IMG/VR virus record: IMGVR_UViG_3300045284_000385
Span: 1-64,000 of that record
DNA from: a virus
DNA: 64,000 nucleotides
Reading direction: 5' to 3' (one strand)
In this document: piece after piece, positions 1-64,000 of the stretch
Position numbering within the stretch: the first letter of the stretch is position 1
Layout of the letters: each line of letters starts with the position of its first letter
Notes under the pieces: generated by a model
Databases searched by the model: none
The model's input: the letters and a program-made list of their open reading frames with translations, nothing else
What the model was told of the DNA's origin: nothing
Position numbers and translations under genes: made by a program

Positions 1-1483
1 GCTCTGCGTTGGGCAAAGCGGAAACGCCTTGCCCAGTTGCCAAGACTCTCTCTCCGTTCGATTCCACGAAGCCTTTTTCCTTGAGCCTAGCAATGTATGC
101 ATCCCTGCTGCTGCGCTTATACCCGGTCAGGACGGTCAATTGCTCCCTCCGCAGTCCATCCGGGTATTGAATCAGAGCCGTCAAGGTTTTCTGCTCCCCG
201 ATCGGGAGATGACCGTTTGATGAACCTGAAGATCTGCTCCCCGCGTTATGTAACGGCGTCGCATCCCGTGTAACGTGCATCCCGAGTTTGTGACTCTCAC
301 GCCGAGAGTAGGCAGACATTTTTTCATGCTCGGCCTTCAGGGTTTTTGGTGCTGGGCCTGTGGTAATGACGAGCGAGTTTGCAAGATCCATAATTCTGCC
401 ATTCAGGCTTTGAAGGCTTCCGGTGAAATCGAGCAACTGCTTCGAGACTTTCTCGATGATCTCTCTCCGCCCGCTGGCCTGTCCGGATTGATGGGCTTCT
501 TGGACGGCAACCTCGTCGATGATCTCTTTCGGCTTGACCGTCCTGATCTGCTTCTGCAGTTCAGCTATCTGCTTCCTGAGCTCCTTTGGATCGTTTTCCA
601 TCGCCCGCTGAACTGTTGCCTTGATCTTCTCGCCAAGCTGTCCCAGGTCGATCTCTGCAAGACTCTGGGGGACCTTGGGTCGCTCCCCTGGCTTGGGAGT
701 GGCCGAAGAGTCGAAGGTCTCACGCTGGCGAATCTTGATCCTCTTCAGAATGTCCATCCATCCGGGTGACCAAAACCAGGCCTCTCCGATTGGCAATGAT
801 GGGAGGCTATCAATGACCGGACCCGCTTCCTTTGGTTCGGTGTGAACGTCGATCCATTCTTTGATTGCATCGATATCCTTGGGGTGTACCATACGGAGAA
901 CGAAGAGGCTCTCGCACTGGGTCAAAACATTTTTATTTAGAACTGCTGGGCGCTGGGTAATGAGAGTGCAGCCGATGCCACGCTTGCGACCGCGGCGAAC
1001 GATGTCCTCCATGGCGCCAAGCATTCTGTTTTCATCGCCTCCCCAATTGCGCCCCTGGGGGGCAAAGGCGTCCGCTTCGTCAACAAATAGGTGCACGGGC
1101 TCTCGATTCAGTCGATAAAGAGTTTCCGAAAAGTTGACCATGAACTGAATCATCTGGCCTTTCCGAAAGAGAGAGAGATCGATTACGGCCGAGAAGCGAT
1201 TCTCCACTATGGCTTGAGCAATGACCTCTCCGGCAGTCTGCTCAAGTGTGATGTCTCCGTGCTCTCCCCCCATGACGACGATGGGGAATCCGGATCTCAA
1301 TCCCCAGGCTCCTCCAGTTGGGTCAAGGTAGACGACTTGTTGCTTTGCTTTCAGCATTTCCTCAGCCATGACGGAGGCGCAATAGCTCTTCCCGCTACCG
1401 CGTTTTGCCAGCACGGCGAACGTCTGCGTGACCGCCTCAATCGGAAGCGACAGGCCTTCAGAGATCTTGAGATTGTGGGTCAT
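1..1483 (-). CDS. HerA/FtsK-type ATPase with C-terminal winged helix (3' end outside window)
   Basis: The frame is open from ATG at 1483 to the window edge (494 codons, no stop), so the C-terminus is missing. Residues 26-33 read AKRGSGKS (Walker A), 131-138 HLFVDEAD (Walker B) and 175-179 ITQRP, which is the layout of DUF87/HerA-type hexameric translocases. The last visible ~60 residues look like a winged helix (DGLRREQLTVLTGYKRSS). A DNA- or protein-translocating ATPase is the best reading; the substrate is unknown. Its start lies ~80 bp from the attP region. Because that site looks like an unintegrated attP, I infer this is a phage gene and not host flank. Confidence 0.8.
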   Translation of the reverse strand, partial: MTHNLKISEGLSLPIEAVTQTFAVLAKRGSGKSYCASVMAEEMLKAKQQVVYLDPTGGAWGLRSGFPIVVMGGEHGDITLEQTAGEVIAQAIVENRFSAVIDLSLFRKGQMIQFMVNFSETLYRLNREPVHLFVDEADAFAPQGRNWGGDENRMLGAMEDIVRRGRKRGIGCTLITQRPAVLNKNVLTQCESLFVLRMVHPKDIDAIKEWIDVHTEPKEAGPVIDSLPSLPIGEAWFWSPGWMDILKRIKIRQRETFDSSATPKPGERPKVPQSLAEIDLGQLGEKIKATVQRAMENDPKELRKQIAELQKQIRTVKPKEIIDEVAVQEAHQSGQASGRREIIEKVSKQLLDFTGSLQSLNGRIMDLANSLVITTGPAPKTLKAEHEKMSAYSRRESHKLGMHVTRDATPLHNAGSRSSGSSNGHLPIGEQKTLTALIQYPDGLRREQLTVLTGYKRSSRDAYIARLKEKGFVESNGERVLATGQGVSALPNAE

Positions 1484-1564
1484 GATGCCGCCTAAATGCC
1501 GCCGCAAACTCGGCAAATCTATTCAGATATTGTGTGGTTTAATTGACTTCAGGTAGGTTGTAAC

Positions 1565-1647
1565 TGATTGAAAAGCTGATGACGTAATGCCTCCGGAGCA
1601 AGAGGTCGCAGGTTCGACTCCTGCCGGGCGTACCATTCTTTCAATCA
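1565..1647 (+). other. attP: attP: 3' half of tRNA-Arg(CCG) flanked by inverted repeats
   Basis: Bases 1588-1635 form the 3' part of a tRNA: anticodon loop CTCCGGA (anticodon CCG), a variable loop, T stem GCAGG/CCTGC (1608-1612/1620-1624) with loop TTCGACT, acceptor 3' strand CGGGCGT, discriminator A and CCA at 1633-1635. No tRNA 5' half precedes it; the anticodon stem pairs for only three base pairs before homology stops. Tyrosine integrases commonly cross over in anticodon loops. A perfect 9-bp inverted repeat, TGATTGAAA at 1565-1573 and TTTCAATCA at 1639-1647, brackets the core and may be integrase arm sites. The integrase gene lies just downstream. Confidence 0.8.
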
Positions 1648-1818
1648 TTTACAGCCACCTTGGGCAAGTCTAAAAATTTCTATGCCGCCGCACTCCTGCC
1701 CATAACAAAGTTTGGATTGTGCTGCAATTGAACCTCTGGCAATGATCTCGTTACCCACTGTATCTGCAATTAACAGCACTCCTTGTTCTTCTCCATCACT
1801 TCCAAGCTGGTATCTCAA
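1645..1818 (-). CDS. small hypothetical protein next to attP
   Basis: A 57-residue frame starting with TTG at 1818, behind AGGGAGG at a normal distance and overlapping the preceding stop as TTGA. It reads as plausible protein (YQLGSDGEEQGVLLIADT near the start, three cysteines near the end). It is the last gene of the integrase transcript and its stop codon overlaps the right inverted repeat of attP. Function unknown; I do not recognise the family. Confidence 0.5.
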   Translation of the reverse strand: MRYQLGSDGEEQGVLLIADTVGNEIIARGSIAAQSKLCYGQECGGIEIFRLAQGGCK

Positions 1819-2090
1819 TTGATCCTCCCTTTAACCGTAACCTTGAGCTTCTGACCGATCTGAAAGAAGTTCGGCGGGAAGGTGTAAAGTTCTTGCTGGT
1901 TCAGAAAATATCTTTCAAAAATAGACGAAAGCCGGTGTTCAAATAGAGGCAGTACGGTCGAGGAAGCTCGTTCGATGATTCCGAGGATTACTTCCGAAGT
2001 AAACTTTTCCAACATTGCAGCCAATTCAGCCGGATTCTTTTGAAGCCTACGCCACCGTTTTATTTCACGCCTTCGTTGGCTCTTGCTCAT
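1815..2090 (-). CDS. basic protein with a C-terminal fragment resembling a tail protein
   Basis: ATG at 2090 overlaps the integrase stop as TGATG, giving 91 residues. The N-terminus is basic (SKSQRRREIKRWRRLQKN). The C-terminal 28 residues, including QELYTFPPNFFQIGQKL, closely match the N-terminal part of the structural protein encoded at 39019-39597 (QDLYTFAPNFFQIGQKL), about 37 kb away. It then stops at VKGRIN, where the structural protein continues. This looks like a remnant of, or donor for, a tail-protein gene caught between int and attP. Whether the product is functional is unknown. Confidence 0.55.
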   Translation of the reverse strand: MSKSQRRREIKRWRRLQKNPAELAAMLEKFTSEVILGIIERASSTVLPLFEHRLSSIFERYFLNQQELYTFPPNFFQIGQKLKVTVKGRIN

Positions 2091-3307
2091 CAATTGATAC
2101 TACCCTTAACTTCATCGTCAATCTGGTCCGGGAAAAGGTTTCTGCTCATATCCTCGACAGCCAGTTTGACTGACTCTGGGATGTCCTTTGTGTAAATCCC
2201 GAGAGTAGTCTCGGCACTCGCGTGTCTCAGATGAGTCTGAACGTCCTTGATGGTACCGTGCGGAAGCATGAAGGTAGAGCACGTTCTTCTGAGGCACTGA
2301 TGGGTTACTCCAAAAACTCCTAATTTGGCGCAGGACGGTTTGAAAACCCTTCTTAGGTAGTTGTGGGTGTCCAGCGGGGTACTTTGCCTGCCGTGGGCAG
2401 CGTGGAAGAGGTAGCCGTTCTCCTGGGAGACCTCCCGGAAGAGAGTAAGTTCTTTTTGGATCATCCGAGGAAGCCAGACAAAGCTTTTGCTGGTTTCGGT
2501 CTTAGGCTCTCCGATTTGACCACGATAGAGGGCGTTACCGATCAGAAGCTTTTCTCCCTGCCAATCGCTCCAACGTCGGGCGAATAGTTCACCCGGGCGG
2601 AGTCCGAGCAAGACCAGCATCCGAAATACGAGGCGCTCCCGGCCGGTCAATCCTTTGTCAAGTATGTCAATCTCGGCGGCGCTGAGAACTCGGTCACAGG
2701 AACGCCTGAGCTTTTTGGGTACCGTCAGCTTCGCCGCGGGATTCCTTCCGAGATATTCTAGGTCAACCGCCTTCTCCAGGATCATCCGTAAGAGTTTCTT
2801 TACATGCTTTACAACTGATTCGCTATAGGTCTTCGCGAGCTCGTTGACGTGGTTCTGTAGCGAGAACGGTTCGAGGAAGCAAAGCGGGATCTCTCCGAAG
2901 CGGGCGAGTATATGCTTCTCGATCAGATAGGGAAAGCTCTTCTGTGTCGAGGGCCGCCAGTTGGCCTCAGCCAGCGGTTTGAACCGATGATGATAGAACC
3001 ATTCTAACGGTACCCTGGGATCCGGTTTGGCAAACTGCACCGATGGGTCTTGAGAGATGAGTTTCGAGAGAAGTTGCCGGGCCTGGTGCTTGGTCATCTT
3101 CGACTTCGAGCCGATGACCTTTTCCCGATTGCGCCGGATCTCCTTGCCGTCGTCCAGGCGGACGTAGATATCCCAATGCCCGATCCATTTCCCACGGGCG
3201 GATTCGATCCAGCCATTCTGATGGCGAGGTCTCGGCAAATGCGCACCGATCTTTCTGAGATCTAGATCAAGTGGCAATTCTAATTCTTTAATTTCTGGGC
3301 TGTCCAT
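2090..3307 (-). CDS. int: tyrosine recombinase / phage integrase
   Basis: A 405-residue integrase that would recombine attP with the host tRNA-Arg gene. The catalytic core is visible: box I arginine in LVLLGLRPGELFARRWSDW, the H-x-x-R box in THQCLRRTCS, the third box in HLRHASAETTL and the nucleophile tyrosine in LGIYTKDIPE. The N-terminal ~180 residues hold an arm-binding region and a SAM-like core-binding domain (ending around NRNPAAKLTVPKKLRR). Its start overlaps the excisionase-like gene by 20 bp, and its 3' end faces attP, the usual temperate-phage order. Confidence 0.95.
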   Translation of the reverse strand: MDSPEIKELELPLDLDLRKIGAHLPRPRHQNGWIESARGKWIGHWDIYVRLDDGKEIRRNREKVIGSKSKMTKHQARQLLSKLISQDPSVQFAKPDPRVPLEWFYHHRFKPLAEANWRPSTQKSFPYLIEKHILARFGEIPLCFLEPFSLQNHVNELAKTYSESVVKHVKKLLRMILEKAVDLEYLGRNPAAKLTVPKKLRRSCDRVLSAAEIDILDKGLTGRERLVFRMLVLLGLRPGELFARRWSDWQGEKLLIGNALYRGQIGEPKTETSKSFVWLPRMIQKELTLFREVSQENGYLFHAAHGRQSTPLDTHNYLRRVFKPSCAKLGVFGVTHQCLRRTCSTFMLPHGTIKDVQTHLRHASAETTLGIYTKDIPESVKLAVEDMSRNLFPDQIDDEVKGSIN

Positions 3308-3500
3308 TAGTTTTTGCGGTTAAGTCTTTAAGCCAAGCCTCAATCTCTTCCCTTGAAAATCTGTAAGTTGGTTTGACCTCGCCCTGCAGAATTATCGCCG
3401 GAAGGTAAGGACGGCGCCTGCGGGAAGCGTGGCTTCTTACCCACTCCGGGGATATCTTCAGCATCTTGGCAACGTCGGCTACTGTCAGAAGTGGGGTCAT
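3288..3500 (-). CDS. excisionase-like small helix-turn-helix protein
   Basis: A 70-residue protein with an N-terminal MerR/Xis-type winged helix (LLTVADVAKMLKISPEWVRS) and the typical C-terminal FSREEIEAWL. It lies directly upstream of int, overlaps it, and starts with ATGA on the stop of the preceding gene. By family and position it is a likely recombination directionality factor, though such small proteins can also be transcription factors. Confidence 0.75.
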   Translation of the reverse strand: MTPLLTVADVAKMLKISPEWVRSHASRRRRPYLPAIILQGEVKPTYRFSREEIEAWLKDLTAKTNGQPRN

Positions 3501-3997
3501 GATTCCCGTTGTGGCCGCTTCAGCAATCTTTTATCGAACAACTCTCGACGCTTCTCCTCTGGGAGCTTCTCCCACCATGAAATAGATTGATTGTGCGCCT
3601 CGATGATTTCTCCGACGACGAGCCGAATGAAATCATCTTTGCTGTCCGCCTCAAGGGGTCCAGTGACCCTGGCCGAGTCCGGCGTTCCGGTTGGCTCTTC
3701 TGTTGGAGGAGAATTCCCGTTCTTGCGCCTCTTGGTGGAAGATTTTTCTGAAATCACTTTGACCTTTTCAGTGGATTCGAAAATGATTTCAACTATGCGT
3801 CCGTCTCCAAGATTGTAGAATTTGAGCTTGTTTTTCTTCATCACTTCCAGGAGCTTGGTCTGCAGTGCTACTTCCTGCTTAGTTAGTTCCATTCGGGAAT
3901 CCCTGACGCCTTCGTACTCTTCCGCTGCGTCGACGATCTCCTGGATCTTGACTGGCTTCATTTCGTCTGATAGGTACTGTTGCTTCAGTCTAGCCAT
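3497..3997 (-). CDS. hypothetical phage protein, charged
   Basis: A 166-residue highly charged protein. The middle holds a compact segment (KLKFYNLGDGRIVEIIFE) followed by a lysine/serine-rich linker and a helical C-terminus. An AAAGGAAAG ribosome binding site precedes the ATG at 3997. It is coupled to the excisionase-like gene by ATGA. I do not recognise a function. The 120 bp upstream (3998-4117) hold no gene, only a short hairpin, GGTCTT-TCT-AAGACC. Confidence 0.6.
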   Translation of the reverse strand: MARLKQQYLSDEMKPVKIQEIVDAAEEYEGVRDSRMELTKQEVALQTKLLEVMKKNKLKFYNLGDGRIVEIIFESTEKVKVISEKSSTKRRKNGNSPPTEEPTGTPDSARVTGPLEADSKDDFIRLVVGEIIEAHNQSISWWEKLPEEKRRELFDKRLLKRPQRES

Positions 3998-4117
3998 GGC
4001 TTTCCTTTTTAACCGGCCATGGAACGCCTTAGACTTCGCTGGTCTTTCTAAGACCGCCCCATGGTATTTTGCAATTAACGCGGGAATCAGTTACCCAGCC
4101 CGCTTCGCGGTGTAACT

Positions 4118-4402
4118 TCAGTCATCAATATCAGGTGCTGCCTTAAGCTCCCAATGCGTTACCGGAATCGGCAATGACGCGAGCGCAACTTTCCTTGCGG
4201 TAGCCTCAGTGGTTGGGGTAAGACAATACAAGCTGCTCGGATGGTAGAACTGGGTCATCACAGTCTTCTTGCCATTTGGAATATCGACTCTGAGTAGCCC
4301 AGCTCCGGCAATGGTTTCCTCTTTGACGTATCCAGCAATTCTCCGATGTCCCATCAATTCCACAATTGCCCATCCCTCAAATCCGTTATGTTCTTCGCTC
4401 AT
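4118..4402 (-). CDS. conserved small phage protein following the resolvase
   Basis: The start at 4402 shares a base with the resolvase stop (TAATG), giving 94 residues. The segment GFEGWAIVELMGHRRIAGYV and a later TQFYHPSSLYCLTPTTE are the kind of conserved core seen in a small family found beside phage recombination genes. No catalytic motif is visible and the function is unknown. A longer frame reaching upstream only overprints the resolvase gene. Confidence 0.7.
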   Translation of the reverse strand: MSEEHNGFEGWAIVELMGHRRIAGYVKEETIAGAGLLRVDIPNGKKTVMTQFYHPSSLYCLTPTTEATARKVALASLPIPVTHWELKAAPDIDD

Positions 4403-4881
4403 TAGAAAACCTCCGCTACTTCCTTCCTGCGCTCCATCTTGATCGGGGGTGGTAAGAGGCCAAGGTACTTTTCCCGTGCATATTTTGCGATGAGGATCGC
4501 GTCCGCTGTGCAATGGGTGATCTTGAATCCAGGGAACAACTGTTGAGCTTTGGCCTTCGAGATGTTCTTGTCGCCGTGGGTCAAACAATTCATATAGCGC
4601 TGCCACGTCTGTGGTGGACAATCCTCGAAGGGGATGCCAATGGATACGAGAATCCCTCTCAGGAGTCCATAGTGCATTCCGAACTTGAAACTTGAGGAGA
4701 CCCCCTGCTCAGGGAAAGAATGCACGCGCTCAATGATAGCCAGGGCCAGCGGCGGGCACGCTGAGAAAATGTCCGAAGTGTCCTTTTCGGTTTCCGGCAT
4801 CTTCTGAATAGACTCCAATGTCCCGTCGTCATTCATGAAAGCTACTCCACCAGATAGACCTGGATCTATGCCTGCGAACAT
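4402..4881 (-). CDS. RuvC-like Holliday junction resolvase
   Basis: A 159-residue RNase H-fold nuclease of the RuvC type. Visible acidic residues are D in FAGIDPGLSGGVAF (residues 2-15), E in IIERVHSF and the C-terminal D in THCTADAILIAKY. Such phage enzymes resolve branched DNA before packaging. The start overlaps the end of the helicase-methyltransferase gene by 16 bp, so the two are co-translated. Confidence 0.85.
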   Translation of the reverse strand: MFAGIDPGLSGGVAFMNDDGTLESIQKMPETEKDTSDIFSACPPLALAIIERVHSFPEQGVSSSFKFGMHYGLLRGILVSIGIPFEDCPPQTWQRYMNCLTHGDKNISKAKAQQLFPGFKITHCTADAILIAKYAREKYLGLLPPPIKMERRKEVAEVF

Positions 4882-7856
4882 AAAGTCTCCTCCGAATCTG
4901 GTGCCTCTGAGATCTCTACCAAATCAAAAAGCGTAGGCGTTTCTTTCTTGCGCGAGGCCGCTTCGCAATACATGACGCCGTCTTTGAAGTAGTTCGGGTT
5001 CAGCTCAATTCCAATTCCTCTGCGTCCCATCTGGATAGCGCAATAGGGCACCGTCATCAATCCGCCGAACGGATCAAGCACGGTATCTCCGGGCTGCGTG
5101 AACTGCCTGATCATCCGGTTTGCGATATCGAATTGCATCGGGCAGAGATGAAACTCTTTCCCCTTCTGCGCCTGGCTCATGTTCAGCGTGCGCATTCGGG
5201 CGATGTCTGTCCAGACATCTGGGTGCCAGGATGGCGGTTGTAAGAGCATGAAGGTGACTGGCAGCCTCTTGGCCTCTTCGAGAGCCTCACCTAGCTTGAC
5301 GTGATATTCATAGTCGTACACTTCCTCGAGTCCGTATTTCCTGAATAGCTTGAAGATGGCGTTGTGCTCGAGGGTCATCAACTCTTCTGGAAGAATCGGA
5401 CGGTTTCCGTTAGACCGAGTGAACCCGTGGGCGTCGATCTGCCAGCGGGCTTTCGAATACTCATCCTTGCTCTTAACGACCGGCTCATCGGCGTAGCCGT
5501 TGCTGCGATCGCTTGGAGGCTTCCTGAATAGGAGCATGTACTCAGGCATCCCGGCGCCCATGCGTGAGCCGTCCTTGCATTGCTCCGTCCAGCCGAGTCG
5601 ATAGGTCTGATTGTTCTCTCTGACAACATCAGTGACGATGGTCTTTCTGGCCAGGAAAGCAAATCCGTGTTTGATGAAGTGGCGGACGGTGTCATCACTG
5701 AATGGGCTCACGGTCTGGAATCCTAAGCCAGTCAGACCGCCTGGGACGATCCGGTCCTTAACGTGGATCGCTGCGACCCTGCCTGGCTTCAGGGTGCGAT
5801 ACAGCTCCGTGGTAACGAAATCCAGGTGCTCGAAAAAATGAGCGTTATCGTTTGTGTGTCCTAGGTCTCGATAGGATGGCGTGTATTCGTATTGGGTAGA
5901 AAATGGGATTGAGGTTAGAACGAAATCGATGCTGTTATTGTCCAGTGCCCGACACTCCTCTACAGCATCCGAATTGATCAGCCGATATCCTTCTCCATTC
6001 ACTTCCACTCTGTCGAAATCGATTGATCGAGTCATCTTCGAAGCAAGGCTGGCATGGCTCAGGCCGAATTCTCGAATGATCTTGCTCATCTCCTCAACCA
6101 GCTCTTTGTGTTGGTCCCACTTGCGCTGCAACGTCTGTCGCACTCCGCGCTCTGACTCTGAGTAAATGAGATCTATCCGCACCGGATGATTCTGCAGAAA
6201 TCTATATATGCGGTGAATTGCTTGAATTGTGTCGGAGAACTTGAAAGTTATTCCTATGAAACACATTTTATGGCACTGCTGCAGGTTTATCCCCGCACCA
6301 TACATTACCGGCTTGGTGAGAAAAACCTTTGTCTTCTTGGAGCGCCAATCATCTAAGAGGAGCTCTCGCTCTTCGATAGTTTGTGATCCATAAAGAGATG
6401 AGAAAGAAATCCCTGCTCTGGAAAGAGCTCTTTCGATTGATGTTTGCTCTTCATTGAGGTCACACCAAACCACGATTTGGTCAGATAGGCCGCCGCTTTC
6501 AGCAACAGAGATGGATTGTCGTCCAGCATCCCGATTGCCGCATTGCACAGTCTGCAGAGTAGTCCTCTCACTTCTCCCGTCGTATGATCGTGATCTATCG
6601 CAGGCTTCGTCAGTAACCTCTGACAGATCGCACATTCCCAGTCCTGTATCATCAGGAGCCAATTGAACGCGTCTGGTGTTATTCCGTAAATACGATTTCT
6701 CTCCCTTTCTCTCTGCTTCTTCATTAGAACTGCTCTGTTCGCTTCCAAGTAAGCAGTCATGTAAGCCCGCCGGCCCGTTGAATTCCTGAAGGCCTCTGCT
6801 TTTTTCCTGTGCTGGTGGTAATACTGAAGTTGATACGTCCTCTGGTAGTCTTTGTATGCTTTCGTTTGGCGTCGGCGCGTCATTCGTTCCGATTCCTTCT
6901 CGAGTTTGTTCATGTATAAGCTCCATTAGTTTGCCAATTCGAGCGGGCAGACTGTCGCGCTTCTCCCTGGCTGCGTTCGATACTCCGATGGCTGAATCTT
7001 GGAACAGCCTGAGTTGGCCGTCCCTCTCTGAGCCAGCGTTGCTATGTGTGCTTGGGACCTCGTGCCAGCGAACATCGATTGGCGGAAGGTCGTATCCAGT
7101 ATCGTCGAAGCCGATGTCAGAAGGGCGCTGCAGGAATATCGCCCAGGAAGCTACCCACAACCAGAACTCTCTGGTTTTGTGCCCGTGCAGAGTGAGGCGA
7201 TCAGCGTGAACTGAGTCACGTTTGAAGAAGCGGGTCTTAGCCTGCCCAACATCCATGATGCCGAGGAAGGCGGCGTAGCTCAGCAATTCAATAAACTCGT
7301 TGGGTGAAGGGGTCGCCGTCGCAACGAATCGATATTTGACAGTTTCAAAGATCCGCATAAACTCCCGGAATGTTTTTGTTCCTCCGAAGCTCCGGAGCAC
7401 GCTGGCCTCATCAAGTGAAGCGACCGTGAAAGCTGTGGCGTCCAGCTTCCCGTCGCGGACACTCTCATAGTTGGTAACGAAAATACCGATGGTCTTTTGC
7501 TCTTCCCATTCAAGCGATAGCTGATCCGCTTCTTCAGTTCGGCGAATGAATCGGATCGGAATCCCAAGCATCTCAGCATCTCTCTTGAATTCCTGACGTA
7601 CTCCGAGAGGGGCAACAATCAAGCCTCTTCCGCCAGACCGCTCAAGGACCAACCGAAGCGTTTCAAGCTGAATCATGGTCTTCCCAAGTCCGAAGGCTGC
7701 GAAGCAAGCGCGCCTTCCTCCAGTGGCCATCCATTCGACGATGACGCGCTGATGAGGCTTCAGGATAGGGTTGACCGCTCCGACGGCAACGCCACTCTGC
7801 TGCGCCACGACCACTTTCATTTCTAGGAATTTCTGATAGCGCTCTCGTTCGTTCAT
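4866..7856 (-). CDS. SNF2/DEAD-type helicase fused to a DNA methyltransferase
   Basis: A 996-residue fusion. The helicase has FGLGKT at 55-60 (Walker A), DEAS at 149-152 and TATPSPN at 180-186; its second RecA lobe resumes near residue 457 and includes QAIHRIYRF. From about residue 620 a methyltransferase follows, with a motif IV-like TSIPF and then, near 927, LDPFGG with RGIGIELN (motif I). This IV-before-I order is typical of beta-class N4/N6 amino-methyltransferases. The consensus at motif IV is S/D-PP-F/Y; isoleucine replaces the first proline. Residues ~318-456 are hydrophilic and unlike helicase sequence, and correspond to an HNH gene read in another frame. Possible roles are self-methylation against restriction, or remodelling of replicating DNA. 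Confidence 0.85.
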   Translation of the reverse strand: MNERERYQKFLEMKVVVAQQSGVAVGAVNPILKPHQRVIVEWMATGGRRACFAAFGLGKTMIQLETLRLVLERSGGRGLIVAPLGVRQEFKRDAEMLGIPIRFIRRTEEADQLSLEWEEQKTIGIFVTNYESVRDGKLDATAFTVASLDEASVLRSFGGTKTFREFMRIFETVKYRFVATATPSPNEFIELLSYAAFLGIMDVGQAKTRFFKRDSVHADRLTLHGHKTREFWLWVASWAIFLQRPSDIGFDDTGYDLPPIDVRWHEVPSTHSNAGSERDGQLRLFQDSAIGVSNAAREKRDSLPARIGKLMELIHEQTREGIGTNDAPTPNESIQRLPEDVSTSVLPPAQEKSRGLQEFNGPAGLHDCLLGSEQSSSNEEAERKGEKSYLRNNTRRVQLAPDDTGLGMCDLSEVTDEACDRSRSYDGRSERTTLQTVQCGNRDAGRQSISVAESGGLSDQIVVWCDLNEEQTSIERALSRAGISFSSLYGSQTIEERELLLDDWRSKKTKVFLTKPVMYGAGINLQQCHKMCFIGITFKFSDTIQAIHRIYRFLQNHPVRIDLIYSESERGVRQTLQRKWDQHKELVEEMSKIIREFGLSHASLASKMTRSIDFDRVEVNGEGYRLINSDAVEECRALDNNSIDFVLTSIPFSTQYEYTPSYRDLGHTNDNAHFFEHLDFVTTELYRTLKPGRVAAIHVKDRIVPGGLTGLGFQTVSPFSDDTVRHFIKHGFAFLARKTIVTDVVRENNQTYRLGWTEQCKDGSRMGAGMPEYMLLFRKPPSDRSNGYADEPVVKSKDEYSKARWQIDAHGFTRSNGNRPILPEELMTLEHNAIFKLFRKYGLEEVYDYEYHVKLGEALEEAKRLPVTFMLLQPPSWHPDVWTDIARMRTLNMSQAQKGKEFHLCPMQFDIANRMIRQFTQPGDTVLDPFGGLMTVPYCAIQMGRRGIGIELNPNYFKDGVMYCEAASRKKETPTLFDLVEISEAPDSEETLCSQA
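6353..6883 (-). CDS. endonuclease VII-type HNH nuclease nested out of frame in the helicase gene
   Basis: In the +1 frame relative to the helicase, ATG at 6883 (preceded by AGAAGGAA) opens 176 codons. The central part is a clear recombination endonuclease VII/HNH core: RIYGITPDAFNWLL, then CAIC, then IDHDHTTGEVRGLLCRLCN with the DHDH catalytic site and the second zinc-binding Cys pair, then IGMLDDNPSLLLKAAAYL. The basic N-terminus (MTRRRQTKAYKDYQRTYQ) is typical of the family. The last ~40 residues overprint conserved helicase sequence and are probably non-native. The core is intact, so this is a real gene or a recent insertion. Confidence 0.75.
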   Translation of the reverse strand: MTRRRQTKAYKDYQRTYQLQYYHQHRKKAEAFRNSTGRRAYMTAYLEANRAVLMKKQRERERNRIYGITPDAFNWLLMIQDWECAICQRLLTKPAIDHDHTTGEVRGLLCRLCNAAIGMLDDNPSLLLKAAAYLTKSWFGVTSMKSKHQSKELFPEQGFLSHLFMDHKLSKSESSS

Positions 7857-7929
7857 AGTTTTGGTGGGCGGCTTCGAGGAGAGAGGGATGCGAAGCCCTT
7901 TTCTATCGAATTGTTGCGCCGCCCGTGAA

Positions 7930-8979
7930 TTACTCTGTCTTCGGCTCCCCGCCGATCGGAACGAATTTGACGGAGAATTTTCCTTTTGGATCGACCTGTT
8001 TGTATTGCTCTTTTATATTGGCCGGGACGTTGTACTTGGTAAACGCGGACCACTTTCCATCGATGAGGTAATGCCCGAGTATCCCCTGCTCGACTCCCCG
8101 GAACTGCTTTGAAAGATCTTCGTGTAAGGTGTCGTATTCTTTTGCGAAGGGCTTCAGTTCCTCATGCCTCTTGATCTGAGCCTCGATCTCATCGAATTCA
8201 GGTCCGGCGAAGATGCTTGCTCCGCTGCCGGCCAATGTGGGGGGTTGGCAGAAGCTTCCAAACCATTTACAGGACGGACAGAGAGTGCGCTCGACGGTGA
8301 AGTCTGGGATTGTGCCGCTTTCTTTGTATCGCATGGCTTGATCAGACTTTCCTAGGAATTCATCGAGTCGTAAGTAGTTCTCATCCGTCAATTCTGCGAG
8401 TAGAAGTTGAGGTATCCCGGAACGATCGATGATCAGAAGACCGTATTCAGAGCCAGAGCCGTACAGGTAAGAGAGCATTTGATAGCAGCCCGCGCGCGTC
8501 CATTTGTTCTCGAGCAGGTCTTCGAATCTCTTGACGCCTTGAACGAGCGTTGGAGACCACGCCTTGACTTCGAAGGGGGGCTCGGATAAACCTTTTCCGA
8601 AGTGTAGTCGCCCGTCTACCTTCCCGGTGATAACGACTCTCCCGGCAACTTCGAGAGCGAACCGTTCCTGCTGTTTGACTACTGAAAACGGCGGATCACA
8701 TAGTCGCCCAATGCGATCGAGGTCTTGACGAATGTCGCGCTCCCGGTCGTTTCCTCTTCGAAATCTCGCTTTAACCTCAGCCGGGAACGGTGGGAGCTCA
8801 TGGCTGTGAGTCAGGTTGTTGTAGAGATGCCGGGTGCAGGGGTGGTACTGAGAAGCCCAGACATTTTTCTGCGGCTCCTTCTGCTCGTCGCGACGCTCCT
8901 CTGCCTCGATGAATTGCTCCCAGGCCACACTGAGAGCCTTGGCGATTCCAGCGGGTGAGTCTGTGGTTGAGACGATCAT
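7930..8979 (-). CDS. PD-(D/E)XK nuclease, Cas4/RecB-like, probable Fe-S protein
   Basis: The ATG at 8979 is chosen because it overlaps the previous stop as ATGA and follows AAAAGGA; the product is 349 residues. Nuclease residues are visible as D in VITGKVDGRLHF and E-x-K in PFEVKAW. Four cysteines, one in HPCTRHLYN near the N-terminus and three in CPSCKWFGSFC, match the Fe-S ligands of Cas4/AddB-type enzymes. In phages such nucleases resect DNA for single-strand annealing, which fits the neighbouring recombination-type genes. No CRISPR components are nearby. Bases 7857-7929 are non-coding. Confidence 0.85.
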   Translation of the reverse strand: MIVSTTDSPAGIAKALSVAWEQFIEAEERRDEQKEPQKNVWASQYHPCTRHLYNNLTHSHELPPFPAEVKARFRRGNDRERDIRQDLDRIGRLCDPPFSVVKQQERFALEVAGRVVITGKVDGRLHFGKGLSEPPFEVKAWSPTLVQGVKRFEDLLENKWTRAGCYQMLSYLYGSGSEYGLLIIDRSGIPQLLLAELTDENYLRLDEFLGKSDQAMRYKESGTIPDFTVERTLCPSCKWFGSFCQPPTLAGSGASIFAGPEFDEIEAQIKRHEELKPFAKEYDTLHEDLSKQFRGVEQGILGHYLIDGKWSAFTKYNVPANIKEQYKQVDPKGKFSVKFVPIGGEPKTE

Positions 8980-9245
8980 GATTCCTTTTTTTCGCAAACG
9001 TCTTTGACGAATCTGATTGCCATAGCCGCAATCTGAATCGCTTCCGACCTCATGTTAGAAAGGTCTCGCATGGAACGGCGCTTCTTGATTTCTTCCCAGA
9101 GCTCCTCGACTTCCTCAAGGATCACAGCCCAACCTTCGTGGGCCGAGTTGAGAGGTTTATGGTTTGTTACGGCTCGGTGTAATTCGTCGTCTATCTCTTC
9201 CGCGATTTTGTTACCGATAGTTGGGACCATCGTTGTATAGCTCAC
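8976..9245 (-). CDS. MazG-like nucleotide pyrophosphohydrolase-type protein
   Basis: An 89-residue all-helical protein. The segment WAVILEEVEELWEEIKK supplies the E-E-x-x-E metal-binding pattern of the MazG/dUTPase-like fold, and EAIQIAAMAIRFVKDV matches the second helix pair. Family members hydrolyse NTPs or (p)ppGpp-related nucleotides, often adjusting host nucleotide pools. It overlaps both neighbours by 4 bp. Confidence 0.7.
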   Translation of the reverse strand: MSYTTMVPTIGNKIAEEIDDELHRAVTNHKPLNSAHEGWAVILEEVEELWEEIKKRRSMRDLSNMRSEAIQIAAMAIRFVKDVCEKKES

Positions 9246-10009
9246 TTGAGCCTCCCGGAACTGAGGTCTTGCTTGCTGAAAAACTCGATGCCAGGAATAT
9301 GCGTCTGCCCTTTACTGGTCCGGGCGACTGTGTTGAGCAGTGTTTCGTTGAGCAAGAGGTATGCTCTTGGAACATCGTTCAGTTCCTTGACACGCCATCT
9401 CCACACTGTTCTACTGCTGACACCCTGGATCTTCGGCGGTGGGGGCGGCAGAGGCCTCGGTGCTGGGAGCGTGGCGACCTTCGGAATCACGACTGGAATG
9501 GATTCTACCTTGGCGGCTTCGGCGAGGAGTTCGTCTGCCGTTTGAGTGTCGCCTTCCTGCTCCGCTTCGAGGGCCATTTGGAGAGCCATCTCCGCTTGAC
9601 GCTTCTGCTCTGCTGCTTCCTCTCTGGCCTTTCGCTCCGCGGTCTCTTGTTCCTCCCTGGCTTTGCGTTCCGATTCGCGTTGCTCCCGATCGGCTTGTTC
9701 CTTGGCCATTCTCAGTACATTATCCCGCTGCAAGATCTTGTTCTTGAGTAATCCTTCTGTTTTTAGCAGAGGAGTTGCGTGTGCTGATTTTGCTAAGAGA
9801 GCTTGCTGGTGAGCTCGGTGGGCTGATTCTATGACAGGATCAAACGTTGCTTCAATTTCGGCCTGCAGGCTCTTCACAGCTTTCAATAATTGGCCGGCGA
9901 GCAGGTAGGTAGCATCGTCGACGATGATCAGGATTTCAGCCTGTTGGATAACTTCGGTGGAGCTTCTGATGATTCCCTGTGGGGCCGGGATTGCCAATAT
10001 GGTGCTCAT
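9242..10009 (-). CDS. coiled-coil protein of the recombination/replication block
   Basis: 255 residues. A helical N-terminus is followed by a long E/K/R/A-rich coiled coil (about residues 95-170), a proline-rich linker (PRPLPPPPPK) and a compact C-terminal domain with SSRTVWRWRVKELNDVP. Similar architectures occur in phage recombination cassettes next to annealing proteins and nucleases, but no catalytic site is visible. It overlaps the HNH gene upstream and the MazG-like gene downstream by 4 bp each. Confidence 0.65.
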   Translation of the reverse strand: MSTILAIPAPQGIIRSSTEVIQQAEILIIVDDATYLLAGQLLKAVKSLQAEIEATFDPVIESAHRAHQQALLAKSAHATPLLKTEGLLKNKILQRDNVLRMAKEQADREQRESERKAREEQETAERKAREEAAEQKRQAEMALQMALEAEQEGDTQTADELLAEAAKVESIPVVIPKVATLPAPRPLPPPPPKIQGVSSRTVWRWRVKELNDVPRAYLLLNETLLNTVARTSKGQTHIPGIEFFSKQDLSSGRLK

Positions 10010-10467
10010 TGAACCCCCTTCCAGGATCTTCCATGTCGAATATGGCCGATCATTCCGTGCGAGACCCCGAATTGCCTGGCTAGATCTACCAACTTGCCTG
10101 GAGTTTTCTTGATCAATTTAACGGTCTCGGAGTCGAGTTTATAACCTCTACCCTTAGACATTCGGTCTTCGATATTGTCGATGTTTGTTCCTAAGAAAAA
10201 ATGATCAGGTCTAACGCAAAGCGGTGTATCGCAATGGTGAAGAACGTCCATTCCGTCTGGAATAGGTCCATATACCAATGTGTAAGCGAGTCTCGGAGCT
10301 CTCCATTTCTTTCTTTCGGCTCGTGGAGCCCTCTCCCAAATATGGCCATATCCTTTCACAGTCGGGCCAGTCCAAAACCAGCACCCATCAGTCTTGTTGA
10401 CTTGAGCCCAGAATCTAATCCCTAACTCTTCGAGTCTTTCTGATTCAGTTCTCTTGGGGCGTCCCAT
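10006..10467 (-). CDS. HNH endonuclease with C-terminal helix-turn-helix
   Basis: ATG at 10467 shares a base with the preceding stop (TGATG) behind GAGGAGGC; 153 residues. The HNH core reads DVLHHCDTPLCVRPDHFFLG, followed by TNIDNIEDRMSKGRG, typical of phage HNH genes. The C-terminus (VDLARQFGVSHGMIGHIRHG) is a sequence-reading helix-turn-helix like those of homing nucleases. It is free-standing in the operon and probably mobile. Confidence 0.85.
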   Translation of the reverse strand: MGRPKRTESERLEELGIRFWAQVNKTDGCWFWTGPTVKGYGHIWERAPRAERKKWRAPRLAYTLVYGPIPDGMDVLHHCDTPLCVRPDHFFLGTNIDNIEDRMSKGRGYKLDSETVKLIKKTPGKLVDLARQFGVSHGMIGHIRHGRSWKGVQ

Positions 10468-11474
10468 CAAGCCTCCTCTCCTGGTTGTCTTTCTGGAGGT
10501 GAGATAGTGTCGTTCATCTGCTTCTGCAGAGTCTTGAGTTCTTCGATGGTCTTCGCCTTGAACACAAGATCTTTAAAGGCCTTGCGCTCTTCTTGTGTTG
10601 GAAGCTGAGTTATCAGTTCAAGCAGTTGGTTCTTGAAGTCTCCAACTTTGAGAGGTGGTTCTTCAGTGGTCTGAGAAGGAGACGCTTCAGACTTAGACTC
10701 TGATTCAACCTTCTTCGCTGGAATCGTTTTTTGTCCGCAAGTTTTATATGACGGGCAGCCCCAGTAGGGGCTCGACTGGTCTTTGTCGAAGAGCCGCATT
10801 TTCGTCTTACACTTTGGGCAGTCGGGAGCGAGTCCGTAGTCTGCCTTGCTGCCGGAGGCGCCGTGGCGCTCAGTCTGCCTTCCGAAACCCTTGCCAAGAT
10901 TGAACCCAACCAAGTCTTGAGGATCGGAACGGGAGAAAACCTTATTCAGTTCCTCGATTGGGACTGACGCTAAGCCAGCCAAATGCCTGACGATGGAGCC
11001 ATCAAGATTCGACCGAGCCGCTTTCATGGTCTCGATCTTCAGTTTCGCCGCGTTGACTTCGCGGCCCATCTCCATACTGCCCGTGTCGCGGGAGCCAAGC
11101 ACTGCGAAGACATCTCGACCGGTTAGTCTGCTGTGGCCGTCTCCCATTACGATGTAGAGAACTGAGCCATCTTCCTGTGCTTCCTCTGAGAACCCGCTGA
11201 TATTCGATATTTCAATCCCCCATATATCCATCATCCGCTCGCAGCCTGAATCTTGCAGGTATGCGTACACTCCCGACTCACCCTTGAAGAGAGTCCAGTC
11301 TCTCGGAAAAGTTCGCGCAATCGAGCCACGACGCGCCAGCTCTAAGATTGCCATTCTCTTAGCAAGTAATTCCTCTCCGCGCTTCCCATCGAGTTGGGCA
11401 AGCTCATCGGTAGAAATTGGAAGAGCTCTTCCGGTCAGTGCCATCTGCGGTTCAAGAACTTCTGTTTCATTCAT
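10467..11474 (-). CDS. early phage protein with C-terminal zinc ribbon
   Basis: ATG at 11474 follows AAAGGAGGCG, giving 335 residues; a longer upstream frame lacks a binding site. The central region contains GREVNAAKLKIETMKAARSN and IVRHLAGLASVPIEEL. A topoisomerase-type zinc ribbon follows (CPKCKTKMRLFD, then WGCPSYKTC), and then a helical tail. Position between helicase and nuclease genes suggests a DNA-binding role, perhaps in annealing or replication, but I cannot assign it to RecT, Erf or Rad52 families by motif. Confidence 0.6.
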   Translation of the reverse strand: MNETEVLEPQMALTGRALPISTDELAQLDGKRGEELLAKRMAILELARRGSIARTFPRDWTLFKGESGVYAYLQDSGCERMMDIWGIEISNISGFSEEAQEDGSVLYIVMGDGHSRLTGRDVFAVLGSRDTGSMEMGREVNAAKLKIETMKAARSNLDGSIVRHLAGLASVPIEELNKVFSRSDPQDLVGFNLGKGFGRQTERHGASGSKADYGLAPDCPKCKTKMRLFDKDQSSPYWGCPSYKTCGQKTIPAKKVESESKSEASPSQTTEEPPLKVGDFKNQLLELITQLPTQEERKAFKDLVFKAKTIEELKTLQKQMNDTISPPERQPGEEA

Positions 11475-11497
11475 AAAATGTCGCCTCCTTTGATTTT

Positions 11498-11584
11498 TTA
11501 TTCCCCGACCCGCTCCCCCATGAAGCGGGCCAGGACTCTTTGCAAATACGCACAATCACAGTTCTGTTCAAGCTCGCATCGCAT
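11498..11584 (-). CDS. possible 28-residue cysteine-containing peptide
   Basis: ATG at 11584 opens 28 codons (MRCELEQNCDCAYLQRVL and so on) in the gap between the helicase and the zinc-ribbon gene. AAAGGAGG precedes it, but only two bases from the ATG, which is unusually close. It may be real, or the binding site may serve something else. Confidence 0.25.
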   Translation of the reverse strand: MRCELEQNCDCAYLQRVLARFMGERVGE

Positions 11585-11593
11585 CGCCTCCTT

Positions 11594-12565
11594 TCACATC
11601 GGAAGATCTTCTTGGTGGCTACTTTCCAGGTCGAAGTAACGTCCTGTAAAAGCGTCGAATCTGAGTTGCACCATACCTGGCTTGCCGTTTTCTGAGAACC
11701 GAACCTTGTCAATATGGATCTGAGTGGGCTTAGCGACATTCTTCAAGTCCCTCCAAACACATATTCCGAAATCACATTTGTTGCGCCATGCGGCTGAACC
11801 GGAGATGTCGTAGAGCCCTGGTATTGGGTAACTGCCGTCTTTTTCTCGGAACAACTTCTGCGGGTGTGCCACTACCCACACGTGCACATTGTTGTTTCTT
11901 GAGAACCTTCTTATCTTGGTGAGGGATTGTGAAATGTACTCTGTTTCTGTCTGATATTGGCCTCTGCCGCTGTGGTCGATCTCGTTCCATGGGTCTAGGA
12001 TCAGTCCGTCTATTTTCCTATCTCGAACCAAGTACAGACCGATATCGAGAAGGTATTCTAAATTCAAATGTTCGTCTGATGGGTTAATGAGCGAAATGGA
12101 TTCCTTGATACGACCGATGATAGAATCAATATCTGATTCCGACATTCGGTAAAATGGAACACCGGCGTACTTCGACAGCAGGTTCCTAGCGTACCGTTTG
12201 AGCGGCTGATTCTCGGCGGAGAATATCCCAAATTTCCATTTTGATTTCAGGATCAGGTTCACAATGACGCAGTCAAGCCAAGTTGTTTTTCCGTGTCCTG
12301 GTATCCCGGTTACCACGGTCCATTGGCCTCTTGTTGGACGGTAAAACGGTCTTAATGAATCCCAGCCTAGATACTCACCATCGTCGGTTTCATTCGCTAC
12401 AAGTGAGCTTCGAAAGTCTTCAAGCGTTCTGATCTCACTATCGTACTCGCCAAATCCAGGAGGAATTGGACGTGCCGCTGCCTCTCTTGACACGGACTCG
12501 ATGAGCTCTTTCGAGATTCTCCTGATTTTTGCTTCGAGGGTTTCTGTTTCAGATGTTTCATCCAT
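11594..12565 (-). CDS. DnaB/Twinkle-like replicative helicase (RecA fold)
   Basis: 323 residues. GWDSLRPFYRPTRGQWTVV leads into Walker A GIPGHGKTT (about residues 88-96). A Walker B-like strand, IDGLILDPWNEID, and VHVWVVAHPQKL (sensor region) follow, as in the C-terminal domain of T7 gp4/Twinkle helicases without a primase domain. It probably unwinds the replication fork, loaded by the organiser protein two genes upstream. Its first 56 codons overlap the preceding gene in another frame. Confidence 0.85.
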   Translation of the reverse strand: MDETSETETLEAKIRRISKELIESVSREAAARPIPPGFGEYDSEIRTLEDFRSSLVANETDDGEYLGWDSLRPFYRPTRGQWTVVTGIPGHGKTTWLDCVIVNLILKSKWKFGIFSAENQPLKRYARNLLSKYAGVPFYRMSESDIDSIIGRIKESISLINPSDEHLNLEYLLDIGLYLVRDRKIDGLILDPWNEIDHSGRGQYQTETEYISQSLTKIRRFSRNNNVHVWVVAHPQKLFREKDGSYPIPGLYDISGSAAWRNKCDFGICVWRDLKNVAKPTQIHIDKVRFSENGKPGMVQLRFDAFTGRYFDLESSHQEDLPM

Positions 12566-12858
12566 TCGGTTTCAATCCTCTCCCTGTATTCGGGGTAAAA
12601 CAAAACATCCCTTTGCGCTTGTGAATGTAAAAGACTTTGAAGGGCGATATCGGATCGGATCTCGGCTTCTTTCCAGTGCTTGTAAAGCTCGTCATTAAAC
12701 TTCTTGTCTGGCTGATCATCCCAGCGAATGAATAGCTTTTCCTGGTGGCTACAGAACTCTCCAAGAACTTGTTTTAGAGATTCGATCGCCACGTCGAGGT
12801 TATCTATCGTAATGTCCCTGAATCGTGTCAGCTCATTCACGCCAATTGTTTGGGTCAT
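12397..12858 (-). CDS. hypothetical protein between organiser and helicase genes
   Basis: ATG at 12858 lies inside the end of the organiser gene; 153 residues. The first ~100 residues are a credible helical protein (FRDITIDNLDVAIESLKQVL). The last ~55 overprint the helicase start and are serine/glutamine-rich. It could be a helicase loader by position alone; no AAA+ motif is present, so this is speculative. Confidence 0.5.
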   Translation of the reverse strand: MTQTIGVNELTRFRDITIDNLDVAIESLKQVLGEFCSHQEKLFIRWDDQPDKKFNDELYKHWKEAEIRSDIALQSLLHSQAQRDVLFYPEYRERIETEWMKHLKQKPSKQKSGESRKSSSSPCQERQRHVQFLLDLASTIVRSERLKTFEAHL

Positions 12859-13567
12859 AGTCAGAGTTTTTTTGTAGTCCAGGATCATCTCCCCAGCGTT
12901 TCTGATTCAGCCAAGTTGACGGATTTGGAATGAATTGGCCGTCTTCCTTCAGCCATTGCTTGCACCGTTTTTGTTTTTCTACTGCCTGGAGGATCTCAGA
13001 TAAAAGCGATTCAGACGGGTTGATACTGTTGAAGGATTTCTCAGCAGCGCCTTTCCCTACTTTCTTGGGATAGGCTGACCAAAATTTACTGAATCCATCG
13101 CGCGCGCGGATACGTTCTTCTTTCTTAGTACTACTATTAACATATACAGATACAGAGGAATGAAGTGGCGTTATGTCATGACTAGTGTCAGTAAGTTTTT
13201 CCTTACGCTTCCTTTCTCGGTACTCTTGTTGATATTTCCTGTTCAGTTCTTCTTGTCCAACTTGGTCTTTGACGTTCCTATAAGATTCAAAATTAAGGAC
13301 AAGATATCCACCAGCAACCTTCTCGATTCGTCTCCCTTCGTTGTCTGGATTGGCTGAGTTCTTGTCTGGAGCGATTAGACACTCTACGGCCTTTTCTGCA
13401 TTCTGTGGGCTCACTCGAGCTCGATGCGCCAAGTTATTGATGCTGGCAAATTGAGCAAATCCGTTTCTATCCATGGCAGCAAGTAATGTTATCCAGACAA
13501 TTCTGGTACTCTCTGGCTCAAGCCAAATCGATGAGTCTAAGATCTTTGAGAATAGTTTGACGTACAA
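12833..13567 (-). CDS. replication organiser-like protein (winged helix N-terminus)
   Basis: 244 residues from a TTG at 13567; the frame is closed upstream and there is no ATG. The N-terminal ~110 residues resemble phage replisome organisers: KLFSKILDSSIWLEPESTRI, then INNLAHRARVSPQNAEKAVE (helix-turn-helix) and GGYLVLNFESYR. The C-terminus has FWSAYPKKVGKGAAEKSF and WLNQKRWGDD, common in O/DnaT-like phage initiators. It probably binds the origin and recruits the helicase. Confidence 0.75.
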   Translation of the reverse strand: MYVKLFSKILDSSIWLEPESTRIVWITLLAAMDRNGFAQFASINNLAHRARVSPQNAEKAVECLIAPDKNSANPDNEGRRIEKVAGGYLVLNFESYRNVKDQVGQEELNRKYQQEYRERKRKEKLTDTSHDITPLHSSVSVYVNSSTKKEERIRARDGFSKFWSAYPKKVGKGAAEKSFNSINPSESLLSEILQAVEKQKRCKQWLKEDGQFIPNPSTWLNQKRWGDDPGLQKNSDYDPNNWRE

Positions 13568-13582
13568 TTTTCTCGCAGAAAA

Positions 13583-13729
13583 CTAAATATGCATTTGCCG
13601 ATGGTCCCCTTTGGTGAACACGGTGGACTCGTTCCCTGACTACTCCAGATCAGAGGTTCACGATTTCTATCACTGGCCTCTCGTCAGGTACACTCGCATT
13701 GAACATGCACACCGGCAAATTCTAAATAT
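13583..13729 (-). repeat. MITE-like 147-bp unit: 8-bp direct repeats enclosing an inverted repeat
   Basis: CTAAATAT occurs at 13583-13590 and again at 13722-13729. Just inside lie ATTTGCCG (13593-13600) and its inverse CGGCAAAT (13713-13720); the match continues weakly inward. This is the geometry of a small terminal-inverted-repeat element with a target duplication, although the repeats are short. The interior (to 13721) holds no convincing gene. The right direct repeat contains the stop codon of the adjacent zinc-ribbon gene. Confidence 0.35.
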
Positions 13730-13883
13730 CTTCTCTCAGTCCACAATCCTTACAGGTGGCTATCTCTACCCATAAGATCTCGTTGACACCGGAGTGTGAG
13801 ACTCCGCTGAAATACGAGTGCTTCTCGGTGGTTACGTTCTCCGATCCACAGCGGGAGCAGGCCACGCCGTTTTCAGTTTCCAT
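13722..13883 (-). CDS. 53-residue zinc-ribbon protein
   Basis: ATG at 13883 opens 53 codons with two Cys pairs, CSRCGSEN near residue 9 and CKDCGLRED near the C-terminus, the pattern of a minimal zinc ribbon. The start overlaps the end of the upstream membrane-protein gene by 11 bp. Small zinc ribbons in phage early regions are usually of unknown function. Confidence 0.6.
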   Translation of the reverse strand: METENGVACSRCGSENVTTEKHSYFSGVSHSGVNEILWVEIATCKDCGLREDI

Positions 13884-14037
13884 GGAACACCGCCCAAACC
13901 AGAGGGACCCCCCAGAGGATTAGAACAGCGACTGCGCAGAGCACCAGCAGGCCTCTGAGGAAGGACTCGTCAGGATCGGATTCGAGTAACTTCTTGAGAT
14001 GCATGCTCGGGATTATTTCTTTCTGGGTTTTGCTCAT
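13873..14037 (-). CDS. small single-span membrane protein
   Basis: ATG at 14037 overlaps the upstream stop as ATGA; 54 residues. A charged N-terminus (MSKTQKEIIPSMHLKK) is followed by one hydrophobic span, LLVLCAVAVLILWGVPLVWA, at about residues 30-49. Tight coupling to both neighbours supports expression. Function unknown; early membrane peptides may affect the host envelope or superinfection. Confidence 0.6.
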   Translation of the reverse strand: MSKTQKEIIPSMHLKKLLESDPDESFLRGLLVLCAVAVLILWGVPLVWAVFHGN

Positions 14038-14396
14038 TTGAATTTCTCCAGGGTCTCGTCAATCTTTCGAGCCAGGGAATCGCCAGTCTTGAGCACAATG
14101 CTCGTCTGACGGCCATCTGGTAAGACTAGCGTGAAATGCTTTCCGATTTGGTCTTCACCAATGGGCCGGCAGTGGACTTTAGGATTGAGCTCTCGTGCCG
14201 AATCAATTGCTATGGAGAGCCAGTTCATCATCTCAGCACCAGCGCCAGGATTACCCACGGCGCGAGAACAATGATCAAAGACAGGTAGTCGAATCGGTTC
14301 ATGGGGTTCTCCTTTTGGTCGCTGCGCTTCACGGTTGGCTTTGCGCTCAGCGATGATCCGGTCGAGTCGGCTTAGTTTTGGCGTTCCGTCTACCAT
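14034..14396 (-). CDS. hypothetical early protein
   Basis: 120 residues from ATG at 14396. It begins basic (PKLSRLDRIIAERKANREAQ); the C-terminal half looks folded (HFTLVLPDGRQTSIVLKTGD). It is the second gene of the leftward transcript, after the Cro-like gene. Between them, 14397-14529 contain two hairpins: GGCCTGTG/CACAGGCC at 14429-14436/14450-14457, and CCATTT/AAATGG at 14401-14406/14410-14415 if counted from the sequence, just before the start. No family recognised. Confidence 0.55.
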   Translation of the reverse strand: MVDGTPKLSRLDRIIAERKANREAQRPKGEPHEPIRLPVFDHCSRAVGNPGAGAEMMNWLSIAIDSARELNPKVHCRPIGEDQIGKHFTLVLPDGRQTSIVLKTGDSLARKIDETLEKFK

Positions 14397-14529
14397 GCTC
14401 CCATTTCAAAAATGGCGGTCTCTCAGCGGGCCTGTGGAGGAGGTAGAAACACAGGCCGGTCGATCGGTGCGCAGCCAAACTTATGCAATCCGATTCCTCA
14501 GTCTGATAAATTTCTACCCGACTAGACTG

Positions 14530-14772
14530 CTACCTCTTCGTCAACACGCTAGCAGTGGTGGTTTCGGAGTGGTCAGAGGATTGCAAGAGAATTTCAGACA
14601 TCTCTATATCAAGGGCGTCGACCATCTTTTTGATGGTGACAACGTTCTCATTTTCTCCGCTCTCCACGCGCCCGATAACTGCTGGATCAACGCCGATGAC
14701 TCTGGCCAGCTTGCTCTTATTCCATCCCTTTAAGATCCGAGCTCTCTCTAATTTCTTAATGTCATACTTCAT
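14530..14772 (-). CDS. Cro-like XRE-family regulator heading the leftward operon
   Basis: 80 residues from ATG at 14772 (an in-frame ATG at 14790 is an alternative). The helix-turn-helix is GWNKSKLARVIGVDPAVIGR, followed by VESGENENVVTIKKMVDALD as in XRE/HigA proteins. It is the first gene of the long leftward early transcript and diverges from a second XRE gene, which suggests a Cro/CI-type switch with this as the lytic regulator. The candidate promoter sits so close that the message could be nearly leaderless. Confidence 0.75.
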   Translation of the reverse strand: MKYDIKKLERARILKGWNKSKLARVIGVDPAVIGRVESGENENVVTIKKMVDALDIEMSEILLQSSDHSETTTASVLTKR

Positions 14773-14780
14773 GATAAGAA

Positions 14781-14831
14781 ATCTTTTCATAATCAAGATA
14801 TCTTGTCAAGACTTATTTTGAGTTTAAATGC
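14781..14831. promoter_or_regulatory. divergent early promoters with palindromic operator
   Basis: CAAGATATCTTG at 14794-14805 is a perfect 12-bp palindrome, overlapped by a second inverted repeat, TCTTG-T-CAAGA (14801-14811). Leftward: TTGACA (complement of 14804-14809), 17 bp, then AAAGAT (14781-14786). Rightward: TTGTCA at 14803-14808 and an AT-rich -10 region near 14825. The two -35 boxes nearly coincide, so a regulator bound to the palindrome would affect both directions. The -10 matches are weak. Confidence 0.55.
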
Positions 14832-14854
14832 CTTTTTTGAGAATATTCCCGCAT

Positions 14855-15295
14855 ATGGATCTGAAGCACAGAGTGAGACTTATGCGTATCGGTGCGAAAT
14901 TCACCTCTCAAATATCTCTTTCTAAAAGGATTATGGAGTTAGCAAAGAAGAAACATTCGAAAGAGAGATTGAGTCGCACAAGCATCTCGTCTATCGAGAA
15001 TGGTAAGCACAGTCCAAAGGAAAGCGTTTTGCGGCTGATCGTGGAGGCATGTGATAAGACCATGCAGGATCTGTACGAGTCCAGAGTTCCGTCGATGTAT
15101 TCGAATCCTGATCATGAAAAAGTACATGAGGAGCTTCAGAGACTCATTGAGATTGACCCTGGCGGTAAGGGTAAATGGTTAGTCGATGCAATCGAGGTTC
15201 AATGGAATGCTTTCTTAGAAGAGGCTGAGATTGAACGGCCAAAAAAAGAGAAAGAAACCCAGTTCTTACATTCAACGCTCGTTTTACCTTGGTAA
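14855..15295 (+). CDS. XRE-family repressor candidate (CI-like role)
   Basis: 146 residues from ATG at 14855, chosen because an earlier ATG at 14828 overlaps the likely -10 region. The helix-turn-helix spans SKRIMELAKKKHSKERLSRT and SISSIENGKHSPKESVLRLI. The C-terminus is acidic/helical and not an S24 peptidase, so it would not be RecA-cleaved in the lambda manner. Near the 3' end is a run of seven A (15241-15247); losing one A would fuse this frame to the next gene. Confidence 0.7.
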   Translation: MDLKHRVRLMRIGAKFTSQISLSKRIMELAKKKHSKERLSRTSISSIENGKHSPKESVLRLIVEACDKTMQDLYESRVPSMYSNPDHEKVHEELQRLIEIDPGGKGKWLVDAIEVQWNAFLEEAEIERPKKEKETQFLHSTLVLPW

Positions 15296-15677
15296 TCGTG
15301 CTGTCGAAGAAAAATCTGTCGTCCAACAATTGATCGACCAGTACGAGTGGCCGGCGGTTGACTTACACAAGGGGATTAAGAAATTGTGGAGCGAGGACTT
15401 CATGGATTCACCGTCTACTGGTTACAAGACGGCGGTTTCGACCGCTAGAGAAGCGATGGATGAAGAACGGGGAATAAAGGAATACAATCCAGTTCTTTAT
15501 GAAGAACTCCAGGAGTCGCCCTTGTTCAGTTCCTTATTTCAAATGGCCCCAGACCGAGGCCATAAGGTATCGGTTATGTCGGTTGATGCATCGCGCGGGT
15601 ATATCGCGTTTCCACGATACTCAGAAAATGCCGCAGACACCCAGTTTGTTATACAAAAAATTCTTCAGAACAATTAG
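15231..15677 (+). CDS. hypothetical protein, possibly the C-terminal part of the XRE repressor
   Basis: An open frame with a TTG at 15231, overlapping the XRE gene by 65 bp; 148 residues. It contains EEKSVVQQLIDQYEWPAVDL and GHKVSVMSVDASRGYIAFPR. There is no good ribosome binding site. The A7 run at 15241-15247 lies where the frames cross, so the two genes may be one repressor broken by a one-base difference, or joined by slippage. No domain recognised. Confidence 0.5.
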   Translation: MNGQKKRKKPSSYIQRSFYLGNRAVEEKSVVQQLIDQYEWPAVDLHKGIKKLWSEDFMDSPSTGYKTAVSTAREAMDEERGIKEYNPVLYEELQESPLFSSLFQMAPDRGHKVSVMSVDASRGYIAFPRYSENAADTQFVIQKILQNN

Positions 15678-15699
15678 CAACCTTATTCCAGGAGATCCG

Positions 15700-16023
15700 T
15701 TGACTGGAAAAGAGGAATCACTCTCCCGACTCAACCCGAACAAGATCTACGTCGAGAACGTCCGAAGCCTACTAGACGTGTCGCATCAGCGAGCAGTGAG
15801 TTTTTGCGAAATTGCTGTGAGACAAGGTTGGTTCTCCCGGCACGTCGAGGTGCTGTGTCCCGATGGCAGTGTTGTGACTTCAGCCATCAATGAAACCGAA
15901 CTTCCCAAGACCGTTCGATGTTGGAAAGAAGAAAACGGAAATCTTGAAGAAGTGGAGCTCGACACAGATTCTCTCCAGAAGGTTACCTTCTATCGGTTGA
16001 GCGATGACGCAACGACGACTTGA
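15700..16023 (+). CDS. hypothetical protein of the repressor transcript
   Basis: TTG at 15700 lies seven bases after AGGAGA, which decides the start; 107 residues. The reading (VENVRSLLDVSHQRAVSFCE) suggests a mixed alpha/beta protein without a known motif. It overlaps the downstream membrane-protein gene by 20 bp. Genes in this position of temperate phages are often expressed in the lysogen. Confidence 0.55.
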   Translation: MTGKEESLSRLNPNKIYVENVRSLLDVSHQRAVSFCEIAVRQGWFSRHVEVLCPDGSVVTSAINETELPKTVRCWKEENGNLEEVELDTDSLQKVTFYRLSDDATTT

Positions 16024-16261
16024 CTACACAGAATCACAGCTCAAAACATTTGAGGTTTTACAACGGGTCAAGATGGCGTGGGTCGCCCTCATCTTCATGG
16101 TCATACTATTCTCGATAGCATTTGTGGCATTTCTCATCGCACTTTTCTTCTACGAAAAAGACACAGCGACGACAATTCTCGGTGTTATCGACGGAATCCT
16201 CGCCTGGACAATGAGGCAGGTCTACCGACACTTGTTCCCACCCAGAAAAGCTTCCTCGTAG
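16004..16261 (+). CDS. small membrane protein, lysogenic-region
   Basis: 85 residues. After a polar N-terminus come a strong hydrophobic span (VALIFMVILFSIAFVAFLIA, about residues 27-46) and a weaker second one around TILGVIDGILAWTM. Its position downstream of the repressor suggests expression in lysogens, for example superinfection exclusion, but that is inference only. Confidence 0.6.
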   Translation: MTQRRLDYTESQLKTFEVLQRVKMAWVALIFMVILFSIAFVAFLIALFFYEKDTATTILGVIDGILAWTMRQVYRHLFPPRKASS

Positions 16262-16411
16262 GATTCGTTTAACTGCCCTACATTCAAACTGAGACACTAC
16301 CGAGAAGTCAGGGCACGCACTTGTCCATAAAGTCCGGAGGGATGCTTAGGACGCTAGTAAAGATTGATGAGAAACTATACGAGCTGATATGTTGCATTTT
16401 CGGTGCCATTA

Positions 16412-16441
16412 TTGACTGGCCAATATGATGCGATTTGATAT
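16412..16441 (+). promoter_or_regulatory. possible promoter for the secreted protein gene
   Basis: TTGACT at 16412-16417 is followed at about 17-19 bp by TTGATATT (16435-16442), a weak -10. It lies in a 227-bp gap (16262-16488) that otherwise contains only a doubtful 28-codon frame beginning at 16342. Confidence 0.35.
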
Positions 16442-16488
16442 TGCTTTCCGGGCCGCGTGGTGTTATAAGCATCCCAGAGGTAATTCCA

Positions 16489-16995
16489 ATGAAAATGAAA
16501 AAGTCCATTCTCGTTGTTGGAGCAGTGTTGTTTCTTGCCGGGAGCCTGTTTGGGCAGGAAGTCAATCAGCCTTCTGGCCCGCCGGAATGCCGTCTTGTTT
16601 TCTTGCGTCCAGGCGGACATAGCGAAGGGGTTGGGAATCCGATCGTATTTTTAGATGGAGCTCCGCTGGCGAAGTTAACGAAGGGTAAATATTTTGCGGT
16701 GGTTATTCCTGCGGATCAGTGGGTGACAGCTCAGGTTCGACAGGCTGGAACTCCATCAGCGGAATTCCAGATCAAGCCAGTTCCAGGAAGGACTATTTTT
16801 ATCCGGTTGTTTGGTCCAGGCTGGGGCCGCGGTGGACTGACGGGTTCTCTGATTAGGATAGACGGGTCGGATATTCAAAAGGCTATGAAGAAACTGGTGC
16901 CAGAGGAAAGGAAGAACGTCCATGCTGAGGATCGAGTATTGCTAGACGTGGTCACAATGGATTCAGTTCGTATAGAACAGGTCGCTGCGAAGTAG
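16489..16995 (+). CDS. secreted protein, DUF2846-like
   Basis: ATG at 16489 follows AGAGG; 168 residues. The first ~21 residues (MKMKKSILVVGAVLFLAGSL) are a Sec signal peptide with likely cleavage after SLFGQ. There is no lipobox cysteine. The mature part (CRLVFLRPGGHSEGVGNPIV, then LTKGKYFAVVIPADQWV) resembles DUF2846-type periplasmic proteins. It looks like a moron gene acting in the host envelope. Confidence 0.65.
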   Translation: MKMKKSILVVGAVLFLAGSLFGQEVNQPSGPPECRLVFLRPGGHSEGVGNPIVFLDGAPLAKLTKGKYFAVVIPADQWVTAQVRQAGTPSAEFQIKPVPGRTIFIRLFGPGWGRGGLTGSLIRIDGSDIQKAMKKLVPEERKNVHAEDRVLLDVVTMDSVRIEQVAAK

Positions 16996-17013
16996 GCTCA
17001 ATATCAAGAGTCC

Positions 17014-17307
17014 ATGCCCCTCTATCGCCGCTGTCCCCATTGCGGAGTTCAGATCAAGCGTGATGGGAAGCGGTGCCCAATCTGCTGCAAGCTGGTCCCC
17101 CTCCGAAAGAAAGTCCTCACCCGGGAACAAAAAGAGCTCCTCGACAAAGCGCTTTTCGTGATGCAGAATGGAACTGCACATGAGATGATTGCGATGAAGC
17201 AGGTGATCGATGCTTTGTATCTGAAGGTCGTCGAAGGTCGGCCAGTGCTGGACGGGCAGGCCGAACTGATCGAAGTGAAGGAGCTGAGAGCAGGTGAAGA
17301 ATTCTAA
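17014..17307 (+). CDS. zinc-ribbon protein
   Basis: 97 residues. The N-terminus carries two Cys pairs (CPHCGVQIKRDGKRCPICCK). A helical, acidic C-terminus follows and overlaps the ParB-like gene by 14 bp. The ribbon probably binds nucleic acid or protein; no specific function can be assigned. Confidence 0.65.
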   Translation: MPLYRRCPHCGVQIKRDGKRCPICCKLVPLRKKVLTREQKELLDKALFVMQNGTAHEMIAMKQVIDALYLKVVEGRPVLDGQAELIEVKELRAGEEF

Positions 17308-17968
17308 CTGGAAAAACAGAATCGTTGGCCAGGCCGCGGTCGATCCAAAGTCCCTCATTGGCAATCCGGACAATTGGAGAATCCATCCCCACTCGCAGGA
17401 GCAGGCAGTTAGCGGAATTCTCGAAGAAGTAGGTTGGGTCAAGCAGATCCTTGTCAACAAGCGCACGGGTAGAGTGGTCGACGGTCATCTCCGCTTGAAA
17501 CTGGCGCTCCAAAAACAGGAAGCGAAAGTCCCGGTCTTATACGTCGACCTGACCGAAGACGAAGAGTCTCTAATCCTTCTGACTCTCGATCCAATGTCGG
17601 AGCTTGCGGTTTCCGATTCGGAAAAGCTTGATGCTCTCATGCGTCAAGTCGAGGTAGAGAACGACTCTGTTTTGGACTTCATCCAGGATATGAGCTTAGA
17701 CGGTTTGATGCCCGGTGAAGCCAGCGAGGAAGGATCGGATTCCGAAGGCGGCAGGAACCTGGGCCAGCCGCGCTATCAGATCAATCCGGTTCTCTATGCC
17801 GATCAGATCGAGGTCTTCGAGGAAGCCCTAGCCTTGACCGATAATATGAATCGTGGAGAGGCTCTTCTCGAGGTCTGCCAATTCTATGTCGATCACAAAA
17901 AAGCAAAAGGACAACTCGACGCTAAAGCAAAAGGTCGAGCTAAGGACCAAGCTGCTGTCATTCATTGA
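17294..17968 (+). CDS. ParB/Srx-domain protein
   Basis: 224 residues from GTG at 17294, nine bases after AAGGAG. The ParB-N-like fold is visible: NPDNWRIHPHSQEQAVSGIL, then RTGRVVDGHLRLKLALQKQE and VPVLYVDLTEDEESLILLTL. In phages this domain is often fused to or paired with DNA methyltransferases and can act as a CTPase or nuclease. The next gene is methyltransferase-like and overlaps it by 83 bp. Confidence 0.8.
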   Translation: MKNSNWKNRIVGQAAVDPKSLIGNPDNWRIHPHSQEQAVSGILEEVGWVKQILVNKRTGRVVDGHLRLKLALQKQEAKVPVLYVDLTEDEESLILLTLDPMSELAVSDSEKLDALMRQVEVENDSVLDFIQDMSLDGLMPGEASEEGSDSEGGRNLGQPRYQINPVLYADQIEVFEEALALTDNMNRGEALLEVCQFYVDHKKAKGQLDAKAKGRAKDQAAVIH

Positions 17969-18494
17969 TCAGCCGGTGGTGATGGAGACCCATGGCGGAA
18001 CTGGAAGGATCTTCTATCGCTGTTACTCGCATCTCAAGACTGGCGTGGTGTTCGAAAAGGATTCTGCGAAGACTGCGATCTTAGCGCAGCAAAGGCCGGG
18101 ATGGGCTGTCTATGAGGGTGACTGCGAGCATGCGATCCGCGCCGGCGTGGGCTTTCATCTGCCAATCAATTTCGTTGACCTTGATTCTTATGGGGAACCC
18201 TGGAGGGTGATCGATGCGCTCTTTCAAAAAGAGCGGTGCTGGCCGGATAGGGTTGTCGTCGTGGTCAATGATGGGTTGAGACATAAATTGACAACCGGCT
18301 CAGCTTGGCATGTAGCCAGCCTTCAGTCGGTTGTCAGGCGTCATGGGAACGCGGCATTGTATCCCAAGTATCTGCAGATCTGCCGGGAGCTATTGGCCGA
18401 GAAAGTTGGACGTTGCGGGTTTAAGATAACCAAGTGGGCCGGCTACTATGTCGGACAGATGACCCACTATGGCGCCGTGCTTCAGAAGACTTGA
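17886..18494 (+). CDS. SAM-dependent methyltransferase-like protein
   Basis: Start taken at ATG 17886 (202 residues), inside the end of the ParB-like gene. METHGGTGRIFYRCYSHLKT, VFEKDSAKTAILAQQRP and INFVDLDSYGEPW match the Rossmann nucleotide-binding loop, an acidic ribose-binding strand end and a motif IV-like D-x-D-S-Y-G. The substrate (DNA, RNA or protein) cannot be told. It converges with, and overlaps by 13 bp, the gene on the opposite strand. Confidence 0.6.
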   Translation: MSITKKQKDNSTLKQKVELRTKLLSFIDQPVVMETHGGTGRIFYRCYSHLKTGVVFEKDSAKTAILAQQRPGWAVYEGDCEHAIRAGVGFHLPINFVDLDSYGEPWRVIDALFQKERCWPDRVVVVVNDGLRHKLTTGSAWHVASLQSVVRRHGNAALYPKYLQICRELLAEKVGRCGFKITKWAGYYVGQMTHYGAVLQKT

Positions 18495-19219
18495 ATCGGT
18501 TGGGCCAGGTCGCCTGGGTATTGGGCCCACTTCCAGCGGCTGCCGTCCTCTTCCTCTAGCCACGGTCGTGTCTCAGTCCGAAAAGCTGCTGACTGTTTGT
18601 AGAAATACGCCACTCCTTGTTCCACACAAGCGTCACGGATGGACCGGGCCCAGCTCTGTTCCATGGGGCGAAATTTGGGACCGCTCTCTCCCCCGACGAT
18701 CGCCCAGTGAATTCCTGATAGGTCTGGAGACTCGATCAGCTCGAGCAACGGTTCGAAAGAAACGAAGCGGGTAAGCGCGGGGACCTCGCGCAGATGGTCG
18801 AGACGATAGAGAAACTTTGGAGATTCGATCGACACGCCCATCCAGATATTAGGACTCCATGGCCAGCTCTTTCGAAGCTGACTCAAGCGTTCGCTACGTT
18901 TCGTCAAAATCTGGAACGTGTGCCAGTGGGCCCGGTTCATCACGTCGAAGACTTTCAGAATGTTTTCATCTGGAACATCCTCCAGGAAAAGATCGCTCAT
19001 CGAATTTACGAAGATCCGCGAGGGCTCTTTGATCTTGAGCGGGTCGTTGAGCTTGTGCCAGCGGTAGGTGAGATCGAAGCCGTTTGGGAAAGCCCGGGTC
19101 CCTCGCTTGTTCTCGGCGATGGTATGAGCATAGCAGTGACCGCAGCCGGGGCTGATCTTCTTACAGCCTGACCAGACATTCCAGGTGAGATTTGTCCAGC
19201 TGATGATGGTTTCGTTCAT
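18482..19219 (-). CDS. phage Gp37/Gp68-family protein (DUF5131)
   Basis: 245 residues. The N-terminus TNLTWNVWSGCKKISPGCGH, followed by CYA, carries the clustered cysteines of the family; RIFVNSMSDLFLEDVPDENI and VGGESGPKFRPM are further conserved blocks. The family resembles radical-SAM TIM barrels, but its reaction is not established. It is the last gene of the second leftward operon. Confidence 0.85.
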   Translation of the reverse strand: MNETIISWTNLTWNVWSGCKKISPGCGHCYAHTIAENKRGTRAFPNGFDLTYRWHKLNDPLKIKEPSRIFVNSMSDLFLEDVPDENILKVFDVMNRAHWHTFQILTKRSERLSQLRKSWPWSPNIWMGVSIESPKFLYRLDHLREVPALTRFVSFEPLLELIESPDLSGIHWAIVGGESGPKFRPMEQSWARSIRDACVEQGVAYFYKQSAAFRTETRPWLEEEDGSRWKWAQYPGDLAQPIQVF

Positions 19220-19518
19220 GATGATTTACCCTCGGCTCTACGGATTGTAAAATCCAGGATTTTTGCTAAGTCATGCAGGGCTTCGTCTGTAATGCCTTCT
19301 CGCACTGCCAACAACGATTGGATAGCGTGCCAAGAGGCTTTCGTAACTGCCAACAATTCCGGTGCCGTTGCGATTAGACGGGCGTTGGCATTTCCGGTCT
19401 TTTTCCCAAGCCCATAGACGGTGCATAGGGTTTCTATGCCATGAGAGACACTCACTCGATCAGATCTGTCAAGGACATTTAGATCCACGTGCCATGGTCC
19501 TTCAGTGTGCGTGCTCAT
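19216..19518 (-). CDS. conserved small phage protein
   Basis: 100 residues. The opening TEGPWHVDLNVLDR and the central NANARLIATAPELLAV are hallmarks of a small protein family widespread in phages of Gram-negative bacteria. Function unknown. Coupled to both neighbours by 4-bp overlaps. Confidence 0.75.
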   Translation of the reverse strand: MSTHTEGPWHVDLNVLDRSDRVSVSHGIETLCTVYGLGKKTGNANARLIATAPELLAVTKASWHAIQSLLAVREGITDEALHDLAKILDFTIRRAEGKSS

Positions 19519-19715
19519 TTTCTTTTCTCCTTTTTGGGTCTCCCCATTGGCCGATGCTTGACTGCTTTAAGATCGCTTTCCAGGATAACCCAGATCCCAG
19601 AAACCTGTTGAGCCGGGAGCCTGCCGGATTCGATTAAGACCCGGACGCGACGCTCCCCGATGTTTAGTTTCTTTGCTGCCTCCTGGGTGCTGAGAAGTTT
19701 TGTAACGGTTTTCAT
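19515..19715 (-). CDS. excisionase-type helix-turn-helix protein
   Basis: ATG at 19715 follows AGGAAAGAAG; 66 residues. LLSTQEAAKKLNIGERRVRV followed by SGIWVILESDLKAVKH is a MerR/Xis-like DNA-binding domain, and the tail is basic (GRPKKEKRK). With no recombinase nearby it more likely regulates this operon than excises DNA. Confidence 0.7.
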   Translation of the reverse strand: MKTVTKLLSTQEAAKKLNIGERRVRVLIESGRLPAQQVSGIWVILESDLKAVKHRPMGRPKKEKRK

Positions 19716-19890
19716 TTCTTCTTTCCTCATCGATGTAGCCTTGCTGCCAGTAACGGCGCAAGACTTCCTGCTTGAAGTTTGAAAAATCATACGGGCAATC
19801 GGATGGAGGGGCGCCCGCCCGTTGGGCTTCCCGGCCTTGTTGCTCGGAGTGCAACTCTTCGGCTGTCGTGACGTTCATTTCTCGGGTCAA
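19567..19890 (-). CDS. ribosome modulation factor (RMF/CrpP)-like protein
   Basis: TTG at 19890 overlaps the upstream stop (TTGA) after AAAGGAAAC; ATG at 19878 is an alternative. The segment EQQGREAQRAGAPPSDCPYD, followed by a gap and RRYWQQGYIDE, matches the RMF/CrpP pattern G-x3-A-x2-AG-x4-CPY ... R-x-WL-x-G. RMF dimerises and silences ribosomes. The C-terminal ~45 residues overprint the helix-turn-helix gene and look non-conserved, so only the first ~60 residues are likely to be folded. Confidence 0.6.
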   Translation of the reverse strand: MTREMNVTTAEELHSEQQGREAQRAGAPPSDCPYDFSNFKQEVLRRYWQQGYIDEERRNENRYKTSQHPGGSKETKHRGASRPGLNRIRQAPGSTGFWDLGYPGKRS

Positions 19891-20087
19891 AATAGTTTCC
19901 TTTGGGATTCCCCGAATAGCGGGGACCCGTCGAAGTCTCTGATCTTTCGCGCTGGTCCGTTCATCCCCTGTCTGCCGGCTGCTTTGTTCAAGTCCTGCTC
20001 CAGGGCTTTCTGTTGAAGAGTGTTGACCTCCGCGTTGAATTCCTGGAGCGTATTGGGGAGTGCTGCCTGTCCGTTAGTTCTTTTCAT
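19887..20087 (-). CDS. hypothetical small protein
   Basis: 66 residues: an asparagine/glutamine-rich helix (NTLQEFNAEVNTLQQKALEQ) and a basic C-terminus. It overlaps the previous gene by 14 bp and the RMF-like gene by 4 bp. Not recognised. Confidence 0.5.
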   Translation of the reverse strand: MKRTNGQAALPNTLQEFNAEVNTLQQKALEQDLNKAAGRQGMNGPARKIRDFDGSPLFGESQRKLF

Positions 20088-20520
20088 GATGCCTCCTAGC
20101 CTTACGGGTTTCCCATGCGTGCAGAGCCCGGATAGTTTTTTGTGCTGCCGTCAAGCTGCCGAAGACTCGGCGCGCTCGTTCTTGCTTCTCTGGGTCTTTG
20201 TCGGAAACGTCGAAAAAGGATTCCTGCTCCCCCTGGCGGATCATCCGGCGGTGCTTCGTGGTTCTCTCGATCGCGCGATACATATCGCTAACCGATTCCA
20301 GGTCATGACCGAAGTTGCTGTTAAGAGCGTCCCGGAGGGTATCAGGTGCAAGCCCGCTCCGCCGGATGAGTAGTTTGGTTTCCCCTTCGCCGATCGCGTC
20401 GTGGTAGCCGTCGTAAAGCCCGTTTTCGGGCTGCCCTTTGCGGCTTGGCCTGATGCCGCCCAGGTCGAAGATGTTTGTTAGAAGATCCTGCTGTCCACCT
20501 ATCTGGAAGAGTTTGAACAT
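20074..20520 (-). CDS. hypothetical protein directly behind a terminator
   Basis: 148 residues from ATG at 20520. It reads NGLYDGYHDAIGEGETKLLI and later FGSLTAAQKTIRALHAWETR, without a known domain. The ATG lies only a few bases after the U-run of a rho-independent terminator, leaving no room for a ribosome binding site. The real start may be further in, or translation may depend on read-through. Confidence 0.5.
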   Translation of the reverse strand: MFKLFQIGGQQDLLTNIFDLGGIRPSRKGQPENGLYDGYHDAIGEGETKLLIRRSGLAPDTLRDALNSNFGHDLESVSDMYRAIERTTKHRRMIRQGEQESFFDVSDKDPEKQERARRVFGSLTAAQKTIRALHAWETRKARRHHEKN

Positions 20521-20522
20521 GA

Positions 20523-20547
20523 GAAAAAAGCCAGCCGAAGCTGGCCC
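20523..20547 (-). terminator. rho-independent terminator of the DUF932 gene
   Basis: On the minus strand, stem GCCAGC with loop TTCG and stem GCTGGC is followed directly by TTTTTT. The tetraloop and U-run make it a strong intrinsic terminator just after the DUF932 stop (20555). It immediately precedes the start of the next gene. Confidence 0.8.
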
Positions 20548-20554
20548 CCTTTCG

Positions 20555-21646
20555 TTAGTTGGAAGAAATTGGTTGATCCAGGATGGTATCAAGAGAACTG
20601 CTTGGACTCGAGAAGGTCTGGTTTCTCTTCAGAAACGTTCTCTGTGCTCCGGTGGTTTCCTGTAGAAGGACCTCGACGGCCTGTTGCTTCAGCTGATTGC
20701 CTACTCCGAAAAGGGCTGAGCTGGCTGCTCTCAGTTCATCCTCGCCGTAGCTTTTTCGGTGGTCAGTGTAGTTAGTGATTGCGTTCAGCATGTTGAAGGC
20801 AGACCCGCGAGTTTCAGGAAATGCGTTTCCGTCGTTGTCATCGTAAATGCTCAGGATCTCGGCGAGCAGGTTTTCTCTCTTCGTGAGGGAGGCCTTGATC
20901 GCTGGGCTCAGTTTGCCGCTCTCTGATTCGGGCAAGGGGAAGAGTTGATCAAAAACGCGCTTGCTGCTGGCGGTATCCATCTTTCGGCTGGCCAGTTCTT
21001 CAAGCTTTTCTTTGACCTTCGAAACGTTCGCCGCGGTGCCGGCCATCATGTCCCGAGCTGATTGCATCTTGATTTCCGAGTTCTTCGTATGGCGGATCTT
21101 GGCGACGGCGTTCTTCGACTGTCCATTAATGGCCATGTTCAAAGTGTTCTGGCAAACCACGCGAACCGTCGTTAACTGGCATTGACTGGCTGAACTGCCG
21201 TCATGAGAAGTGGTAAACAAGAGATAGGTCTGATGAGCATCCCCGGTTCCAGCTATGTCGAAATCAAAAGGAATCTTGGCAAGGCACCAAACTCGCTCAC
21301 CACTGCCGAGGGCCCCGGCGCTTTCGTAATGGGCACCCTTCTCGACTTCCAGCAAGGTATCGATAAAGTCAAAGCCGGACTTGTTCTGAATTGGCTGGTA
21401 GGTAGATCCGACCGCGCCTAAGAAAGAAGTGTTGTCATCTCGGAAGATACCCCAGGCCGGCACCGGCTGGCCGGCATAGTCTAATTGCCTTTTACTGACT
21501 GTCCAGTTCAGACCGGCTAACTCGATAGCCTGCTCCCAAGTTTGGCAACTTTGGACCAATTGGCCCAGTTTGTGCCAGGGCACCGAACCCGCTGCGAACA
21601 TCTCATGCTTACCAGTGGTTTTGTTATAGGATAGATTGTGAGCCAT
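20555..21646 (-). CDS. DUF932 phage/plasmid-like protein
   Basis: ATG at 21646 sits nine bases after AGGAG; 363 residues. The start MAHNLSYNKTTGKHEMFAAG, the GSVPWHKLG block, and GAVGSTYQPIQNKSGFDFID are characteristic of DUF932/TIGR03299 proteins. The family is common in phages and plasmids and its function is not established. It is the first gene of a leftward operon with its own promoter and is followed by a strong terminator. Confidence 0.85.
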   Translation of the reverse strand: MAHNLSYNKTTGKHEMFAAGSVPWHKLGQLVQSCQTWEQAIELAGLNWTVSKRQLDYAGQPVPAWGIFRDDNTSFLGAVGSTYQPIQNKSGFDFIDTLLEVEKGAHYESAGALGSGERVWCLAKIPFDFDIAGTGDAHQTYLLFTTSHDGSSASQCQLTTVRVVCQNTLNMAINGQSKNAVAKIRHTKNSEIKMQSARDMMAGTAANVSKVKEKLEELASRKMDTASSKRVFDQLFPLPESESGKLSPAIKASLTKRENLLAEILSIYDDNDGNAFPETRGSAFNMLNAITNYTDHRKSYGEDELRAASSALFGVGNQLKQQAVEVLLQETTGAQRTFLKRNQTFSSPSSSLDTILDQPISSN

Positions 21647-21734
21647 GATCAAAGTCTCCTTTTTGATTGTGGTTTTTGGCCTGCTCGGTGTGAGCGCATC
21701 GGGCGGGCCTTATTTGTTTTCCTACTGTTCTTCT

Positions 21735-21781
21735 CACTTACAAATCAATAGTACCGTATACGGACCACTTACGCAAATCAA
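21735..21781 (-). promoter_or_regulatory. leftward promoter with palindromic operator in the spacer
   Basis: Minus strand: -35 TTGCGT (complement of 21771-21776), exactly 17 bp, -10 TACTAT (complement of 21748-21753). The spacer holds the perfect palindrome CCGTATACGG (21754-21763). Near-identical direct repeats, cacttacgcaaatcaa and cacttacaaatcaa (plus strand, 21766-21781 and 21735-21748), flank it. Transcription would begin about 95 bases before the DUF932 gene. Confidence 0.65.
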
Positions 21782-21942
21782 TTCAGCATGAATAATGTTG
21801 ATAACAGGAGCGGGAAGCATAAGAAGAACTGGGGTCAGGAAATCACGGTTTGAAGGCTGAGTACTAGTCAATTAGTAGACGAGCATCCCAAGCGACTCTT
21901 GGCGAATAAACTTGACAGGACTTTTGCGAAAGCGCAACTTCC

Positions 21943-22077
21943 TTACGCCGTGGCTGTAGTGAATCCATCAGATTCGATTTTGCCGTCGCCTTGAAAGAGC
22001 AGCTTCGCTGCGGGCTTGTAGAAATCGCGGGGCAAGACTGCGCCATCCTTCCTCTTTATCCATCGTCCCCCATCCAT
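21943..22077 (-). CDS. possible 44-residue protein in the intergenic region
   Basis: ATG at 22077 opens 44 codons of protein-like composition (MDGGRWIKRKDGAVLPRDFY, then KLLFQGDGKIESDGF). No good ribosome binding site is visible. It lies in the ~500-bp space between the DUF932 promoter and the late promoter; I see nothing else coding there. Confidence 0.35.
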   Translation of the reverse strand: MDGGRWIKRKDGAVLPRDFYKPAAKLLFQGDGKIESDGFTTATA

Positions 22078-22085
22078 AAATTCTG

Positions 22086-22114
22086 TTGACAGTCAATCCA
22101 TAAGAGCAGTTAAT
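22086..22114 (+). promoter_or_regulatory. rightward promoter of the late operon
   Basis: A perfect -35 TTGACA (22086-22091), a 17-bp spacer and -10 GTTAAT (22109-22114, four of six consensus). It faces the first rightward gene at 22150 and the whole packaging and structural block. No other convincing promoter is seen upstream of the terminase genes. Confidence 0.6.
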
Positions 22115-22149
22115 CGAAAGTGAGATCAGCATTAACGGGACTTCATCAC

Positions 22150-22497
22150 ATGAATCTCTCCGATTGTCGCTTCTATCACCACGGATATGCTCTCAGCTTC
22201 TCGGTGTTCTCAGACGTGCCCGCCCTCTGCCGATTCATTAATCATTTGGAATTCTTTGAAGAGTTGCGAGGGTTTTCAGGGGGAATTGATGTTTACGAGG
22301 TTCAGCCAAAAGCTGATGCTCATTGGGTTGTGATCGTCGAGAAGCGATATCAGGAGCGAGGTGATCAGCAAGAAAAGAAATATCGAGTCTTTGTTCGACA
22401 TGGTCACGAGTATCGAGAGTCGCACAACGCAAACGTTGAGGCTTTCGTGAAAGAGCATATCAAGAGCACGATCAGAGGTTTAGAGAGGGCGAGCTAA
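22150..22497 (+). CDS. hypothetical protein at the head of the late operon
   Basis: 115 residues from ATG at 22150. Mixed alpha/beta protein containing SFSVFSDVPALCRFINHLEF and HWVVIVEKRYQERGDQQEKK. No motif known to me. The first gene after the late promoter, upstream of the Tat-signal gene. Confidence 0.6.
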   Translation: MNLSDCRFYHHGYALSFSVFSDVPALCRFINHLEFFEELRGFSGGIDVYEVQPKADAHWVVIVEKRYQERGDQQEKKYRVFVRHGHEYRESHNANVEAFVKEHIKSTIRGLERAS

Positions 22498-22513
22498 AGA
22501 AAAGGAGTTCGGC

Positions 22514-22870
22514 ATGGATCGACGAGATTTTTTCAAGAAGGCAGTTGGTGGTTTGACCGTTACCGCATTCTTGCCGGCCGCTTTGGTTCAGCTTGGAGCT
22601 GAGCACAAAGGTGGAAAGGAAACGAGAGATCCGATCGCATTGATCGGAATTGACAAGCATTCAGAATTCCAGCCGGTTTACGATCTGAAAGAACAGGATT
22701 ATCATTCGTGGGTGTTCCCTGAGAAAGTTGATGAGGTCCGCGGCTTTGTGCTGCTTGATCCCAAAGTTCCTGGAAAGTTGCTCTTTCGCCACGATTTCGA
22801 GGGTGGCCCACATCATATTTTGCTGAATGGCGATGAGATCAGAGTAAAGCTCGATCTGCATTTGATTTGA
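22514..22870 (+). CDS. exported protein with a Tat-type signal peptide
   Basis: ATG at 22514 after AAAGGAG; 118 residues. MDRRDFFKKAVGGLTVTAFL is a twin-arginine leader (RR-x-F-F-K with a hydrophobic core), probably cleaved near residue 30. The mature domain (SWVFPEKVDEVRGFVLLDPK) is small and not recognised. A Tat substrate at the head of a phage late operon is unusual and points to a moron acting in the periplasm. Confidence 0.65.
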   Translation: MDRRDFFKKAVGGLTVTAFLPAALVQLGAEHKGGKETRDPIALIGIDKHSEFQPVYDLKEQDYHSWVFPEKVDEVRGFVLLDPKVPGKLLFRHDFEGGPHHILLNGDEIRVKLDLHLI

Positions 22871-22898
22871 CTTCAATCTATAAGGGGCTTCAAGGCGA

Positions 22899-23462
22899 AT
22901 GGGGATTCCGGTCAGCAAGACCAAAGAAGAGCGGGCTAAACGACTTGCAGAAGTGGCGAGCCTTTACCTTTCAGGAACGCGCCAAGGCAAGATCGCTGAG
23001 AAGATGGGTGTCGACCCGTCGCAAATCACCTACGACATTCGAGTCCTTCACAAGAAGTGGAAGGAATCATCTATCCGGGATTTCGACGAAGCTAGAGGCA
23101 AGGAGCTTGCCAAGATCGATGAGCTTGAGAGGGAATACTGGGAAGCCTGGACGCGGTCCCAGAGAATTCGGCAGATCACCAGCACGAAGAAAAAGCAGGG
23201 GACTCTTCAGAGCAGCAACGAGGCGTCTCTTAGAAAAGAAGAACACGACGGCGACCCGCGTTTCCTGCAGGGCGTGATGTCCTGCATTGTGAAACGTTGT
23301 GAGTTATTAGGTCTGAATATGCCTGAGAAGGTGTCGTTGACCGATCCAACTGGGACCAAAGAATATGCTGCAATGCTCCTCACCGATGACGAGCGAGTGG
23401 CGCGACTTGTGGCCGTATTTGACGGAGCAAGAGAAAGAAGAGATCGACCTACTATTAACTAG
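22899..23462 (+). CDS. terminase small subunit candidate
   Basis: 187 residues. The N-terminal helix-turn-helix (YLSGTRQGKIAEKMGVDPSQ) followed by a long helical region and position directly before TerL support a DNA-recognition terminase subunit. It overlaps the large-subunit gene by 98 bp. It is somewhat larger than many TerS proteins, so a different HTH protein remains possible. Confidence 0.65.
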   Translation: MGIPVSKTKEERAKRLAEVASLYLSGTRQGKIAEKMGVDPSQITYDIRVLHKKWKESSIRDFDEARGKELAKIDELEREYWEAWTRSQRIRQITSTKKKQGTLQSSNEASLRKEEHDGDPRFLQGVMSCIVKRCELLGLNMPEKVSLTDPTGTKEYAAMLLTDDERVARLVAVFDGARERRDRPTIN

Positions 23463-24894
23463 TGGGTCGCTTCGATCCTTCATCCGTCGAGCCTGGCACG
23501 TAGTCGAACCTTCGCGGGACTTTATCGCTTCCTGGCATATCGACGCCATTGCAGAACATCTCGAGGCAGTTAGCCGCGGCCAGATCCGAAACCTTCTCAT
23601 CAACGTTCCACCTCGTCATTCGAAGAGTTTGTGTGTCTCGGTGTTTTGGCCGTGCTGGAATTGGTCACGCAAGCCTGAAGATGCCAAGACAATGATTGGG
23701 CCCGGGACCCGTTGGCTCTTCACGTCGTTTGCTTTGGGTTTGGCAATTCGCGACTCGCTCAAATGCCGGCGCCTCATCGAGTCCCCGTGGTATCGATCCT
23801 ATTGGGGTTCACTGTTCCGGTTGGTCAGCGATCAAAATCAGAAGTCTCGATTCGAAAACAGCCAAGGGGGGTACCGTCTATCGAAATCCGTCGGAGCTTC
23901 GGCGATCGGTGAAGGCGGCGACTTTGTGGTATGCGACGATCCGCATGATCCTCATGAGGTTCTTAGTGAGCTGCAACGTGAGACGGTGTTGACCTGGTGG
24001 GATGAAGTGATGTCAACGCGTATGAATGATCCGAAGCGCGGTGCGAAGGTCATCATCATGCAGCGAGTTCATGAAAAGGATTTGGCTGGGCATGTCTTAC
24101 AACAGGGAGGCTACGAGCATCTTTGTTTACCTACGGAGTTTTCGATAGCGCGAAAATGTGTAACGTTTCTTGGTTGGTCAGATCCGCGCAAAGAGGAAGG
24201 CGAGTTGCTCTGCCCGCAGCGTTTCGGCGAGAACGAAGTCGCAGAGGCAAAGAAGACGCTGGGGTCTTTCGGTTATAGTGGCCAGCATCAGCAAAGACCA
24301 TCGCCGGTCGAGGGCGGCCTGGTCAAACGCGCTTGGTGGAAATTCTACAACGGCAATCTGCCGAAGCGATGGGATGAAGTCATCCAATCTTGGGACATGG
24401 CTTTCAAGGATACGAAGGATTCGGCCTACGTGGTGGGCCAGGTTTGGGGGAGAAGAGGGGCTGACAAATACCTGCTCGATCAGATCCGAGAGAAAATGGA
24501 TTTTGTTGCGAGTGTAAAAGCTGTGCGGACTCTGAGTGACAAATGGCCATCGGCTCACGCGAAGCTGGTAGAGGATAAGGCGAACGGGCCCGCGGTCATT
24601 GCGACTCTGAAACACGATATCCCTGGACTGATTCCGGTTGAGCCGCAAGGTGGCAAGGAAGCCCGGGCCTCTGCCGTGTCACCGGATATTGAGGCTGGCA
24701 ATGTGTACCTGCCAGACAAAGAGCAAGCCCCCTGGATTGATGATTTCATTGAAGAATGGGCGAGCGCACCGAACGGTGAATACTGGGACCAGATTGATGC
24801 CTCAAGTCAGGCGTTGCTCAGACTTAAACAAAGGACTATCCCGTCGATCGGAGAGAGTCAAACTCTGCACACTGCTTCGAAATGGAAAATATGA
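23365..24894 (+). CDS. terL: terminase large subunit
   Basis: 509 residues (ATG at 23365; 23386 also possible). The ATPase has a deviant Walker A, NVPPRHSKS, and Walker B FVVCDDPHD. The C-terminal RNase H-like nuclease shows QSWDMAFKDTKDSAYVV (first aspartate), LVEDKANG and DQIDASSQALL. It packages DNA into the prohead together with the portal. The sequence type is that of the uncharacterised TIGR01630-like terminases. Confidence 0.95.
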   Translation: MLQCSSPMTSEWRDLWPYLTEQEKEEIDLLLTSGSLRSFIRRAWHVVEPSRDFIASWHIDAIAEHLEAVSRGQIRNLLINVPPRHSKSLCVSVFWPCWNWSRKPEDAKTMIGPGTRWLFTSFALGLAIRDSLKCRRLIESPWYRSYWGSLFRLVSDQNQKSRFENSQGGYRLSKSVGASAIGEGGDFVVCDDPHDPHEVLSELQRETVLTWWDEVMSTRMNDPKRGAKVIIMQRVHEKDLAGHVLQQGGYEHLCLPTEFSIARKCVTFLGWSDPRKEEGELLCPQRFGENEVAEAKKTLGSFGYSGQHQQRPSPVEGGLVKRAWWKFYNGNLPKRWDEVIQSWDMAFKDTKDSAYVVGQVWGRRGADKYLLDQIREKMDFVASVKAVRTLSDKWPSAHAKLVEDKANGPAVIATLKHDIPGLIPVEPQGGKEARASAVSPDIEAGNVYLPDKEQAPWIDDFIEEWASAPNGEYWDQIDASSQALLRLKQRTIPSIGESQTLHTASKWKI

Positions 24895-25076
24895 TCCTTT
24901 ACTGGCTGATCAAGAGAGCTTGGTACCGTCATCTCTGGAAACAGAGACGAATCAACGTTGGCCAGTTCTTTAAGGCAATGGACGGTTTGCCGTTCTGGCT
25001 TGATAGGGGCACGCAGACGGTGCTGTCCAAGATCAGTTGGAAGATTTACAGGTGGAAACATGAAACGCAACGGTGA
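24891..25076 (+). CDS. small basic protein between terminase and portal
   Basis: ATG at 24891 overlaps the TerL stop as ATGA; 61 residues, rich in W, K and R (MILYWLIKRAWYRHLWKQRR). Its end overlaps the portal start by 17 bp, so the three genes are translationally coupled. Unknown function; the coupling argues that it is real. Confidence 0.55.
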   Translation: MILYWLIKRAWYRHLWKQRRINVGQFFKAMDGLPFWLDRGTQTVLSKISWKIYRWKHETQR

Positions 25077-26385
25077 TGCAGTCCTGAAAGCAGCCAAGCC
25101 TGATGATGCCTTCAAAGAAATCGGGCTGAGCGGGTTAAACCGAATCTCTGGCTTCATTCAAGAAGAGTTTCTCCGTGACCTGAAAGGCCAGCGCGCGCTC
25201 AAGATCTTCAGAGAGATGGCGGACAACGATCCGATCATCGGAGCCATGCTGTTCGCGATGAAGACTCTGATTCGCCGTGTGCAATGGAACGTGCAGCCAG
25301 GCGGCCAGGATCAAGAGTCTTTACGCGTGGCGGATTTGGTAGAGACCTGCATGTCCGACATGTCAATGTCGTGGGATGATGTCATCTGCGAAATCTGTAC
25401 CATGTTCGTGTTTGGCTACGCGCCGCTCGAGATCGTTTACAAGCTGCGCCAGGGCGAGAGCAATGATCCAATGCGTAATTCTCGTTTCACTGATGGCATG
25501 ATCGGCTGGCGCAAACTTCCTATCCGTTCGCCTGAGTCTCGTTATCTCTGGGAGTTTGATGAGAATGGAGGGATCCAGGCCTTTTCGCAGATGCCCCCAC
25601 CGGATTTCATGGTGCGAACGATTCCGATTGAGAAGTTGTTGCTCTTCAGGACCACGACCGAGAAGAACAACCCAGAGGGCAAGAGCCTTCTGCGAAACTG
25701 TTATCGACCTTGGTATCTGAAGAAGAATATCGAGCAGATCGAGGCGATCGGCATTGAAAGAGATTTGGCCGGCCTTCCTGTTGGATGGGTGCCGGCTGAG
25801 ATCCTGAGCAATACTCCCAGTGTAGAAGCAGCCGCAACAAAGACCAATCTTGAACAGATCATTCGGAATATTCGTCGAGACGAGCAAGAGGGCGTGCTCT
25901 GGCCTCTGTCTTATGATGCCGATGGTCATAAGATTTTCGATCTGACACTCCTGTCAACAGGCGGTGGTAGACAGTTCGATACCACAGCCATTATCACGCG
26001 CTACGACCAACGGATTGCCCAGAGCGTAATGGCGGATGTCATCATGATTGGTCATCAGAAGGCCGGATCATTCGCTCTCACTGAATCCAAGATCGAACTG
26101 TTTGCCAGCGGGCTCAAGGCATTCGTCGATGGTATGGCGGACGTGTTCAATAGGTTTGCGGTTCCTCGCCTGCTAAGAATCAACGGGCTCCCCATCCAGA
26201 ATCAGCCTATCCTGAAGCATGGGAGTGTCGAGCAGGTGGACCTGGACAAGCTTGGAACTTTCGTACAGTCACTTGCGGCTGCTGGCGCCCCACTCTTCCC
26301 GGATGAAGGTCTGGAAAACTATCTGCGCGAAGTTGCGAGTCTCCCACAACGGGAGGATACTGCGGATGGCGGTGTGCAGGGATGA
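25060..26385 (+). CDS. portal protein (DUF935/Mu gp29-like)
   Basis: ATG at 25060 after AGGTGG; 441 residues. It shows the portal layout: NDPIIGAMLFAMKTLIRRVQ, then FVFGYAPLEIVYKLRQ, then IPIEKLLLFRTTTEKNNPEG and SLLRNCYRPWYLKK. It would form the dodecameric ring at one vertex through which TerL pumps DNA. It is followed directly by small genes and the minor head protein. Confidence 0.85.
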   Translation: MKRNGDAVLKAAKPDDAFKEIGLSGLNRISGFIQEEFLRDLKGQRALKIFREMADNDPIIGAMLFAMKTLIRRVQWNVQPGGQDQESLRVADLVETCMSDMSMSWDDVICEICTMFVFGYAPLEIVYKLRQGESNDPMRNSRFTDGMIGWRKLPIRSPESRYLWEFDENGGIQAFSQMPPPDFMVRTIPIEKLLLFRTTTEKNNPEGKSLLRNCYRPWYLKKNIEQIEAIGIERDLAGLPVGWVPAEILSNTPSVEAAATKTNLEQIIRNIRRDEQEGVLWPLSYDADGHKIFDLTLLSTGGGRQFDTTAIITRYDQRIAQSVMADVIMIGHQKAGSFALTESKIELFASGLKAFVDGMADVFNRFAVPRLLRINGLPIQNQPILKHGSVEQVDLDKLGTFVQSLAAAGAPLFPDEGLENYLREVASLPQREDTADGGVQG

Positions 26386-26558
26386 AAGCAACTCAACTTA
26401 TCAAAAGGCTTGAGGAGTTAATTGCGGAGCATGGAGACTGCGATATCTTCTCCGAAGCAGACTGGGAAGAAGTTGGGGTAGTAGAGCACTGCCCTAAAGG
26501 TGAGCATGTAGCGGTTGATAAACCTTACTTTATACTTCAGTGGGCGAGAGAGGACTGA
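26382..26558 (+). CDS. small acidic protein
   Basis: ATG at 26382 overlaps the portal stop as ATGA; 58 residues beginning MKATQLIKRLEELIAEHGDC and ending KPYFILQWARED. The coupling and regular amphipathic N-terminus support translation. The N-terminal pattern is common in small phage proteins of unknown role. Confidence 0.6.
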   Translation: MKATQLIKRLEELIAEHGDCDIFSEADWEEVGVVEHCPKGEHVAVDKPYFILQWARED

Positions 26559-26566
26559 GAGATCCC

Positions 26567-26806
26567 ATGACCAGTTCATTAGCGTTCCCTCCCGAAGAAA
26601 CTCCCGAAGAGATGATTCGAAGAGCTGCCAAGCCAGACGGCAGTCTCGATGATCTTAGAGGTTATTTATGGTGGTATCCAAGGCTCGATCATCCTGAAGG
26701 AGCCACATTAGATGGAGTCTTTACAGCAGGTGAACTGCGGGCGATTGCTGATTGGATGGATACCCATATGCCAGAAAAGAAAGATCAATTTCAGCCGAGA
26801 TGCTAG
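26567..26806 (+). CDS. hypothetical small protein
   Basis: 79 residues from ATG at 26567. It contains GYLWWYPRLDHPEGATLDGV and GELRAIADWMD, reading as a folded domain typical of small phage accessory proteins. It overlaps the minor head gene by 7 bp. Confidence 0.6.
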   Translation: MTSSLAFPPEETPEEMIRRAAKPDGSLDDLRGYLWWYPRLDHPEGATLDGVFTAGELRAIADWMDTHMPEKKDQFQPRC

Positions 26807-27747
26807 TCTTCCCACGCCCATTGATGACTTGGCCCTCCGCTTCTTTCATCCAAAAGAAGACCGCTCCGACTCCACCATACAAGGTCATTCAGAATATCGC
26901 TGACAGCTTTGAACCGAAGCTGAGGAAGGCCATCATTGAATCCATTGCCGCAACCAAGGACGCCGTGGTCCTGGTGAAGGTTCAGCGAGCACTGGAGAGC
27001 GGTGACCTTGCAGCGGCTGAGGCTGCGATACCGTGGGACACGGTTTCGATTGACGATTTGCAAACCGAAGTCACGCGCGTGTTGCGCGATACGATGGAGC
27101 AATCCGGGATCGCTAGTGAGGACCTATTGCCATCAGCAACGGCTTTGCGATTCGACATCGTGAACCCTCGCGCGATCGAGTGGGCTCGGAACGAATCTGC
27201 GACTCTCGTGACTCAGGTGTCGGATGAGACGCAGCTTGCCATTCGAAACATCATCACTCGCGCATTCGAAGAAGGAATGCATCCGTATGTTTCGGCGCGA
27301 CTGATCCGAGACCAGATTGGGTTGACGGATCGGCTAGCGGCCGCGGTGGACAATTATCGGAAGGGACAGATTGCCGCCGGGGTCAAGCAAGAGAAGGTAA
27401 TCGCTCGCGCGGCGCGGTATGCCAGGCAACTACTGAACTATCGGGCAAAGAATATTGCCAGGACAGAAACACTTCGTGCTAGCAATATGGGACAACAGGA
27501 GCTCTGGCGCCAGGCTCGGGACGCAGGCCTGCTCGACTCTTCGTTCAAGAAGGTCTGGCTCACGACTGAAGATGATCGGACCTGTGATATTTGTATCGAG
27601 ATGGACGGCCAGATAGTCAGCCTTGAAGGTAGTTTCACCGGCTACCGGAGGAATGCGCAGGAGCAGATCGCGGAGATCTACACCAGCCTGACGCCGCCGA
27701 TCCATCCCAGTTGCCGTTGCGCGATAGTGGCTGATTTCGGAAAGTGA
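26800..27747 (+). CDS. minor head protein (Mu gpF / SPP1 gp7-like)
   Basis: 315 residues from ATG at 26800. The conserved C-terminal domain is clear: KNIARTETLRASNMGQQELW, then KVWLTTEDDRTCDICIEMDG, and PPIHPSCRCAIV. Such proteins sit near the portal and may be ejected with DNA. The zinc-binding-like C-x-x-C and C-x-C in the C-terminal domain are intact. Confidence 0.9.
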   Translation: MLVFPRPLMTWPSASFIQKKTAPTPPYKVIQNIADSFEPKLRKAIIESIAATKDAVVLVKVQRALESGDLAAAEAAIPWDTVSIDDLQTEVTRVLRDTMEQSGIASEDLLPSATALRFDIVNPRAIEWARNESATLVTQVSDETQLAIRNIITRAFEEGMHPYVSARLIRDQIGLTDRLAAAVDNYRKGQIAAGVKQEKVIARAARYARQLLNYRAKNIARTETLRASNMGQQELWRQARDAGLLDSSFKKVWLTTEDDRTCDICIEMDGQIVSLEGSFTGYRRNAQEQIAEIYTSLTPPIHPSCRCAIVADFGK

Positions 27748-27754
27748 AGGGGAA

Positions 27755-28033
27755 ATGTACGAAGACAAATTGACCACGTTTAGCTATTACATAGGTCAGG
27801 ATCTGAACCCCCCTTTAACCTCTAATCAAACCGATGCCCTGGCTCAAGCTCTCCAGGTTACCTTAGACCAATTCCTCGCAGCCATTGCTGTGGAAAATGA
27901 GAAACCGGACGAACCCGTGGATCCAGAAATCACAGCAGCATTGACCGTGCTGAAGGAAAAAGGATGTACCGCAGAAGACATCATCAAGGGGATGGACGCC
28001 ATTCCGGATGTTCCAAGTGAAGTTGTCCCATGA
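27755..28033 (+). CDS. hypothetical protein
   Basis: 92 residues, acidic. A central helical segment (ALAQALQVTLDQFLAAIAVE) is followed by a proline/acidic stretch and a short terminal helix region. Preceded by AAGGGGAA. Not recognised; lies between the minor head and protease genes. Confidence 0.55.
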   Translation: MYEDKLTTFSYYIGQDLNPPLTSNQTDALAQALQVTLDQFLAAIAVENEKPDEPVDPEITAALTVLKEKGCTAEDIIKGMDAIPDVPSEVVP

Positions 28034-28045
28034 CTCCTCAAAAAA

Positions 28046-28273
28046 ATGAAAATCTATATCGCCGTCTGCTGCAACCGTCATACTGATGATGATATCAAGC
28101 TGTTCACCACCGCGGAGGCCGCCATTGTCTACTGCCAGAACTTTATCAGGGACCAAGAAGCACGACCATGCGACGTTGAGGAACAAGATGTCTCAGAAAA
28201 TTGGATTTATTATTGCCTTTACACCGCCGAAGGGGACAGCGTGAGAGTCGAGGTTGCGGAGCTGGAAATATGA
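28046..28273 (+). CDS. hypothetical small protein
   Basis: 75 residues: MKIYIAVCCNRHTDDDIKLF, then AEAAIVYCQNFIRDQ. This resembles small phage proteins that begin with a beta strand and a helix. It overlaps the next gene by 4 bp. Confidence 0.55.
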   Translation: MKIYIAVCCNRHTDDDIKLFTTAEAAIVYCQNFIRDQEARPCDVEEQDVSENWIYYCLYTAEGDSVRVEVAELEI

Positions 28274-28515
28274 AAGTCATTTTCCGGTACAAGAAGAAAG
28301 TGCTTTGCAGCTATCCGGCTCAGTGCGGTGTCGTCGAGTTTACTTTCATGAATGGGAATAGTTTTCGACAGACACCGACTGAGAAAGATCTTAACTACGA
28401 GGCAACGTTTGATGTGGAGAATTTAGTGTCATACGAGGGTATGAGTCCGTTCAAGGGCATGATACCCGCAGAAATAAAACAGACTCTTGATAAACACTTT
28501 GGAGGAGGTCTCTAA
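28270..28515 (+). CDS. hypothetical small beta-rich protein
   Basis: ATG at 28270 overlaps the upstream stop; 81 residues (VIFRYKKKVLCSYPAQCGVV, later GGGL at the end). No family recognised. Bases 28516-28619 before the protease gene are non-coding. Confidence 0.5.
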   Translation: MKVIFRYKKKVLCSYPAQCGVVEFTFMNGNSFRQTPTEKDLNYEATFDVENLVSYEGMSPFKGMIPAEIKQTLDKHFGGGL

Positions 28516-28619
28516 AAAATACTTCTTGACAAAACTCCGCATTAACAGTGAAGGTCGAAAGTGGAATCAGTTTTAGTTATCATCTCTCTCCAATTCATAA
28601 GAAGTATGAATACCTCAGA

Positions 28620-29012
28620 ATGAAGCTCAACACCAAAAGCGCGATCGTCAAGGTAGATCCTGATCAGCGGCTCGTCTTCGGATGGTTCTCAGTGATCGAG
28701 GAGAATGGCCAACCTGTAGTGGATTCGCAGGGAGATGTGATCGATGAGGTTGAGCTTGAAAAGGCTGCTTATGACTTCGTGTTGAACGCCCGGGTTGCCA
28801 GTGAGATGCACAAGAACATCGGCATCGGTGACTTGGTTGAGAGCATGATGTTCACGAAAGAAAAGCAGAAAGTTCTTGGAATCGATCTTGGCAAGGTGGG
28901 CTGGTGGGGAGCCTTCAAAGTGAGTGATGATGCTGTCTGGGAATCGATCAAGAAGGGCGAGTATCCCGCGTTCTCAATCGGTGGCCAAGCTGAAAGTCGG
29001 GAGGCTGCCTGA
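28620..29012 (+). CDS. prohead protease, XkdF-like catalytic part
   Basis: 130 residues from ATG at 28620; GTG at 28548 would lengthen it. It matches the XkdF serine protease pattern: FGWFSVIEENGQPVVDSQGD, then KAAYDFVLNARVASEMH, GDLVESMMF and WWGAFKVSDDAVWESIKKGE, then YPAFSIGGQA. In whole proteases a C-terminal segment with E-V/I-A/S-LVD-x-PAN follows. Here that segment is found at the start of the gene at 29929, after an intervening fibronectin-type gene. Confidence 0.8.
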   Translation: MKLNTKSAIVKVDPDQRLVFGWFSVIEENGQPVVDSQGDVIDEVELEKAAYDFVLNARVASEMHKNIGIGDLVESMMFTKEKQKVLGIDLGKVGWWGAFKVSDDAVWESIKKGEYPAFSIGGQAESREAA

Positions 29013-29929
29013 TGGATAATAAAGCGAATCTGTTAGCAGCGATTCTTCCTGGAGCAGTCGTTAATTTGGCATGGGGAGCCTCAACCGATGATGTTGGAGT
29101 TGTTGGATATGAGATTGAGAGATGTTCTGGAGTCAATTGCGCAGGATTCGCTAAGATAGGCACTGCTCCTGCTACTTCCTACATTGATTCTACTGTTATC
29201 GTGGGGACTTCTTATTCCTACCGAGTGTTGGCAGTCGATACGGATGGGAATAAGTCGCCCTATTCCAATGTGGTGACTGTTCTGGTCCAAGACATATCTT
29301 CCGGCACGGCGCCAACTGTGCCAGGTCAGTTAACTGTTTCGGTTACGATCTCAGCTATTCAACCGGTTACTCCGCCACCCCCACCGCTACCTCCACCTGC
29401 TTGGACACATTCAGACATTGGGAATGTTGGCATCTCTGGAAGTGCCGACTTTGGAACTTCTACCTTGACCGTAGCCGGATCAGGTGCAGATATCTGGGGA
29501 GCAGCCGACGCCTTCCATTTTCTCTATCGACCGCTAAATGGAGACGGCCAGCTTATCGCACGAGTCGCGAGTGTGCAGAATACTAACGTCTGGGCTAAGG
29601 CCGGAGTGATGATTCGAGAGACGCTGGCGCCATATTCCAGTAACGCTATTATGTATGTTGCACCTAACGGAGCCAATTTTCAGATCCGCCCTAAGACTGG
29701 GGACCCCAGCAGTTACATCGTTGGAACAACGTTGACAGCTCCATATTGGGTGAAGATTGTACGGTCTGGAAACGTTCTTACTGGCTACCATTCCGCTGAT
29801 GGGATTACCTGGAAGCTCGTTTCGTCCAGCACCATAGTAATGGTTCCAAATGTTTTCCTAGGTTTGGCGGTGACGGCGCACGACAATACTAAGCTCAATA
29901 CTTCGACATTTGACAATGTGACACCATAA
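29012..29929 (+). CDS. fibronectin III plus DUF1349/lectin-like protein
   Basis: 305 residues; the start shares a base with the protease stop (TGATG). Residues ~15-92 form a fibronectin III domain (VVNLAWGASTDDVGVVGYEI, then YSYRVLAVDTDGN). A poly-proline hinge (TPPPPPLPPP) follows, then ~180 residues resembling DUF1349/concanavalin-like domains (WAKAGVMIRETLAP, YWVKIVRSGNVLTGYHSADG). Likely displayed on the head for carbohydrate binding. Its position interrupts the protease-scaffold order. Confidence 0.75.
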   Translation: MDNKANLLAAILPGAVVNLAWGASTDDVGVVGYEIERCSGVNCAGFAKIGTAPATSYIDSTVIVGTSYSYRVLAVDTDGNKSPYSNVVTVLVQDISSGTAPTVPGQLTVSVTISAIQPVTPPPPPLPPPAWTHSDIGNVGISGSADFGTSTLTVAGSGADIWGAADAFHFLYRPLNGDGQLIARVASVQNTNVWAKAGVMIRETLAPYSSNAIMYVAPNGANFQIRPKTGDPSSYIVGTTLTAPYWVKIVRSGNVLTGYHSADGITWKLVSSSTIVMVPNVFLGLAVTAHDNTKLNTSTFDNVTP

Positions 29930-30936
29930 TGGCAAGGAAACTCATCAATCTGAAGCTTGCTGAAGTTGCACTCGTCGATTCACCTGCCAATCCAGGGGCG
30001 ACAGTGCTGCTGTACAAAAGGGCTGAAGAAGGCGGATCAGAATCTGTTCGCGTAGCGGAAATCCAAGGCAAGTCGGTAGTAATCGACAAAAACGGACATC
30101 CAATAGGACGATTTATACGTTGGCAGGATATGAAGACAAAAGGTCAGCCGGTCGAGAAGGGAATTGACTTTGCCTGCCCGAACTGCGAAACGCCTTTGCA
30201 GAGCATGTATCAGGACGGAGAATATCAGATACCGAATTTTTGCGGAGAATGTGGAGCCTCGCTCAGCCTGATGGCTACGGGGGGCAATATGCAAAAGAAA
30301 AAGGAGAAATCTAAGATGCCTGAATTCAAGAAAGAAGATCTGACTCCCGAAGCCAAAGCTTATGTGGAAGGTATTGAGAAAGAATTGAAGGATTCCATAG
30401 TGGCTCAAGCGGAATTGAGCAAGAGGCTCGAAACCGCTACAAAGAAGGAAGAGCCAGAAGACATCTGGAAGGGCGTCAACCCAGCGGTCAAGAAACAGTT
30501 CGAAGAGATGCAGACCAAGACCGCCGAAGCCGAGCGGATTGCCAAGTCTGAGCGCGAAGCCAGGGAGCTGTCAGAGTTCACTAAGAAAGCGGAGAAGGAA
30601 TTCTCCTATCTGCCAGGTGAAGCTGCGGCCAAGGGAAAGATCCTGCAGGCTGTCAATAGTAAGCTCTCGAAGGAAGAGACTGCAGAGCTTGAGAAGCTGC
30701 TCAAGGCTGCGGATGAGATTGCCAAGAGCGGCAAGGTCTTCTCCGAGATGGGCGCCACGGGAAGCGGAAACATTGCGGATTCCGATTCCGCTGAAGGCCA
30801 GATCAATGCTCGTGCGGCAGAACTGGTTTCCAAAGGCGTTGTCAAAACAATCATAGAAGGGATTTCGAAAATCGCCAAAGAGGACCCCAGTCTTTACGAG
30901 AGTTATCGCAAAGAGGTCGTGCGACGCGCCAACTGA
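29929..30936 (+). CDS. scaffold-type protein carrying the protease C-terminal segment
   Basis: 335 residues. It opens with KLINLKLAEVALVDSPANPG, the segment that normally ends XkdF-type proteases. An inserted zinc ribbon follows (CPNCETPLQSMYQ, then CGECGASLSL). From ~residue 115 it is an E/K/A-rich helical region typical of capsid scaffolds, and it lies just upstream of the decoration and capsid genes. It probably guides prohead assembly and is then degraded. Confidence 0.7.
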   Translation: MARKLINLKLAEVALVDSPANPGATVLLYKRAEEGGSESVRVAEIQGKSVVIDKNGHPIGRFIRWQDMKTKGQPVEKGIDFACPNCETPLQSMYQDGEYQIPNFCGECGASLSLMATGGNMQKKKEKSKMPEFKKEDLTPEAKAYVEGIEKELKDSIVAQAELSKRLETATKKEEPEDIWKGVNPAVKKQFEEMQTKTAEAERIAKSEREARELSEFTKKAEKEFSYLPGEAAAKGKILQAVNSKLSKEETAELEKLLKAADEIAKSGKVFSEMGATGSGNIADSDSAEGQINARAAELVSKGVVKTIIEGISKIAKEDPSLYESYRKEVVRRAN

Positions 30937-30943
30937 ACAATTA

Positions 30944-30967
30944 GCTCTCCAGTATAAATAATTCTGG
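30944..30967 (+). other. hairpin between scaffold and decoration genes
   Basis: CTCCAG and CTGGAG pair as a 6-bp stem around an 11-base A/T-rich loop. It has no U-run, so it is not an obvious terminator. It may separate messages or protect an RNA end. Confidence 0.4.
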
Positions 30968-30994
30968 AGGTCGGAAGCCTTGAGCTCGGAACCC

Positions 30995-31022
30995 CGAAAC
31001 AACGATGGAGGTTTCGACAATG
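30995..31022 (+). promoter_or_regulatory. hairpin presenting the ribosome binding site of the decoration gene
   Basis: CGAAAC (30995-31000) pairs with GTTTCG (31011-31016). The loop AACGATGGAG holds most of the Shine-Dalgarno GGAGG (31007-31011), eight bases before ATG at 31020. The element has the same plan as one before the major capsid gene, with different but still complementary stem bases. Confidence 0.55.
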
Positions 31023-31409
31023 GCTTTCGAGCAACCAGGATTCAAAATCACTCTTCCGGCCGGTGGCGATCTTTCCAGCTCACAGTATAAATTCGTCAAA
31101 CTGAACACCAGCGGTCAGGCTGTTGATATCGCCGCTGCGACGGACATTCCTTGCGGTGTTCTTCAGAACAAACCAACATCAGGACAGGCAGCCGAGATCA
31201 TGGTGGCTGGCATATCGAAGATACAAGGCGATGTGAACCTTGCCAAGGCCGATATGATCGGATGTTCTTCTGATGGTCAGGCCTCTGTTGTGGTGGCCGG
31301 CACCGACACGACAAAGTATGTCTTGGGCCAGGTGATCGATGACAATACTGTCGCCGCAGGTTTGATATCCGCGCTGATTCAATGCTACAACCCGCATCGA
31401 GGCGCTTAG
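31020..31409 (+). CDS. head decoration protein (DUF2190-like)
   Basis: 129 residues from ATG at 31020. The sequence PAGGDLSSSQYKFVKLNTSG, then IPCGVLQNKPTSGQAAEIMV matches the DUF2190 beta-barrel family that stabilises capsids from outside. It lies immediately before the Com-like and capsid genes. Confidence 0.8.
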   Translation: MAFEQPGFKITLPAGGDLSSSQYKFVKLNTSGQAVDIAAATDIPCGVLQNKPTSGQAAEIMVAGISKIQGDVNLAKADMIGCSSDGQASVVVAGTDTTKYVLGQVIDDNTVAAGLISALIQCYNPHRGA

Positions 31410-31597
31410 TGGACGTTTACAAAGAAGTTCGGTGTCAAATGTGTGGCAAGCTGCTCTGCAAGGTATCAGGCGAGGGGTGCAAAATAGAAATCAAGTGTCG
31501 CTGCAAACGTCTTGTCATTGTTGAGACCAGCTCGCTTCAAGAACCCAATTTCGAAAGGGCCGTTGTTCCAAAAGAATTGAGGTCTGCGACGGTCTAG
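31409..31597 (+). CDS. Com-like zinc-finger protein
   Basis: GTG at 31409 shares a base with the previous stop (TAGTG); 62 residues. EVRCQMCGKLLCKVSGEG followed by KIEIKCRCKRL fits the Mu Com zinc finger (C-x2-C ... C-x-C). Com of phage Mu opens the mom mRNA for translation. No mom-like gene is recognisable here, so its role may differ. Confidence 0.7.
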   Translation: MDVYKEVRCQMCGKLLCKVSGEGCKIEIKCRCKRLVIVETSSLQEPNFERAVVPKELRSATV

Positions 31598-31651
31598 GAA
31601 GCACCGCACTAATTTATTGCCTGCCGAGATCTGAGTCCACGGGACCGGAAT

Positions 31652-31686
31652 CCTAAAACCAATTCAGGAGGTTTTAGGTTTCCATG
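31652..31686 (+). promoter_or_regulatory. hairpin presenting the ribosome binding site of the capsid gene
   Basis: CCTAAAACC (31652-31660) pairs perfectly with GGTTTTAGG (31670-31678). The Shine-Dalgarno AGGAGG (31666-31671) spans the loop and the first stem pairs, 12 bases before ATG at 31684. It matches the architecture of the element at 30995, including loops that begin AA and end GGAG. Confidence 0.6.
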
Positions 31687-32652
31687 CCCAAACCAATTGT
31701 CATTCGCAAATCACAGCCTACGCAGTCCGATGTCCATATTGACGCGTTGCTCACGAACATTAGCGTCGCCTATGTACAGGCGGATTACGTCGCCGACCAG
31801 GTTTTTCCAGTCATTCCCGTTGATAAACAGAGCAACAAATACTTTATCTATACGAAGAATGATTGGTTCAGGGATGAAGCGCGCGCCCGCGCGGACTCGA
31901 CTGAATCTGCCGGCTCCGGGTACGGACTTTCGACCGCTAGCTATTTTTCAGATGTCTTTGCTATCCATAAAGACGTCGGGGATCAGGTTCGCGGTAATAC
32001 GGACTCTCCGCTTGATCCAGATCGGGATGCCACGCTGTTTCTTACGCAGCGGTTGCTTCTACGTCGCGAGATTCAATGGGTCGCTGACTTCTTTGCGACA
32101 AGCATCTGGGCGACCGATGCCACCCCGGCTAATCTCTGGTCTGACTATACCGCATCGGATCCCATCGATGACATCGAGCTCGGCAAGCAGACAATCCTGA
32201 GCACTACTGGCTTTATGCCGAATACGCTCCTGCTCGGTTATCAGGTCTTCCGCAAGTTAAAGCATCATCCGGACATCGTCGACCGGTTCAAATATACCAC
32301 CGCCAATGTTGTGACCGAACAACTATTGGCCAGCCTTTTTGGAGTCGATCGGGTCCTCGTGGCCAAGGCCGTGAAGGCAACCAACGTCGAGGGTGAGACC
32401 GCAGCCTATTCCTTCACTCACGGCAAGAACGCTTTGCTCTGTTACTCAAATCCAAGCCCTGGATTGCTGGCTCCCTCGGCTGGCTACATCTTCACATGGA
32501 CTGGAGTAAGCGGCGGGCTTGGGACCAATATCGGAATTTCCCGTTTCCGCATGGAGCAGTTGAAGGCAGATCGAATCGAAGGTCAGCTTGCGTTTGATAA
32601 CAAGGCTGTGGCGACCGACCTTGGGTACTTCTTTTCCGGAGCCGTCGCATAA
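31684..32652 (+). CDS. major capsid protein
   Basis: 322 residues. SDVHIDALLTNISVAYVQAD, then PVIPVDKQSNKYFIYTKNDW and LLLRREIQWVADFFAT are typical of a group of HK97-fold capsid proteins; the later MPNTLLLGYQVFRKLKHHPD segment is also conserved. The upstream hairpin with a strong binding site fits high expression. Confidence 0.9.
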   Translation: MPKPIVIRKSQPTQSDVHIDALLTNISVAYVQADYVADQVFPVIPVDKQSNKYFIYTKNDWFRDEARARADSTESAGSGYGLSTASYFSDVFAIHKDVGDQVRGNTDSPLDPDRDATLFLTQRLLLRREIQWVADFFATSIWATDATPANLWSDYTASDPIDDIELGKQTILSTTGFMPNTLLLGYQVFRKLKHHPDIVDRFKYTTANVVTEQLLASLFGVDRVLVAKAVKATNVEGETAAYSFTHGKNALLCYSNPSPGLLAPSAGYIFTWTGVSGGLGTNIGISRFRMEQLKADRIEGQLAFDNKAVATDLGYFFSGAVA

Positions 32653-32696
32653 GGAAGTTGGACTGATCAATCATCCTTAGTTTTTCGAGGTACTTT

Positions 32697-33077
32697 ATGA
32701 CAGAGAAAGAAATCAGAGACTACTGTGCGGCCAATGGGGTTCCTATCTCTACGGTCAAGGTCAAGGGAAAGGATCATCTGCGGGTGCTCGATCTCACCCA
32801 GCTTTCACAGACCATCCGAGAACATTTCGACGATCAGGGCATGTTTTCCCCTCAGTCCTCTCCGGTAGTGATCGAACCACAAGCCGAAGAAGTAAGTCAC
32901 GCCAGGCATACTGGACAGCTCCAAGATGGATTTCCGGGCAAGGCTGCGCTCGAGGAAGCTGGCCACAATACCTATGCCAAAGTTCGGAAGCTGCGCGATC
33001 AAGACAAGTTGTTGGATGTTCCGGGCATTGGTGAAGCCACGGCGTCCCATATCCAAGAAGCCTTACGGGAGGCCTAA
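32697..33077 (+). CDS. helix-hairpin-helix protein
   Basis: 126 residues. The C-terminus LLDVPGIGEATASHIQEALR is a helix-hairpin-helix motif; the N-terminus (TEKEIRDYCAANGVPISTVK) is helical. In head-tail regions of phages such proteins sit between capsid and connector genes, with unknown role. No nuclease motif is present. Confidence 0.6.
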   Translation: MTEKEIRDYCAANGVPISTVKVKGKDHLRVLDLTQLSQTIREHFDDQGMFSPQSSPVVIEPQAEEVSHARHTGQLQDGFPGKAALEEAGHNTYAKVRKLRDQDKLLDVPGIGEATASHIQEALREA

Positions 33078-33078
33078 A

Positions 33079-33282
33079 ATGCTCTGCGTCGTTCGAAAGG
33101 AATTCGATGGGCCCCAGGGTCCAATAGCCCGTGGCACCAAGCTTGATTCTGAAGACTTCCGCCTTGGGCGCCAGTTGATTGAACAGCGGTATCTCGAACC
33201 CGTTCTAGCTTCTGGAAAGACAGGAAGCGAAGAGCGAGATTCTAAGCACTCACGGAGAAAGAAAAATGCAGAGACTAACTAG
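33079..33282 (+). CDS. hypothetical small protein
   Basis: ATG at 33079, two bases after the previous stop; 67 residues. FDGPQGPIARGTKLDSEDFR suggests a small beta-barrel-like domain, with a basic tail (SRRKKNAETN). It overlaps the next gene by 17 bp. Confidence 0.55.
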   Translation: MLCVVRKEFDGPQGPIARGTKLDSEDFRLGRQLIEQRYLEPVLASGKTGSEERDSKHSRRKKNAETN

Positions 33283-33697
33283 AGGTTCTGCTCTGGTAGG
33301 CCGGCTCCTGATGGGGGGCGGAAACAGGATGGTCAAAGTTGCCAAGGTGGCTCTGACGGCTCTGGATACGGGCGGAGGCGTTCTGGCATGGGCGAATCCG
33401 GAAACAGGATCGATCCTCATCAGCCGCATCGTGATCGATGTGACCACGAAGAGCACGGGTGCCTGCACTCTGGATATCGGGTCGACGGCAACAAGCGCTG
33501 CAACTTCTGCAAATAACCTGTTGACCGGTGTTGACGTTGGAACAGCCATCGGTGTCTTCGACAATATCACGAACAAGGGTGCAAGCGGAGTCAGCGTTGT
33601 AAAGCTAGCTTCTGGTAAGTGGGTCACAGCTTCGAAAGCTTCGGGTGCTGCTGCTGGTCTCGTTGGGTTTGCGTACATTCATTACTGCGACGTCTAA
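33266..33697 (+). CDS. structural protein, glycine/alanine-rich
   Basis: 143 residues. VKVAKVALTALDTGGGVLAW, then PETGSILISRIVIDVTTKST is the style of beta-rich virion proteins. Probably a head or neck component; exact role unknown. Confidence 0.6.
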   Translation: MQRLTRGSALVGRLLMGGGNRMVKVAKVALTALDTGGGVLAWANPETGSILISRIVIDVTTKSTGACTLDIGSTATSAATSANNLLTGVDVGTAIGVFDNITNKGASGVSVVKLASGKWVTASKASGAAAGLVGFAYIHYCDV

Positions 33698-33709
33698 AGA
33701 GGTCCACCT

Positions 33710-34150
33710 GTGTTTACGTTAGTCTCCTCCGCTGCACGAGTCGCAAGCGGCAACAGTGGCGATCTGAATCAGAGCAATACGACCGGATTCAAGCCGGAAC
33801 GGACGCTGGGAGCAATCCTGGTCCTGACGGTTTCGGTCGCTGCCACGGACGCCGGAGACACGCTCGACGTGTACGTTCAAAACAGCATTGATGCCGGTGC
33901 CACCTATGATGACTTCATCCACTTCACGCAAGTCTTAGGTAATGGCGGCGCTAAAACTTTTGTTGCCAAGTGGCATCGGGATCTGACGCCAGAACGAGAG
34001 CTTGGAGCGATTCAAGATGCTGCAATGGCCGCCGGAGTTAACCAGGGGGTTGTCGGGCCAAACTGGCGGGTGAAGTGGGTGATCGTCGATGCTGGCACAG
34101 TCAACGTTTCCTTCACCTTCAAGGTTGAGATGCTCCCGATTTATCGATAA
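33710..34150 (+). CDS. structural protein, beta-rich
   Basis: 146 residues from GTG at 33710. It contains LGAILVLTVSVAATDAGDTL, DVYVQNSIDAGATYDDFIHF and RVKWVIVDAGTVNVSFTFKV, a jelly-roll-like pattern frequent in phage virion proteins. Paired with the preceding gene by position. Confidence 0.6.
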   Translation: MFTLVSSAARVASGNSGDLNQSNTTGFKPERTLGAILVLTVSVAATDAGDTLDVYVQNSIDAGATYDDFIHFTQVLGNGGAKTFVAKWHRDLTPERELGAIQDAAMAAGVNQGVVGPNWRVKWVIVDAGTVNVSFTFKVEMLPIYR

Positions 34151-34168
34151 CAAGGAGAACTGAACGTT

Positions 34169-34465
34169 ATGAAACGCACGGTTGAAATCAATTTTGAGTT
34201 TACCTCGAAGGCCGCATTGAGAAGCGATGGGACCCTGGCTTATTCGCTCACCGTCACAGTCCCGCGGATGGAAGGGAAAGGGGCCGATGTCGGTTATACC
34301 GAACATGCCATCTCTCCAGAGATTCAAGCAGAGTTGACGGCGGTTCTCCAGAAGGCGGCTGATTCAGTCCTCGAGACGACGCTTTCAAAAGCGCAAAGGG
34401 GGGCAGCTGTGACTCCTCCCTATGAGATTGTTGAGGATGCGGAGGCAACAGCTAAGACGAAATAG
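34169..34465 (+). CDS. hypothetical virion-region protein
   Basis: 98 residues preceded by AAGGAGAA. It starts MKRTVEINFEFTSKAALRSD and ends in a helical, charged region. Small size and context suggest a structural or assembly accessory; not recognised. Confidence 0.5.
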   Translation: MKRTVEINFEFTSKAALRSDGTLAYSLTVTVPRMEGKGADVGYTEHAISPEIQAELTAVLQKAADSVLETTLSKAQRGAAVTPPYEIVEDAEATAKTK

Positions 34466-34512
34466 AAAGGCATTCATTTTTCTTTCAATCTTCGAAAGTT
34501 AAGGAGTGGGGA

Positions 34513-35238
34513 ATGTTAGAACTCACAGCAAGAGAAGTTGAGCGAATGGAAATTGGATCTTTTGGAAACAGTCGTGTCGACAGCAAGGTAATCAATAAGG
34601 TAATCCGAGCTGTTCCGGAACTTCCGAAGGCCGTCACCGTTTGGCAGAAGGTAAAATATTTCGGCATCCCAAAAGCTGGAGTTGACCGAAGCCTCAATGC
34701 CTGGCGCTTTCGGAATCTGGTGAATCTCAAACGGGCATTCTTCAAAATTGCCTTGGCGGAATTTGTCGGTATCCCACACTTTTATGGAGAGCTGTACCTC
34801 AAAAAGATATCCGCCGGCCAAGTCGATGATCTCGGTCTTGCGTCTCTCCGCTTGATCACGACCAACGGTGTCGGCTTCATCGTTGATGCCTTCGAAAATC
34901 TTGTGGAACTAGAGATCATGAAGTTCCACGGCATAGGGACCGGTACCAATGCTGAAAACGCCTCCGACTCAGCCCTCCAGACCGAGTTGACCACTCAGTA
35001 CAACCCAGACAACACACGGGCGACCGGGACCACGTCTGAAACATCCTCAAACATCTATCAATCGATCGGGACCAATGCAGTTGATGCCGGCGTAGCCATT
35101 ACGGAGCATGGGCTCATGAGCGTATCGACTTCTGGGTCCGGAGTACTCTTCGATCGCAGTGTGTTCTCCGCTGTGAACCTGGCGTCGGGAGATTCTTTAC
35201 AATCAACCTATCTTGGGACTTTCAACTCTGGTGGTTAA
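34513..35238 (+). CDS. phage structural protein
   Basis: 241 residues after AAGGAG. The C-terminal ITEHGLMSVSTSGSGVLFDR, then SVFSAVNLASGDSLQSTYLG is a conserved ending seen in a group of phage structural proteins; the N-terminal half is helical and positively charged. Likely a virion component between head and fibre genes. Confidence 0.7.
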   Translation: MLELTAREVERMEIGSFGNSRVDSKVINKVIRAVPELPKAVTVWQKVKYFGIPKAGVDRSLNAWRFRNLVNLKRAFFKIALAEFVGIPHFYGELYLKKISAGQVDDLGLASLRLITTNGVGFIVDAFENLVELEIMKFHGIGTGTNAENASDSALQTELTTQYNPDNTRATGTTSETSSNIYQSIGTNAVDAGVAITEHGLMSVSTSGSGVLFDRSVFSAVNLASGDSLQSTYLGTFNSGG

Positions 35239-35402
35239 TGATGGCTGAAGAACCCATCATACAGCACACTCCCACTGATAAACCTGGCGAAACATTTCAT
35301 GCGCCAGGGAGCATCATGGAGTTGCCGCACGGGAAGAAATATCGCCTCACTGAAAAGGGTTGGGAATTGATCGATGAAAAAAACATTCCTCCTGCTGCTT
35401 AA
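35238..35402 (+). CDS. small protein preceding the secreted propeller gene
   Basis: ATG at 35238 overlaps the upstream stop (TAATG); 54 residues, beginning MMAEEPIIQHTPTDKPGETF and ending KGWELIDEKNIPPAA. Its end overlaps the next gene by 29 bp in another frame. The coupling supports it; function unknown. Confidence 0.5.
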   Translation: MMAEEPIIQHTPTDKPGETFHAPGSIMELPHGKKYRLTEKGWELIDEKNIPPAA

Positions 35403-38355
35403 CCTGCTGGTCAGTTCCTACTCGTTTGCTCAGATTCCTTCTACTTTGGGCTGGTATGACATCCCGAACAGCAAGATCCGGCCTGTCTGCTCAACCGATC
35501 CAACTGTTCAGGGAATTGACGGTTGCCCCGGTGTGACGATTGCGTGGAACAGTGGAGTAATGGACACGCTTCGGAATCGTCTGATTGTTTGGGGCGGCGG
35601 ACATGGCGATTATTTCGGCAATGAAATCTACGCGGTCAATCTGAGTACTCTAACCACAACTCGAATCACCAATCCAGGCTTACCAGTGGCTCCGAGCGGG
35701 CAGAATCCAGAAGCGATTGCTGGAGGAACTCAGCCTAATAGTCGGCACACTTACGATGGTATCTCTTATATGGCGAACATCGATAAGATGTTTGTTTATG
35801 GAGGGTCATTAGCCCAATTAGGATTTGCTTCTCGCGGTACGTGGCTTTTCAATTTCGCCACGAATCTTTGGGAAGATCGCACCAACGCAACCGGCACGAT
35901 TCCAAACGGAGATTACGGCATCGTCTCTGCCTATGACCCCAACACAGGCCTGGTGTTCCTCCACGACAACTACAACCTGTTTTCCTACAACGCCAGCACA
36001 AACGCCTACACGCGACTGACGAACAATGCCAGTGCGGCCATCGACTACCACTGTGCGGCGGCAATCGATCCGGTCCTGAAGAGGTTCGTGATTGTCGGTG
36101 GGAATCTGACCTGGTCATGGTACGACATTGCGCCTGGAAGCTCTTATGTCATACAAACCCTACCTCAGACAGGAGCCGGTAGTTTGGTTGGTGCAGGCTA
36201 TCCAGGTTTTGATTGGGATTCTATAACCGGACATCTTGTTGGATGGCCTGGAGGAAACAGCGTCTACGCCTACAACTGGACAACTTCATCCTGGACGACT
36301 CAGACCTTTACAGGCGGACCAGCCGCTTTGAGCAACGGCACGATGGGCCGATTCAGTTTCTCTCCAGCTACTGGAGTATTTGTTGTTTACGGTTCAGTCG
36401 ATGCCGATGCGTTCGTTTTACGGACGGAGTTTCCGACTTCTTTCCAGGTTACATCGACGAATACGGGAACTCTTCCGTTCATGGTTGGGCTAGTCTTTAA
36501 GAAAGGCGATTTCCCTAGCAACGCCGTTCTGGATATCACCGATCAACAGGTCATCATTAAGCGCAGGTGGAACGATGGGAGTGTCAAGCATGCCATTGCC
36601 TCTGGACAGGTGGCGCTGACGGCGAATACCCCCAAAACTGTTAACGTCTTAACCTCTTCCGCAAGCGTCCCCGCGGGTCTTACTTCTGCCAATATTACGG
36701 CGGCTGCTCCCTCGGCCAGTGTGCAACTTGGGGCGATAGGAACGGTTAATCTCTCTTCTTTGCTTGCCGCTCCCTTCAGGACTTGGATCACCGGTCCTGA
36801 GATGGTGGAGTGTCACTACCGATCGAATGTTGGGAGCGACACTTCGCTTAATGTCTGGTTCCACGTTCGTCTTTATAAGGCTGGCCGGATCTGGGTTCGA
36901 GCCATCGTCGAGAACGGTTATGTGGGCGTGTCGGTAGGAAAATCCTATATTCCCACGATCATCATTGGGGGAACGACGGTCTACAACAATGGCGGCGCGA
37001 CGCTGAATCATTATGCAAATACGCGATACAGCTCTGAGGGATGGATCGGAGGAAACCCTGCGGTAACTCCAAAACACGTCACGCAATATCTGATCGATAC
37101 GAAGCTTGTTCCGAATTACTGGAAGCGAAATCCAAGTAACCTGAACGGCCTCTTGCAGGTTTACACCCCCATGTCAAACGGAAGTCTGGAGGCCACAATG
37201 GGGAATGCTGGTTATCAGCCAGGGATAGGATTGCTTCCTCAGTGGGATGCTCTTTACATTACGAGCACAGACGCTAGAGCGTTTAGATCCTGTTTGGCTA
37301 ATTCCTCACATCTGAATAGTTACGGAATCGTTTGGAGAAACTCTTCCACTCAGCTTGTTGTTAAGCCTTCTGACAATCCTACCCCGTTAAACGCTTATGG
37401 CTGGGTAGCTGGTCCGTTAACGTGGGAGATGAATCATTACCCGTCTGAGGGCTACACCGCTTACTTGGTCAGCGGTGACTATTGGCACTATGAGACGATG
37501 CTTTTCAACACAGCCATGTCGCTGATGCTACTGAATGGTGTTGGCGGAAGAGGCAACGGAGTGAGTTGTCTTCTAACTGGAGAAACGCGCGGGACGGCCT
37601 GGAATCTTCGGACACTCTCACAATATGATGGGATATTCCCGGCTGGCGATCCTATCGGAACTGAGTATCAAACGCTCCTAGCCAATAACATGACTTTTTG
37701 GCAAACTGTTAAAAACTCACTCACAGCTCCAGGTCTGGGAGATGTCTATGAATATGGTTTCCCGTATGGGGATGGAACGATAGCTCCGTGGCAGCAACAC
37801 TTCTTTGATCAGTCTGTAGGTATGGGCTCAGACCTTGAACCTCTCGCGAACATGACGGTTTATAACGATGTCCGAACGTTTCTGGACAAGTGGCCTGTCG
37901 GTATATTGGGAGATGCAACAGGATTCTTTTTCAATTATGCCAGTGCTTACAATGCCAAGATTTCAGACTCCGCTGGCGGTGGGGACCCATTAACTTTTTA
38001 TCCAACCTGGCTACAGGTCTGGAATGCAAGCAAGGCAAATGGAACTATTCCTCCAAGTCCAGTATTCGACAACATTCTAAAGGGAAGTTCTGGCAGCGAT
38101 CCGGGCATAGCCACGCAAGGTTACTGGGGCAATCTGATGCCCGCCATTGCCTACGCGGTGGATCATGGAGCGGCTGGAGCATCTGCTGCGTGGGCGCGCT
38201 TAATTGGAGCAACTAATTTTTATGGGGCACCAGGAAGCGCAACGGTTGAGGGTAGTGGCTTCGACGACACCCCGCAATGGGGCATTGTGCCGCGTTCAAC
38301 GGTTCAAAGTTCAATCCCGACAGCTCCGACCAACGTTCGTGTGATTGGGAACTGA
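35374..38355 (+). CDS. secreted beta-propeller / RIFT-barrel protein, putative polysaccharide lyase or depolymerase
   Basis: 993 residues. MKKTFLLLLNLLVSSYSFAQ is a textbook Sec signal peptide. Residues ~25-345 are kelch-like propeller repeats (RLIVWGGGHGDYFGNEIYAV, MFVYGGSL, FVVYGSV). Next, LPFMVGLVFKKGDFPSNAVL and WNDGSVKHAIASGQVAL resemble the RIFT barrel at the N-terminus of PcRGLX/YetA-type enzymes. The C-terminal ~450 residues are W/Y-rich and helical, as in alpha/alpha-toroid lyases. It ends PTAPTNVRVIGN, like the first strand of a fibronectin domain. A secreted leader on a tail-region gene is unusual. The catalytic residues are not identified. Confidence 0.6.
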   Translation: MKKTFLLLLNLLVSSYSFAQIPSTLGWYDIPNSKIRPVCSTDPTVQGIDGCPGVTIAWNSGVMDTLRNRLIVWGGGHGDYFGNEIYAVNLSTLTTTRITNPGLPVAPSGQNPEAIAGGTQPNSRHTYDGISYMANIDKMFVYGGSLAQLGFASRGTWLFNFATNLWEDRTNATGTIPNGDYGIVSAYDPNTGLVFLHDNYNLFSYNASTNAYTRLTNNASAAIDYHCAAAIDPVLKRFVIVGGNLTWSWYDIAPGSSYVIQTLPQTGAGSLVGAGYPGFDWDSITGHLVGWPGGNSVYAYNWTTSSWTTQTFTGGPAALSNGTMGRFSFSPATGVFVVYGSVDADAFVLRTEFPTSFQVTSTNTGTLPFMVGLVFKKGDFPSNAVLDITDQQVIIKRRWNDGSVKHAIASGQVALTANTPKTVNVLTSSASVPAGLTSANITAAAPSASVQLGAIGTVNLSSLLAAPFRTWITGPEMVECHYRSNVGSDTSLNVWFHVRLYKAGRIWVRAIVENGYVGVSVGKSYIPTIIIGGTTVYNNGGATLNHYANTRYSSEGWIGGNPAVTPKHVTQYLIDTKLVPNYWKRNPSNLNGLLQVYTPMSNGSLEATMGNAGYQPGIGLLPQWDALYITSTDARAFRSCLANSSHLNSYGIVWRNSSTQLVVKPSDNPTPLNAYGWVAGPLTWEMNHYPSEGYTAYLVSGDYWHYETMLFNTAMSLMLLNGVGGRGNGVSCLLTGETRGTAWNLRTLSQYDGIFPAGDPIGTEYQTLLANNMTFWQTVKNSLTAPGLGDVYEYGFPYGDGTIAPWQQHFFDQSVGMGSDLEPLANMTVYNDVRTFLDKWPVGILGDATGFFFNYASAYNAKISDSAGGGDPLTFYPTWLQVWNASKANGTIPPSPVFDNILKGSSGSDPGIATQGYWGNLMPAIAYAVDHGAAGASAAWARLIGATNFYGAPGSATVEGSGFDDTPQWGIVPRSTVQSSIPTAPTNVRVIGN

Positions 38356-38359
38356 ATGA

Positions 38360-39013
38360 ATGGCTGCGCGAGTTCTGATAGCCAGCGACGATTTCAATAG
38401 AGCAGACGGCGCTCTAGGAGCTAATTGGGCGGATATAGATCCAACTTGGGGAACAGTCTCCATAACATCTAACAAAGTCGGAGGGGGATCGGGTGAAGGC
38501 GCCGCATCTCGATGGATTGGCGCCGGATCATTTATTGATGACCAGTATGCCAGCGTTGTTGTAGGTGGAATTGCGACTACAAATGATTGGGTCGGAGCAA
38601 TGGTACGGGTTGGGGCTGGTACTAATGCCTCCAGAAGTTATTATCTACTAGCGTTTACCGATACCGCACCACAGCAGACATATTTGGTCAAGGTAGTAGT
38701 TGGCACAAGTACCACGCTAAAAACTGATACTTCTGTCAGTTGGGCAAATGGAGACAGGATCGAGATAGAGGTAGAAGGAACAACCCTTCGTGGCATGAAA
38801 AACGGCGTGGCTCTTGGCGGAGGTTATACAGTAACGGATTCTAGTATATCTAGCGGATTGCCTGGAATATGGTGTAACAGCAACACACACTTAATAACTG
38901 GAGATGATTGGCAGGGAGGAAACCTGGTAGCAGCTCTACCATTCTTTATGCCGGCTATGAAGTATCGGCCTTTCCCGTTCAAGCCAGGAAGTTCAAATTT
39001 ATCGAGGTTTTAG
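38360..39013 (+). CDS. concanavalin/LamG-like lectin domain protein
   Basis: 217 residues. SDDFNRADGALGANW and GRIW-like later strands, with YYLLAFTDTAPQQTYLVKVV and GDRIEIEVEGTTLRGMKNGV, are typical of phage-borne concanavalin-like domains that bind surface sugars. It probably forms part of a fibre or spike. It lies four bases after the propeller gene. Confidence 0.7.
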   Translation: MAARVLIASDDFNRADGALGANWADIDPTWGTVSITSNKVGGGSGEGAASRWIGAGSFIDDQYASVVVGGIATTNDWVGAMVRVGAGTNASRSYYLLAFTDTAPQQTYLVKVVVGTSTTLKTDTSVSWANGDRIEIEVEGTTLRGMKNGVALGGGYTVTDSSISSGLPGIWCNSNTHLITGDDWQGGNLVAALPFFMPAMKYRPFPFKPGSSNLSRF

Positions 39014-39018
39014 AAAAT

Positions 39019-39597
39019 ATGCCATCTCAATCTTGGGTTCAGCTTGTAAGTGGACAAAGAGCTGCTGGAGCGCTCTACAATACATATACGGCGGCTAAGA
39101 GTGTCATTAACCAACAAGACCTTTACACGTTCGCGCCAAATTTCTTCCAGATAGGACAAAAGTTAAGAATTACGATCGACGCTGGATTAAGCAATATTGC
39201 CACGACGCCGGGCACGGTCACGTTCCAGGTAATGTTGGGAAGCATTGCTGTTTGGACATCAGGTGCAATCCAGCTTAACGCTACGGCTCACACGCTGTTA
39301 CCAATCAGGTTAGTTGTAGGTCTAACTTGCCAACTTGCCAACACTACCGTTGCCGGGGCTGTGGCTAAGCTCATGGGGCAAGGAGTATTGACGGGCGTGA
39401 TGTTCACTTTGACGGCTGGACAGGTGGACGCTGTCAATTGTCCTGGAGCATTTCCTGTGCCTGCTACGGCTCCAGCTCTGGGAACAGCTTTCGATGGAAC
39501 ACTCTCGCAAACTCTGGATTTCTGGGCAGGCTTCAGCATCTCGAACGCTGGCAACGGAATTCAAGTTGCTCAATATGATCCAGAGGTTACGAACTAA
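39019..39597 (+). CDS. virion structural protein (parent of the attP-proximal fragment)
   Basis: 192 residues from ATG at 39019. VINQQDLYTFAPNFFQIGQK leads into RITIDAGLSNIATTPGTVTF, a pattern of phage surface proteins. This stretch is duplicated, at about 80% identity, at the end of the small gene after the integrase (1815-2090). The C-terminal LSQTLDFWAGFSISN is also typical of the family. Confidence 0.65.
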   Translation: MPSQSWVQLVSGQRAAGALYNTYTAAKSVINQQDLYTFAPNFFQIGQKLRITIDAGLSNIATTPGTVTFQVMLGSIAVWTSGAIQLNATAHTLLPIRLVVGLTCQLANTTVAGAVAKLMGQGVLTGVMFTLTAGQVDAVNCPGAFPVPATAPALGTAFDGTLSQTLDFWAGFSISNAGNGIQVAQYDPEVTN

Positions 39598-39599
39598 CG

Positions 39600-40181
39600 A
39601 TGCGAATCTATCTCATGCCGATAGCGATTATTCCCATACCGATTGCGGCTTCTGCTCGGCAGCCTAAATATGTGGCTGATTTCGGAGTAGCCACTTGGGG
39701 AATGATGGATTATGGAGACGAGCCTATCTGTCTATGCGCCGTAGAGGCTGATGCTGCTCTCCATGCAACCTTGACCGCTCACGCCGACGTGACGGCGCTT
39801 CCCGCCGACATTACTCAGGCTATTGGGGCCGGGCCGTTGACAGCTGTTACAAATGCCCTCGATGCTCTTAATATTCCTTCGAATTGGATTCTCTCAACTC
39901 ACACATATCGACAGGTGCTGCGAGTTGTCTGTCTGGTATTTCAGTTTCATCAGCGGCTGCAGGGACTTGGATTCGGAAGAATCTTCACTGCCGGAGTTAC
40001 CTTGAGCACTCAGTTCAATCAACTTGCTGTCGGCGTTAGAAATAACATGATTGCAGCAGCACAGAGCTTGAATTTCGATACCAGCGGATTGACAGGGGCT
40101 AGCACGCTCCGGGCTATCCTGAAGTCTTTGGCGGATCAATTCAACATCCCCCAAGTATTTTTTGGGGCAAACGTGCTTTGA
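39600..40181 (+). CDS. virion-region hypothetical protein
   Basis: 193 residues. A hydrophobic N-terminus (MRIYLMPIAIIPIPIAASAR) is followed by an alanine-rich region and LSTHTYRQVLRVVCLVFQFH. The latter resembles helper proteins of tail fibres in other phages, but assignment is uncertain. Confidence 0.55.
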   Translation: MRIYLMPIAIIPIPIAASARQPKYVADFGVATWGMMDYGDEPICLCAVEADAALHATLTAHADVTALPADITQAIGAGPLTAVTNALDALNIPSNWILSTHTYRQVLRVVCLVFQFHQRLQGLGFGRIFTAGVTLSTQFNQLAVGVRNNMIAAAQSLNFDTSGLTGASTLRAILKSLADQFNIPQVFFGANVL

Positions 40182-40193
40182 GAATAGGCTGAC

Positions 40194-41987
40194 ATGGGAT
40201 TCCAGCAACGGCGCACACGGCCTCAACCGGTAACTCCAAACAATGTGCTTCCGGTTGTCTATACGCAGACCTTGACGGGCTCGATATCTTCTTCTGGGAC
40301 AACGGCCTTACAGTCTCAACGAATCTATCCAGGCTCGGTTTCTCCTAGTGGAGCACTGGCAAGGAAAATATTCTCTAATTATTTCGGATCCGAGACTACT
40401 ACGGGAGCGATTCTCAAGGCAATGACGGGCCGAATATTTTCTGGCACCGTCTCCCCCTCCGGGGCAATGGCAAATCTAGCAGTGAAGGTTCGTGCATTCG
40501 CTGGAACGGTCACCTCCTCTGGAGCCTTGGCCGAGAAAGTTTTAAGGGGATTTTCCGGGACAGTCACGTCTTCCGGCGCCTTGATTAAGAAAGCTTTCAG
40601 AAATTTCGCTGGAACGGTCACCCCGAGCGCAACGCTTACAGCCTTCAAGTCTTTCTTTACAATAGCTGGGACCGTCACCTCGTCCGGCCTGCTCATCAGG
40701 AAGCCCGTGATTATCAGGAGCGGTACGGTCACATCTTCTGGAATAGCTGGTCGAAGTTTCTCAAAGCTACTTTCCGGGGTCTTCAGTGCTGGAGCAACGA
40801 CGATTGCATGGGATGCAGTTTCCGGGGCTACAGGTTACAAATTTTACATTGGCACGGCGACAGGCCTCTACATCTATGACGGCTCGCCGATTGATGTCGG
40901 CAATGTCTTGCAATACCGAATTACTAATCTGCCGAACAATCCCTACTTCATAGCCATCACTGCCTATAACGGGTCTGGTGAATCAGGTTTCTCATCCGAG
41001 ATCAGCGTTACGATTGCAGGCGGGCTCTATTCGGCACTGACTCAATTAAAGGTCAGCGTCAAATCTATCGGCGGGGTCCTGACGCCGGCAGCGGCCATCA
41101 TCAAGCGCGTTTCTAAGGGATTTGCAGGCACGAACACATCGAGCGGACTCTCAAGTAATTTTGCTATTGCCAAGCGCAGCTATCAGGGGACGGTCACTTC
41201 CTCCGGTGCCATAATCAGACAGCCGGTCAAGGCTATTTTTGCAGCGGTCAATAGTTCAGGCGCGCTCATCAAGAAGGCGATCCGGAATATCTCCGGGGCT
41301 GTTACTCCTGCTGGAGCACGAATCTCTAAGTCGCTCAAGGGCTTTGCTGGCACGGTCACCTCTTCCGGCGCATTGTCCTCAAGCAAACTTACCAATCTTT
41401 TCACGATCACACTGAGTGGCGGGATTTCTTCTGTCGGAACATTGGCAAAGATGGCGAAGCGGATCTGGGGCGGAACTATCGCGTCTATCGCTTCGGTTCA
41501 GACCATGGCGAGCAAGACCATGGTGGGGACCGTGACGGCTTCAGGATCGGCTGCCATGCTTTGCAATAAGCTCACAGCCGGACTCGTCAATTTGGCTGGA
41601 TCCATAGTCAAAATACCTACGAGAATTTCAAGCGGAGTTCTTCAGCCGATCGGAAACATCGTACTCTCTTCGATCTCGGGCCTAAAGCTGATCGTTCTTG
41701 TTGGAGTTGTAACAGCGTCTGGTGCGATCGTGAAATATGTTTCGGCTATCAAGTCGGGAGCTATCAATTATTCCGGGATTCTTGCTAATCGCATCGGCAA
41801 GAGTTTTGACGGGTCGGTCTCACTTGCAGGTACCGTACAAATTAGGCGGATGGTTAATATTGCGCTGGACGGTGTTGTCACTTTATTCGGAACACTGATA
41901 ACACTTCTTTCTCAAGCCCATTTTGAGATTGTGCGCACTCGAGTGATAAGCCTGGTGCGAAGAACAAAAGCGAAATTGATAGGGTAA
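40194..41987 (+). CDS. repeat-rich fibre protein with a central fibronectin III domain
   Basis: 597 residues built from about 22-residue repeats of the form F-A/S-GTVTSSGAL-x-KK-x2-R (for example FAGTVTSSGALAEKVLRGFS), roughly 20 copies on both sides. A fibronectin III domain (TIAWDAVSGATGYKFYIGTA ... YFIAITAYNGSGE) sits at ~residues 200-275. The repeats suggest an extended beta-structure fibre. A related but diverged repeat occurs in the 1199-residue tail protein. Confidence 0.7.
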   Translation: MGFQQRRTRPQPVTPNNVLPVVYTQTLTGSISSSGTTALQSQRIYPGSVSPSGALARKIFSNYFGSETTTGAILKAMTGRIFSGTVSPSGAMANLAVKVRAFAGTVTSSGALAEKVLRGFSGTVTSSGALIKKAFRNFAGTVTPSATLTAFKSFFTIAGTVTSSGLLIRKPVIIRSGTVTSSGIAGRSFSKLLSGVFSAGATTIAWDAVSGATGYKFYIGTATGLYIYDGSPIDVGNVLQYRITNLPNNPYFIAITAYNGSGESGFSSEISVTIAGGLYSALTQLKVSVKSIGGVLTPAAAIIKRVSKGFAGTNTSSGLSSNFAIAKRSYQGTVTSSGAIIRQPVKAIFAAVNSSGALIKKAIRNISGAVTPAGARISKSLKGFAGTVTSSGALSSSKLTNLFTITLSGGISSVGTLAKMAKRIWGGTIASIASVQTMASKTMVGTVTASGSAAMLCNKLTAGLVNLAGSIVKIPTRISSGVLQPIGNIVLSSISGLKLIVLVGVVTASGAIVKYVSAIKSGAINYSGILANRIGKSFDGSVSLAGTVQIRRMVNIALDGVVTLFGTLITLLSQAHFEIVRTRVISLVRRTKAKLIG

Positions 41988-41995
41988 AAAAAGGG

Positions 41996-42349
41996 ATGCC
42001 AAACTTTACGCCATTGGTAGAAGTAGTTGAGGGCTGGACGGATCCACTTGAGTTTCAGCTCGTGGCGATAGATCCGGTGAGTAGTGCCGATATCGTTTTG
42101 AATCTTGTGGGAAGAGATTTCACCCTAATTCTGGCTGGCAATGATAAGACTCTCGTAGATGTCTCCGGAAAGCTTCAGGCGGCCGATGCCTTGACCGGCA
42201 AGGTGAAATTCTTCCCTGACCAAACCGATCTGAAGGCATCTTTGAGCCCTTATCGCGCGCGTTGGAAGATAACGGATTCCGGGAAAGACTATTTTCTCCC
42301 AAATGGTCCTGCAGACTATTGGGATGTGTATCCGGTGACCGAACAATGA
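41996..42349 (+). CDS. BppU-like N-terminal domain / virion protein
   Basis: 117 residues. VEGWTDPLEFQLVAIDPVSS and ALTGKVKFFPDQTDLKASLS, then YRARWKITDSGKDYFLP follow the pattern of small phage beta domains that describe baseplate or fibre attachment. It overlaps the connector gene by ATGA. Confidence 0.6.
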   Translation: MPNFTPLVEVVEGWTDPLEFQLVAIDPVSSADIVLNLVGRDFTLILAGNDKTLVDVSGKLQAADALTGKVKFFPDQTDLKASLSPYRARWKITDSGKDYFLPNGPADYWDVYPVTEQ

Positions 42350-42786
42350 CCTGGAGCTATGATCACGCGCTGACCCAGAGCAAAGATAAGGTCAGATTCC
42401 ATATAGGGGATACCGACCCTGGGAGTCGCAATAATTGGCTTGTTCAGGATGAAGAGATTATGTTCGCTTTGAGTCAGGAAGGGACCGTCAGAGATGCCGC
42501 GGCTTTGATGTGCGAGCACCTTGCCGCTCGTTTTGCGAAGGATGCGGACAAGCAAGTCGGAGACCTACGGATTAGCCTCTCACAGAGGGCGGAGGCTTAT
42601 GCCAAGACGGCGGGGAGATTGAGGAATCGCAATTCTATCTTTGTCACTCCGTCTGCCGGCGGGATCGTGATCGCTGAGAAGCAGGCTCAGGAGCAGGATG
42701 ACAGCAAGGTCAAGCCATTCTTCGGGCGGGACATGATGGACAACGAGGGAGCAGTTGATTCCAGCGCGCAGATGACCGAGGATTGA
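42346..42786 (+). CDS. head-tail connector protein
   Basis: ATG at 42346 overlaps the previous stop (ATGA); 146 residues. DKVRFHIGDTDPGSRNNWLV, then QDEEIMFALSQEG and SQRAEAYAKTAGRLRNR are typical of gp6/gp15-like adaptor proteins that dock under the portal. The following genes (stopper, gp10-like, terminator) confirm a head-tail joining block. Confidence 0.75.
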   Translation: MTWSYDHALTQSKDKVRFHIGDTDPGSRNNWLVQDEEIMFALSQEGTVRDAAALMCEHLAARFAKDADKQVGDLRISLSQRAEAYAKTAGRLRNRNSIFVTPSAGGIVIAEKQAQEQDDSKVKPFFGRDMMDNEGAVDSSAQMTED

Positions 42787-42793
42787 TAATGCC

Positions 42794-43120
42794 ATGGCTT
42801 TTGAGGATGACTTCACAGAGTTTTTTGCTCACGTTGTCAATATCGCTCCTTATGCTTCTCAGGATGGCTATGGAGCAGCGGCCTATGGAACTGGGATTGA
42901 TTACCCGGCGAGGATCGTTAACACGGTGAAGATGATTCGAGCGGCTGACGGACAAGAGAGGGTTTCTAATACGAGCATCTGGATCGGCACGGATGCTGCG
43001 ATTTCTCCGAAGGACAAATTGACGTTGCCAAGCGCGTTCAGTCCGCAGACTCCACCGATATTGAGGGTCGATCGAGTCACCGACGACGAGGGGATCCACC
43101 ACACGAAACTATATGCCTAA
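42794..43120 (+). CDS. head-closure / stopper-type protein
   Basis: 108 residues. GIDYPARIVNTVKMIRAADG and TSIWIGTDAAISPKDKLTLP resemble phage head-closure (gp16-like) beta barrels. Its position between adaptor and HK97 gp10-like genes supports this role. It overlaps the next gene by 8 bp. Confidence 0.7.
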   Translation: MAFEDDFTEFFAHVVNIAPYASQDGYGAAAYGTGIDYPARIVNTVKMIRAADGQERVSNTSIWIGTDAAISPKDKLTLPSAFSPQTPPILRVDRVTDDEGIHHTKLYA

Positions 43121-43514
43121 GTTCATCGAGTTTGGGTTCACGAATTTGAATGAAACCTTGCAGAAGCTCAGCAAGCTTGGAGATCGAGCTAACTTCGAGT
43201 TGAGCAAGGCTCTCTTTCAAGAGGCTGAAAAGGTCATGGCGGTCAGCAAGGAATACGTTCCTGTTGATACTGGGGCTTTGAGGAGCTCCGGCCATGTGCA
43301 GCAGCCGAGCGTCAACGGGAATGTTGCAGAGGTAACCATGAGCTATGGCGGGCCATCTGTTGATTATGCCGTGATAGTTCATGAGGATCTGAACGCGCAT
43401 CATCCGCATGGCGTCAGTAAATATTTGGAAACTCCGTTGAATGCAGCTCTGCCACAGCTCGACGAGAACCTCTCGAAGGCCTTGCAGACGGCGATTGATA
43501 CAACGATGGGATGA
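43113..43514 (+). CDS. HK97 gp10-like neck protein
   Basis: 133 residues. KEYVPVDTGALRSSGHVQQP is the family signature, followed by VDYAVIVHEDLNAHHPHG and KYLETPLNAALPQL. Such proteins complete the head-tail interface. Confidence 0.9.
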   Translation: MPKFIEFGFTNLNETLQKLSKLGDRANFELSKALFQEAEKVMAVSKEYVPVDTGALRSSGHVQQPSVNGNVAEVTMSYGGPSVDYAVIVHEDLNAHHPHGVSKYLETPLNAALPQLDENLSKALQTAIDTTMG

Positions 43515-43517
43515 GGA

Positions 43518-43922
43518 ATGCTTTTAGATGAACTTGCACTGTATTTGCAAACTCAGGGACTCGGGACGGTCGGGACAACGATCTTTAAGGGGACCCTCCC
43601 GGACCAACCCGACGCCTGCACCGCCGTCTTCGAGTACGCTGGGCTGCCGAGTGAAAAGACCTTCAGTCCTACACCGGGCGCAGCAGTCGAGGAAAAGCCA
43701 AGAGTGCAGATCGTTTGTCGTGGCATCAAGCAGGACTATCAGACTCCGAGAACTCAGGCCGATGCGATCTGGAAAGCCCTCGATGGGCTTGGGAACGTGA
43801 CGATGAGTGGGACCGGTTATCTTTGGATTGAGGCTTTGCAATCTCCGTTTCTGATGCGCAGAGACGAGAACGAAAGGGTGTACATCGCGGTCAATTATCA
43901 GGTCATGAAGAGGCTAAGCTGA
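43518..43922 (+). CDS. tail terminator / minor neck protein
   Basis: 134 residues. LLDELALYLQTQGLGTVGTT at the N-terminus and VQIVCRGIKQDYQTPRTQAD, then YIAVNYQVMKRLS fit gpU-like tail terminators (DUF4128-type). It follows the gp10-like gene as in other siphophages. Confidence 0.75.
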   Translation: MLLDELALYLQTQGLGTVGTTIFKGTLPDQPDACTAVFEYAGLPSEKTFSPTPGAAVEEKPRVQIVCRGIKQDYQTPRTQADAIWKALDGLGNVTMSGTGYLWIEALQSPFLMRRDENERVYIAVNYQVMKRLS

Positions 43923-44188
43923 TGGAACGAACAACCGAAGGCGTACTAGGTAAGCCAGTCTGCAATTGGTGCGGAACCATCCATCAGGGGACCTGCCCGC
44001 GGATCAAAGCGATGGACTTTCATCTTAATGGTAGCTTGAGCCGGATCGAGTTTCATGAGCCGAAGCAGGAAGCTCAGAAAGATCAAGGCTGCCAGCATTC
44101 GAATCGAGCAGACGTGAGCGTGATGGGTAGCCCGCGCTGGATGTGTAAGGATTGCGGATTCGTAAAAGAGGAAATAACGAGGCACTAA
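43922..44188 (+). CDS. zinc-ribbon protein in the tail block
   Basis: 88 residues beginning on the last base of the previous stop (TGATGG). Cys pairs occur at CNWCGTIHQGTC and CKDCGFVKEE, separated by ~65 residues. Function unknown; several such small metal-binding proteins are scattered through this genome. Confidence 0.6.
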   Translation: MERTTEGVLGKPVCNWCGTIHQGTCPRIKAMDFHLNGSLSRIEFHEPKQEAQKDQGCQHSNRADVSVMGSPRWMCKDCGFVKEEITRH

Positions 44189-44216
44189 TTTCTAGGTTCC
44201 AAAGGAGATTCAGACC

Positions 44217-44942
44217 ATGGGCTTTCCAATTCATTACCGTGATGCCAAAGTTTTCTTGGCTCAATTCAACCTTTCGGGCGATCTGAACAGTATTTCACTC
44301 ACTCAGAGTGTCGACATAAACGATGGCACACAATTTGGAGCAAGTTCAAAAGTGCGCCTGCCGGGAATGTATACCGCGCAGTGGGATCTGAAAGGCTTCT
44401 CGCAGTTCGGGACCGGGCTCAATGATGAATTAATCCAGGCGCGCGTTGGTCAAATAGATCTGCCCATGACGATCATCCCTGAAGGCCTGGTCTATGCCAA
44501 TCCAGCTCTTTTTTTCAAGGCTGCCCTTGGCATGTACAAATGGGGAGCTCCTCAAGGCGGGTTGATTGGGTTCGAAGCGTCTGGGCAAACCAGCGGCTGG
44601 CAGATCATCAATGGCAAGGTCGAGGAATTGGGGGCCGTCGCTAGGACAGCGACCGGGAATAGTGCCGGTACAACCGCTGTTGGCGCCGTCTCTGCGACTC
44701 AGTATCTCTATGGAATTGTCCATGTTTTGTCGGCTACGGGGACGCTGGACTTGGTTATTGAAAGCTATACCACTGGCGCCTTTACGAGCCCAACAACGCG
44801 GCTCACGTTCCCACAGATTACAGCGGTAGGCTCGAACATCCTTCGCGCTGCCGGACCCATCACGGATACATTTTTCCGCTTCAAATGGACGTTGGCCGCC
44901 TCGCCGTCTTTCACGTTCCTTGCGGCGTTGGGAATTTTCTAA
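44217..44942 (+). CDS. major tail protein (tube) candidate
   Basis: 241 residues after AAAGGAGA. KVFLAQFNLSGDLNSISLTQ, then FGASSKVRLPGMYTAQWDLK is characteristic of a group of siphophage tube proteins; the C-terminal half (GTLDLVIESYTTGAF) looks like an added beta domain. A second, smaller tube-like gene lies at 45287. Confidence 0.75.
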   Translation: MGFPIHYRDAKVFLAQFNLSGDLNSISLTQSVDINDGTQFGASSKVRLPGMYTAQWDLKGFSQFGTGLNDELIQARVGQIDLPMTIIPEGLVYANPALFFKAALGMYKWGAPQGGLIGFEASGQTSGWQIINGKVEELGAVARTATGNSAGTTAVGAVSATQYLYGIVHVLSATGTLDLVIESYTTGAFTSPTTRLTFPQITAVGSNILRAAGPITDTFFRFKWTLAASPSFTFLAALGIF

Positions 44943-44946
44943 AAAA

Positions 44947-45261
44947 ATGAGCCTGACCTTAGATCGGAATGACCCAAAGTTAAAGCAAATCAGACCGGAT
45001 GGTCAGCAGGAGGCTTACCTTGTGCTGTCCGATGAGGAAAGGGCTAAGGGGTTCGTGAGACCGCTGCGCAATTCTTACAAGCATTTAGCGTGCGGTACGG
45101 TTACCACCATGGGGCAGGCTCTTTCGGAAACATACGCCAGAGATCCGGAGTTCTATGGAGGCACGTTTTGCTGCGCTTGCGGAACTCATTTCAGGCTGAT
45201 TGATGAGAATGGGAATCCAGCCTTTATCTGGACAGAAGACGGACAAGCGGTAGGAAGCTAA
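44947..45261 (+). CDS. hypothetical protein with zinc-ribbon features
   Basis: 104 residues from ATG at 44947. It contains EERAKGFVRPLRNSYKHLAC, then TFCCACGTHFRLIDENGNP, giving three cysteines that could bind zinc. Found between two tube-like genes. Homologues with the same V-RPLR-x-S-Y-x-H opening are common in phage tail regions; function unknown. Confidence 0.65.
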   Translation: MSLTLDRNDPKLKQIRPDGQQEAYLVLSDEERAKGFVRPLRNSYKHLACGTVTTMGQALSETYARDPEFYGGTFCCACGTHFRLIDENGNPAFIWTEDGQAVGS

Positions 45262-45286
45262 AAAGTATAAAAGGGAGTTAATCACA

Positions 45287-45700
45287 ATGACAACGCCTAT
45301 TACATTCGTTAACGGAATGGTCGTCATAAATGGCGTAGATCTTTCCGATCACGCCACGCAAGGCACCTTCACCGAGAACGCCGATATGCTGGATTCGAGC
45401 AAGTTCGGAGATCGCGCGCACGCGAAGACGCCAGGCCTGCTCGATTCACAATTGCAAATCGACTTCCTGCAAGACTTCGCGGCCAGCAAGGTGCATCAAA
45501 CTCTGTTCCCGCTTGTCGGAGCTGCTCCATTCACCGTGGCTTTTAGACCGGTCAATGCGGCCAAGTCCGTGACAAATCCTGAATACACTTTCCAGGCGAT
45601 CCTCCAAAATTTTGACCCATCATCGGGCCAGGTCGGGACTTTGCTGAAAACTTCCGTAACGTTCCTCAGTGCGGGGGATGTAACGAGAGCAATTGCGTAG
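45287..45700 (+). CDS. second tail tube-like protein
   Basis: 137 residues. GMVVINGVDLSDHATQGTFT, then DRAHAKTPGLLDSQLQIDFL, and a C-terminus TLLKTSVTFLSAGDVTRAIA resemble the core fold of siphophage tube proteins. It directly precedes the chaperone genes, the usual tube position. Which of the two forms the tube is not decided by sequence alone. Confidence 0.75.
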   Translation: MTTPITFVNGMVVINGVDLSDHATQGTFTENADMLDSSKFGDRAHAKTPGLLDSQLQIDFLQDFAASKVHQTLFPLVGAAPFTVAFRPVNAAKSVTNPEYTFQAILQNFDPSSGQVGTLLKTSVTFLSAGDVTRAIA

Positions 45701-45721
45701 AAAATAAACGAGAGGTCTTTT

Positions 45722-46528
45722 ATGTCTGAACCCCAATCAGCCGTCGCCCTCATCAAAGACGTTCCCCACTATGAATTGACGGCGCAGGAACTTGTCTTCC
45801 CTCTGAAGGTCGAGCAGGATGGCGGAGAATTCGTCGTATTGTTCCACGTGGCACCTTATCTGGGATCCGAGCTGAAAGATTTGCTCAATGCTCTGGGCAG
45901 AAGGTTCGTCACGACCGGGCGAGCCACGGTCCGAATGGAACCCGGAAGCCGGGAAGCCACAAAGCCGTTTTTCGACCGCTACTTTCTGAAGATGGGAGGG
46001 ATTGCTGGAAACAATGGAGACGGTCCCCCCAGTCTTGAAATGCAGAAGGCTTTTCTTGCCGACAATGATTATCTCAAATCGCGTGCAGTCCTCGAGGGGT
46101 ATGGGGGAATAATTATCGAGGACGCGGAAGAGTCAGAAGCAAAACCAAAAGTCTTTCGTCTCGACATGGCGAAGAACCGAATTGTCAAGACTGGCTTCAC
46201 GCTCTATTCAGTGGAACGCAATGCCTCCTACAAGATCGGAATCGATCATACCCTGAAAAAAGAAAGCGCTGCAGACCTGGCCAAGTATGAGAAGGCAACC
46301 TCGCTGGGCGAGATGAATATTCGAAAGCAGGAATGGCGCTCCTTGGAAGATTACGAGGCTATCGAAAAGCTCTATGACTCCTTGATTCTCAGTGTATCCG
46401 GCGCCGTGGTCAATGGGACCATCTGCACTGAGGAGAATCAGAAAGAGTGGGTCCGGCTAATTCCTTTCTGGTTCAAGAGCGCCACGATTGATGAAGCATT
46501 TAGGCGGGTTCGAATAAAAAACGTCTGA
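45722..46528 (+). CDS. tail assembly chaperone, short (gpG-like) product
   Basis: 268 residues. PHYELTAQELVFPLKVEQDG and HVAPYLGSELKDLLNALGRR are typical of chaperones preceding tape measure genes. Near the stop (46526-46528) is A AAA AAC at 46516-46522 in the correct phase for -1 slippage, so a fraction of ribosomes should continue into the downstream frame to give a 422-residue GT-type product. Confidence 0.8.
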   Translation: MSEPQSAVALIKDVPHYELTAQELVFPLKVEQDGGEFVVLFHVAPYLGSELKDLLNALGRRFVTTGRATVRMEPGSREATKPFFDRYFLKMGGIAGNNGDGPPSLEMQKAFLADNDYLKSRAVLEGYGGIIIEDAEESEAKPKVFRLDMAKNRIVKTGFTLYSVERNASYKIGIDHTLKKESAADLAKYEKATSLGEMNIRKQEWRSLEDYEAIEKLYDSLILSVSGAVVNGTICTEENQKEWVRLIPFWFKSATIDEAFRRVRIKNV

Positions 46529-46553
46529 TCGCGGAAGGCCTGCCGTTGGCCTT
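46516..46553 (+). promoter_or_regulatory. -1 programmed ribosomal frameshift site
   Basis: The zero frame reads ATA AAA AAC GTC TGA, giving slippery heptamer A AAA AAC at 46516-46522. After a 12-base spacer, AAGGCC (46535-46540) pairs with GGCCTT (46548-46553) around a 7-base loop, a plausible stimulatory hairpin. The -1 frame is open from the slip site into the downstream reading frame, as in lambda G-GT. Confidence 0.85.
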
Positions 46554-46989
46554 TCGCGCGTACTTCGAGGGAATCGGAGCTAAATGCGACAGGGAGCCAG
46601 ACTTCGAAGAGCTCTTCACCATTCTCGGAGATCGAAAGCAGCAAGAGGCCATCAGGCTGGAACACCCGGGCAGGCATTGCGAGATTCTGAAAAAATATCC
46701 GGTTGCTTGCCGAGAGTGCCCATTCAGTCCGTACAACGGCCCACAGAAGGAACTGATCGAGGCTTCCGAGGTGTACGGTGGCCTGATTGAGCAGTCGATC
46801 TTGCTGCATGATTGTCAGGAGTTAGGGGTTGGACAGAGTCAGGAAGAGATGATGCCGGAAGAATTCATGATGCTCAGGATCGCTCATCGGGAATTGGACC
46901 AGGCGAAGCTGAATGTCCAGGCCAAGCACATGGCTGCAAACATGGCTGAGATCATCGGGAAGATGTTTAGCGGTAGCGGTCAATCGTAA
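46522..46989 (+). CDS. tail assembly chaperone, frameshift extension (gpT-like)
   Basis: Entered by -1 frameshift; 155 residues after slippage (CGT at 46522 onward). There is no good start of its own; TTG at 46546 lacks a binding site. It includes FRAYFEGIGAKCDREPDFEE and four cysteines (around HCEILKKYPVACRECPF and LHDC). In lambda the T domain recruits the tape measure protein, whose gene begins on the last base of this one. Confidence 0.8.
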   Translation, partial: RLIAEGLPLAFRAYFEGIGAKCDREPDFEELFTILGDRKQQEAIRLEHPGRHCEILKKYPVACRECPFSPYNGPQKELIEASEVYGGLIEQSILLHDCQELGVGQSQEEMMPEEFMMLRIAHRELDQAKLNVQAKHMAANMAEIIGKMFSGSGQS

Positions 46990-49900
46990 TGGATACCATT
47001 CTAAATTTCAGCATTAAGGCTGATACACAGCAGGGTCAGGCAGCTCTCGCTAAATTTACTGATGCCCTGAAAACTACGGGGGCAGCGGCGGAGAGTTCTG
47101 CTCAGCAGGGTCATGCGGCCTACGAGAAGTTTACGGGAGGGGTCTCCCAATTGGGCGATGTCGTGGTTGAGAACAGCAAAAAAATCGCTGCTGGAATGGC
47201 TATTGCCGGAACTGCCATTGAGGCTTTTATGGGGCTTGCTGTTAAAGCATTCTCGCAGGCTGAGGAAGCATCGCTCCTATTTGAAAACGCTTTAAAAGCC
47301 ACGGGCGGCGTGGCTGGAGTTACCACGGGTCAGATAAATGCCCTCGCTGCCGAGTTGCAGAGAACAACAAAATTTCAAGACGACGCGGTAGTTTCGGCTG
47401 GGGCGTTGCTGCTGAGGTTCAAGAATATAGGGAGTGATATTTTCCCGCAGGTTATCAAGACGGCGGCGAACCTGGCTGTAGTTATGGGAACGGATTTGCA
47501 AGAGGCCACGTTCAAATTGGGTAGGGCCCTAGATATGCCGGCAGAAGGGTTTACTCTTTTACAGCGGGCTGGCATTCGATTCACAGATGCTGAGAAGGAC
47601 CTCATCAAGAACATGGCTGAGGCCGGGGATGTGGCCGGAGCTCAGGGAGTAATTCTGCAACGACTGGCCGTAATGAATGATGCAGCAACCGATCAGGCCA
47701 AAGGATTCGCGGGACAATTGTCTCAGCTTGCGAATGAATTCAATAACGTTCAAGAGGTTATTGGAGGAGTGATCGCCGGAGCTCTGGCCCCGCTGGTGTT
47801 AAAGCTCAAGGAGGCTATGATTACGGCTCAAGACTGGGCCAAGGAAAATCCTAATCTCACATCCGGCGTAGTGCTGATGACCGGAGCAGTCGGAGGCCTT
47901 CTCTTAGGCTTGGCCCCGATCGTGGCGATCCTGCCGAATTTGGTAAATGGTTTTACGGTGCTCGGTGCTGCATTCGGTTTGACGGCCGGCGGCGGGTTGG
48001 CCGTGTTAATAGCCGGCGTGGCCGCTGCCTTTGCCCTGCTCTGGGTGAAGATGGATGACATCAAGACTCAATTTGCCGTGACTACTGAGGGCATTAAGAA
48101 CTTGATTTCCGCGCTCAAGAATTCTAGCGATGCGATTCCTAGTTGGGCAAAAGGGTTTCTCGATGCGTTTGCAGCTCTCAAGCCCTATCTGGATGCCCTG
48201 AGATTGCTGGGCGCGTTTGTGAAGAGCAGCAATGATGAAATCAATGATGCCGTGTTCATCGGGACGAAGATGCAGAGCGTCATGAAAGAATCGGCGGCGA
48301 TCACAGATAAATGGAGCCGTAGCCTAGCAGATGAAGCTATGGCGGTTGGGAAAGTAACAGCGGCTCATGTCAAGACCACTGCGGAACTTAAGGCCGAAGA
48401 TGCTGCTGCGAAACTATTCGCAAAAACTCAGGAAGAGATGAACAAGTTGCTCATCGATTCCTTCAATCTTCAGGAGAAAGTCGGTGTCTCGGCGTTCGAC
48501 ACCGCTGAGGACTATAAGGACTTCGCCAAGGCCAGCGAAGATCTGGCGATGAAGCAAATCAATTTGGGCGAAGAGACCAAGCGCACGGCTGATGCGCAGA
48601 CGTTTATAGCAGCGATTCTGTCGGGAGACGTGAAACGTGGAGTGGAAGTTGTTTCAGACAAAATAGCCGGTCCGGCAGGACTCACTGACGCATGGAAAAC
48701 TCTTGGCACGATCAGTGTTGATGAAGCGCGCAGGATGAAGGATGGGGCGGATTTAGCATTCAAGGCGGTCGCGCTCGATGCGGCGTCTACCGCACAGGAT
48801 ATAGTAAATGCCTTCGAGGTCAGAAATCAGAAGATCGCCGCAATCGACGCCCAATTAGGAGTGCAGGCAAAGGCGGCCTCGAAGGAAGTCAGCAATGCCT
48901 GGCTCACGCAGGTCTCGACCATCTTCACAGATATGAGCCGTGGGATGGCAAAGAGCATCGTCGAATGGAAGGGGTTTGGGCAGACGCTGATCGATGTGGC
49001 GAAGACGTTCGCGGAGGGGATGCTACGAATCCTTTTCGAGAATCTGTTCAAGCCATTTCAGAATGCTCTGTCAGGGCTGTTTGGCGGCGCCTCGACGGCG
49101 GGGGGCTCAGCAACCGGTGGAGGCGGTCTTTTCGCCGGTCTGCTGGGATCCGGTGGTGGCCTTGGGTCTTTGATTGGATTGAATGCGGTCGGGAAATTTA
49201 ATACGGGTTCGTTTTCGTCGGCAAGTGGAGCTCTGGGAGCTGGCGGAGGCGCACTGGGCGGCGGCCTTGGCGGTGCGTTGTTTGGATTGTCAGGCACTGG
49301 CACAGGGATTTCATCAGGCATTGGGGCGGGCGGCGGTTTGTTGGCTGGACTTCTAGGGGCAGGTTCCTTTGCTGGGCCTATTGGACTGGCAGTCGGATTG
49401 GCCGCGGCGGGCATTACGGCTTTGATTACGAAAGTATTCGGGGAAAAGGGACGTGAAAAGACGGCTGCGAGTCAACAGGCGAATGCATTCGCAGATACAA
49501 CTTGGAATCAAATCATCCCGGGGGTCACAGGCGGCACAATGACCAGCGCTGAGGGGATGAAGGAACTGATCGCAGCCCACGAGGCCTACAACGCATGGCT
49601 GAAGACCAATACTAACAATCAAGATGTATTTAATCGGTCTGTGGCAAATGGGAATGTCACGTTCGAATCGGCAGCGGCGCAACTCAAGGATCTTGGAGAG
49701 AAGGCGGCAGTGGCAGCGGACGCCCAACACTTCGGCGCCCTGGCGGATGACTTCATAAAGACCGGGAAAATGTCTGATGAGTTTGCTAGCGCCATCACGA
49801 AGGCGGGGGGGAGCTTCCAGATGTTCACGGAAGCTGCCGGAAAGATCCAAGGGCTTCAAGGGGTCCGTACTGAATTCCAATCCCTTAACGACGAGATCAA

Positions 49901-50798
49901 GAAGCTTCTCCCTCAGCAGACCACCATGATCCAGAACTTCCTGACTACGGGAGTTGTTACTGCCGAGATGGCGGCAAAGATCAAGTTGGCCGGAGGGAAC
50001 CTGGCAGACTTCCAGAAATTCGCAGATGTGAAAAAGGTCAAGGATGGTTTCCAAGGGCTCATCGATACCTTTACGCAGACAGGACAGATTTCAGGCGATC
50101 TCGTAAAGACGATTCAGCAATATGGCGGTCCACAGACCATGGCTCAACTGCAGAATTTGCAGAAACTTATGCAGCAGAGCGGCTTTAATATGAAAGACCT
50201 ATCCGATACCAGCACGGCTGCTGGAAAGGCCTTGAAAGACCTCTTCGATGCGACCAGCACTGGCATTAACAAGGCATTTACCGATTCAGCCACGAAGCTG
50301 TCCGATACCCTGGACAAGATGGATCAGAACCTCGGCGCCGCCATTGGGAAGCTTCAGACGGCCATGGTCACGATGATCAACGATCTCATCAATGTGATTC
50401 TGAAAATCCCTGGAGCGGCGGAGCAGGCTACGAAGGATGCCAACGCATTCCTCGCCGGCCTGCATGCGGTGAACATCCCTATTCATTATGTGCCGGACTA
50501 TAGAACGGAACCGGGAGATTTGCCAGGCGGATCTTATCAAACGCCTCCAGCTCGAATGGCAAGGGGCGGGATTGTCACCGGTCCCACCGTGGCATTGATC
50601 GGAGAGGCCGGGCCCGAGGCGGTTGTGCCACTCAAGAAGGGGGGGATGATGGGAACGATGGTCATCAATATCCATGCTCCGAACGTCGTAGATACGGCTG
50701 GACTTTCTAAGCTGGTCGTCAAGGCAGTTGATGAAATAAGAAGAAGTGGGACAAATCAGAAACGACTTCGCCAGGCTCTTGGGTTGCAAGGGGTTTAA
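46989..50798 (+). CDS. tape measure protein
   Basis: 1269 residues, starting TAATG with the chaperone stop. Long helical, Ala/Gln/Lys-rich sequence with hydrophobic spans at ~residues 290-355 (GVVLMTGAVGGLLLGLAPIV, LAVLIAGVAAAFALL). A glycine-rich segment occurs at ~700-800, and the C-terminal GPTVALIGEAGPEAVVPLKK is a hallmark of tape measure proteins. At ~0.15 nm per residue this implies a tail near 190 nm (family rule, inference). Confidence 0.95.
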   Translation: MDTILNFSIKADTQQGQAALAKFTDALKTTGAAAESSAQQGHAAYEKFTGGVSQLGDVVVENSKKIAAGMAIAGTAIEAFMGLAVKAFSQAEEASLLFENALKATGGVAGVTTGQINALAAELQRTTKFQDDAVVSAGALLLRFKNIGSDIFPQVIKTAANLAVVMGTDLQEATFKLGRALDMPAEGFTLLQRAGIRFTDAEKDLIKNMAEAGDVAGAQGVILQRLAVMNDAATDQAKGFAGQLSQLANEFNNVQEVIGGVIAGALAPLVLKLKEAMITAQDWAKENPNLTSGVVLMTGAVGGLLLGLAPIVAILPNLVNGFTVLGAAFGLTAGGGLAVLIAGVAAAFALLWVKMDDIKTQFAVTTEGIKNLISALKNSSDAIPSWAKGFLDAFAALKPYLDALRLLGAFVKSSNDEINDAVFIGTKMQSVMKESAAITDKWSRSLADEAMAVGKVTAAHVKTTAELKAEDAAAKLFAKTQEEMNKLLIDSFNLQEKVGVSAFDTAEDYKDFAKASEDLAMKQINLGEETKRTADAQTFIAAILSGDVKRGVEVVSDKIAGPAGLTDAWKTLGTISVDEARRMKDGADLAFKAVALDAASTAQDIVNAFEVRNQKIAAIDAQLGVQAKAASKEVSNAWLTQVSTIFTDMSRGMAKSIVEWKGFGQTLIDVAKTFAEGMLRILFENLFKPFQNALSGLFGGASTAGGSATGGGGLFAGLLGSGGGLGSLIGLNAVGKFNTGSFSSASGALGAGGGALGGGLGGALFGLSGTGTGISSGIGAGGGLLAGLLGAGSFAGPIGLAVGLAAAGITALITKVFGEKGREKTAASQQANAFADTTWNQIIPGVTGGTMTSAEGMKELIAAHEAYNAWLKTNTNNQDVFNRSVANGNVTFESAAAQLKDLGEKAAVAADAQHFGALADDFIKTGKMSDEFASAITKAGGSFQMFTEAAGKIQGLQGVRTEFQSLNDEIKKLLPQQTTMIQNFLTTGVVTAEMAAKIKLAGGNLADFQKFADVKKVKDGFQGLIDTFTQTGQISGDLVKTIQQYGGPQTMAQLQNLQKLMQQSGFNMKDLSDTSTAAGKALKDLFDATSTGINKAFTDSATKLSDTLDKMDQNLGAAIGKLQTAMVTMINDLINVILKIPGAAEQATKDANAFLAGLHAVNIPIHYVPDYRTEPGDLPGGSYQTPPARMARGGIVTGPTVALIGEAGPEAVVPLKKGGMMGTMVINIHAPNVVDTAGLSKLVVKAVDEIRRSGTNQKRLRQALGLQGV

Positions 50799-50801
50799 CT
50801 C

Positions 50802-51575
50802 ATGGTCGCGAATCTCACCTATCTCAGACATGATCAGAACAACCTGAGCGGATCTGCCATTACGGCTAGCTCTTCGAACAGCTCTTACCCGCTGTCGAAT
50901 CTTAACTCGCTACCCATCAGCAAGCCATTCCGTTTCACCGGGGCGACCTCCGAGAATCTGCAAATCGATCTAGGGTCGGCGAAAACAATCAGTCTTGTCG
51001 CCCTTGTAAACCATAACCTGACAAGCGCTGCGACCATCACGATCAACGCCGGTGCTTCGGCCAATCCGGATGGATCCACTTTCACGACGACTATTCCGTG
51101 GAAACTTTACGATGCCTGGAAAGTTCTCAATCCAGCGCAGACCTATCGCTATTGGAAAATTATCATCGCGGATAGCTCTAACCCAAATGCCTTCATCCAG
51201 CTTGGCTACGGTCTGATGGGTACTGCCATTGTCTTGAGCGCAAACTTTTCTAATCAATGGCAGTTTTCGGAGCAGTATGAAAACCTTGAGGTGCAAAGCG
51301 AGTATGGGACCCCTCACGTGGTGAAGCTCTTCAAGCGAATCCAGTTAGATCTGCCCTTTCAAAATATACAGGAAGCCGATGGGGCTGTTCTTCGAGCTCT
51401 GATTACTGCACTCAATCGGAATGTGACTCCCCTGTTTCTTATCCCGGACTCATCGCGTACAGATGCGATCTTCTGCCGGTTGGAATCGAATCTGGATCGC
51501 ACAATTGATGTGAATTATCTTCAGACCACCACATTGAGTTTTGTTGAGGAAGGAAGAGGCAAGCTACTGAACTAA
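50802..51575 (+). CDS. distal tail-type protein with discoidin-like domain
   Basis: 257 residues, right after the tape measure. SENLQIDLGSAKTISLVALV, then NLTSAATITINAG is a galactose-binding/discoidin-like domain. The C-terminal half (FKRIQLDLPFQNIQEADGAV, LSFVEEGRG) is conserved in similar phage proteins in this position. Probably at the tail tip. Confidence 0.75.
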   Translation: MVANLTYLRHDQNNLSGSAITASSSNSSYPLSNLNSLPISKPFRFTGATSENLQIDLGSAKTISLVALVNHNLTSAATITINAGASANPDGSTFTTTIPWKLYDAWKVLNPAQTYRYWKIIIADSSNPNAFIQLGYGLMGTAIVLSANFSNQWQFSEQYENLEVQSEYGTPHVVKLFKRIQLDLPFQNIQEADGAVLRALITALNRNVTPLFLIPDSSRTDAIFCRLESNLDRTIDVNYLQTTTLSFVEEGRGKLLN

Positions 51576-51623
51576 ACAATCTTGGACCCTCCGATGCCCG
51601 GCCAGGCTAGGAGCTACGGTCCA

Positions 51624-51690
51624 CCCCCAAGAAGTACTAAAGGCTTGGTTCTCGTATACGAGCGAGGATCAGGCCTTTTTTATTTGGGGG
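51624..51690 (+). terminator. long two-part hairpin with U-run between tail genes
   Basis: A 16-bp stem with three G-U pairs forms between 51639-51654 (AAAGGCTTGGTTCTCG) and 51663-51678 (CGAGGATCAGGCCTTT). The last bases continue as a run of six T (51676-51681). Outside it CCCCCAA (51624-51630) pairs with TTGGGGG (51684-51690). It may be an intrinsic terminator inside the tail operon or a structured RNA before the next gene. The 142-bp gap has no convincing gene. Confidence 0.6.
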
Positions 51691-51717
51691 CAAGAAAACA
51701 ACGAGGGCTCGATCGTC

Positions 51718-52176
51718 ATGATTCTCACAATCTTTTATCTCATCAAGTTGTTTTGGGTCTGCTCGGCTTTTGTTCTTGGCTCGCTTCTGCTTGAGGACCA
51801 TGGGGAACAACTAATCCTAGAGCGGTCGCTCAATGCCAACGCCACGCCGGCGCTAACTCTCCGGTTGTTTACCAATAACATCACCCCGGCCGAGGGAGAT
51901 ACATTCGCGACCTACACCGAGGCCTCTGGCAATGGATATGCGAGCAAGACGCTCAGCGGTGGGTCATGGACCGTCACGACAACTTCGGGGACTACTGAGG
52001 CAGCGTACGCTCAGCAGACATTTACTTTCACGGGAGCCCTTGGGAACGTCTACGGTTACTTCGTGGTGGATTCCACGACAAAGCTGTTCTGGAGTGAGAG
52101 GTTCTCCGACGGGCCGTACAATATCACGGCGAACGGCGACGCAATAAAAATTACCCCCAAGATCCAGGCAGCTTAA
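51718..52176 (+). CDS. tail-region structural protein
   Basis: 152 residues. A hydrophobic start (MILTIFYLIKLFWVCSAFVL) precedes TPALTLRLFTNNITPAEGDT, then FATYTEASGNGYASKTL, a pattern common in small phage tail or fibre proteins. The hydrophobic N-terminus could be a membrane anchor or signal, or the true start may be further in. Confidence 0.6.
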   Translation: MILTIFYLIKLFWVCSAFVLGSLLLEDHGEQLILERSLNANATPALTLRLFTNNITPAEGDTFATYTEASGNGYASKTLSGGSWTVTTTSGTTEAAYAQQTFTFTGALGNVYGYFVVDSTTKLFWSERFSDGPYNITANGDAIKITPKIQAA

Positions 52177-52189
52177 AAAGGAGCAAGCC

Positions 52190-52513
52190 ATGATTATGAA
52201 TCTCAAGACAGGACGTCTGGTCAAGCTGCCAGACGGAAAGCGGGGCGTTATCGATTTCATAAGCGGGGTATCGCCCATTCCGACTGGAAGGGATGGTGTC
52301 CCAATCGAACGTTTGAAGTCCATCCCCTTCGGAGTCGTGGTCTGTCATGAGCTTGATGAGAACGGCGAGACAGTCATGGTTCCGAATTATAAAACCATGA
52401 AGTTTGACACGAAGGAAGTGCTCATCGCGGTCGGTGTGCTCGAGGAGCTTTCAGAGGAAGAGAAGGCAGAGGTTCATGCCTCGCGAATCCGACCTCCCGC
52501 TGAGGAAGCATAA
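52190..52513 (+). CDS. hypothetical tail-region protein
   Basis: 107 residues after AAAGGAGC. GRLVKLPDGKRGVIDFISGV and GVVVCHELDENGETVMVPNY read as a small beta barrel. The end is acidic. It overlaps the next gene by one base (TAATG). Confidence 0.5.
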   Translation: MIMNLKTGRLVKLPDGKRGVIDFISGVSPIPTGRDGVPIERLKSIPFGVVVCHELDENGETVMVPNYKTMKFDTKEVLIAVGVLEELSEEEKAEVHASRIRPPAEEA

Positions 52514-52707
52514 TGGAAGTCATTGATGGATTAACAAAGCAGCTCCGCGAGTTGAAAGCGGGAGAGACGGTTCAATACCGCGATGGGACCGTACTGAAAA
52601 TGCTTCCGAATGGTTCGCTAATGCACGCGAATCGGAGTCGACAAGAGAAGTTGAATAAGAAGCAGAGAGTCAAGCTTCGAAGACTCGCACAGACAGAGAG
52701 GTTATAA
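52513..52707 (+). CDS. small basic protein
   Basis: 64 residues coupled to the previous gene. A beta-like core (GETVQYRDGTVLKMLPNGSL) is followed by a strongly basic tail (NKKQRVKLRRLAQTERL). Not recognised. Confidence 0.5.
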   Translation: MEVIDGLTKQLRELKAGETVQYRDGTVLKMLPNGSLMHANRSRQEKLNKKQRVKLRRLAQTERL

Positions 52708-52712
52708 CCATA

Positions 52713-54218
52713 ATGATCAAAAGACTCTTTCTAGTTTTCCTTTTGCTTCAATCACAGCTTGCGTTCTCAGCCACGTACTATGTCCGCAAGGATGGATCAG
52801 ACGCAAATTGCAATGGGTCCGCAAACGTAGCGGACTCTGTCGGAGTACGCCCGAATTGTGCTGAACTCACGATCGGGGCTGGAGTTGGCCATGCTGTCAA
52901 TCCGGATGACATTGTGCAGGTCTGGACTGGAACATGGGATGAGAGTGTCTCGAATTGGACTTCTGGAACAATTGGTCATCCGATCTGGATCAAAGGGCAA
53001 GGCCTGACGACGATCTGGCATCATATCGGCCACTGCAATGGGTATACGAGCGCTCCGGTGAATATGTCCAATAAGAGCTATATCCGAATTTCAAATTTTA
53101 ATTTCGATGGAACAGATGGCGGAGCGACCTTCTACAGTTTGGCTAACGGGGGAGCAGTGAAGGGCCTCGAAATTCTGAACAATTTTTTCTCCCATAATGG
53201 GAATGATGGCATAAACGAGGCCTGCACGCCCGCGCTAACCTTCAACTCGAAAGTCATCTACCTCAACAATGCGAATAGTCCAGCGAATACCAATGAAGGC
53301 CATATTATTGACGGCAATGCTTTCGACACGAACAAGGGCTACAACATTCTCTTAAACGGAATTACGGCCAATCTTGCTCCCGACGGGACAACCGGAGCAG
53401 GGATCATTATCCGGAACAATACCGCTAAGAATCTGTCGCCTAGTGCTCAGATCGTTTTATACTCCGGCCTCGAGTTCGTCCATGCAGGGAGTGGGAGTCA
53501 TAATATTTGGGTCTATGGAAATGAAACAGGCCCATCGGCTAGCGGAGGAGGATTGAAATTTGATGCTACGGTTACTTATTCTCTAGTCGAGCTAAACAAG
53601 TTCCACGATATGGGTTATGGGACAGGAAAAAACACAGTTGGAATTGAGTACGAGTCGGATTGCCATGACAATACGATTCAGTTCAATCAAGTTTATCGGA
53701 TGGGTCTAGAAGGCATTCGCGCTGGGTCATACGGGACGACCAATGCTGCTCGCATGAAGGTAATCGGAAACACGATTTGGGATTGTCCTTGTGGGATTGT
53801 GGTTGCTAACTCTTCAGGCTCAATTTTTCAAGACAACATCATTTCACTTAACACCGGAATTGGCAACGCGATTTCGACGACGGATCATTCCGTGAATAAT
53901 ATCTTCCGGAACAACATTCAGTGGCGGAATGGGGCGGCCAACGTTGCCTACAAAAACTTCCCGGGGAGCAGTCTATGCACGACCACTCCCAATCTCACTC
54001 TGGCTCAATGGTCTGCAGCAATGGGGGATACAGGCTCGATCTGGGCTGATCCTAAGTTTGTTTCGGTAGCCGCGGGATCTGTAAATTTGAACTTACAGGC
54101 CAGCAGTCCGGCGATCAGGGCAGGTTTTGCAGGTAACGATATGGGAGCTTTGCAATCCGGAACAGCTCCGGACACTACTCCTCCATCGGCACCGACCGGG
54201 TTGATCAAGATTAAGTAA
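52713..54218 (+). CDS. secreted right-handed beta-helix protein, pectate-lyase-like fold
   Basis: 501 residues. MIKRLFLVFLLLQSQLAFSA is a Sec signal peptide. The mature part opens TYYVRKDGSDANCNG, typical of secreted polysaccharide lyases, followed by many parallel beta-helix coils (YIRISNFNFDG, GLEILNNFFSHNGND, RIIVIGNTIWD-like turns). It ends PPSAPTGLIKIK, a fibronectin-start-like tail also seen on the propeller protein. A depolymerase or lyase is likely; catalytic residues are not identified. Confidence 0.65.
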   Translation: MIKRLFLVFLLLQSQLAFSATYYVRKDGSDANCNGSANVADSVGVRPNCAELTIGAGVGHAVNPDDIVQVWTGTWDESVSNWTSGTIGHPIWIKGQGLTTIWHHIGHCNGYTSAPVNMSNKSYIRISNFNFDGTDGGATFYSLANGGAVKGLEILNNFFSHNGNDGINEACTPALTFNSKVIYLNNANSPANTNEGHIIDGNAFDTNKGYNILLNGITANLAPDGTTGAGIIIRNNTAKNLSPSAQIVLYSGLEFVHAGSGSHNIWVYGNETGPSASGGGLKFDATVTYSLVELNKFHDMGYGTGKNTVGIEYESDCHDNTIQFNQVYRMGLEGIRAGSYGTTNAARMKVIGNTIWDCPCGIVVANSSGSIFQDNIISLNTGIGNAISTTDHSVNNIFRNNIQWRNGAANVAYKNFPGSSLCTTTPNLTLAQWSAAMGDTGSIWADPKFVSVAAGSVNLNLQASSPAIRAGFAGNDMGALQSGTAPDTTPPSAPTGLIKIK

Positions 54219-54225
54219 AAGGGAT

Positions 54226-57200
54226 ATGGAACACTCGACCAAAACATTTCAGGTTCCTTCAGGAGCCATAGGAACAACGGTGAGCGTTGCGCATGGCCTC
54301 TCGGTTGCGCCGAAATTCGCAATACTAAAATGGACGAACCGGACTGAAGGTACTGATACTGCAGGAAGATCCGATCAGTTGCGCGGCCTTGCGTTTTTGG
54401 CTTCTCCAACTAATAGGGCTGCGGCATGTACTCGATCAACGGATAACGTGTCCACCACGTCAACGGGCAAGAGGTATCACGAAGATGCCTGCGTGATGGC
54501 CTGCACCAACAATGGCGGTCTTGATGGCCTGATGGATCTGCAAAGTTGGGATGCAACCAACGCGGTGTTTGTCGTCGATGATCAGTTTTCTCAATCGGCG
54601 AACATTCGGGTGATCGTGGATTTCTTTACTGGAGACGATATCACGAACGTGACAATTGTCGATTTCCTTCATCCGACCAGCACGGGAAATCAAGACATCA
54701 CAACCCCCGGATTCCAGGCGGATCAAGTTTTTATTATGAGTACGGGTGCAACGGCTGTCGCTCCTATTGGTACTGATGACTCATTGATATGTTTTGGCGC
54801 CGGACATTCTTCGAGCAAGCGAGGAGTCTGGGTTGGAGATGCGAATGATGGCATTGTGCTAGGAAATACGGTGACGCGGAGCTATTGCAACGGATCCGAA
54901 ATTGCGGCCATGTTCGACACCGGAGCGGTCAACATCATCGAAAGGGCCGATTACTCGGGAGGAATAACGAATGGCTTCCGCTTGAATTGGCTTGAAGTAT
55001 CAGGCACTCAAAAACATTGGATTGCGCTTGTCATCCAGGGGGGGAATTGGACCGTTGAATCGTTCAATACCAAAACGGATGGCACCGATATTGTGGTTAC
55101 GGGTGGATTCAATGCTCTTGGCGGATTCTTGGTCTCAGCATTTAAGGCTGTAGATGCCGCCGATACTCCAAGCATTCAGGATCGAATTTCGATGGGCTCT
55201 TTTGCGGGTTTGTCTGCTAGAGCTGCTCTTGCCACAAGTGACCGGCACGGGGCCACCACTGCGACGCATGGCACAACAGCGATTAGCTACACTGCGGTTG
55301 CTATACGATTGGACGAGACGAGTGATGCCGTGCTGGCAGCGATGGATATTAAGTCAATGTCGGATGGCAGCAGTACAGGGGTCACGTTTGTAATGGATAC
55401 TCCCGAACCGACAGCGGCCTCTTTTGGATGGGTCGTTCTGTTCGGATCGAGTAGTAGCACTTTCGCCTATATCGGTGGAGGAGCCGCGGTAATGAGTGGC
55501 GCCGCTGCTACCCTGTACAGCCGGGCCGCTATGACGTTCACCTATATCCCCGTGTTTCCTGGAGAAATTACTCTCGGCTGGAATCCAAACCCCGAGCCAG
55601 ATGTGGCTGGCTATATCGTCCGATGGGGAACTCAGTCAAGGATTTATACGAACAGTCAGAATGTTGGCCTTGTTAGCCAGGTCACGATCGGCGGTTTGAC
55701 GAGGGGCGTGACGTATTATTTCGTTCTCGCAGCCTATGATACCTCTAACAATGTCGGACCCAATTCCGCAGAATTTTCAGCTCAACCCACTGTTGGGGCT
55801 CTGGAAATTGGAGGCGCTGCTCTCACTCAGGTATTAAGCGGATTCAATTATTCCCCATCCGGTGGCGTGGCTGTGGCCGGCGCTGCTGATTATTCGCGTG
55901 ATCTGTTTTTCAATATCTCTGGCGGAGCGGTTATGGGCGGGGGAGCTCAATGCAATCGGGAGTGGGCCCGTAACATGTCTGGCGGATTGAACGTTTTTGG
56001 GAATGCCTTCACTGGCTATCAAGCGTTTGGAGTTAGTACGTTTGTTTATGCAGGCAGCGGAAATGTCCTGATATCCGGGGATGCTCTCATCAATCATGTC
56101 TGGGACTATGTTGGTGGAGGATCATTTTCCATTCTGGGATCGGCTTTAACAGCCTTTCCGAGAGGCGGTGAGGATGCGGTTATCGTATGCGTCGAAATCG
56201 ACTTCGACAACGGGACTCAATATTTCGGATTCGAGGGAATCTCAACTCCGTCTCAATGGTACCAAGACGAACTGGTAAGCATCGGACAAATCCGGCGTGA
56301 GGTCCCACTGCTGCCCGGGGAATTTCAGGTTGCCGATGTGGAGCTTGTCTTCAACAATGTGGGGAATAAGTTCTCGATTCTGAAGGCGGCTCAGCCATTT
56401 CGAAATCGCACGGCCAGAATTAAATGCGGATTACTAAGCAATGGGTTCGCAGGCCTCTCGACTCTTTTCACCGGGAAAATTAGCAGTTGGACTTTCTCCG
56501 ATTCTCTTTGCCATGTCGTTGTGCGGGATGTGAGCCTGGATAGATTCCGAGTCAATCTTTCTGGCCAGCTCGGCAAAACCGATTTCCCGAATCTCCCCGA
56601 TGGCCAAACGCTTTATCTCATCCCTAGAATTTACGGAACCGTCAGCTCAGCTATGGGGGCCCTGCCTGCCTATCGGACCAATCAGGTGAGCCCTTTTCGC
56701 TACGTGGTCGCCCGCCATGCCTGCAAGTCAGTCTTACAGGTCTACAATTATGGGACTCTGATGACCAGCGGCTATTCCATTGTGACCACTTCCATAAATG
56801 GCACGACGATGACTTGCCTCGATTTCTTGACTGATCCACAAATTTCAAGTCGGACGAACGAATTTGAGATTACTGTGAACGTCTCTGGGAAAATAGATGC
56901 CAGCCTTAACCTGATCACTAATCCAGTGGCTCAGCTTCAGGACTATCTTTTGAATGAGGTTGGGGTCCCAAGTGGAGATATCGATTCGACCGTATTTAAT
57001 GCGATGCAAATCGCCGCCGCGGATCAAGAACTATTTGGTGATTTTGCGATAACTGACAGTGGGCTCACGCATATGGATGTGGTCACCCGTTTCTCTGAAT
57101 CCTTCGGGATGCCGTTCTATGTGTCTCGAGCTGGCCAATATCGGGTGTTCTTGTTCTCCGGGGCCGCGCTCGTCGACTTAGAATCTATCCCGCTACTCAG

Positions 57201-57825
57201 TGACAGTGATGATATCCTGCGCAATAGTTTCAAAATCGATTACAACGTTGATGTCGCCTCACGCCTTCAGTACAACTATGCCTATCAATATGTCCTGAAT
57301 TACTTCGAACATCAGCCAGACCTAATCGATGCAAACGAGCTAGCCAATATTGGTTTTGACGTGCGTCTGAACACCGATCTGTGGCATGTCAGAGATTTAG
57401 GGACGGCTCTATCAACGGCCTCTGATCGCATGGCTTATTTGCGCGAGAACGTTCAACTGGCTTCGTTCGATTTGCCAATCTATCAATATGCGCTCGACCT
57501 CAATGATTACTTCCGGCTCACTCATTATCAGGGCGTCTCATCGGACGGGCTTGGATATGCTGCCATCCTCTTCAGAATTTTAAGTCTCACGATTTCTTTG
57601 CAGCCGAAGTCGATGCAGGTATCTGTGATGGGGTACAAGTTTGGCGAAAACATTCCTTTCTGGAGGAGATATATCAAGCTAGGGGATGAATCGGCGATCT
57701 CTCCGCTTTGGACAACGGCAACATCGAGCGATAAGGATTATGGATACCTGGCAGATGAGTCCGATCCAACCGGGTCGCCTGAAGGAACACTCGGAACAAG
57801 CGATCCGGCGAAACTATTACTGTGA
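54226..57825 (+). CDS. large tail hub / host-recognition protein
   Basis: 1199 residues. The N-terminal ~440 form a beta-rich domain (GVWVGDANDGIVLGNTVTRS, LNWLEVSGTQKHWIALVIQG). A fibronectin III domain follows (~445-525, ITLGWNPNPEPDVAGYIVRW), then glycine-rich repeats of the type SGGAVMGGGAQ (~530-640). The C-terminal ~550 residues are a tail-hub-like region (FNNVGNKFSILKAAQPFRNR, VTRFSESFGMPFYVSRAGQY). It probably links the tail tip to fibres and contacts the host. Confidence 0.7.
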   Translation: MEHSTKTFQVPSGAIGTTVSVAHGLSVAPKFAILKWTNRTEGTDTAGRSDQLRGLAFLASPTNRAAACTRSTDNVSTTSTGKRYHEDACVMACTNNGGLDGLMDLQSWDATNAVFVVDDQFSQSANIRVIVDFFTGDDITNVTIVDFLHPTSTGNQDITTPGFQADQVFIMSTGATAVAPIGTDDSLICFGAGHSSSKRGVWVGDANDGIVLGNTVTRSYCNGSEIAAMFDTGAVNIIERADYSGGITNGFRLNWLEVSGTQKHWIALVIQGGNWTVESFNTKTDGTDIVVTGGFNALGGFLVSAFKAVDAADTPSIQDRISMGSFAGLSARAALATSDRHGATTATHGTTAISYTAVAIRLDETSDAVLAAMDIKSMSDGSSTGVTFVMDTPEPTAASFGWVVLFGSSSSTFAYIGGGAAVMSGAAATLYSRAAMTFTYIPVFPGEITLGWNPNPEPDVAGYIVRWGTQSRIYTNSQNVGLVSQVTIGGLTRGVTYYFVLAAYDTSNNVGPNSAEFSAQPTVGALEIGGAALTQVLSGFNYSPSGGVAVAGAADYSRDLFFNISGGAVMGGGAQCNREWARNMSGGLNVFGNAFTGYQAFGVSTFVYAGSGNVLISGDALINHVWDYVGGGSFSILGSALTAFPRGGEDAVIVCVEIDFDNGTQYFGFEGISTPSQWYQDELVSIGQIRREVPLLPGEFQVADVELVFNNVGNKFSILKAAQPFRNRTARIKCGLLSNGFAGLSTLFTGKISSWTFSDSLCHVVVRDVSLDRFRVNLSGQLGKTDFPNLPDGQTLYLIPRIYGTVSSAMGALPAYRTNQVSPFRYVVARHACKSVLQVYNYGTLMTSGYSIVTTSINGTTMTCLDFLTDPQISSRTNEFEITVNVSGKIDASLNLITNPVAQLQDYLLNEVGVPSGDIDSTVFNAMQIAAADQELFGDFAITDSGLTHMDVVTRFSESFGMPFYVSRAGQYRVFLFSGAALVDLESIPLLSDSDDILRNSFKIDYNVDVASRLQYNYAYQYVLNYFEHQPDLIDANELANIGFDVRLNTDLWHVRDLGTALSTASDRMAYLRENVQLASFDLPIYQYALDLNDYFRLTHYQGVSSDGLGYAAILFRILSLTISLQPKSMQVSVMGYKFGENIPFWRRYIKLGDESAISPLWTTATSSDKDYGYLADESDPTGSPEGTLGTSDPAKLLL

Positions 57826-57831
57826 AACATC

Positions 57832-58110
57832 ATGGCCTATAGTTGGGTAGAAGTCGCTGACAAATTAAAGAATTACGTTTTCGGTTCGGCCTCGCACAAC
57901 AAGCTGAACAACAATGATCACTATCTGAAACAGCAGCTCGAGATAGTCGTCGACCCAGGGGCAACATCCGCCAAGGATGGTTCGATTCCAGAGACCGCTC
58001 TGGCTGTGGACAATGTTCCGCAGAATCAAAAAATATTGATGGTTAGAGCTGGCGGCCTGCACTGGGATGCTCCACACAAGAATCGAGCTTACTGGATTGG
58101 AAGGAGATAG
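57832..58110 (+). CDS. small tail-fibre-region protein
   Basis: 92 residues. NKLNNNDHYLKQQLEIVVDP resembles the short attachment segments of phage fibre proteins. Glycine and tryptophan at the end (HWDAPHKNRAYWIGRR). Function unknown. Confidence 0.55.
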   Translation: MAYSWVEVADKLKNYVFGSASHNKLNNNDHYLKQQLEIVVDPGATSAKDGSIPETALAVDNVPQNQKILMVRAGGLHWDAPHKNRAYWIGRR

Positions 58111-58117
58111 GTAGAAA

Positions 58118-58492
58118 ATGTCTCAAGGGGATATCGTCACAGTTGACATTATAGACCAGCTTCTGCCAGCCACTCCTATTGTTATTTATACGGTTCCGAT
58201 CTCCGGCGGTGGAAACGTTGCGAAGAAAACCGTCTTCATTGAAATCGATCTCTGCAACACGGATAACATAAGCGACGACAACTTGCAGCTTTATTTTGTT
58301 CCGGCTGCGGGGTCACCTGGTCCTACAAACCAGCGGCTTAATTTGATTTCTGGCATCAATTCTCTGCAGCGCGGCGAGTCAAGACAGTATGTTTGGAATA
58401 GGGCACTATCGGCCGGAATGACGATTTGGGCGGCTGCTTCGAGCGCGAACAAGGTCAGCCTTGGGGGAATGGTCGTAGAGGAAGAGGTCTAA
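58118..58492 (+). CDS. beta-rich tail-region protein
   Basis: 124 residues. TPIVIYTVPISGGGNVAKKT, then VFIEIDLCNTDNIS and QRGESRQYVWNRALSAGMTI follow a beta-sandwich pattern frequent in small phage fibre-associated proteins. Located between the tail hub and the glycine-rich adhesin. Confidence 0.6.
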   Translation: MSQGDIVTVDIIDQLLPATPIVIYTVPISGGGNVAKKTVFIEIDLCNTDNISDDNLQLYFVPAAGSPGPTNQRLNLISGINSLQRGESRQYVWNRALSAGMTIWAAASSANKVSLGGMVVEEEV

Positions 58493-58497
58493 AAAAA

Positions 58498-59445
58498 ATG
58501 GGTTTCGTAACTTCTGACTATGCGCCTGTAGCCATGCAAACCATTTTTGGTGAGCTCGGTCTGAGCTTTCCATATATCAACAACGCCGGGGATGCCACGA
58601 TATCGGTCAATTCCACGATAAGTTCGGTCTTCCAGGTTTATCGAGACTTGACAATCAATGCAGGAATCATCCTGACTGCCTTCGCAAGTCCACAGATTGT
58701 GGTCTGTCGGAATCTGACTTTTGGGAATACTAATTCTCAGATTTCGATAAACAGCATGGGCGCGAATGGTGGATCTGGCCAGGCTTCAGGTGCAGGCGTG
58801 GGCGGGGAAGGTGGAATGTTTGGCGCGCAGAGTGTCGCCGTTATAGGAGATAACTACACCGATTATCTCAGACTTTTTGCGATAGGTGGAGCGGCTCAGG
58901 CTGGAGGCGCGGTTGGGCTTCCAGGAGCAAGTTTGGCCGCATGGTTGAGTCCAATGTCGTTGATGCATTTGATCAGGCTGGGGGCACTTGGCGGCGGAGG
59001 CGGCGGAGCTGGTGCTGGTGGGACTGCATCAGGTACGGCCACAGGCGGGACGGCGGGACGGCTAGGGGCTGCGGGAGGTGCTACTGGAGTCGCCGGTGGT
59101 GGAGGTTCAGGTATTGGAGCGGGAGGTTCTGGTGGAGGAAATGTTACGAGCACTGGCACGGGCGGTCAAGGTGGACCGGGCGGAGGGATATTGCTCGTTA
59201 TCTGTGATCAAATTTTGAACGCTGGCGGTTTGATTAGCGCCGATGGGGCCAACGGGTCTCCTGGAATCAGCAATGCTGGAGGCGGAGGCGGCGGCGGCGG
59301 TGGTGCCGTGTGGGTCATTGCCAATAAAGCAATAGTGCCTCCATCTGTTCGGGCAATGGGCGGCAGCTCAGGATCAGGCGTTGGAACAGGCACCGCTGGG
59401 GGCGCAGGTGGTTCTGGAGTCACTTTCTTAATGAGGGCCGCATAA
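58498..59445 (+). CDS. glycine-rich adhesin-like tail protein
   Basis: 315 residues from ATG at 58498, directly after the previous stop and a run of A. The first ~140 residues are beta-helical (ISSVFQVYRDLTINAGIILT). Residues ~155-315 contain at least five poly-glycine stretches (GALGGGGGGAGAGG, GGGGGGGGG), the arrangement of polyglycine-II helices in T-even-like gp38 adhesins. Variable loops between glycine blocks would contact the receptor. Confidence 0.7.
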   Translation: MGFVTSDYAPVAMQTIFGELGLSFPYINNAGDATISVNSTISSVFQVYRDLTINAGIILTAFASPQIVVCRNLTFGNTNSQISINSMGANGGSGQASGAGVGGEGGMFGAQSVAVIGDNYTDYLRLFAIGGAAQAGGAVGLPGASLAAWLSPMSLMHLIRLGALGGGGGGAGAGGTASGTATGGTAGRLGAAGGATGVAGGGGSGIGAGGSGGGNVTSTGTGGQGGPGGGILLVICDQILNAGGLISADGANGSPGISNAGGGGGGGGGAVWVIANKAIVPPSVRAMGGSSGSGVGTGTAGGAGGSGVTFLMRAA

Positions 59446-59458
59446 GGAGATATTTGAA

Positions 59459-59860
59459 ATGAAGAAAATTCTAGCATGCTTTTTACTATGGGTTGCTATC
59501 GCGCAAGCGCAGGTGCCCAGTCAGGTCACTTTGGGATGGTTTCCGGTTACTACCTTATCGACTGGGGAGCCATTGCCGGCAGGCCTGGTGCTCAAATACC
59601 ACTTGTATAGGGGCAAGGTTCAGGCGGGTCCGTGGGCAGAGGTCACTCCGGTTGGCGGCATTACCGCTCCATCGGTATTGGATCCAGCCGGGAGAATGAC
59701 GTTTACGGCCGATGTGGTAGCTGGAGAGCCATTCTATGGTGTCGTGGTGGATGCACCCGGGAGATTGCCATCGCTAGGAAGATGGATAGATCTGACCGGA
59801 GCAGCGGATGTGCTCAATGATATTTCGGTGACTGTTTCGAAGACCGTTACCATTCCATGA
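59459..59860 (+). CDS. small secreted protein with fibronectin-like domain
   Basis: 133 residues; AAGGAGA precedes the ATG. MKKILACFLLWVAIAQA is a Sec signal peptide (cleavage near AQA-QVP). The mature part begins QVTLGWFPVTTLSTGEPLPA and contains LKYHLYRGKV, similar to the first strands of a fibronectin III domain. Third Sec-signal gene among the tail genes. Confidence 0.65.
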   Translation: MKKILACFLLWVAIAQAQVPSQVTLGWFPVTTLSTGEPLPAGLVLKYHLYRGKVQAGPWAEVTPVGGITAPSVLDPAGRMTFTADVVAGEPFYGVVVDAPGRLPSLGRWIDLTGAADVLNDISVTVSKTVTIP

Positions 59861-59870
59861 GAATGCGCTT

Positions 59871-60053
59871 ATGGATACGCAATCGGGGATAATCAAGCAA
59901 GCAATTGAGCTTGGTCTCAAAATCAAAAACATGGAAGACGAGATTCGGGGAATAGACTTTCAGATTGAGATGCTCAAGAAAACCAGAGAGCAGATAGAGT
60001 TTCTCTTATCTAAGCTTTGGGATGCTGAGGGAAAGTTGAAGCGGGGAGCATGA
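59871..60053 (+). CDS. small coiled-coil protein
   Basis: 60 residues with heptad spacing (GLKIKNMEDEIRGIDFQIEM, LKKTREQIEFLLSKLW), a short coiled coil. It starts the lysis-end genes and overlaps the next frame by ATGA. Role unknown. Confidence 0.55.
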   Translation: MDTQSGIIKQAIELGLKIKNMEDEIRGIDFQIEMLKKTREQIEFLLSKLWDAEGKLKRGA

Positions 60054-60136
60054 CAAACCAAGAACTGGTTCCTGACATCATTGCGCCGACTCCTCCGGTG
60101 ACTTTGATTGTTGTGGTGCCACCTCCAGGGCCGTAG
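60050..60136 (+). CDS. possible 28-residue proline-rich peptide
   Basis: ATG at 60050 overlaps the previous stop and opens 28 codons (MTNQELVPDIIAPTPPVTLI, then VVVPPPGP). GGGGAG precedes it closely. Short, but the same type of short Pro-rich peptide can precede phage lysis genes. Low certainty. Confidence 0.3.
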   Translation: MTNQELVPDIIAPTPPVTLIVVVPPPGP

Positions 60137-60144
60137 GAGTTGAT

Positions 60145-60882
60145 ATGGTTAAAGAGCAAGGCGACGACGATGTCGAGCTTATAAGCAGCAACTCCGGCAG
60201 AGTTCCAGTTCCTGATCCGACCATACTGACTACAGCAGCTCTTCTCAGGGAAATCGCCGCCTTGAAAGAGTCCACCAATATCAGGGTTAACGGCATCGAG
60301 CAGCGTATGGTGGAGATGGTTTCCGGTGCTATCAAAGCACTGGAAGGCGTCATTATCACACGTCTGGAGGGAATGGATAGGGCTCTTGAGCTTCTGCAAT
60401 CTACCGCGGATAAGTTTCCGCAGAGGATTGATGAGAAAATCGGATCTCTTGGAAAAGTTCACGAGGAAAAGTTCCACTCCATTCAGACTCAATTTACCGA
60501 GCGGGATGTAAGAACAGAACAAACCTCTAGGGATAGCAAAGTAGCGGTCGATGCTGCCTTGCAAGCTGCTAAAGAAGCTGTCGGAGAGCAGAACAGATCC
60601 TCAGCGTTGGCCATCGCAAAAAGTGAAGCTGCTACTTCTAAGCAAATCGATCAGATGGGATCATTGATTCAGCAGAACACGAACACTTCGAACGATAAGA
60701 TTCAGGATCTAAAGGACAGGCTGACACGGCTAGAAGGAACCGGCCAAGGGACTCAACAAGAATCCTCAAGGGGGAAGACAGCGACTCGAGACATGATTGG
60801 AGTCATGGGATTTATTTTGGCTCTTTTGATCGGGATTGGAACGATTATTCTTTCTATTGCTAGATCTAGGGGCGGCCCGTGA
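60145..60882 (+). CDS. long coiled-coil protein with C-terminal membrane anchor
   Basis: 245 residues. Residues ~30-195 are coiled coil (LLREIAALKESTNIRVNGIE, IDEKIGSLGKVHEEKFHSIQ). GVMGFILALLIGIGTIILSI is a membrane span near the end, followed by basic residues. This topology suits a lysis-associated or membrane-tethered phage protein; not a canonical holin. It overlaps the nuclease gene by 4 bp. Confidence 0.6.
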   Translation: MVKEQGDDDVELISSNSGRVPVPDPTILTTAALLREIAALKESTNIRVNGIEQRMVEMVSGAIKALEGVIITRLEGMDRALELLQSTADKFPQRIDEKIGSLGKVHEEKFHSIQTQFTERDVRTEQTSRDSKVAVDAALQAAKEAVGEQNRSSALAIAKSEAATSKQIDQMGSLIQQNTNTSNDKIQDLKDRLTRLEGTGQGTQQESSRGKTATRDMIGVMGFILALLIGIGTIILSIARSRGGP

Positions 60883-61217
60883 AAGTCCCCGAACCATATG
60901 TTTACGACCGGGTGACGGTGGTCAAGACTCATGACGGGGATACCTGCACGGTGGATATCGATCTTGGGTTCTCGGTCATCTTTCGAAATCAGATCATCAG
61001 GCTTGCGAGGATCAATGCTCCGGAGCTTGCCACGCCAGGGGGTCCCCCAGCACAGGTGGCATTATCGGGTATGATTTCAGGGAAGCCTATTACGCTAAAG
61101 ACGACGCTTGACCGCAAGGAAAAGTTTGGCCGCTATCTTGGAGAAATCTGGGTTGGCGGATTGAATGTCAACGATGAAATGGTAAGACTCGGTTTTGCAG
61201 TTCCTTATTTTGGATGA
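60879..61217 (+). CDS. staphylococcal nuclease-like (thermonuclease) protein
   Basis: 112 residues from GTG at 60879. VVKTHDGDTCTVDIDLGF, RLARINAPEL and KFGRYLGEIW carry the conserved Asp, Arg, Glu and second Arg of the SNase active site. There is no signal peptide. An intracellular nuclease within the lysis region could degrade host DNA late in infection. Confidence 0.85.
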   Translation: MKVPEPYVYDRVTVVKTHDGDTCTVDIDLGFSVIFRNQIIRLARINAPELATPGGPPAQVALSGMISGKPITLKTTLDRKEKFGRYLGEIWVGGLNVNDEMVRLGFAVPYFG

Positions 61218-61226
61218 GGAGGTTTT

Positions 61227-61511
61227 ATGAACTTAGCAAACTGGAAACCTATGACATTCGGGTTGATCGCTGGGATCTGTGGGATTCTGACCCAGGAAGG
61301 AATCGGGATTCTTCCTCTCGGGAAAACCACGCTGGTCGGGTTAATCGGTTCGATTTCTGTTTTCCTATTGGGGTTCTTCGCTAAGGATAGTGCGACTACT
61401 GGAGGGACCGTTCCAGTTACTAAAGAAGCGGCGGTGCGCGTTGAACAGGGAACCAAGGCGCTTGATCCGGTTGCGGTGTCCAAGGTAGCCGAGAAGATCG
61501 ATCATCCCTGA
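61227..61511 (+). CDS. putative holin
   Basis: 94 residues after GAGGAGG. Two hydrophobic segments (FGLIAGICGILTQEGIGILP, then LVGLIGSISVFLLGFFA) separated by a short turn, followed by a polar tail. Size, topology and the lysozyme ~1.3 kb downstream suggest a class II holin. Confidence 0.6.
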   Translation: MNLANWKPMTFGLIAGICGILTQEGIGILPLGKTTLVGLIGSISVFLLGFFAKDSATTGGTVPVTKEAAVRVEQGTKALDPVAVSKVAEKIDHP

Positions 61512-61594
61512 GCAATATTGGCCACATAGGTGAGCAAAGTTGAACTGACCGGCGATCTTCAAAACGGTAGAATCTTGGCAGGTGAGGAGTGATT

Positions 61595-61750
61595 ATGCTC
61601 TATACAATTCTGATCATAGTTTTGATTTTGTTGGTTTTTGGGGCGCTCCCGTCCTGGCCACACTCAGCGAATTGGGGATATGCTCCAAGCGGTCTTCTCG
61701 GAACGATCCTTATCGTGATCCTCATCCTTTTCTTGCTTGGAAAACTTTAA
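61595..61750 (+). CDS. DUF3309 small membrane protein
   Basis: ATG at 61595 six bases after GAGGAG; 51 residues. LYTILIIVLILLVFGALPSW, then PHSANWGYAPSGLLGTILIV fits DUF3309, a tiny two-span membrane protein common in Proteobacteria. The W-P-H/Y-S ... W-G-Y-x-PSG-x-LG core is intact. Its role is unknown; here it lies in the lysis block. Confidence 0.8.
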   Translation: MLYTILIIVLILLVFGALPSWPHSANWGYAPSGLLGTILIVILILFLLGKL

Positions 61751-61760
61751 AGGGGGAACC

Positions 61761-61901
61761 ATGTTGACAGTGTTTCTGGTGCTCGCTTTGGCAGCTTTCA
61801 TCTGCACAATCTTGGTCGCTCTCAACAAATGCGCCGTCTGGATTCCGATAATTTTGCTCGTCATCATCGAACTATTGCGGGCTCTACCACTGGGCAGATA
61901 A
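61761..61901 (+). CDS. small membrane protein
   Basis: ATG at 61761 after AGGGGGAA; 46 residues. Two hydrophobic segments (VFLVLALAAFICTILVAL and VWIPIILLVIIELLRAL) with almost no polar loop. Immediately followed by a strong ribosome binding site for the next gene. Possibly an accessory lysis or membrane peptide. Confidence 0.6.
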   Translation: MLTVFLVLALAAFICTILVALNKCAVWIPIILLVIIELLRALPLGR

Positions 61902-61912
61902 AGGAGGTGATC

Positions 61913-62239
61913 GTGAAACCGAAATTGAAAACTGAATCGAAAAAAGAAAAAGTCGTCTTCGATAGCGACGGGATAATCAAAAATCTGATTGGCGGAGTTC
62001 AGAGAGACCTGAAGGAAATCGATGCTAAGCTGGATCGCATGGACAGGCGGGAGCGTGATGTAATAGTCCCGGCACTCCGGGCGATTCTACAGGCAAGCCA
62101 AGGGATAGACCCAGCTATTTTGCAAGAGTTGCAGGCCGCGGATGAGAAGTTAAATGCTTCATCGGATTCCTTGCAGGCATCGGTTGATGCAGCAAAGCAG
62201 CCTCCGTTGGAAATGTCTTATCCAGTCTATCCTGACTAG
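61913..62239 (+). CDS. helical hypothetical protein
   Basis: GTG at 61913 after AAGGAGG decides the start; 108 residues. Helical and charged (GGVQRDLKEIDAKLDRMDRR, ILQELQAADEKLNASSD), resembling small phage coiled-coil proteins. Not recognised. Confidence 0.55.
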   Translation: MKPKLKTESKKEKVVFDSDGIIKNLIGGVQRDLKEIDAKLDRMDRRERDVIVPALRAILQASQGIDPAILQELQAADEKLNASSDSLQASVDAAKQPPLEMSYPVYPD

Positions 62240-62256
62240 GAGGATAACCAAATGGG

Positions 62257-62424
62257 GTGAATCCACACAAACCGCCGAATGGAGTGACTCCGCATCGAAT
62301 TCTTTCAGACCAGGACTATTGGAAAATAGGCCGCATCTTTCACGGGAAAACGGGAGTCACTCATTCAGAATTCAGGAGCATCACTTTCCTCATGCCAAAG
62401 GAGAAACCATGCCAAAAGAATTAA
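62257..62424 (+). CDS. possible 55-residue protein
   Basis: GTG at 62257 opens 55 codons (VNPHKPPNGVTPHRILSDQD, later HGKTGVTHSEFRSITFLMPK). A GGAGG lies ~15 bases upstream. It fills the gap before the next gene and overlaps it by 16 bp. Protein-like but unsupported by a known family. Confidence 0.4.
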   Translation: MNPHKPPNGVTPHRILSDQDYWKIGRIFHGKTGVTHSEFRSITFLMPKEKPCQKN

Positions 62425-62816
62425 AGCTGTCACCATTTGATCTAACAGAAGGCCCGTACATCGTACGGACAGTGAAAGGCCCTTACGATCCCAGCAAGAA
62501 GATCAAGCGATGGATCGATACCCGCGCGAACGATTCTTCCAACACTCAGCAGATTTTCGCGTATCACACTTACATTCGCGGTCCACAAGGTGGAGTCGAG
62601 ATTAGCCGTTTTGAAATGGGCAGAGCGGAAGCAAGTTTGGCTAACATTCCAGGAACGGCGGACAAGAACCTGCAGGAATGGACTGTGCCAATGCGCTATT
62701 TGAGGACTGGAGAGGATCTGACCATTAGCCCGGAAGGGGATTATGTTATTGTAACGGTCTCCTTGGCTGAAGTTCTTCGGGTTTGTAACGAGATCTTAGG
62801 ATACGTCATTAAGTGA
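62409..62816 (+). CDS. hypothetical protein before the lysozyme
   Basis: ATG at 62409 after AAAGGAGA; 135 residues. ELKLSPFDLTEGPYIVRTVK and GVEISRFEMGRAEASLANIP suggest a beta-rich domain. Its stop overlaps the lysozyme start (GTGA). Not recognised. Confidence 0.55.
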   Translation: MPKELKLSPFDLTEGPYIVRTVKGPYDPSKKIKRWIDTRANDSSNTQQIFAYHTYIRGPQGGVEISRFEMGRAEASLANIPGTADKNLQEWTVPMRYLRTGEDLTISPEGDYVIVTVSLAEVLRVCNEILGYVIK

Positions 62817-63316
62817 GGCCGGATCAGGTTCACGAGTTCAGCGAGCATGGAAGGAATTTCCTCGTCGGGTTAGAGGAGGTGAAGAATAAATCCTACCTAG
62901 ATTCAGGCGGAGCGCCCAGCATTGGCATTGGGCACCTTCTTACGAAGTCGGAGCGGTCCTCCGGGAAGATTCACATCATGGGGCAGTTCTCCATCGAATA
63001 CGAAGATGGTCTCACCGACGATCAGGTGATGGCGCTCTTCGATCAGGATCTCGGAGACCTGGACGCGGAAGTAGACCGGCGCCTCTCCAGCCCGGCAAGT
63101 CTCAATCAAAATCAGTTCGATGCGCTCTGTTGCTTCACGTTCAACGTGGGGTTGGATGCCTTCACGAAGAGCACCTTACTACGAGTCATCAATGAGGGAA
63201 TGTTGGATCAGGTTCCGACGCAGATGAGACGATGGATCTTCGACAACGGAGTTAAAGTTGCGGGATTGCAGAATCGCCGAGATAAAGAAATACTTATTTG
63301 GGAGGGACTTGTTTAG
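62813..63316 (+). CDS. phage lysozyme (GH24 endolysin)
   Basis: 167 residues from GTG at 62813. The T4-lysozyme triad spacing is kept: E21, D30 and S36 in GLEEVKNKSYLDSGGAPSIG (T4: E11, D20, T26; serine replaces threonine), then IGIGH. The C-terminal FDALCCFTFNVGLDAFTKST is a conserved block. It cleaves peptidoglycan at lysis. No signal or signal-anchor sequence, so it needs a holin. Confidence 0.9.
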   Translation: MRPDQVHEFSEHGRNFLVGLEEVKNKSYLDSGGAPSIGIGHLLTKSERSSGKIHIMGQFSIEYEDGLTDDQVMALFDQDLGDLDAEVDRRLSSPASLNQNQFDALCCFTFNVGLDAFTKSTLLRVINEGMLDQVPTQMRRWIFDNGVKVAGLQNRRDKEILIWEGLV

Positions 63317-63488
63317 GCTGATGCTCTCCGCACCAATCAAAACTTTCCACAATCAGCCAATGAGATTTATCAACAAGCAGTACGGGCGGAAATCTTCGGC
63401 ATGATCCAGCGTCCACAAGAAGATGAAAAAATCTGCAATTCTCGCATGTCTCTTTCTCGTGCGGATATTCTACCGGTAGATCACTCAC
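63294..63488 (-). CDS. small cysteine-rich protein
   Basis: 64 residues from GTG at 63488, which overlaps the preceding stop (GTGA). CENCRFFHLLVDAGSCRRFP and later WCGEH give four cysteines in the C-x2-C-(R)FF ... CRRFPP ... WCGE pattern of a small family common in phages. Its 3' end overlaps the lysozyme gene by 23 bp on the opposite strand. Confidence 0.75.
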   Translation of the reverse strand: MSDLPVEYPHEKETCENCRFFHLLVDAGSCRRFPPVLLVDKSHWLIVESFDWCGEHQPKQVPPK

Positions 63489-64000
63489 TCAATTTTTCCC
63501 CCTCCCACCCATTTTACTTTGGAAGTCTTATGCTGAATCCTAGCAGTGCGCTGTGCCCTCATACTGGCCACCGCCTGGCCTGCATCGGCGTTCATCGCCT
63601 GTAACCCGCCTTGCAGTGTTCCTGCGTAAAACAGCTCTACAAGCTTGATCCATCCCTGCTCCAGGGAGAACTCAGAGACCGGCAACGCCATCTGCTGCTC
63701 AAGCTCAGTCGAGAGCGTATCCCGCAAGACTTCCATCTTGGCGATGATCATCGGGATCGAATGCTCGCGGAAGAAATTCCGGTCAATGGATAGACGGGTG
63801 CCTTGGAAACCTGTCAGGATGCCGGCCAGTATCGTCTTAGTACCTGGGGCTCCGGCGAGGGTCGCGGCAGTAGAGAGACCGAGAGCAACCGTATCCATGC
63901 CCACGTTGTAGCCTGCGTTGCCCAGGAAGAGCTGCGACTCAAATCCCCAGTAATTGAGGTCGACATCGAGCTTGACCCGATTCAAGATTCTGTCTCTCAA
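63485..64000 (-). CDS. hypothetical protein, N-terminus at or beyond the window edge
   Basis: The frame is open from the window edge to the stop at 63485 (171 codons). The sequence has an alanine/glycine-rich middle (VGMDTVALGLSTAATLAGAP) that could be membrane-associated, and a helical C-terminus. The TTG at the edge is not necessarily the start. Not recognised. Together with the Cys-rich gene it forms a leftward unit entering from the right. Confidence 0.6.
   Translation of the reverse strand: MRDRILNRVKLDVDLNYWGFESQLFLGNAGYNVGMDTVALGLSTAATLAGAPGTKTILAGILTGFQGTRLSIDRNFFREHSIPMIIAKMEVLRDTLSTELEQQMALPVSEFSLEQGWIKLVELFYAGTLQGGLQAMNADAGQAVASMRAQRTARIQHKTSKVKWVGGGKIE

Follow-up and report, generated by a model that had tools for sequence, protein, structure and literature searches.

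A nested endonuclease VII-type gene between the RecA lobes of a phage helicase-methylase is probably a dual-coded homing element

We analysed a 64,000-nt stretch of viral DNA (the window), which makes up most of a 65.9-kb IMG/VR phage contig. It carries a long helicase-methyltransferase fusion gene (hereafter helicase-methylase), inside which a second, out-of-frame open reading frame (ORF) encodes an endonuclease VII (EndoVII)-type HNH nuclease. The relevant features are the following.

4402-4881, minus strand: RuvC-like Holliday junction resolvase gene, immediately following the helicase-methylase
4866-7856, minus strand: outer gene, SNF2-type helicase (two RecA lobes) fused to an N6/N4 DNA methyltransferase, 996 codons
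6353-6913, minus strand: nested EndoVII-type HNH endonuclease ORF (PF02945), 186 aa, +1 relative to the outer frame
6353-6478, minus strand: C-terminal stretch of the nuclease frame, apparently read-through over conserved helicase lobe 2 (WCDLNEEQ...), of low pLDDT and with the helicase frame conserved
6479-6706 (read 6706-6479), minus strand: EndoVII catalytic and zinc core, inner residues 70-145, from the PF02945 match
6486-6896, minus strand: inserted segment, outer residues ~321-457 (~137 codons), between the two RecA lobes and absent from 12 homologues
6914-6924, minus strand: Shine-Dalgarno-like GGAG, 7 nt ahead of the inner ATG (atGGAGcttatacATG in the window)

The outer protein matches PF00176 (residues 35-206), PF00271 (459-553) and the methyltransferase family PF01555 (643-958), as well as phrog_16 (E=1.6e-121), and homologues of it were found in 317 phage records. 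The searches returned no close sister of the window and no sister of its own helicase with an empty site; the nearest empty-site helicase is ~64% identical, too distant for within-lineage dN/dS.

The inner ORF matches Endonuclease_7 (PF02945, E=1.6e-20) and phrog_2914 (E=2.9e-29), and its profile matches the solved structures of T4 EndoVII (1en7) and Hpy99I (3fc3) with E values of ~1e-11 to 1e-15; the same two proteins are the top Foldseek matches of the modelled nuclease. The zinc ligands and active site are intact, as C94-x2-C97, D107-H108-x-H110, C120-x2-C123 and N124 are all kept in the aligned EndoVII family. These searches bear out the sequence-only reading, which had recognised an EndoVII-type HNH core in the +1 frame, except that it began the nuclease at 6900 and the ORF starts at 6913. 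The model is confident to about residue 145 (mean pLDDT 85) and falls to 53-64 after ~150, and the tail of ~40 codons running down to 6353 looks like accidental read-through.

In the outer frame, the same DNA encodes a segment that relatives lack. Alignment with 12 phage homologues shows that they have no residues between '...KLMELIHEQTREG' and 'SDQIVVWCDLN...', the helix ending 'KLMEI' running straight into the lobe-2 strand 'QIIWCDLN'. Outer residues ~318-456 had been proposed as an insertion; the alignment with these nuclease-free homologues places it at 321-457. AlphaFold assigns this stretch a pLDDT of ~26, compared with 80-95 on either side, where both lobes are confidently modelled, which agrees with the proposed position between the RecA lobes. 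The segment is thus predicted to be a disordered linker. Its length is a multiple of three, no stop occurs in the outer frame anywhere in 4866-7856, so the 996-codon frame does stay open across the nuclease, and a Pfam search of the outer-frame insert gave no match and no Hint domain. Because the host frame is stop-free, the helicase can be read through, with the insert as a disordered linker.

The arrangement recurs. An EndoVII ORF occupies the same position between the lobes in another 14 helicase genes, lying in the +1 frame in 12 of them and in +2 in the two from Gordonia phages. The +1 loci came from alignment-based scans of viral and bacterial contigs and comprise L187, L188, L190, L267 (Acidovorax), L268 and L330 (Variovorax), L269 (Dactylosporangium), L270 (Gellertiella), L271 (Paenibacillus), L360, L431 and L432; with the window they form the set of 13 "+1" helicase-methylases used below. 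The +2 cases emerged from a phage search with the inner protein, which matched the "DNA helicase" of Gordonia phages Malisha and Squiddly. In both, a 558-bp insert lies between the lobes at this site and leaves the helicase frame open, and GenBank annotates only the helicase (Malisha gp71, L018; Squiddly gp64, L019), leaving the full nested EndoVII ORF of 176 aa unannotated. Hosts of nested EndoVII genes span Pseudomonadota, Bacillota and Actinomycetota. Searches of wider host genomes gave one match among 401 family genomes (Variovorax G002 itself) and one among 105 (the Paenibacillus itself). One further candidate, L415, was rejected as a chance overlap with a downstream gene.

Among 421 fetched loci with both lobes (a redundant set), 398 have no insert at the site. 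All 15 EndoVII inserts leave the outer frame open and have lengths that are multiples of three; no closed-frame insert occurs among the 421 loci, one of which carries a 1-nt frameshift. Homologues that keep the outer linker but lack the HNH frame, named beforehand as evidence against an insertion, were looked for in this set and none was seen. The nested genes share a sequence type at the start of lobe 2: WC(D/H)LN is present in 10/10 automatically scored nested helicase-methylases compared with 69/184 scored empty genes (p=9e-5), and reading the alignment by eye for L188, L270 and L271 extends it to all nested helicase-methylases. Two other loci (L256:1596-2048 and L288, same region) have an in-frame domain of ~150 aa after WHDLE in lobe 2, just downstream of the site; the other frames of these inserts contain no recognised nuclease.

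To assess the open outer frame, we held the nuclease protein fixed, permuted its own synonymous codons and counted outer-frame stops. For the window alone, shuffles average 6.1 outer stops, and a stop-free outcome has P ~0.0003; the third frame has 13 stops over the same stretch. Across the 13 "+1" cases, 0 outer stops were observed compared with 51.5 expected with nuclease proteins and codon usage kept, and the product of the stop-free probabilities is 1e-29 with own codons permuted or 1e-26 with host-gene codon usage. By contrast, all 91 free-standing EndoVII genes have at least one stop in the corresponding frame. For Malisha and Squiddly, the +2 frame has a stop-free probability of ~0.5, so that its openness is uninformative alone. 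Openness was what first drew attention to one nested locus, L360; as the insertion screen imposed no open-frame requirement, openness is not solely a matter of ascertainment.

These numbers bear on whether the overlap arose by chance, the gene having recombined and one of its two ORFs being spurious or decayed and without function. Long spurious ORFs are common in GC-rich DNA, and several single loci have a stop-free probability of only 0.03-0.13. Against this stand the strength of the PF02945 match, the 13/13 open outer frames (combined P ~1e-26 or less), a third frame that always has stops, and the same site in unrelated hosts, and we regard a chance overlap as already contradicted and its probability as close to nil. 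What is conserved in the outer frame is nevertheless limited. Pairwise outer amino-acid identity among nested genes lies mostly within, or slightly above, the synonymous-shuffle expectation, which indicates that most of the constraint comes from the nuclease frame. We therefore dropped selection on the outer amino acids as an explanation and limit our claim to stop avoidance; on the simplest reading, the helicase frame would mainly need to avoid stops and the nuclease frame would carry the sequence constraint.

Homing genes must spare the gene they invade, and the textbook solutions are self-splicing introns and inteins. Accordingly, the helicase might lose the segment through an unrecognised intron, an abnormal intein or translational bypass, the open outer frame being incidental. 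Hosts of homing nucleases do usually restore the gene product, and true inteins occur elsewhere in this same gene (Radiance, L014; L322). An Rfam search for group I and II introns, however, found none in the window (sub-threshold noise only) nor in the 14 nested loci, and the nuclease ORF fills the insert; an intron-encoded HNH gene was rejected on these grounds. An intein was likewise rejected, as the outer insert contains no Hint or other Pfam domain and is predicted to be disordered. Strong stop avoidance would, moreover, be pointless under RNA splicing or bypass. We consider removal of the segment very improbable, and the view that neither intron nor intein is involved, already put forward in the sequence-only reading, holds.

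The helicase gene may provide signals for expression of the nuclease. In the window, the GGAG ahead of the inner start is formed by the helicase's own Met-Glu codons (ATGGAG). GGAG also lies ~7 nt ahead of the inner start in L188, L267, L268, L269, L270 and L330 and at 9-10 nt in L187, L271 and L432, making it clear in the window and nine other loci (spacing 7-10); in L190, L360 and L431 the match is purine-rich but weaker. At the other end, the CTG-AAC of WCDLN supplies the nuclease TGA in the +1 frame in several nested genes. Ribosomes would then start internally on the same mRNA, at the host Met-Glu GGAG, to make the nuclease.

Comparisons of nested and empty alleles point to mobility. Over ~840 nt of insert and flanks, Malisha and Squiddly differ by a single nucleotide (one base within the insert), compared with ~12% in the remaining gene, and their sister phage Holliday, with 82-84% helicase identity to them, has an empty site. 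With so little variation in this pair, and with L188 and L189 the same, no pair suited a dN/dS estimate in both frames. Two Variovorax prophages carry different inserts, and their genes are ~93% identical outside a tract of ~1 kb that has the inserts at its centre. Immediately 3' of the insert, the Variovorax nested alleles have 33-40% identity to empty relatives, which are themselves 88-95% identical there. Similarly, the nested/empty pairs L267/L244, L432/L301 and L270/L067 show ~0.85-0.97 identity on both sides and 0.3-0.5 just 3' of the insert, and the window shows a shorter 3' drop relative to L272. In several lineages, then, nested genes differ from empty relatives by the insert plus ~60-120 codons on its 3' side and otherwise match closely. 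This is a co-conversion pattern and supports mobility, although the 3' tracts could reflect ordinary modular recombination instead of double-strand break repair.

The nested trait is also scattered on the helicase tree, requiring at least 12 changes, 7 of them forced by well-supported branches. EndoVII at this site falls into ~5 clusters, an approximate count because the EndoVII tree is poorly resolved. As judged from sequence comparison, related elements occupy the same site in at least 15 phages and prophages and have been acquired there more than once.

An alternative is that EndoVII is a useful junction resolvase of the phage, kept inside the helicase for compactness and not selfish. T4 EndoVII (gp49) is a structure-specific resolvase, phages favour compact overlapping genes, and the active-site core here is intact; as EndoVII relatives include junction resolvases, the nested nuclease may not be site-specific. 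A domesticated gene of this sort fits poorly with an insert that is rare and scattered (398/421 loci empty, with the tree changes noted above), with ~5 EndoVII clusters at one site and with co-conversion-like tracts, and the adjoining RuvC-like gene at 4402-4881 means that a resolving nuclease is already present in the window. We therefore hold domestication to be unlikely.

Taken together, we think it probable that a mobile EndoVII-type HNH gene has inserted into the inter-lobe linker of a phage helicase-methylase, where it is dual-coded and homes without an intron or intein. The earlier proposal of a mobile nuclease in a tolerant linker is upheld as regards the insert, the open frame, recurrence, the 3' tracts and the scattered distribution, while homing and the production of both proteins are what we infer from these. 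The nuclease would cut insert-free helicase alleles near the site, with no identical DNA target known across hosts, and repair from an insert-bearing allele would copy the insert together with a co-converted tract, mostly on its 3' side. Selection on the host gene would purge insertions that place a stop in the helicase frame, and such purging would allow the element to live in a coding gene without an intron or intein.

Elements of this kind have a published precedent centred on a few actinophages (Arsenault, Gosselin and Gogarten 2025, PMC11855218, which cites a related preprint, 10.1101/2025.01.02.630785). It describes a hidden HNH element, the ShiLan domain, in the gp65 methylase of mycobacteriophage ShiLan, and another in Pacc40 gp60; both are out-of-frame HNH genes in phage methylase genes with the host frame open, no intron or intein was detected, and their patchy distribution was read as homing. 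The kind of element is thus already known: the sequence-only reading is supported as to an out-of-frame HNH gene that needs neither intron nor intein, but this mode of homing is not new in kind (PMC11855218, 2025). Our case shares with ShiLan, as described there, the alternate-frame HNH, the stop-free outer frame, the lack of intron or intein, and a disjunct distribution with traces of recombination. It differs in host gene family and insertion site, and the ShiLan HNH is I-HmuI-like with zinc fingers and 195 aa long. For ShiLan, no Shine-Dalgarno sequence was found and leaderless initiation was proposed, whereas the EndoVII ORF has a host-codon GGAG before its start. Site-specific cutting and homing, which we infer for the EndoVII insert, are not shown by experiment for ShiLan either (PMC11855218).

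Pacc40 gp60 belongs to the same helicase-methylase family (~95% to Spartacus gp70) and has an out-of-frame nuclease with the outer frame open. Its nuclease is of AP2/HNH type, however, lies in frame +2 and occupies another site (between PSDI and DTGYDLP); that frame is open in at least 40% of shuffles, so openness is weak evidence there. Two further Pacc40-type AP2/HNH nucleases in frame +2 (L219:3769-4347 and L474:3709-4194) sit between PSDL and the next GY(D/E/Q)LP motif of the helicase, with the outer frame open, as expected in that frame.

Among nucleases, T4 EndoVII and Hpy99I share the zinc-bound beta-beta-alpha-metal core. The former is encoded by a free-standing gene and the latter serves as a restriction enzyme, whereas the nested forms have an additional long N-terminal region that is helical in the models. 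Free-standing and intron-encoded HNH homing endonucleases of the I-HmuI type are selfish phage genes that spread by cutting and repair; they lie between genes or in self-splicing introns, unlike the nested EndoVII, which occupies the other frame of an uninterrupted coding gene. As far as sequence evidence goes, the nested EndoVII insert is a new, broader variant of the out-of-frame HNH homing elements of ShiLan and Pacc40. Several of its features do not appear in the text of PMC11855218 that was consulted: a nuclease of the EndoVII class, insertion between the lobes, a wide range of hosts, a statistical test of stop avoidance, a GGAG supplied by the host gene, and 3' tracts.

Mobile inserts of several kinds are concentrated in the helicase-methylase gene. 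Inteins or intein-like inserts lie in the methyltransferase region (L269:5785-6780, L014:3688-4677 and L057) and at Walker A (L322:3208-4107), L269 having both a nested EndoVII and a second insert at the methyltransferase intein site. Inteins in the DEAD/DESS-box region of L163 (3071-4000) and L237 (427-1539) carry a DUF559/Vsr-like nuclease (PF04480, E ~1e-11) in the +1 frame of the intein, with 0 outer stops compared with 5.3 and 9.4 expected (stop-free probabilities of 0.0012 and 0.0002); such a combination of intein and out-of-frame nuclease may not have been described before. In Flavobacterium phage snusmum6-2 (L016:3045-3536), a free-standing endonuclease gene lies between separate helicase and methyltransferase genes.

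More speculatively, the inter-lobe linker might be a pre-adapted landing pad, with a host ribosome-binding site from Met-Glu and a TGA from CTG-AAC, colonised several times by unrelated EndoVII genes (two frames, ~5 clusters). Dual coding might then offer homing genes a third general route, next to introns and inteins, that reaches even inteins with an out-of-frame nuclease (L163, L237). This broader idea is possible but, in our judgement, rather doubtful.

Helicase annotations such as that of Malisha gp71 conceal unannotated nucleases, and a class of mobile elements escapes gene callers that do not allow overlaps. Recurrent dual coding in which selection is measurable only against host-frame stops offers a clean natural test both of overprinting and of the birth of nested phage genes.
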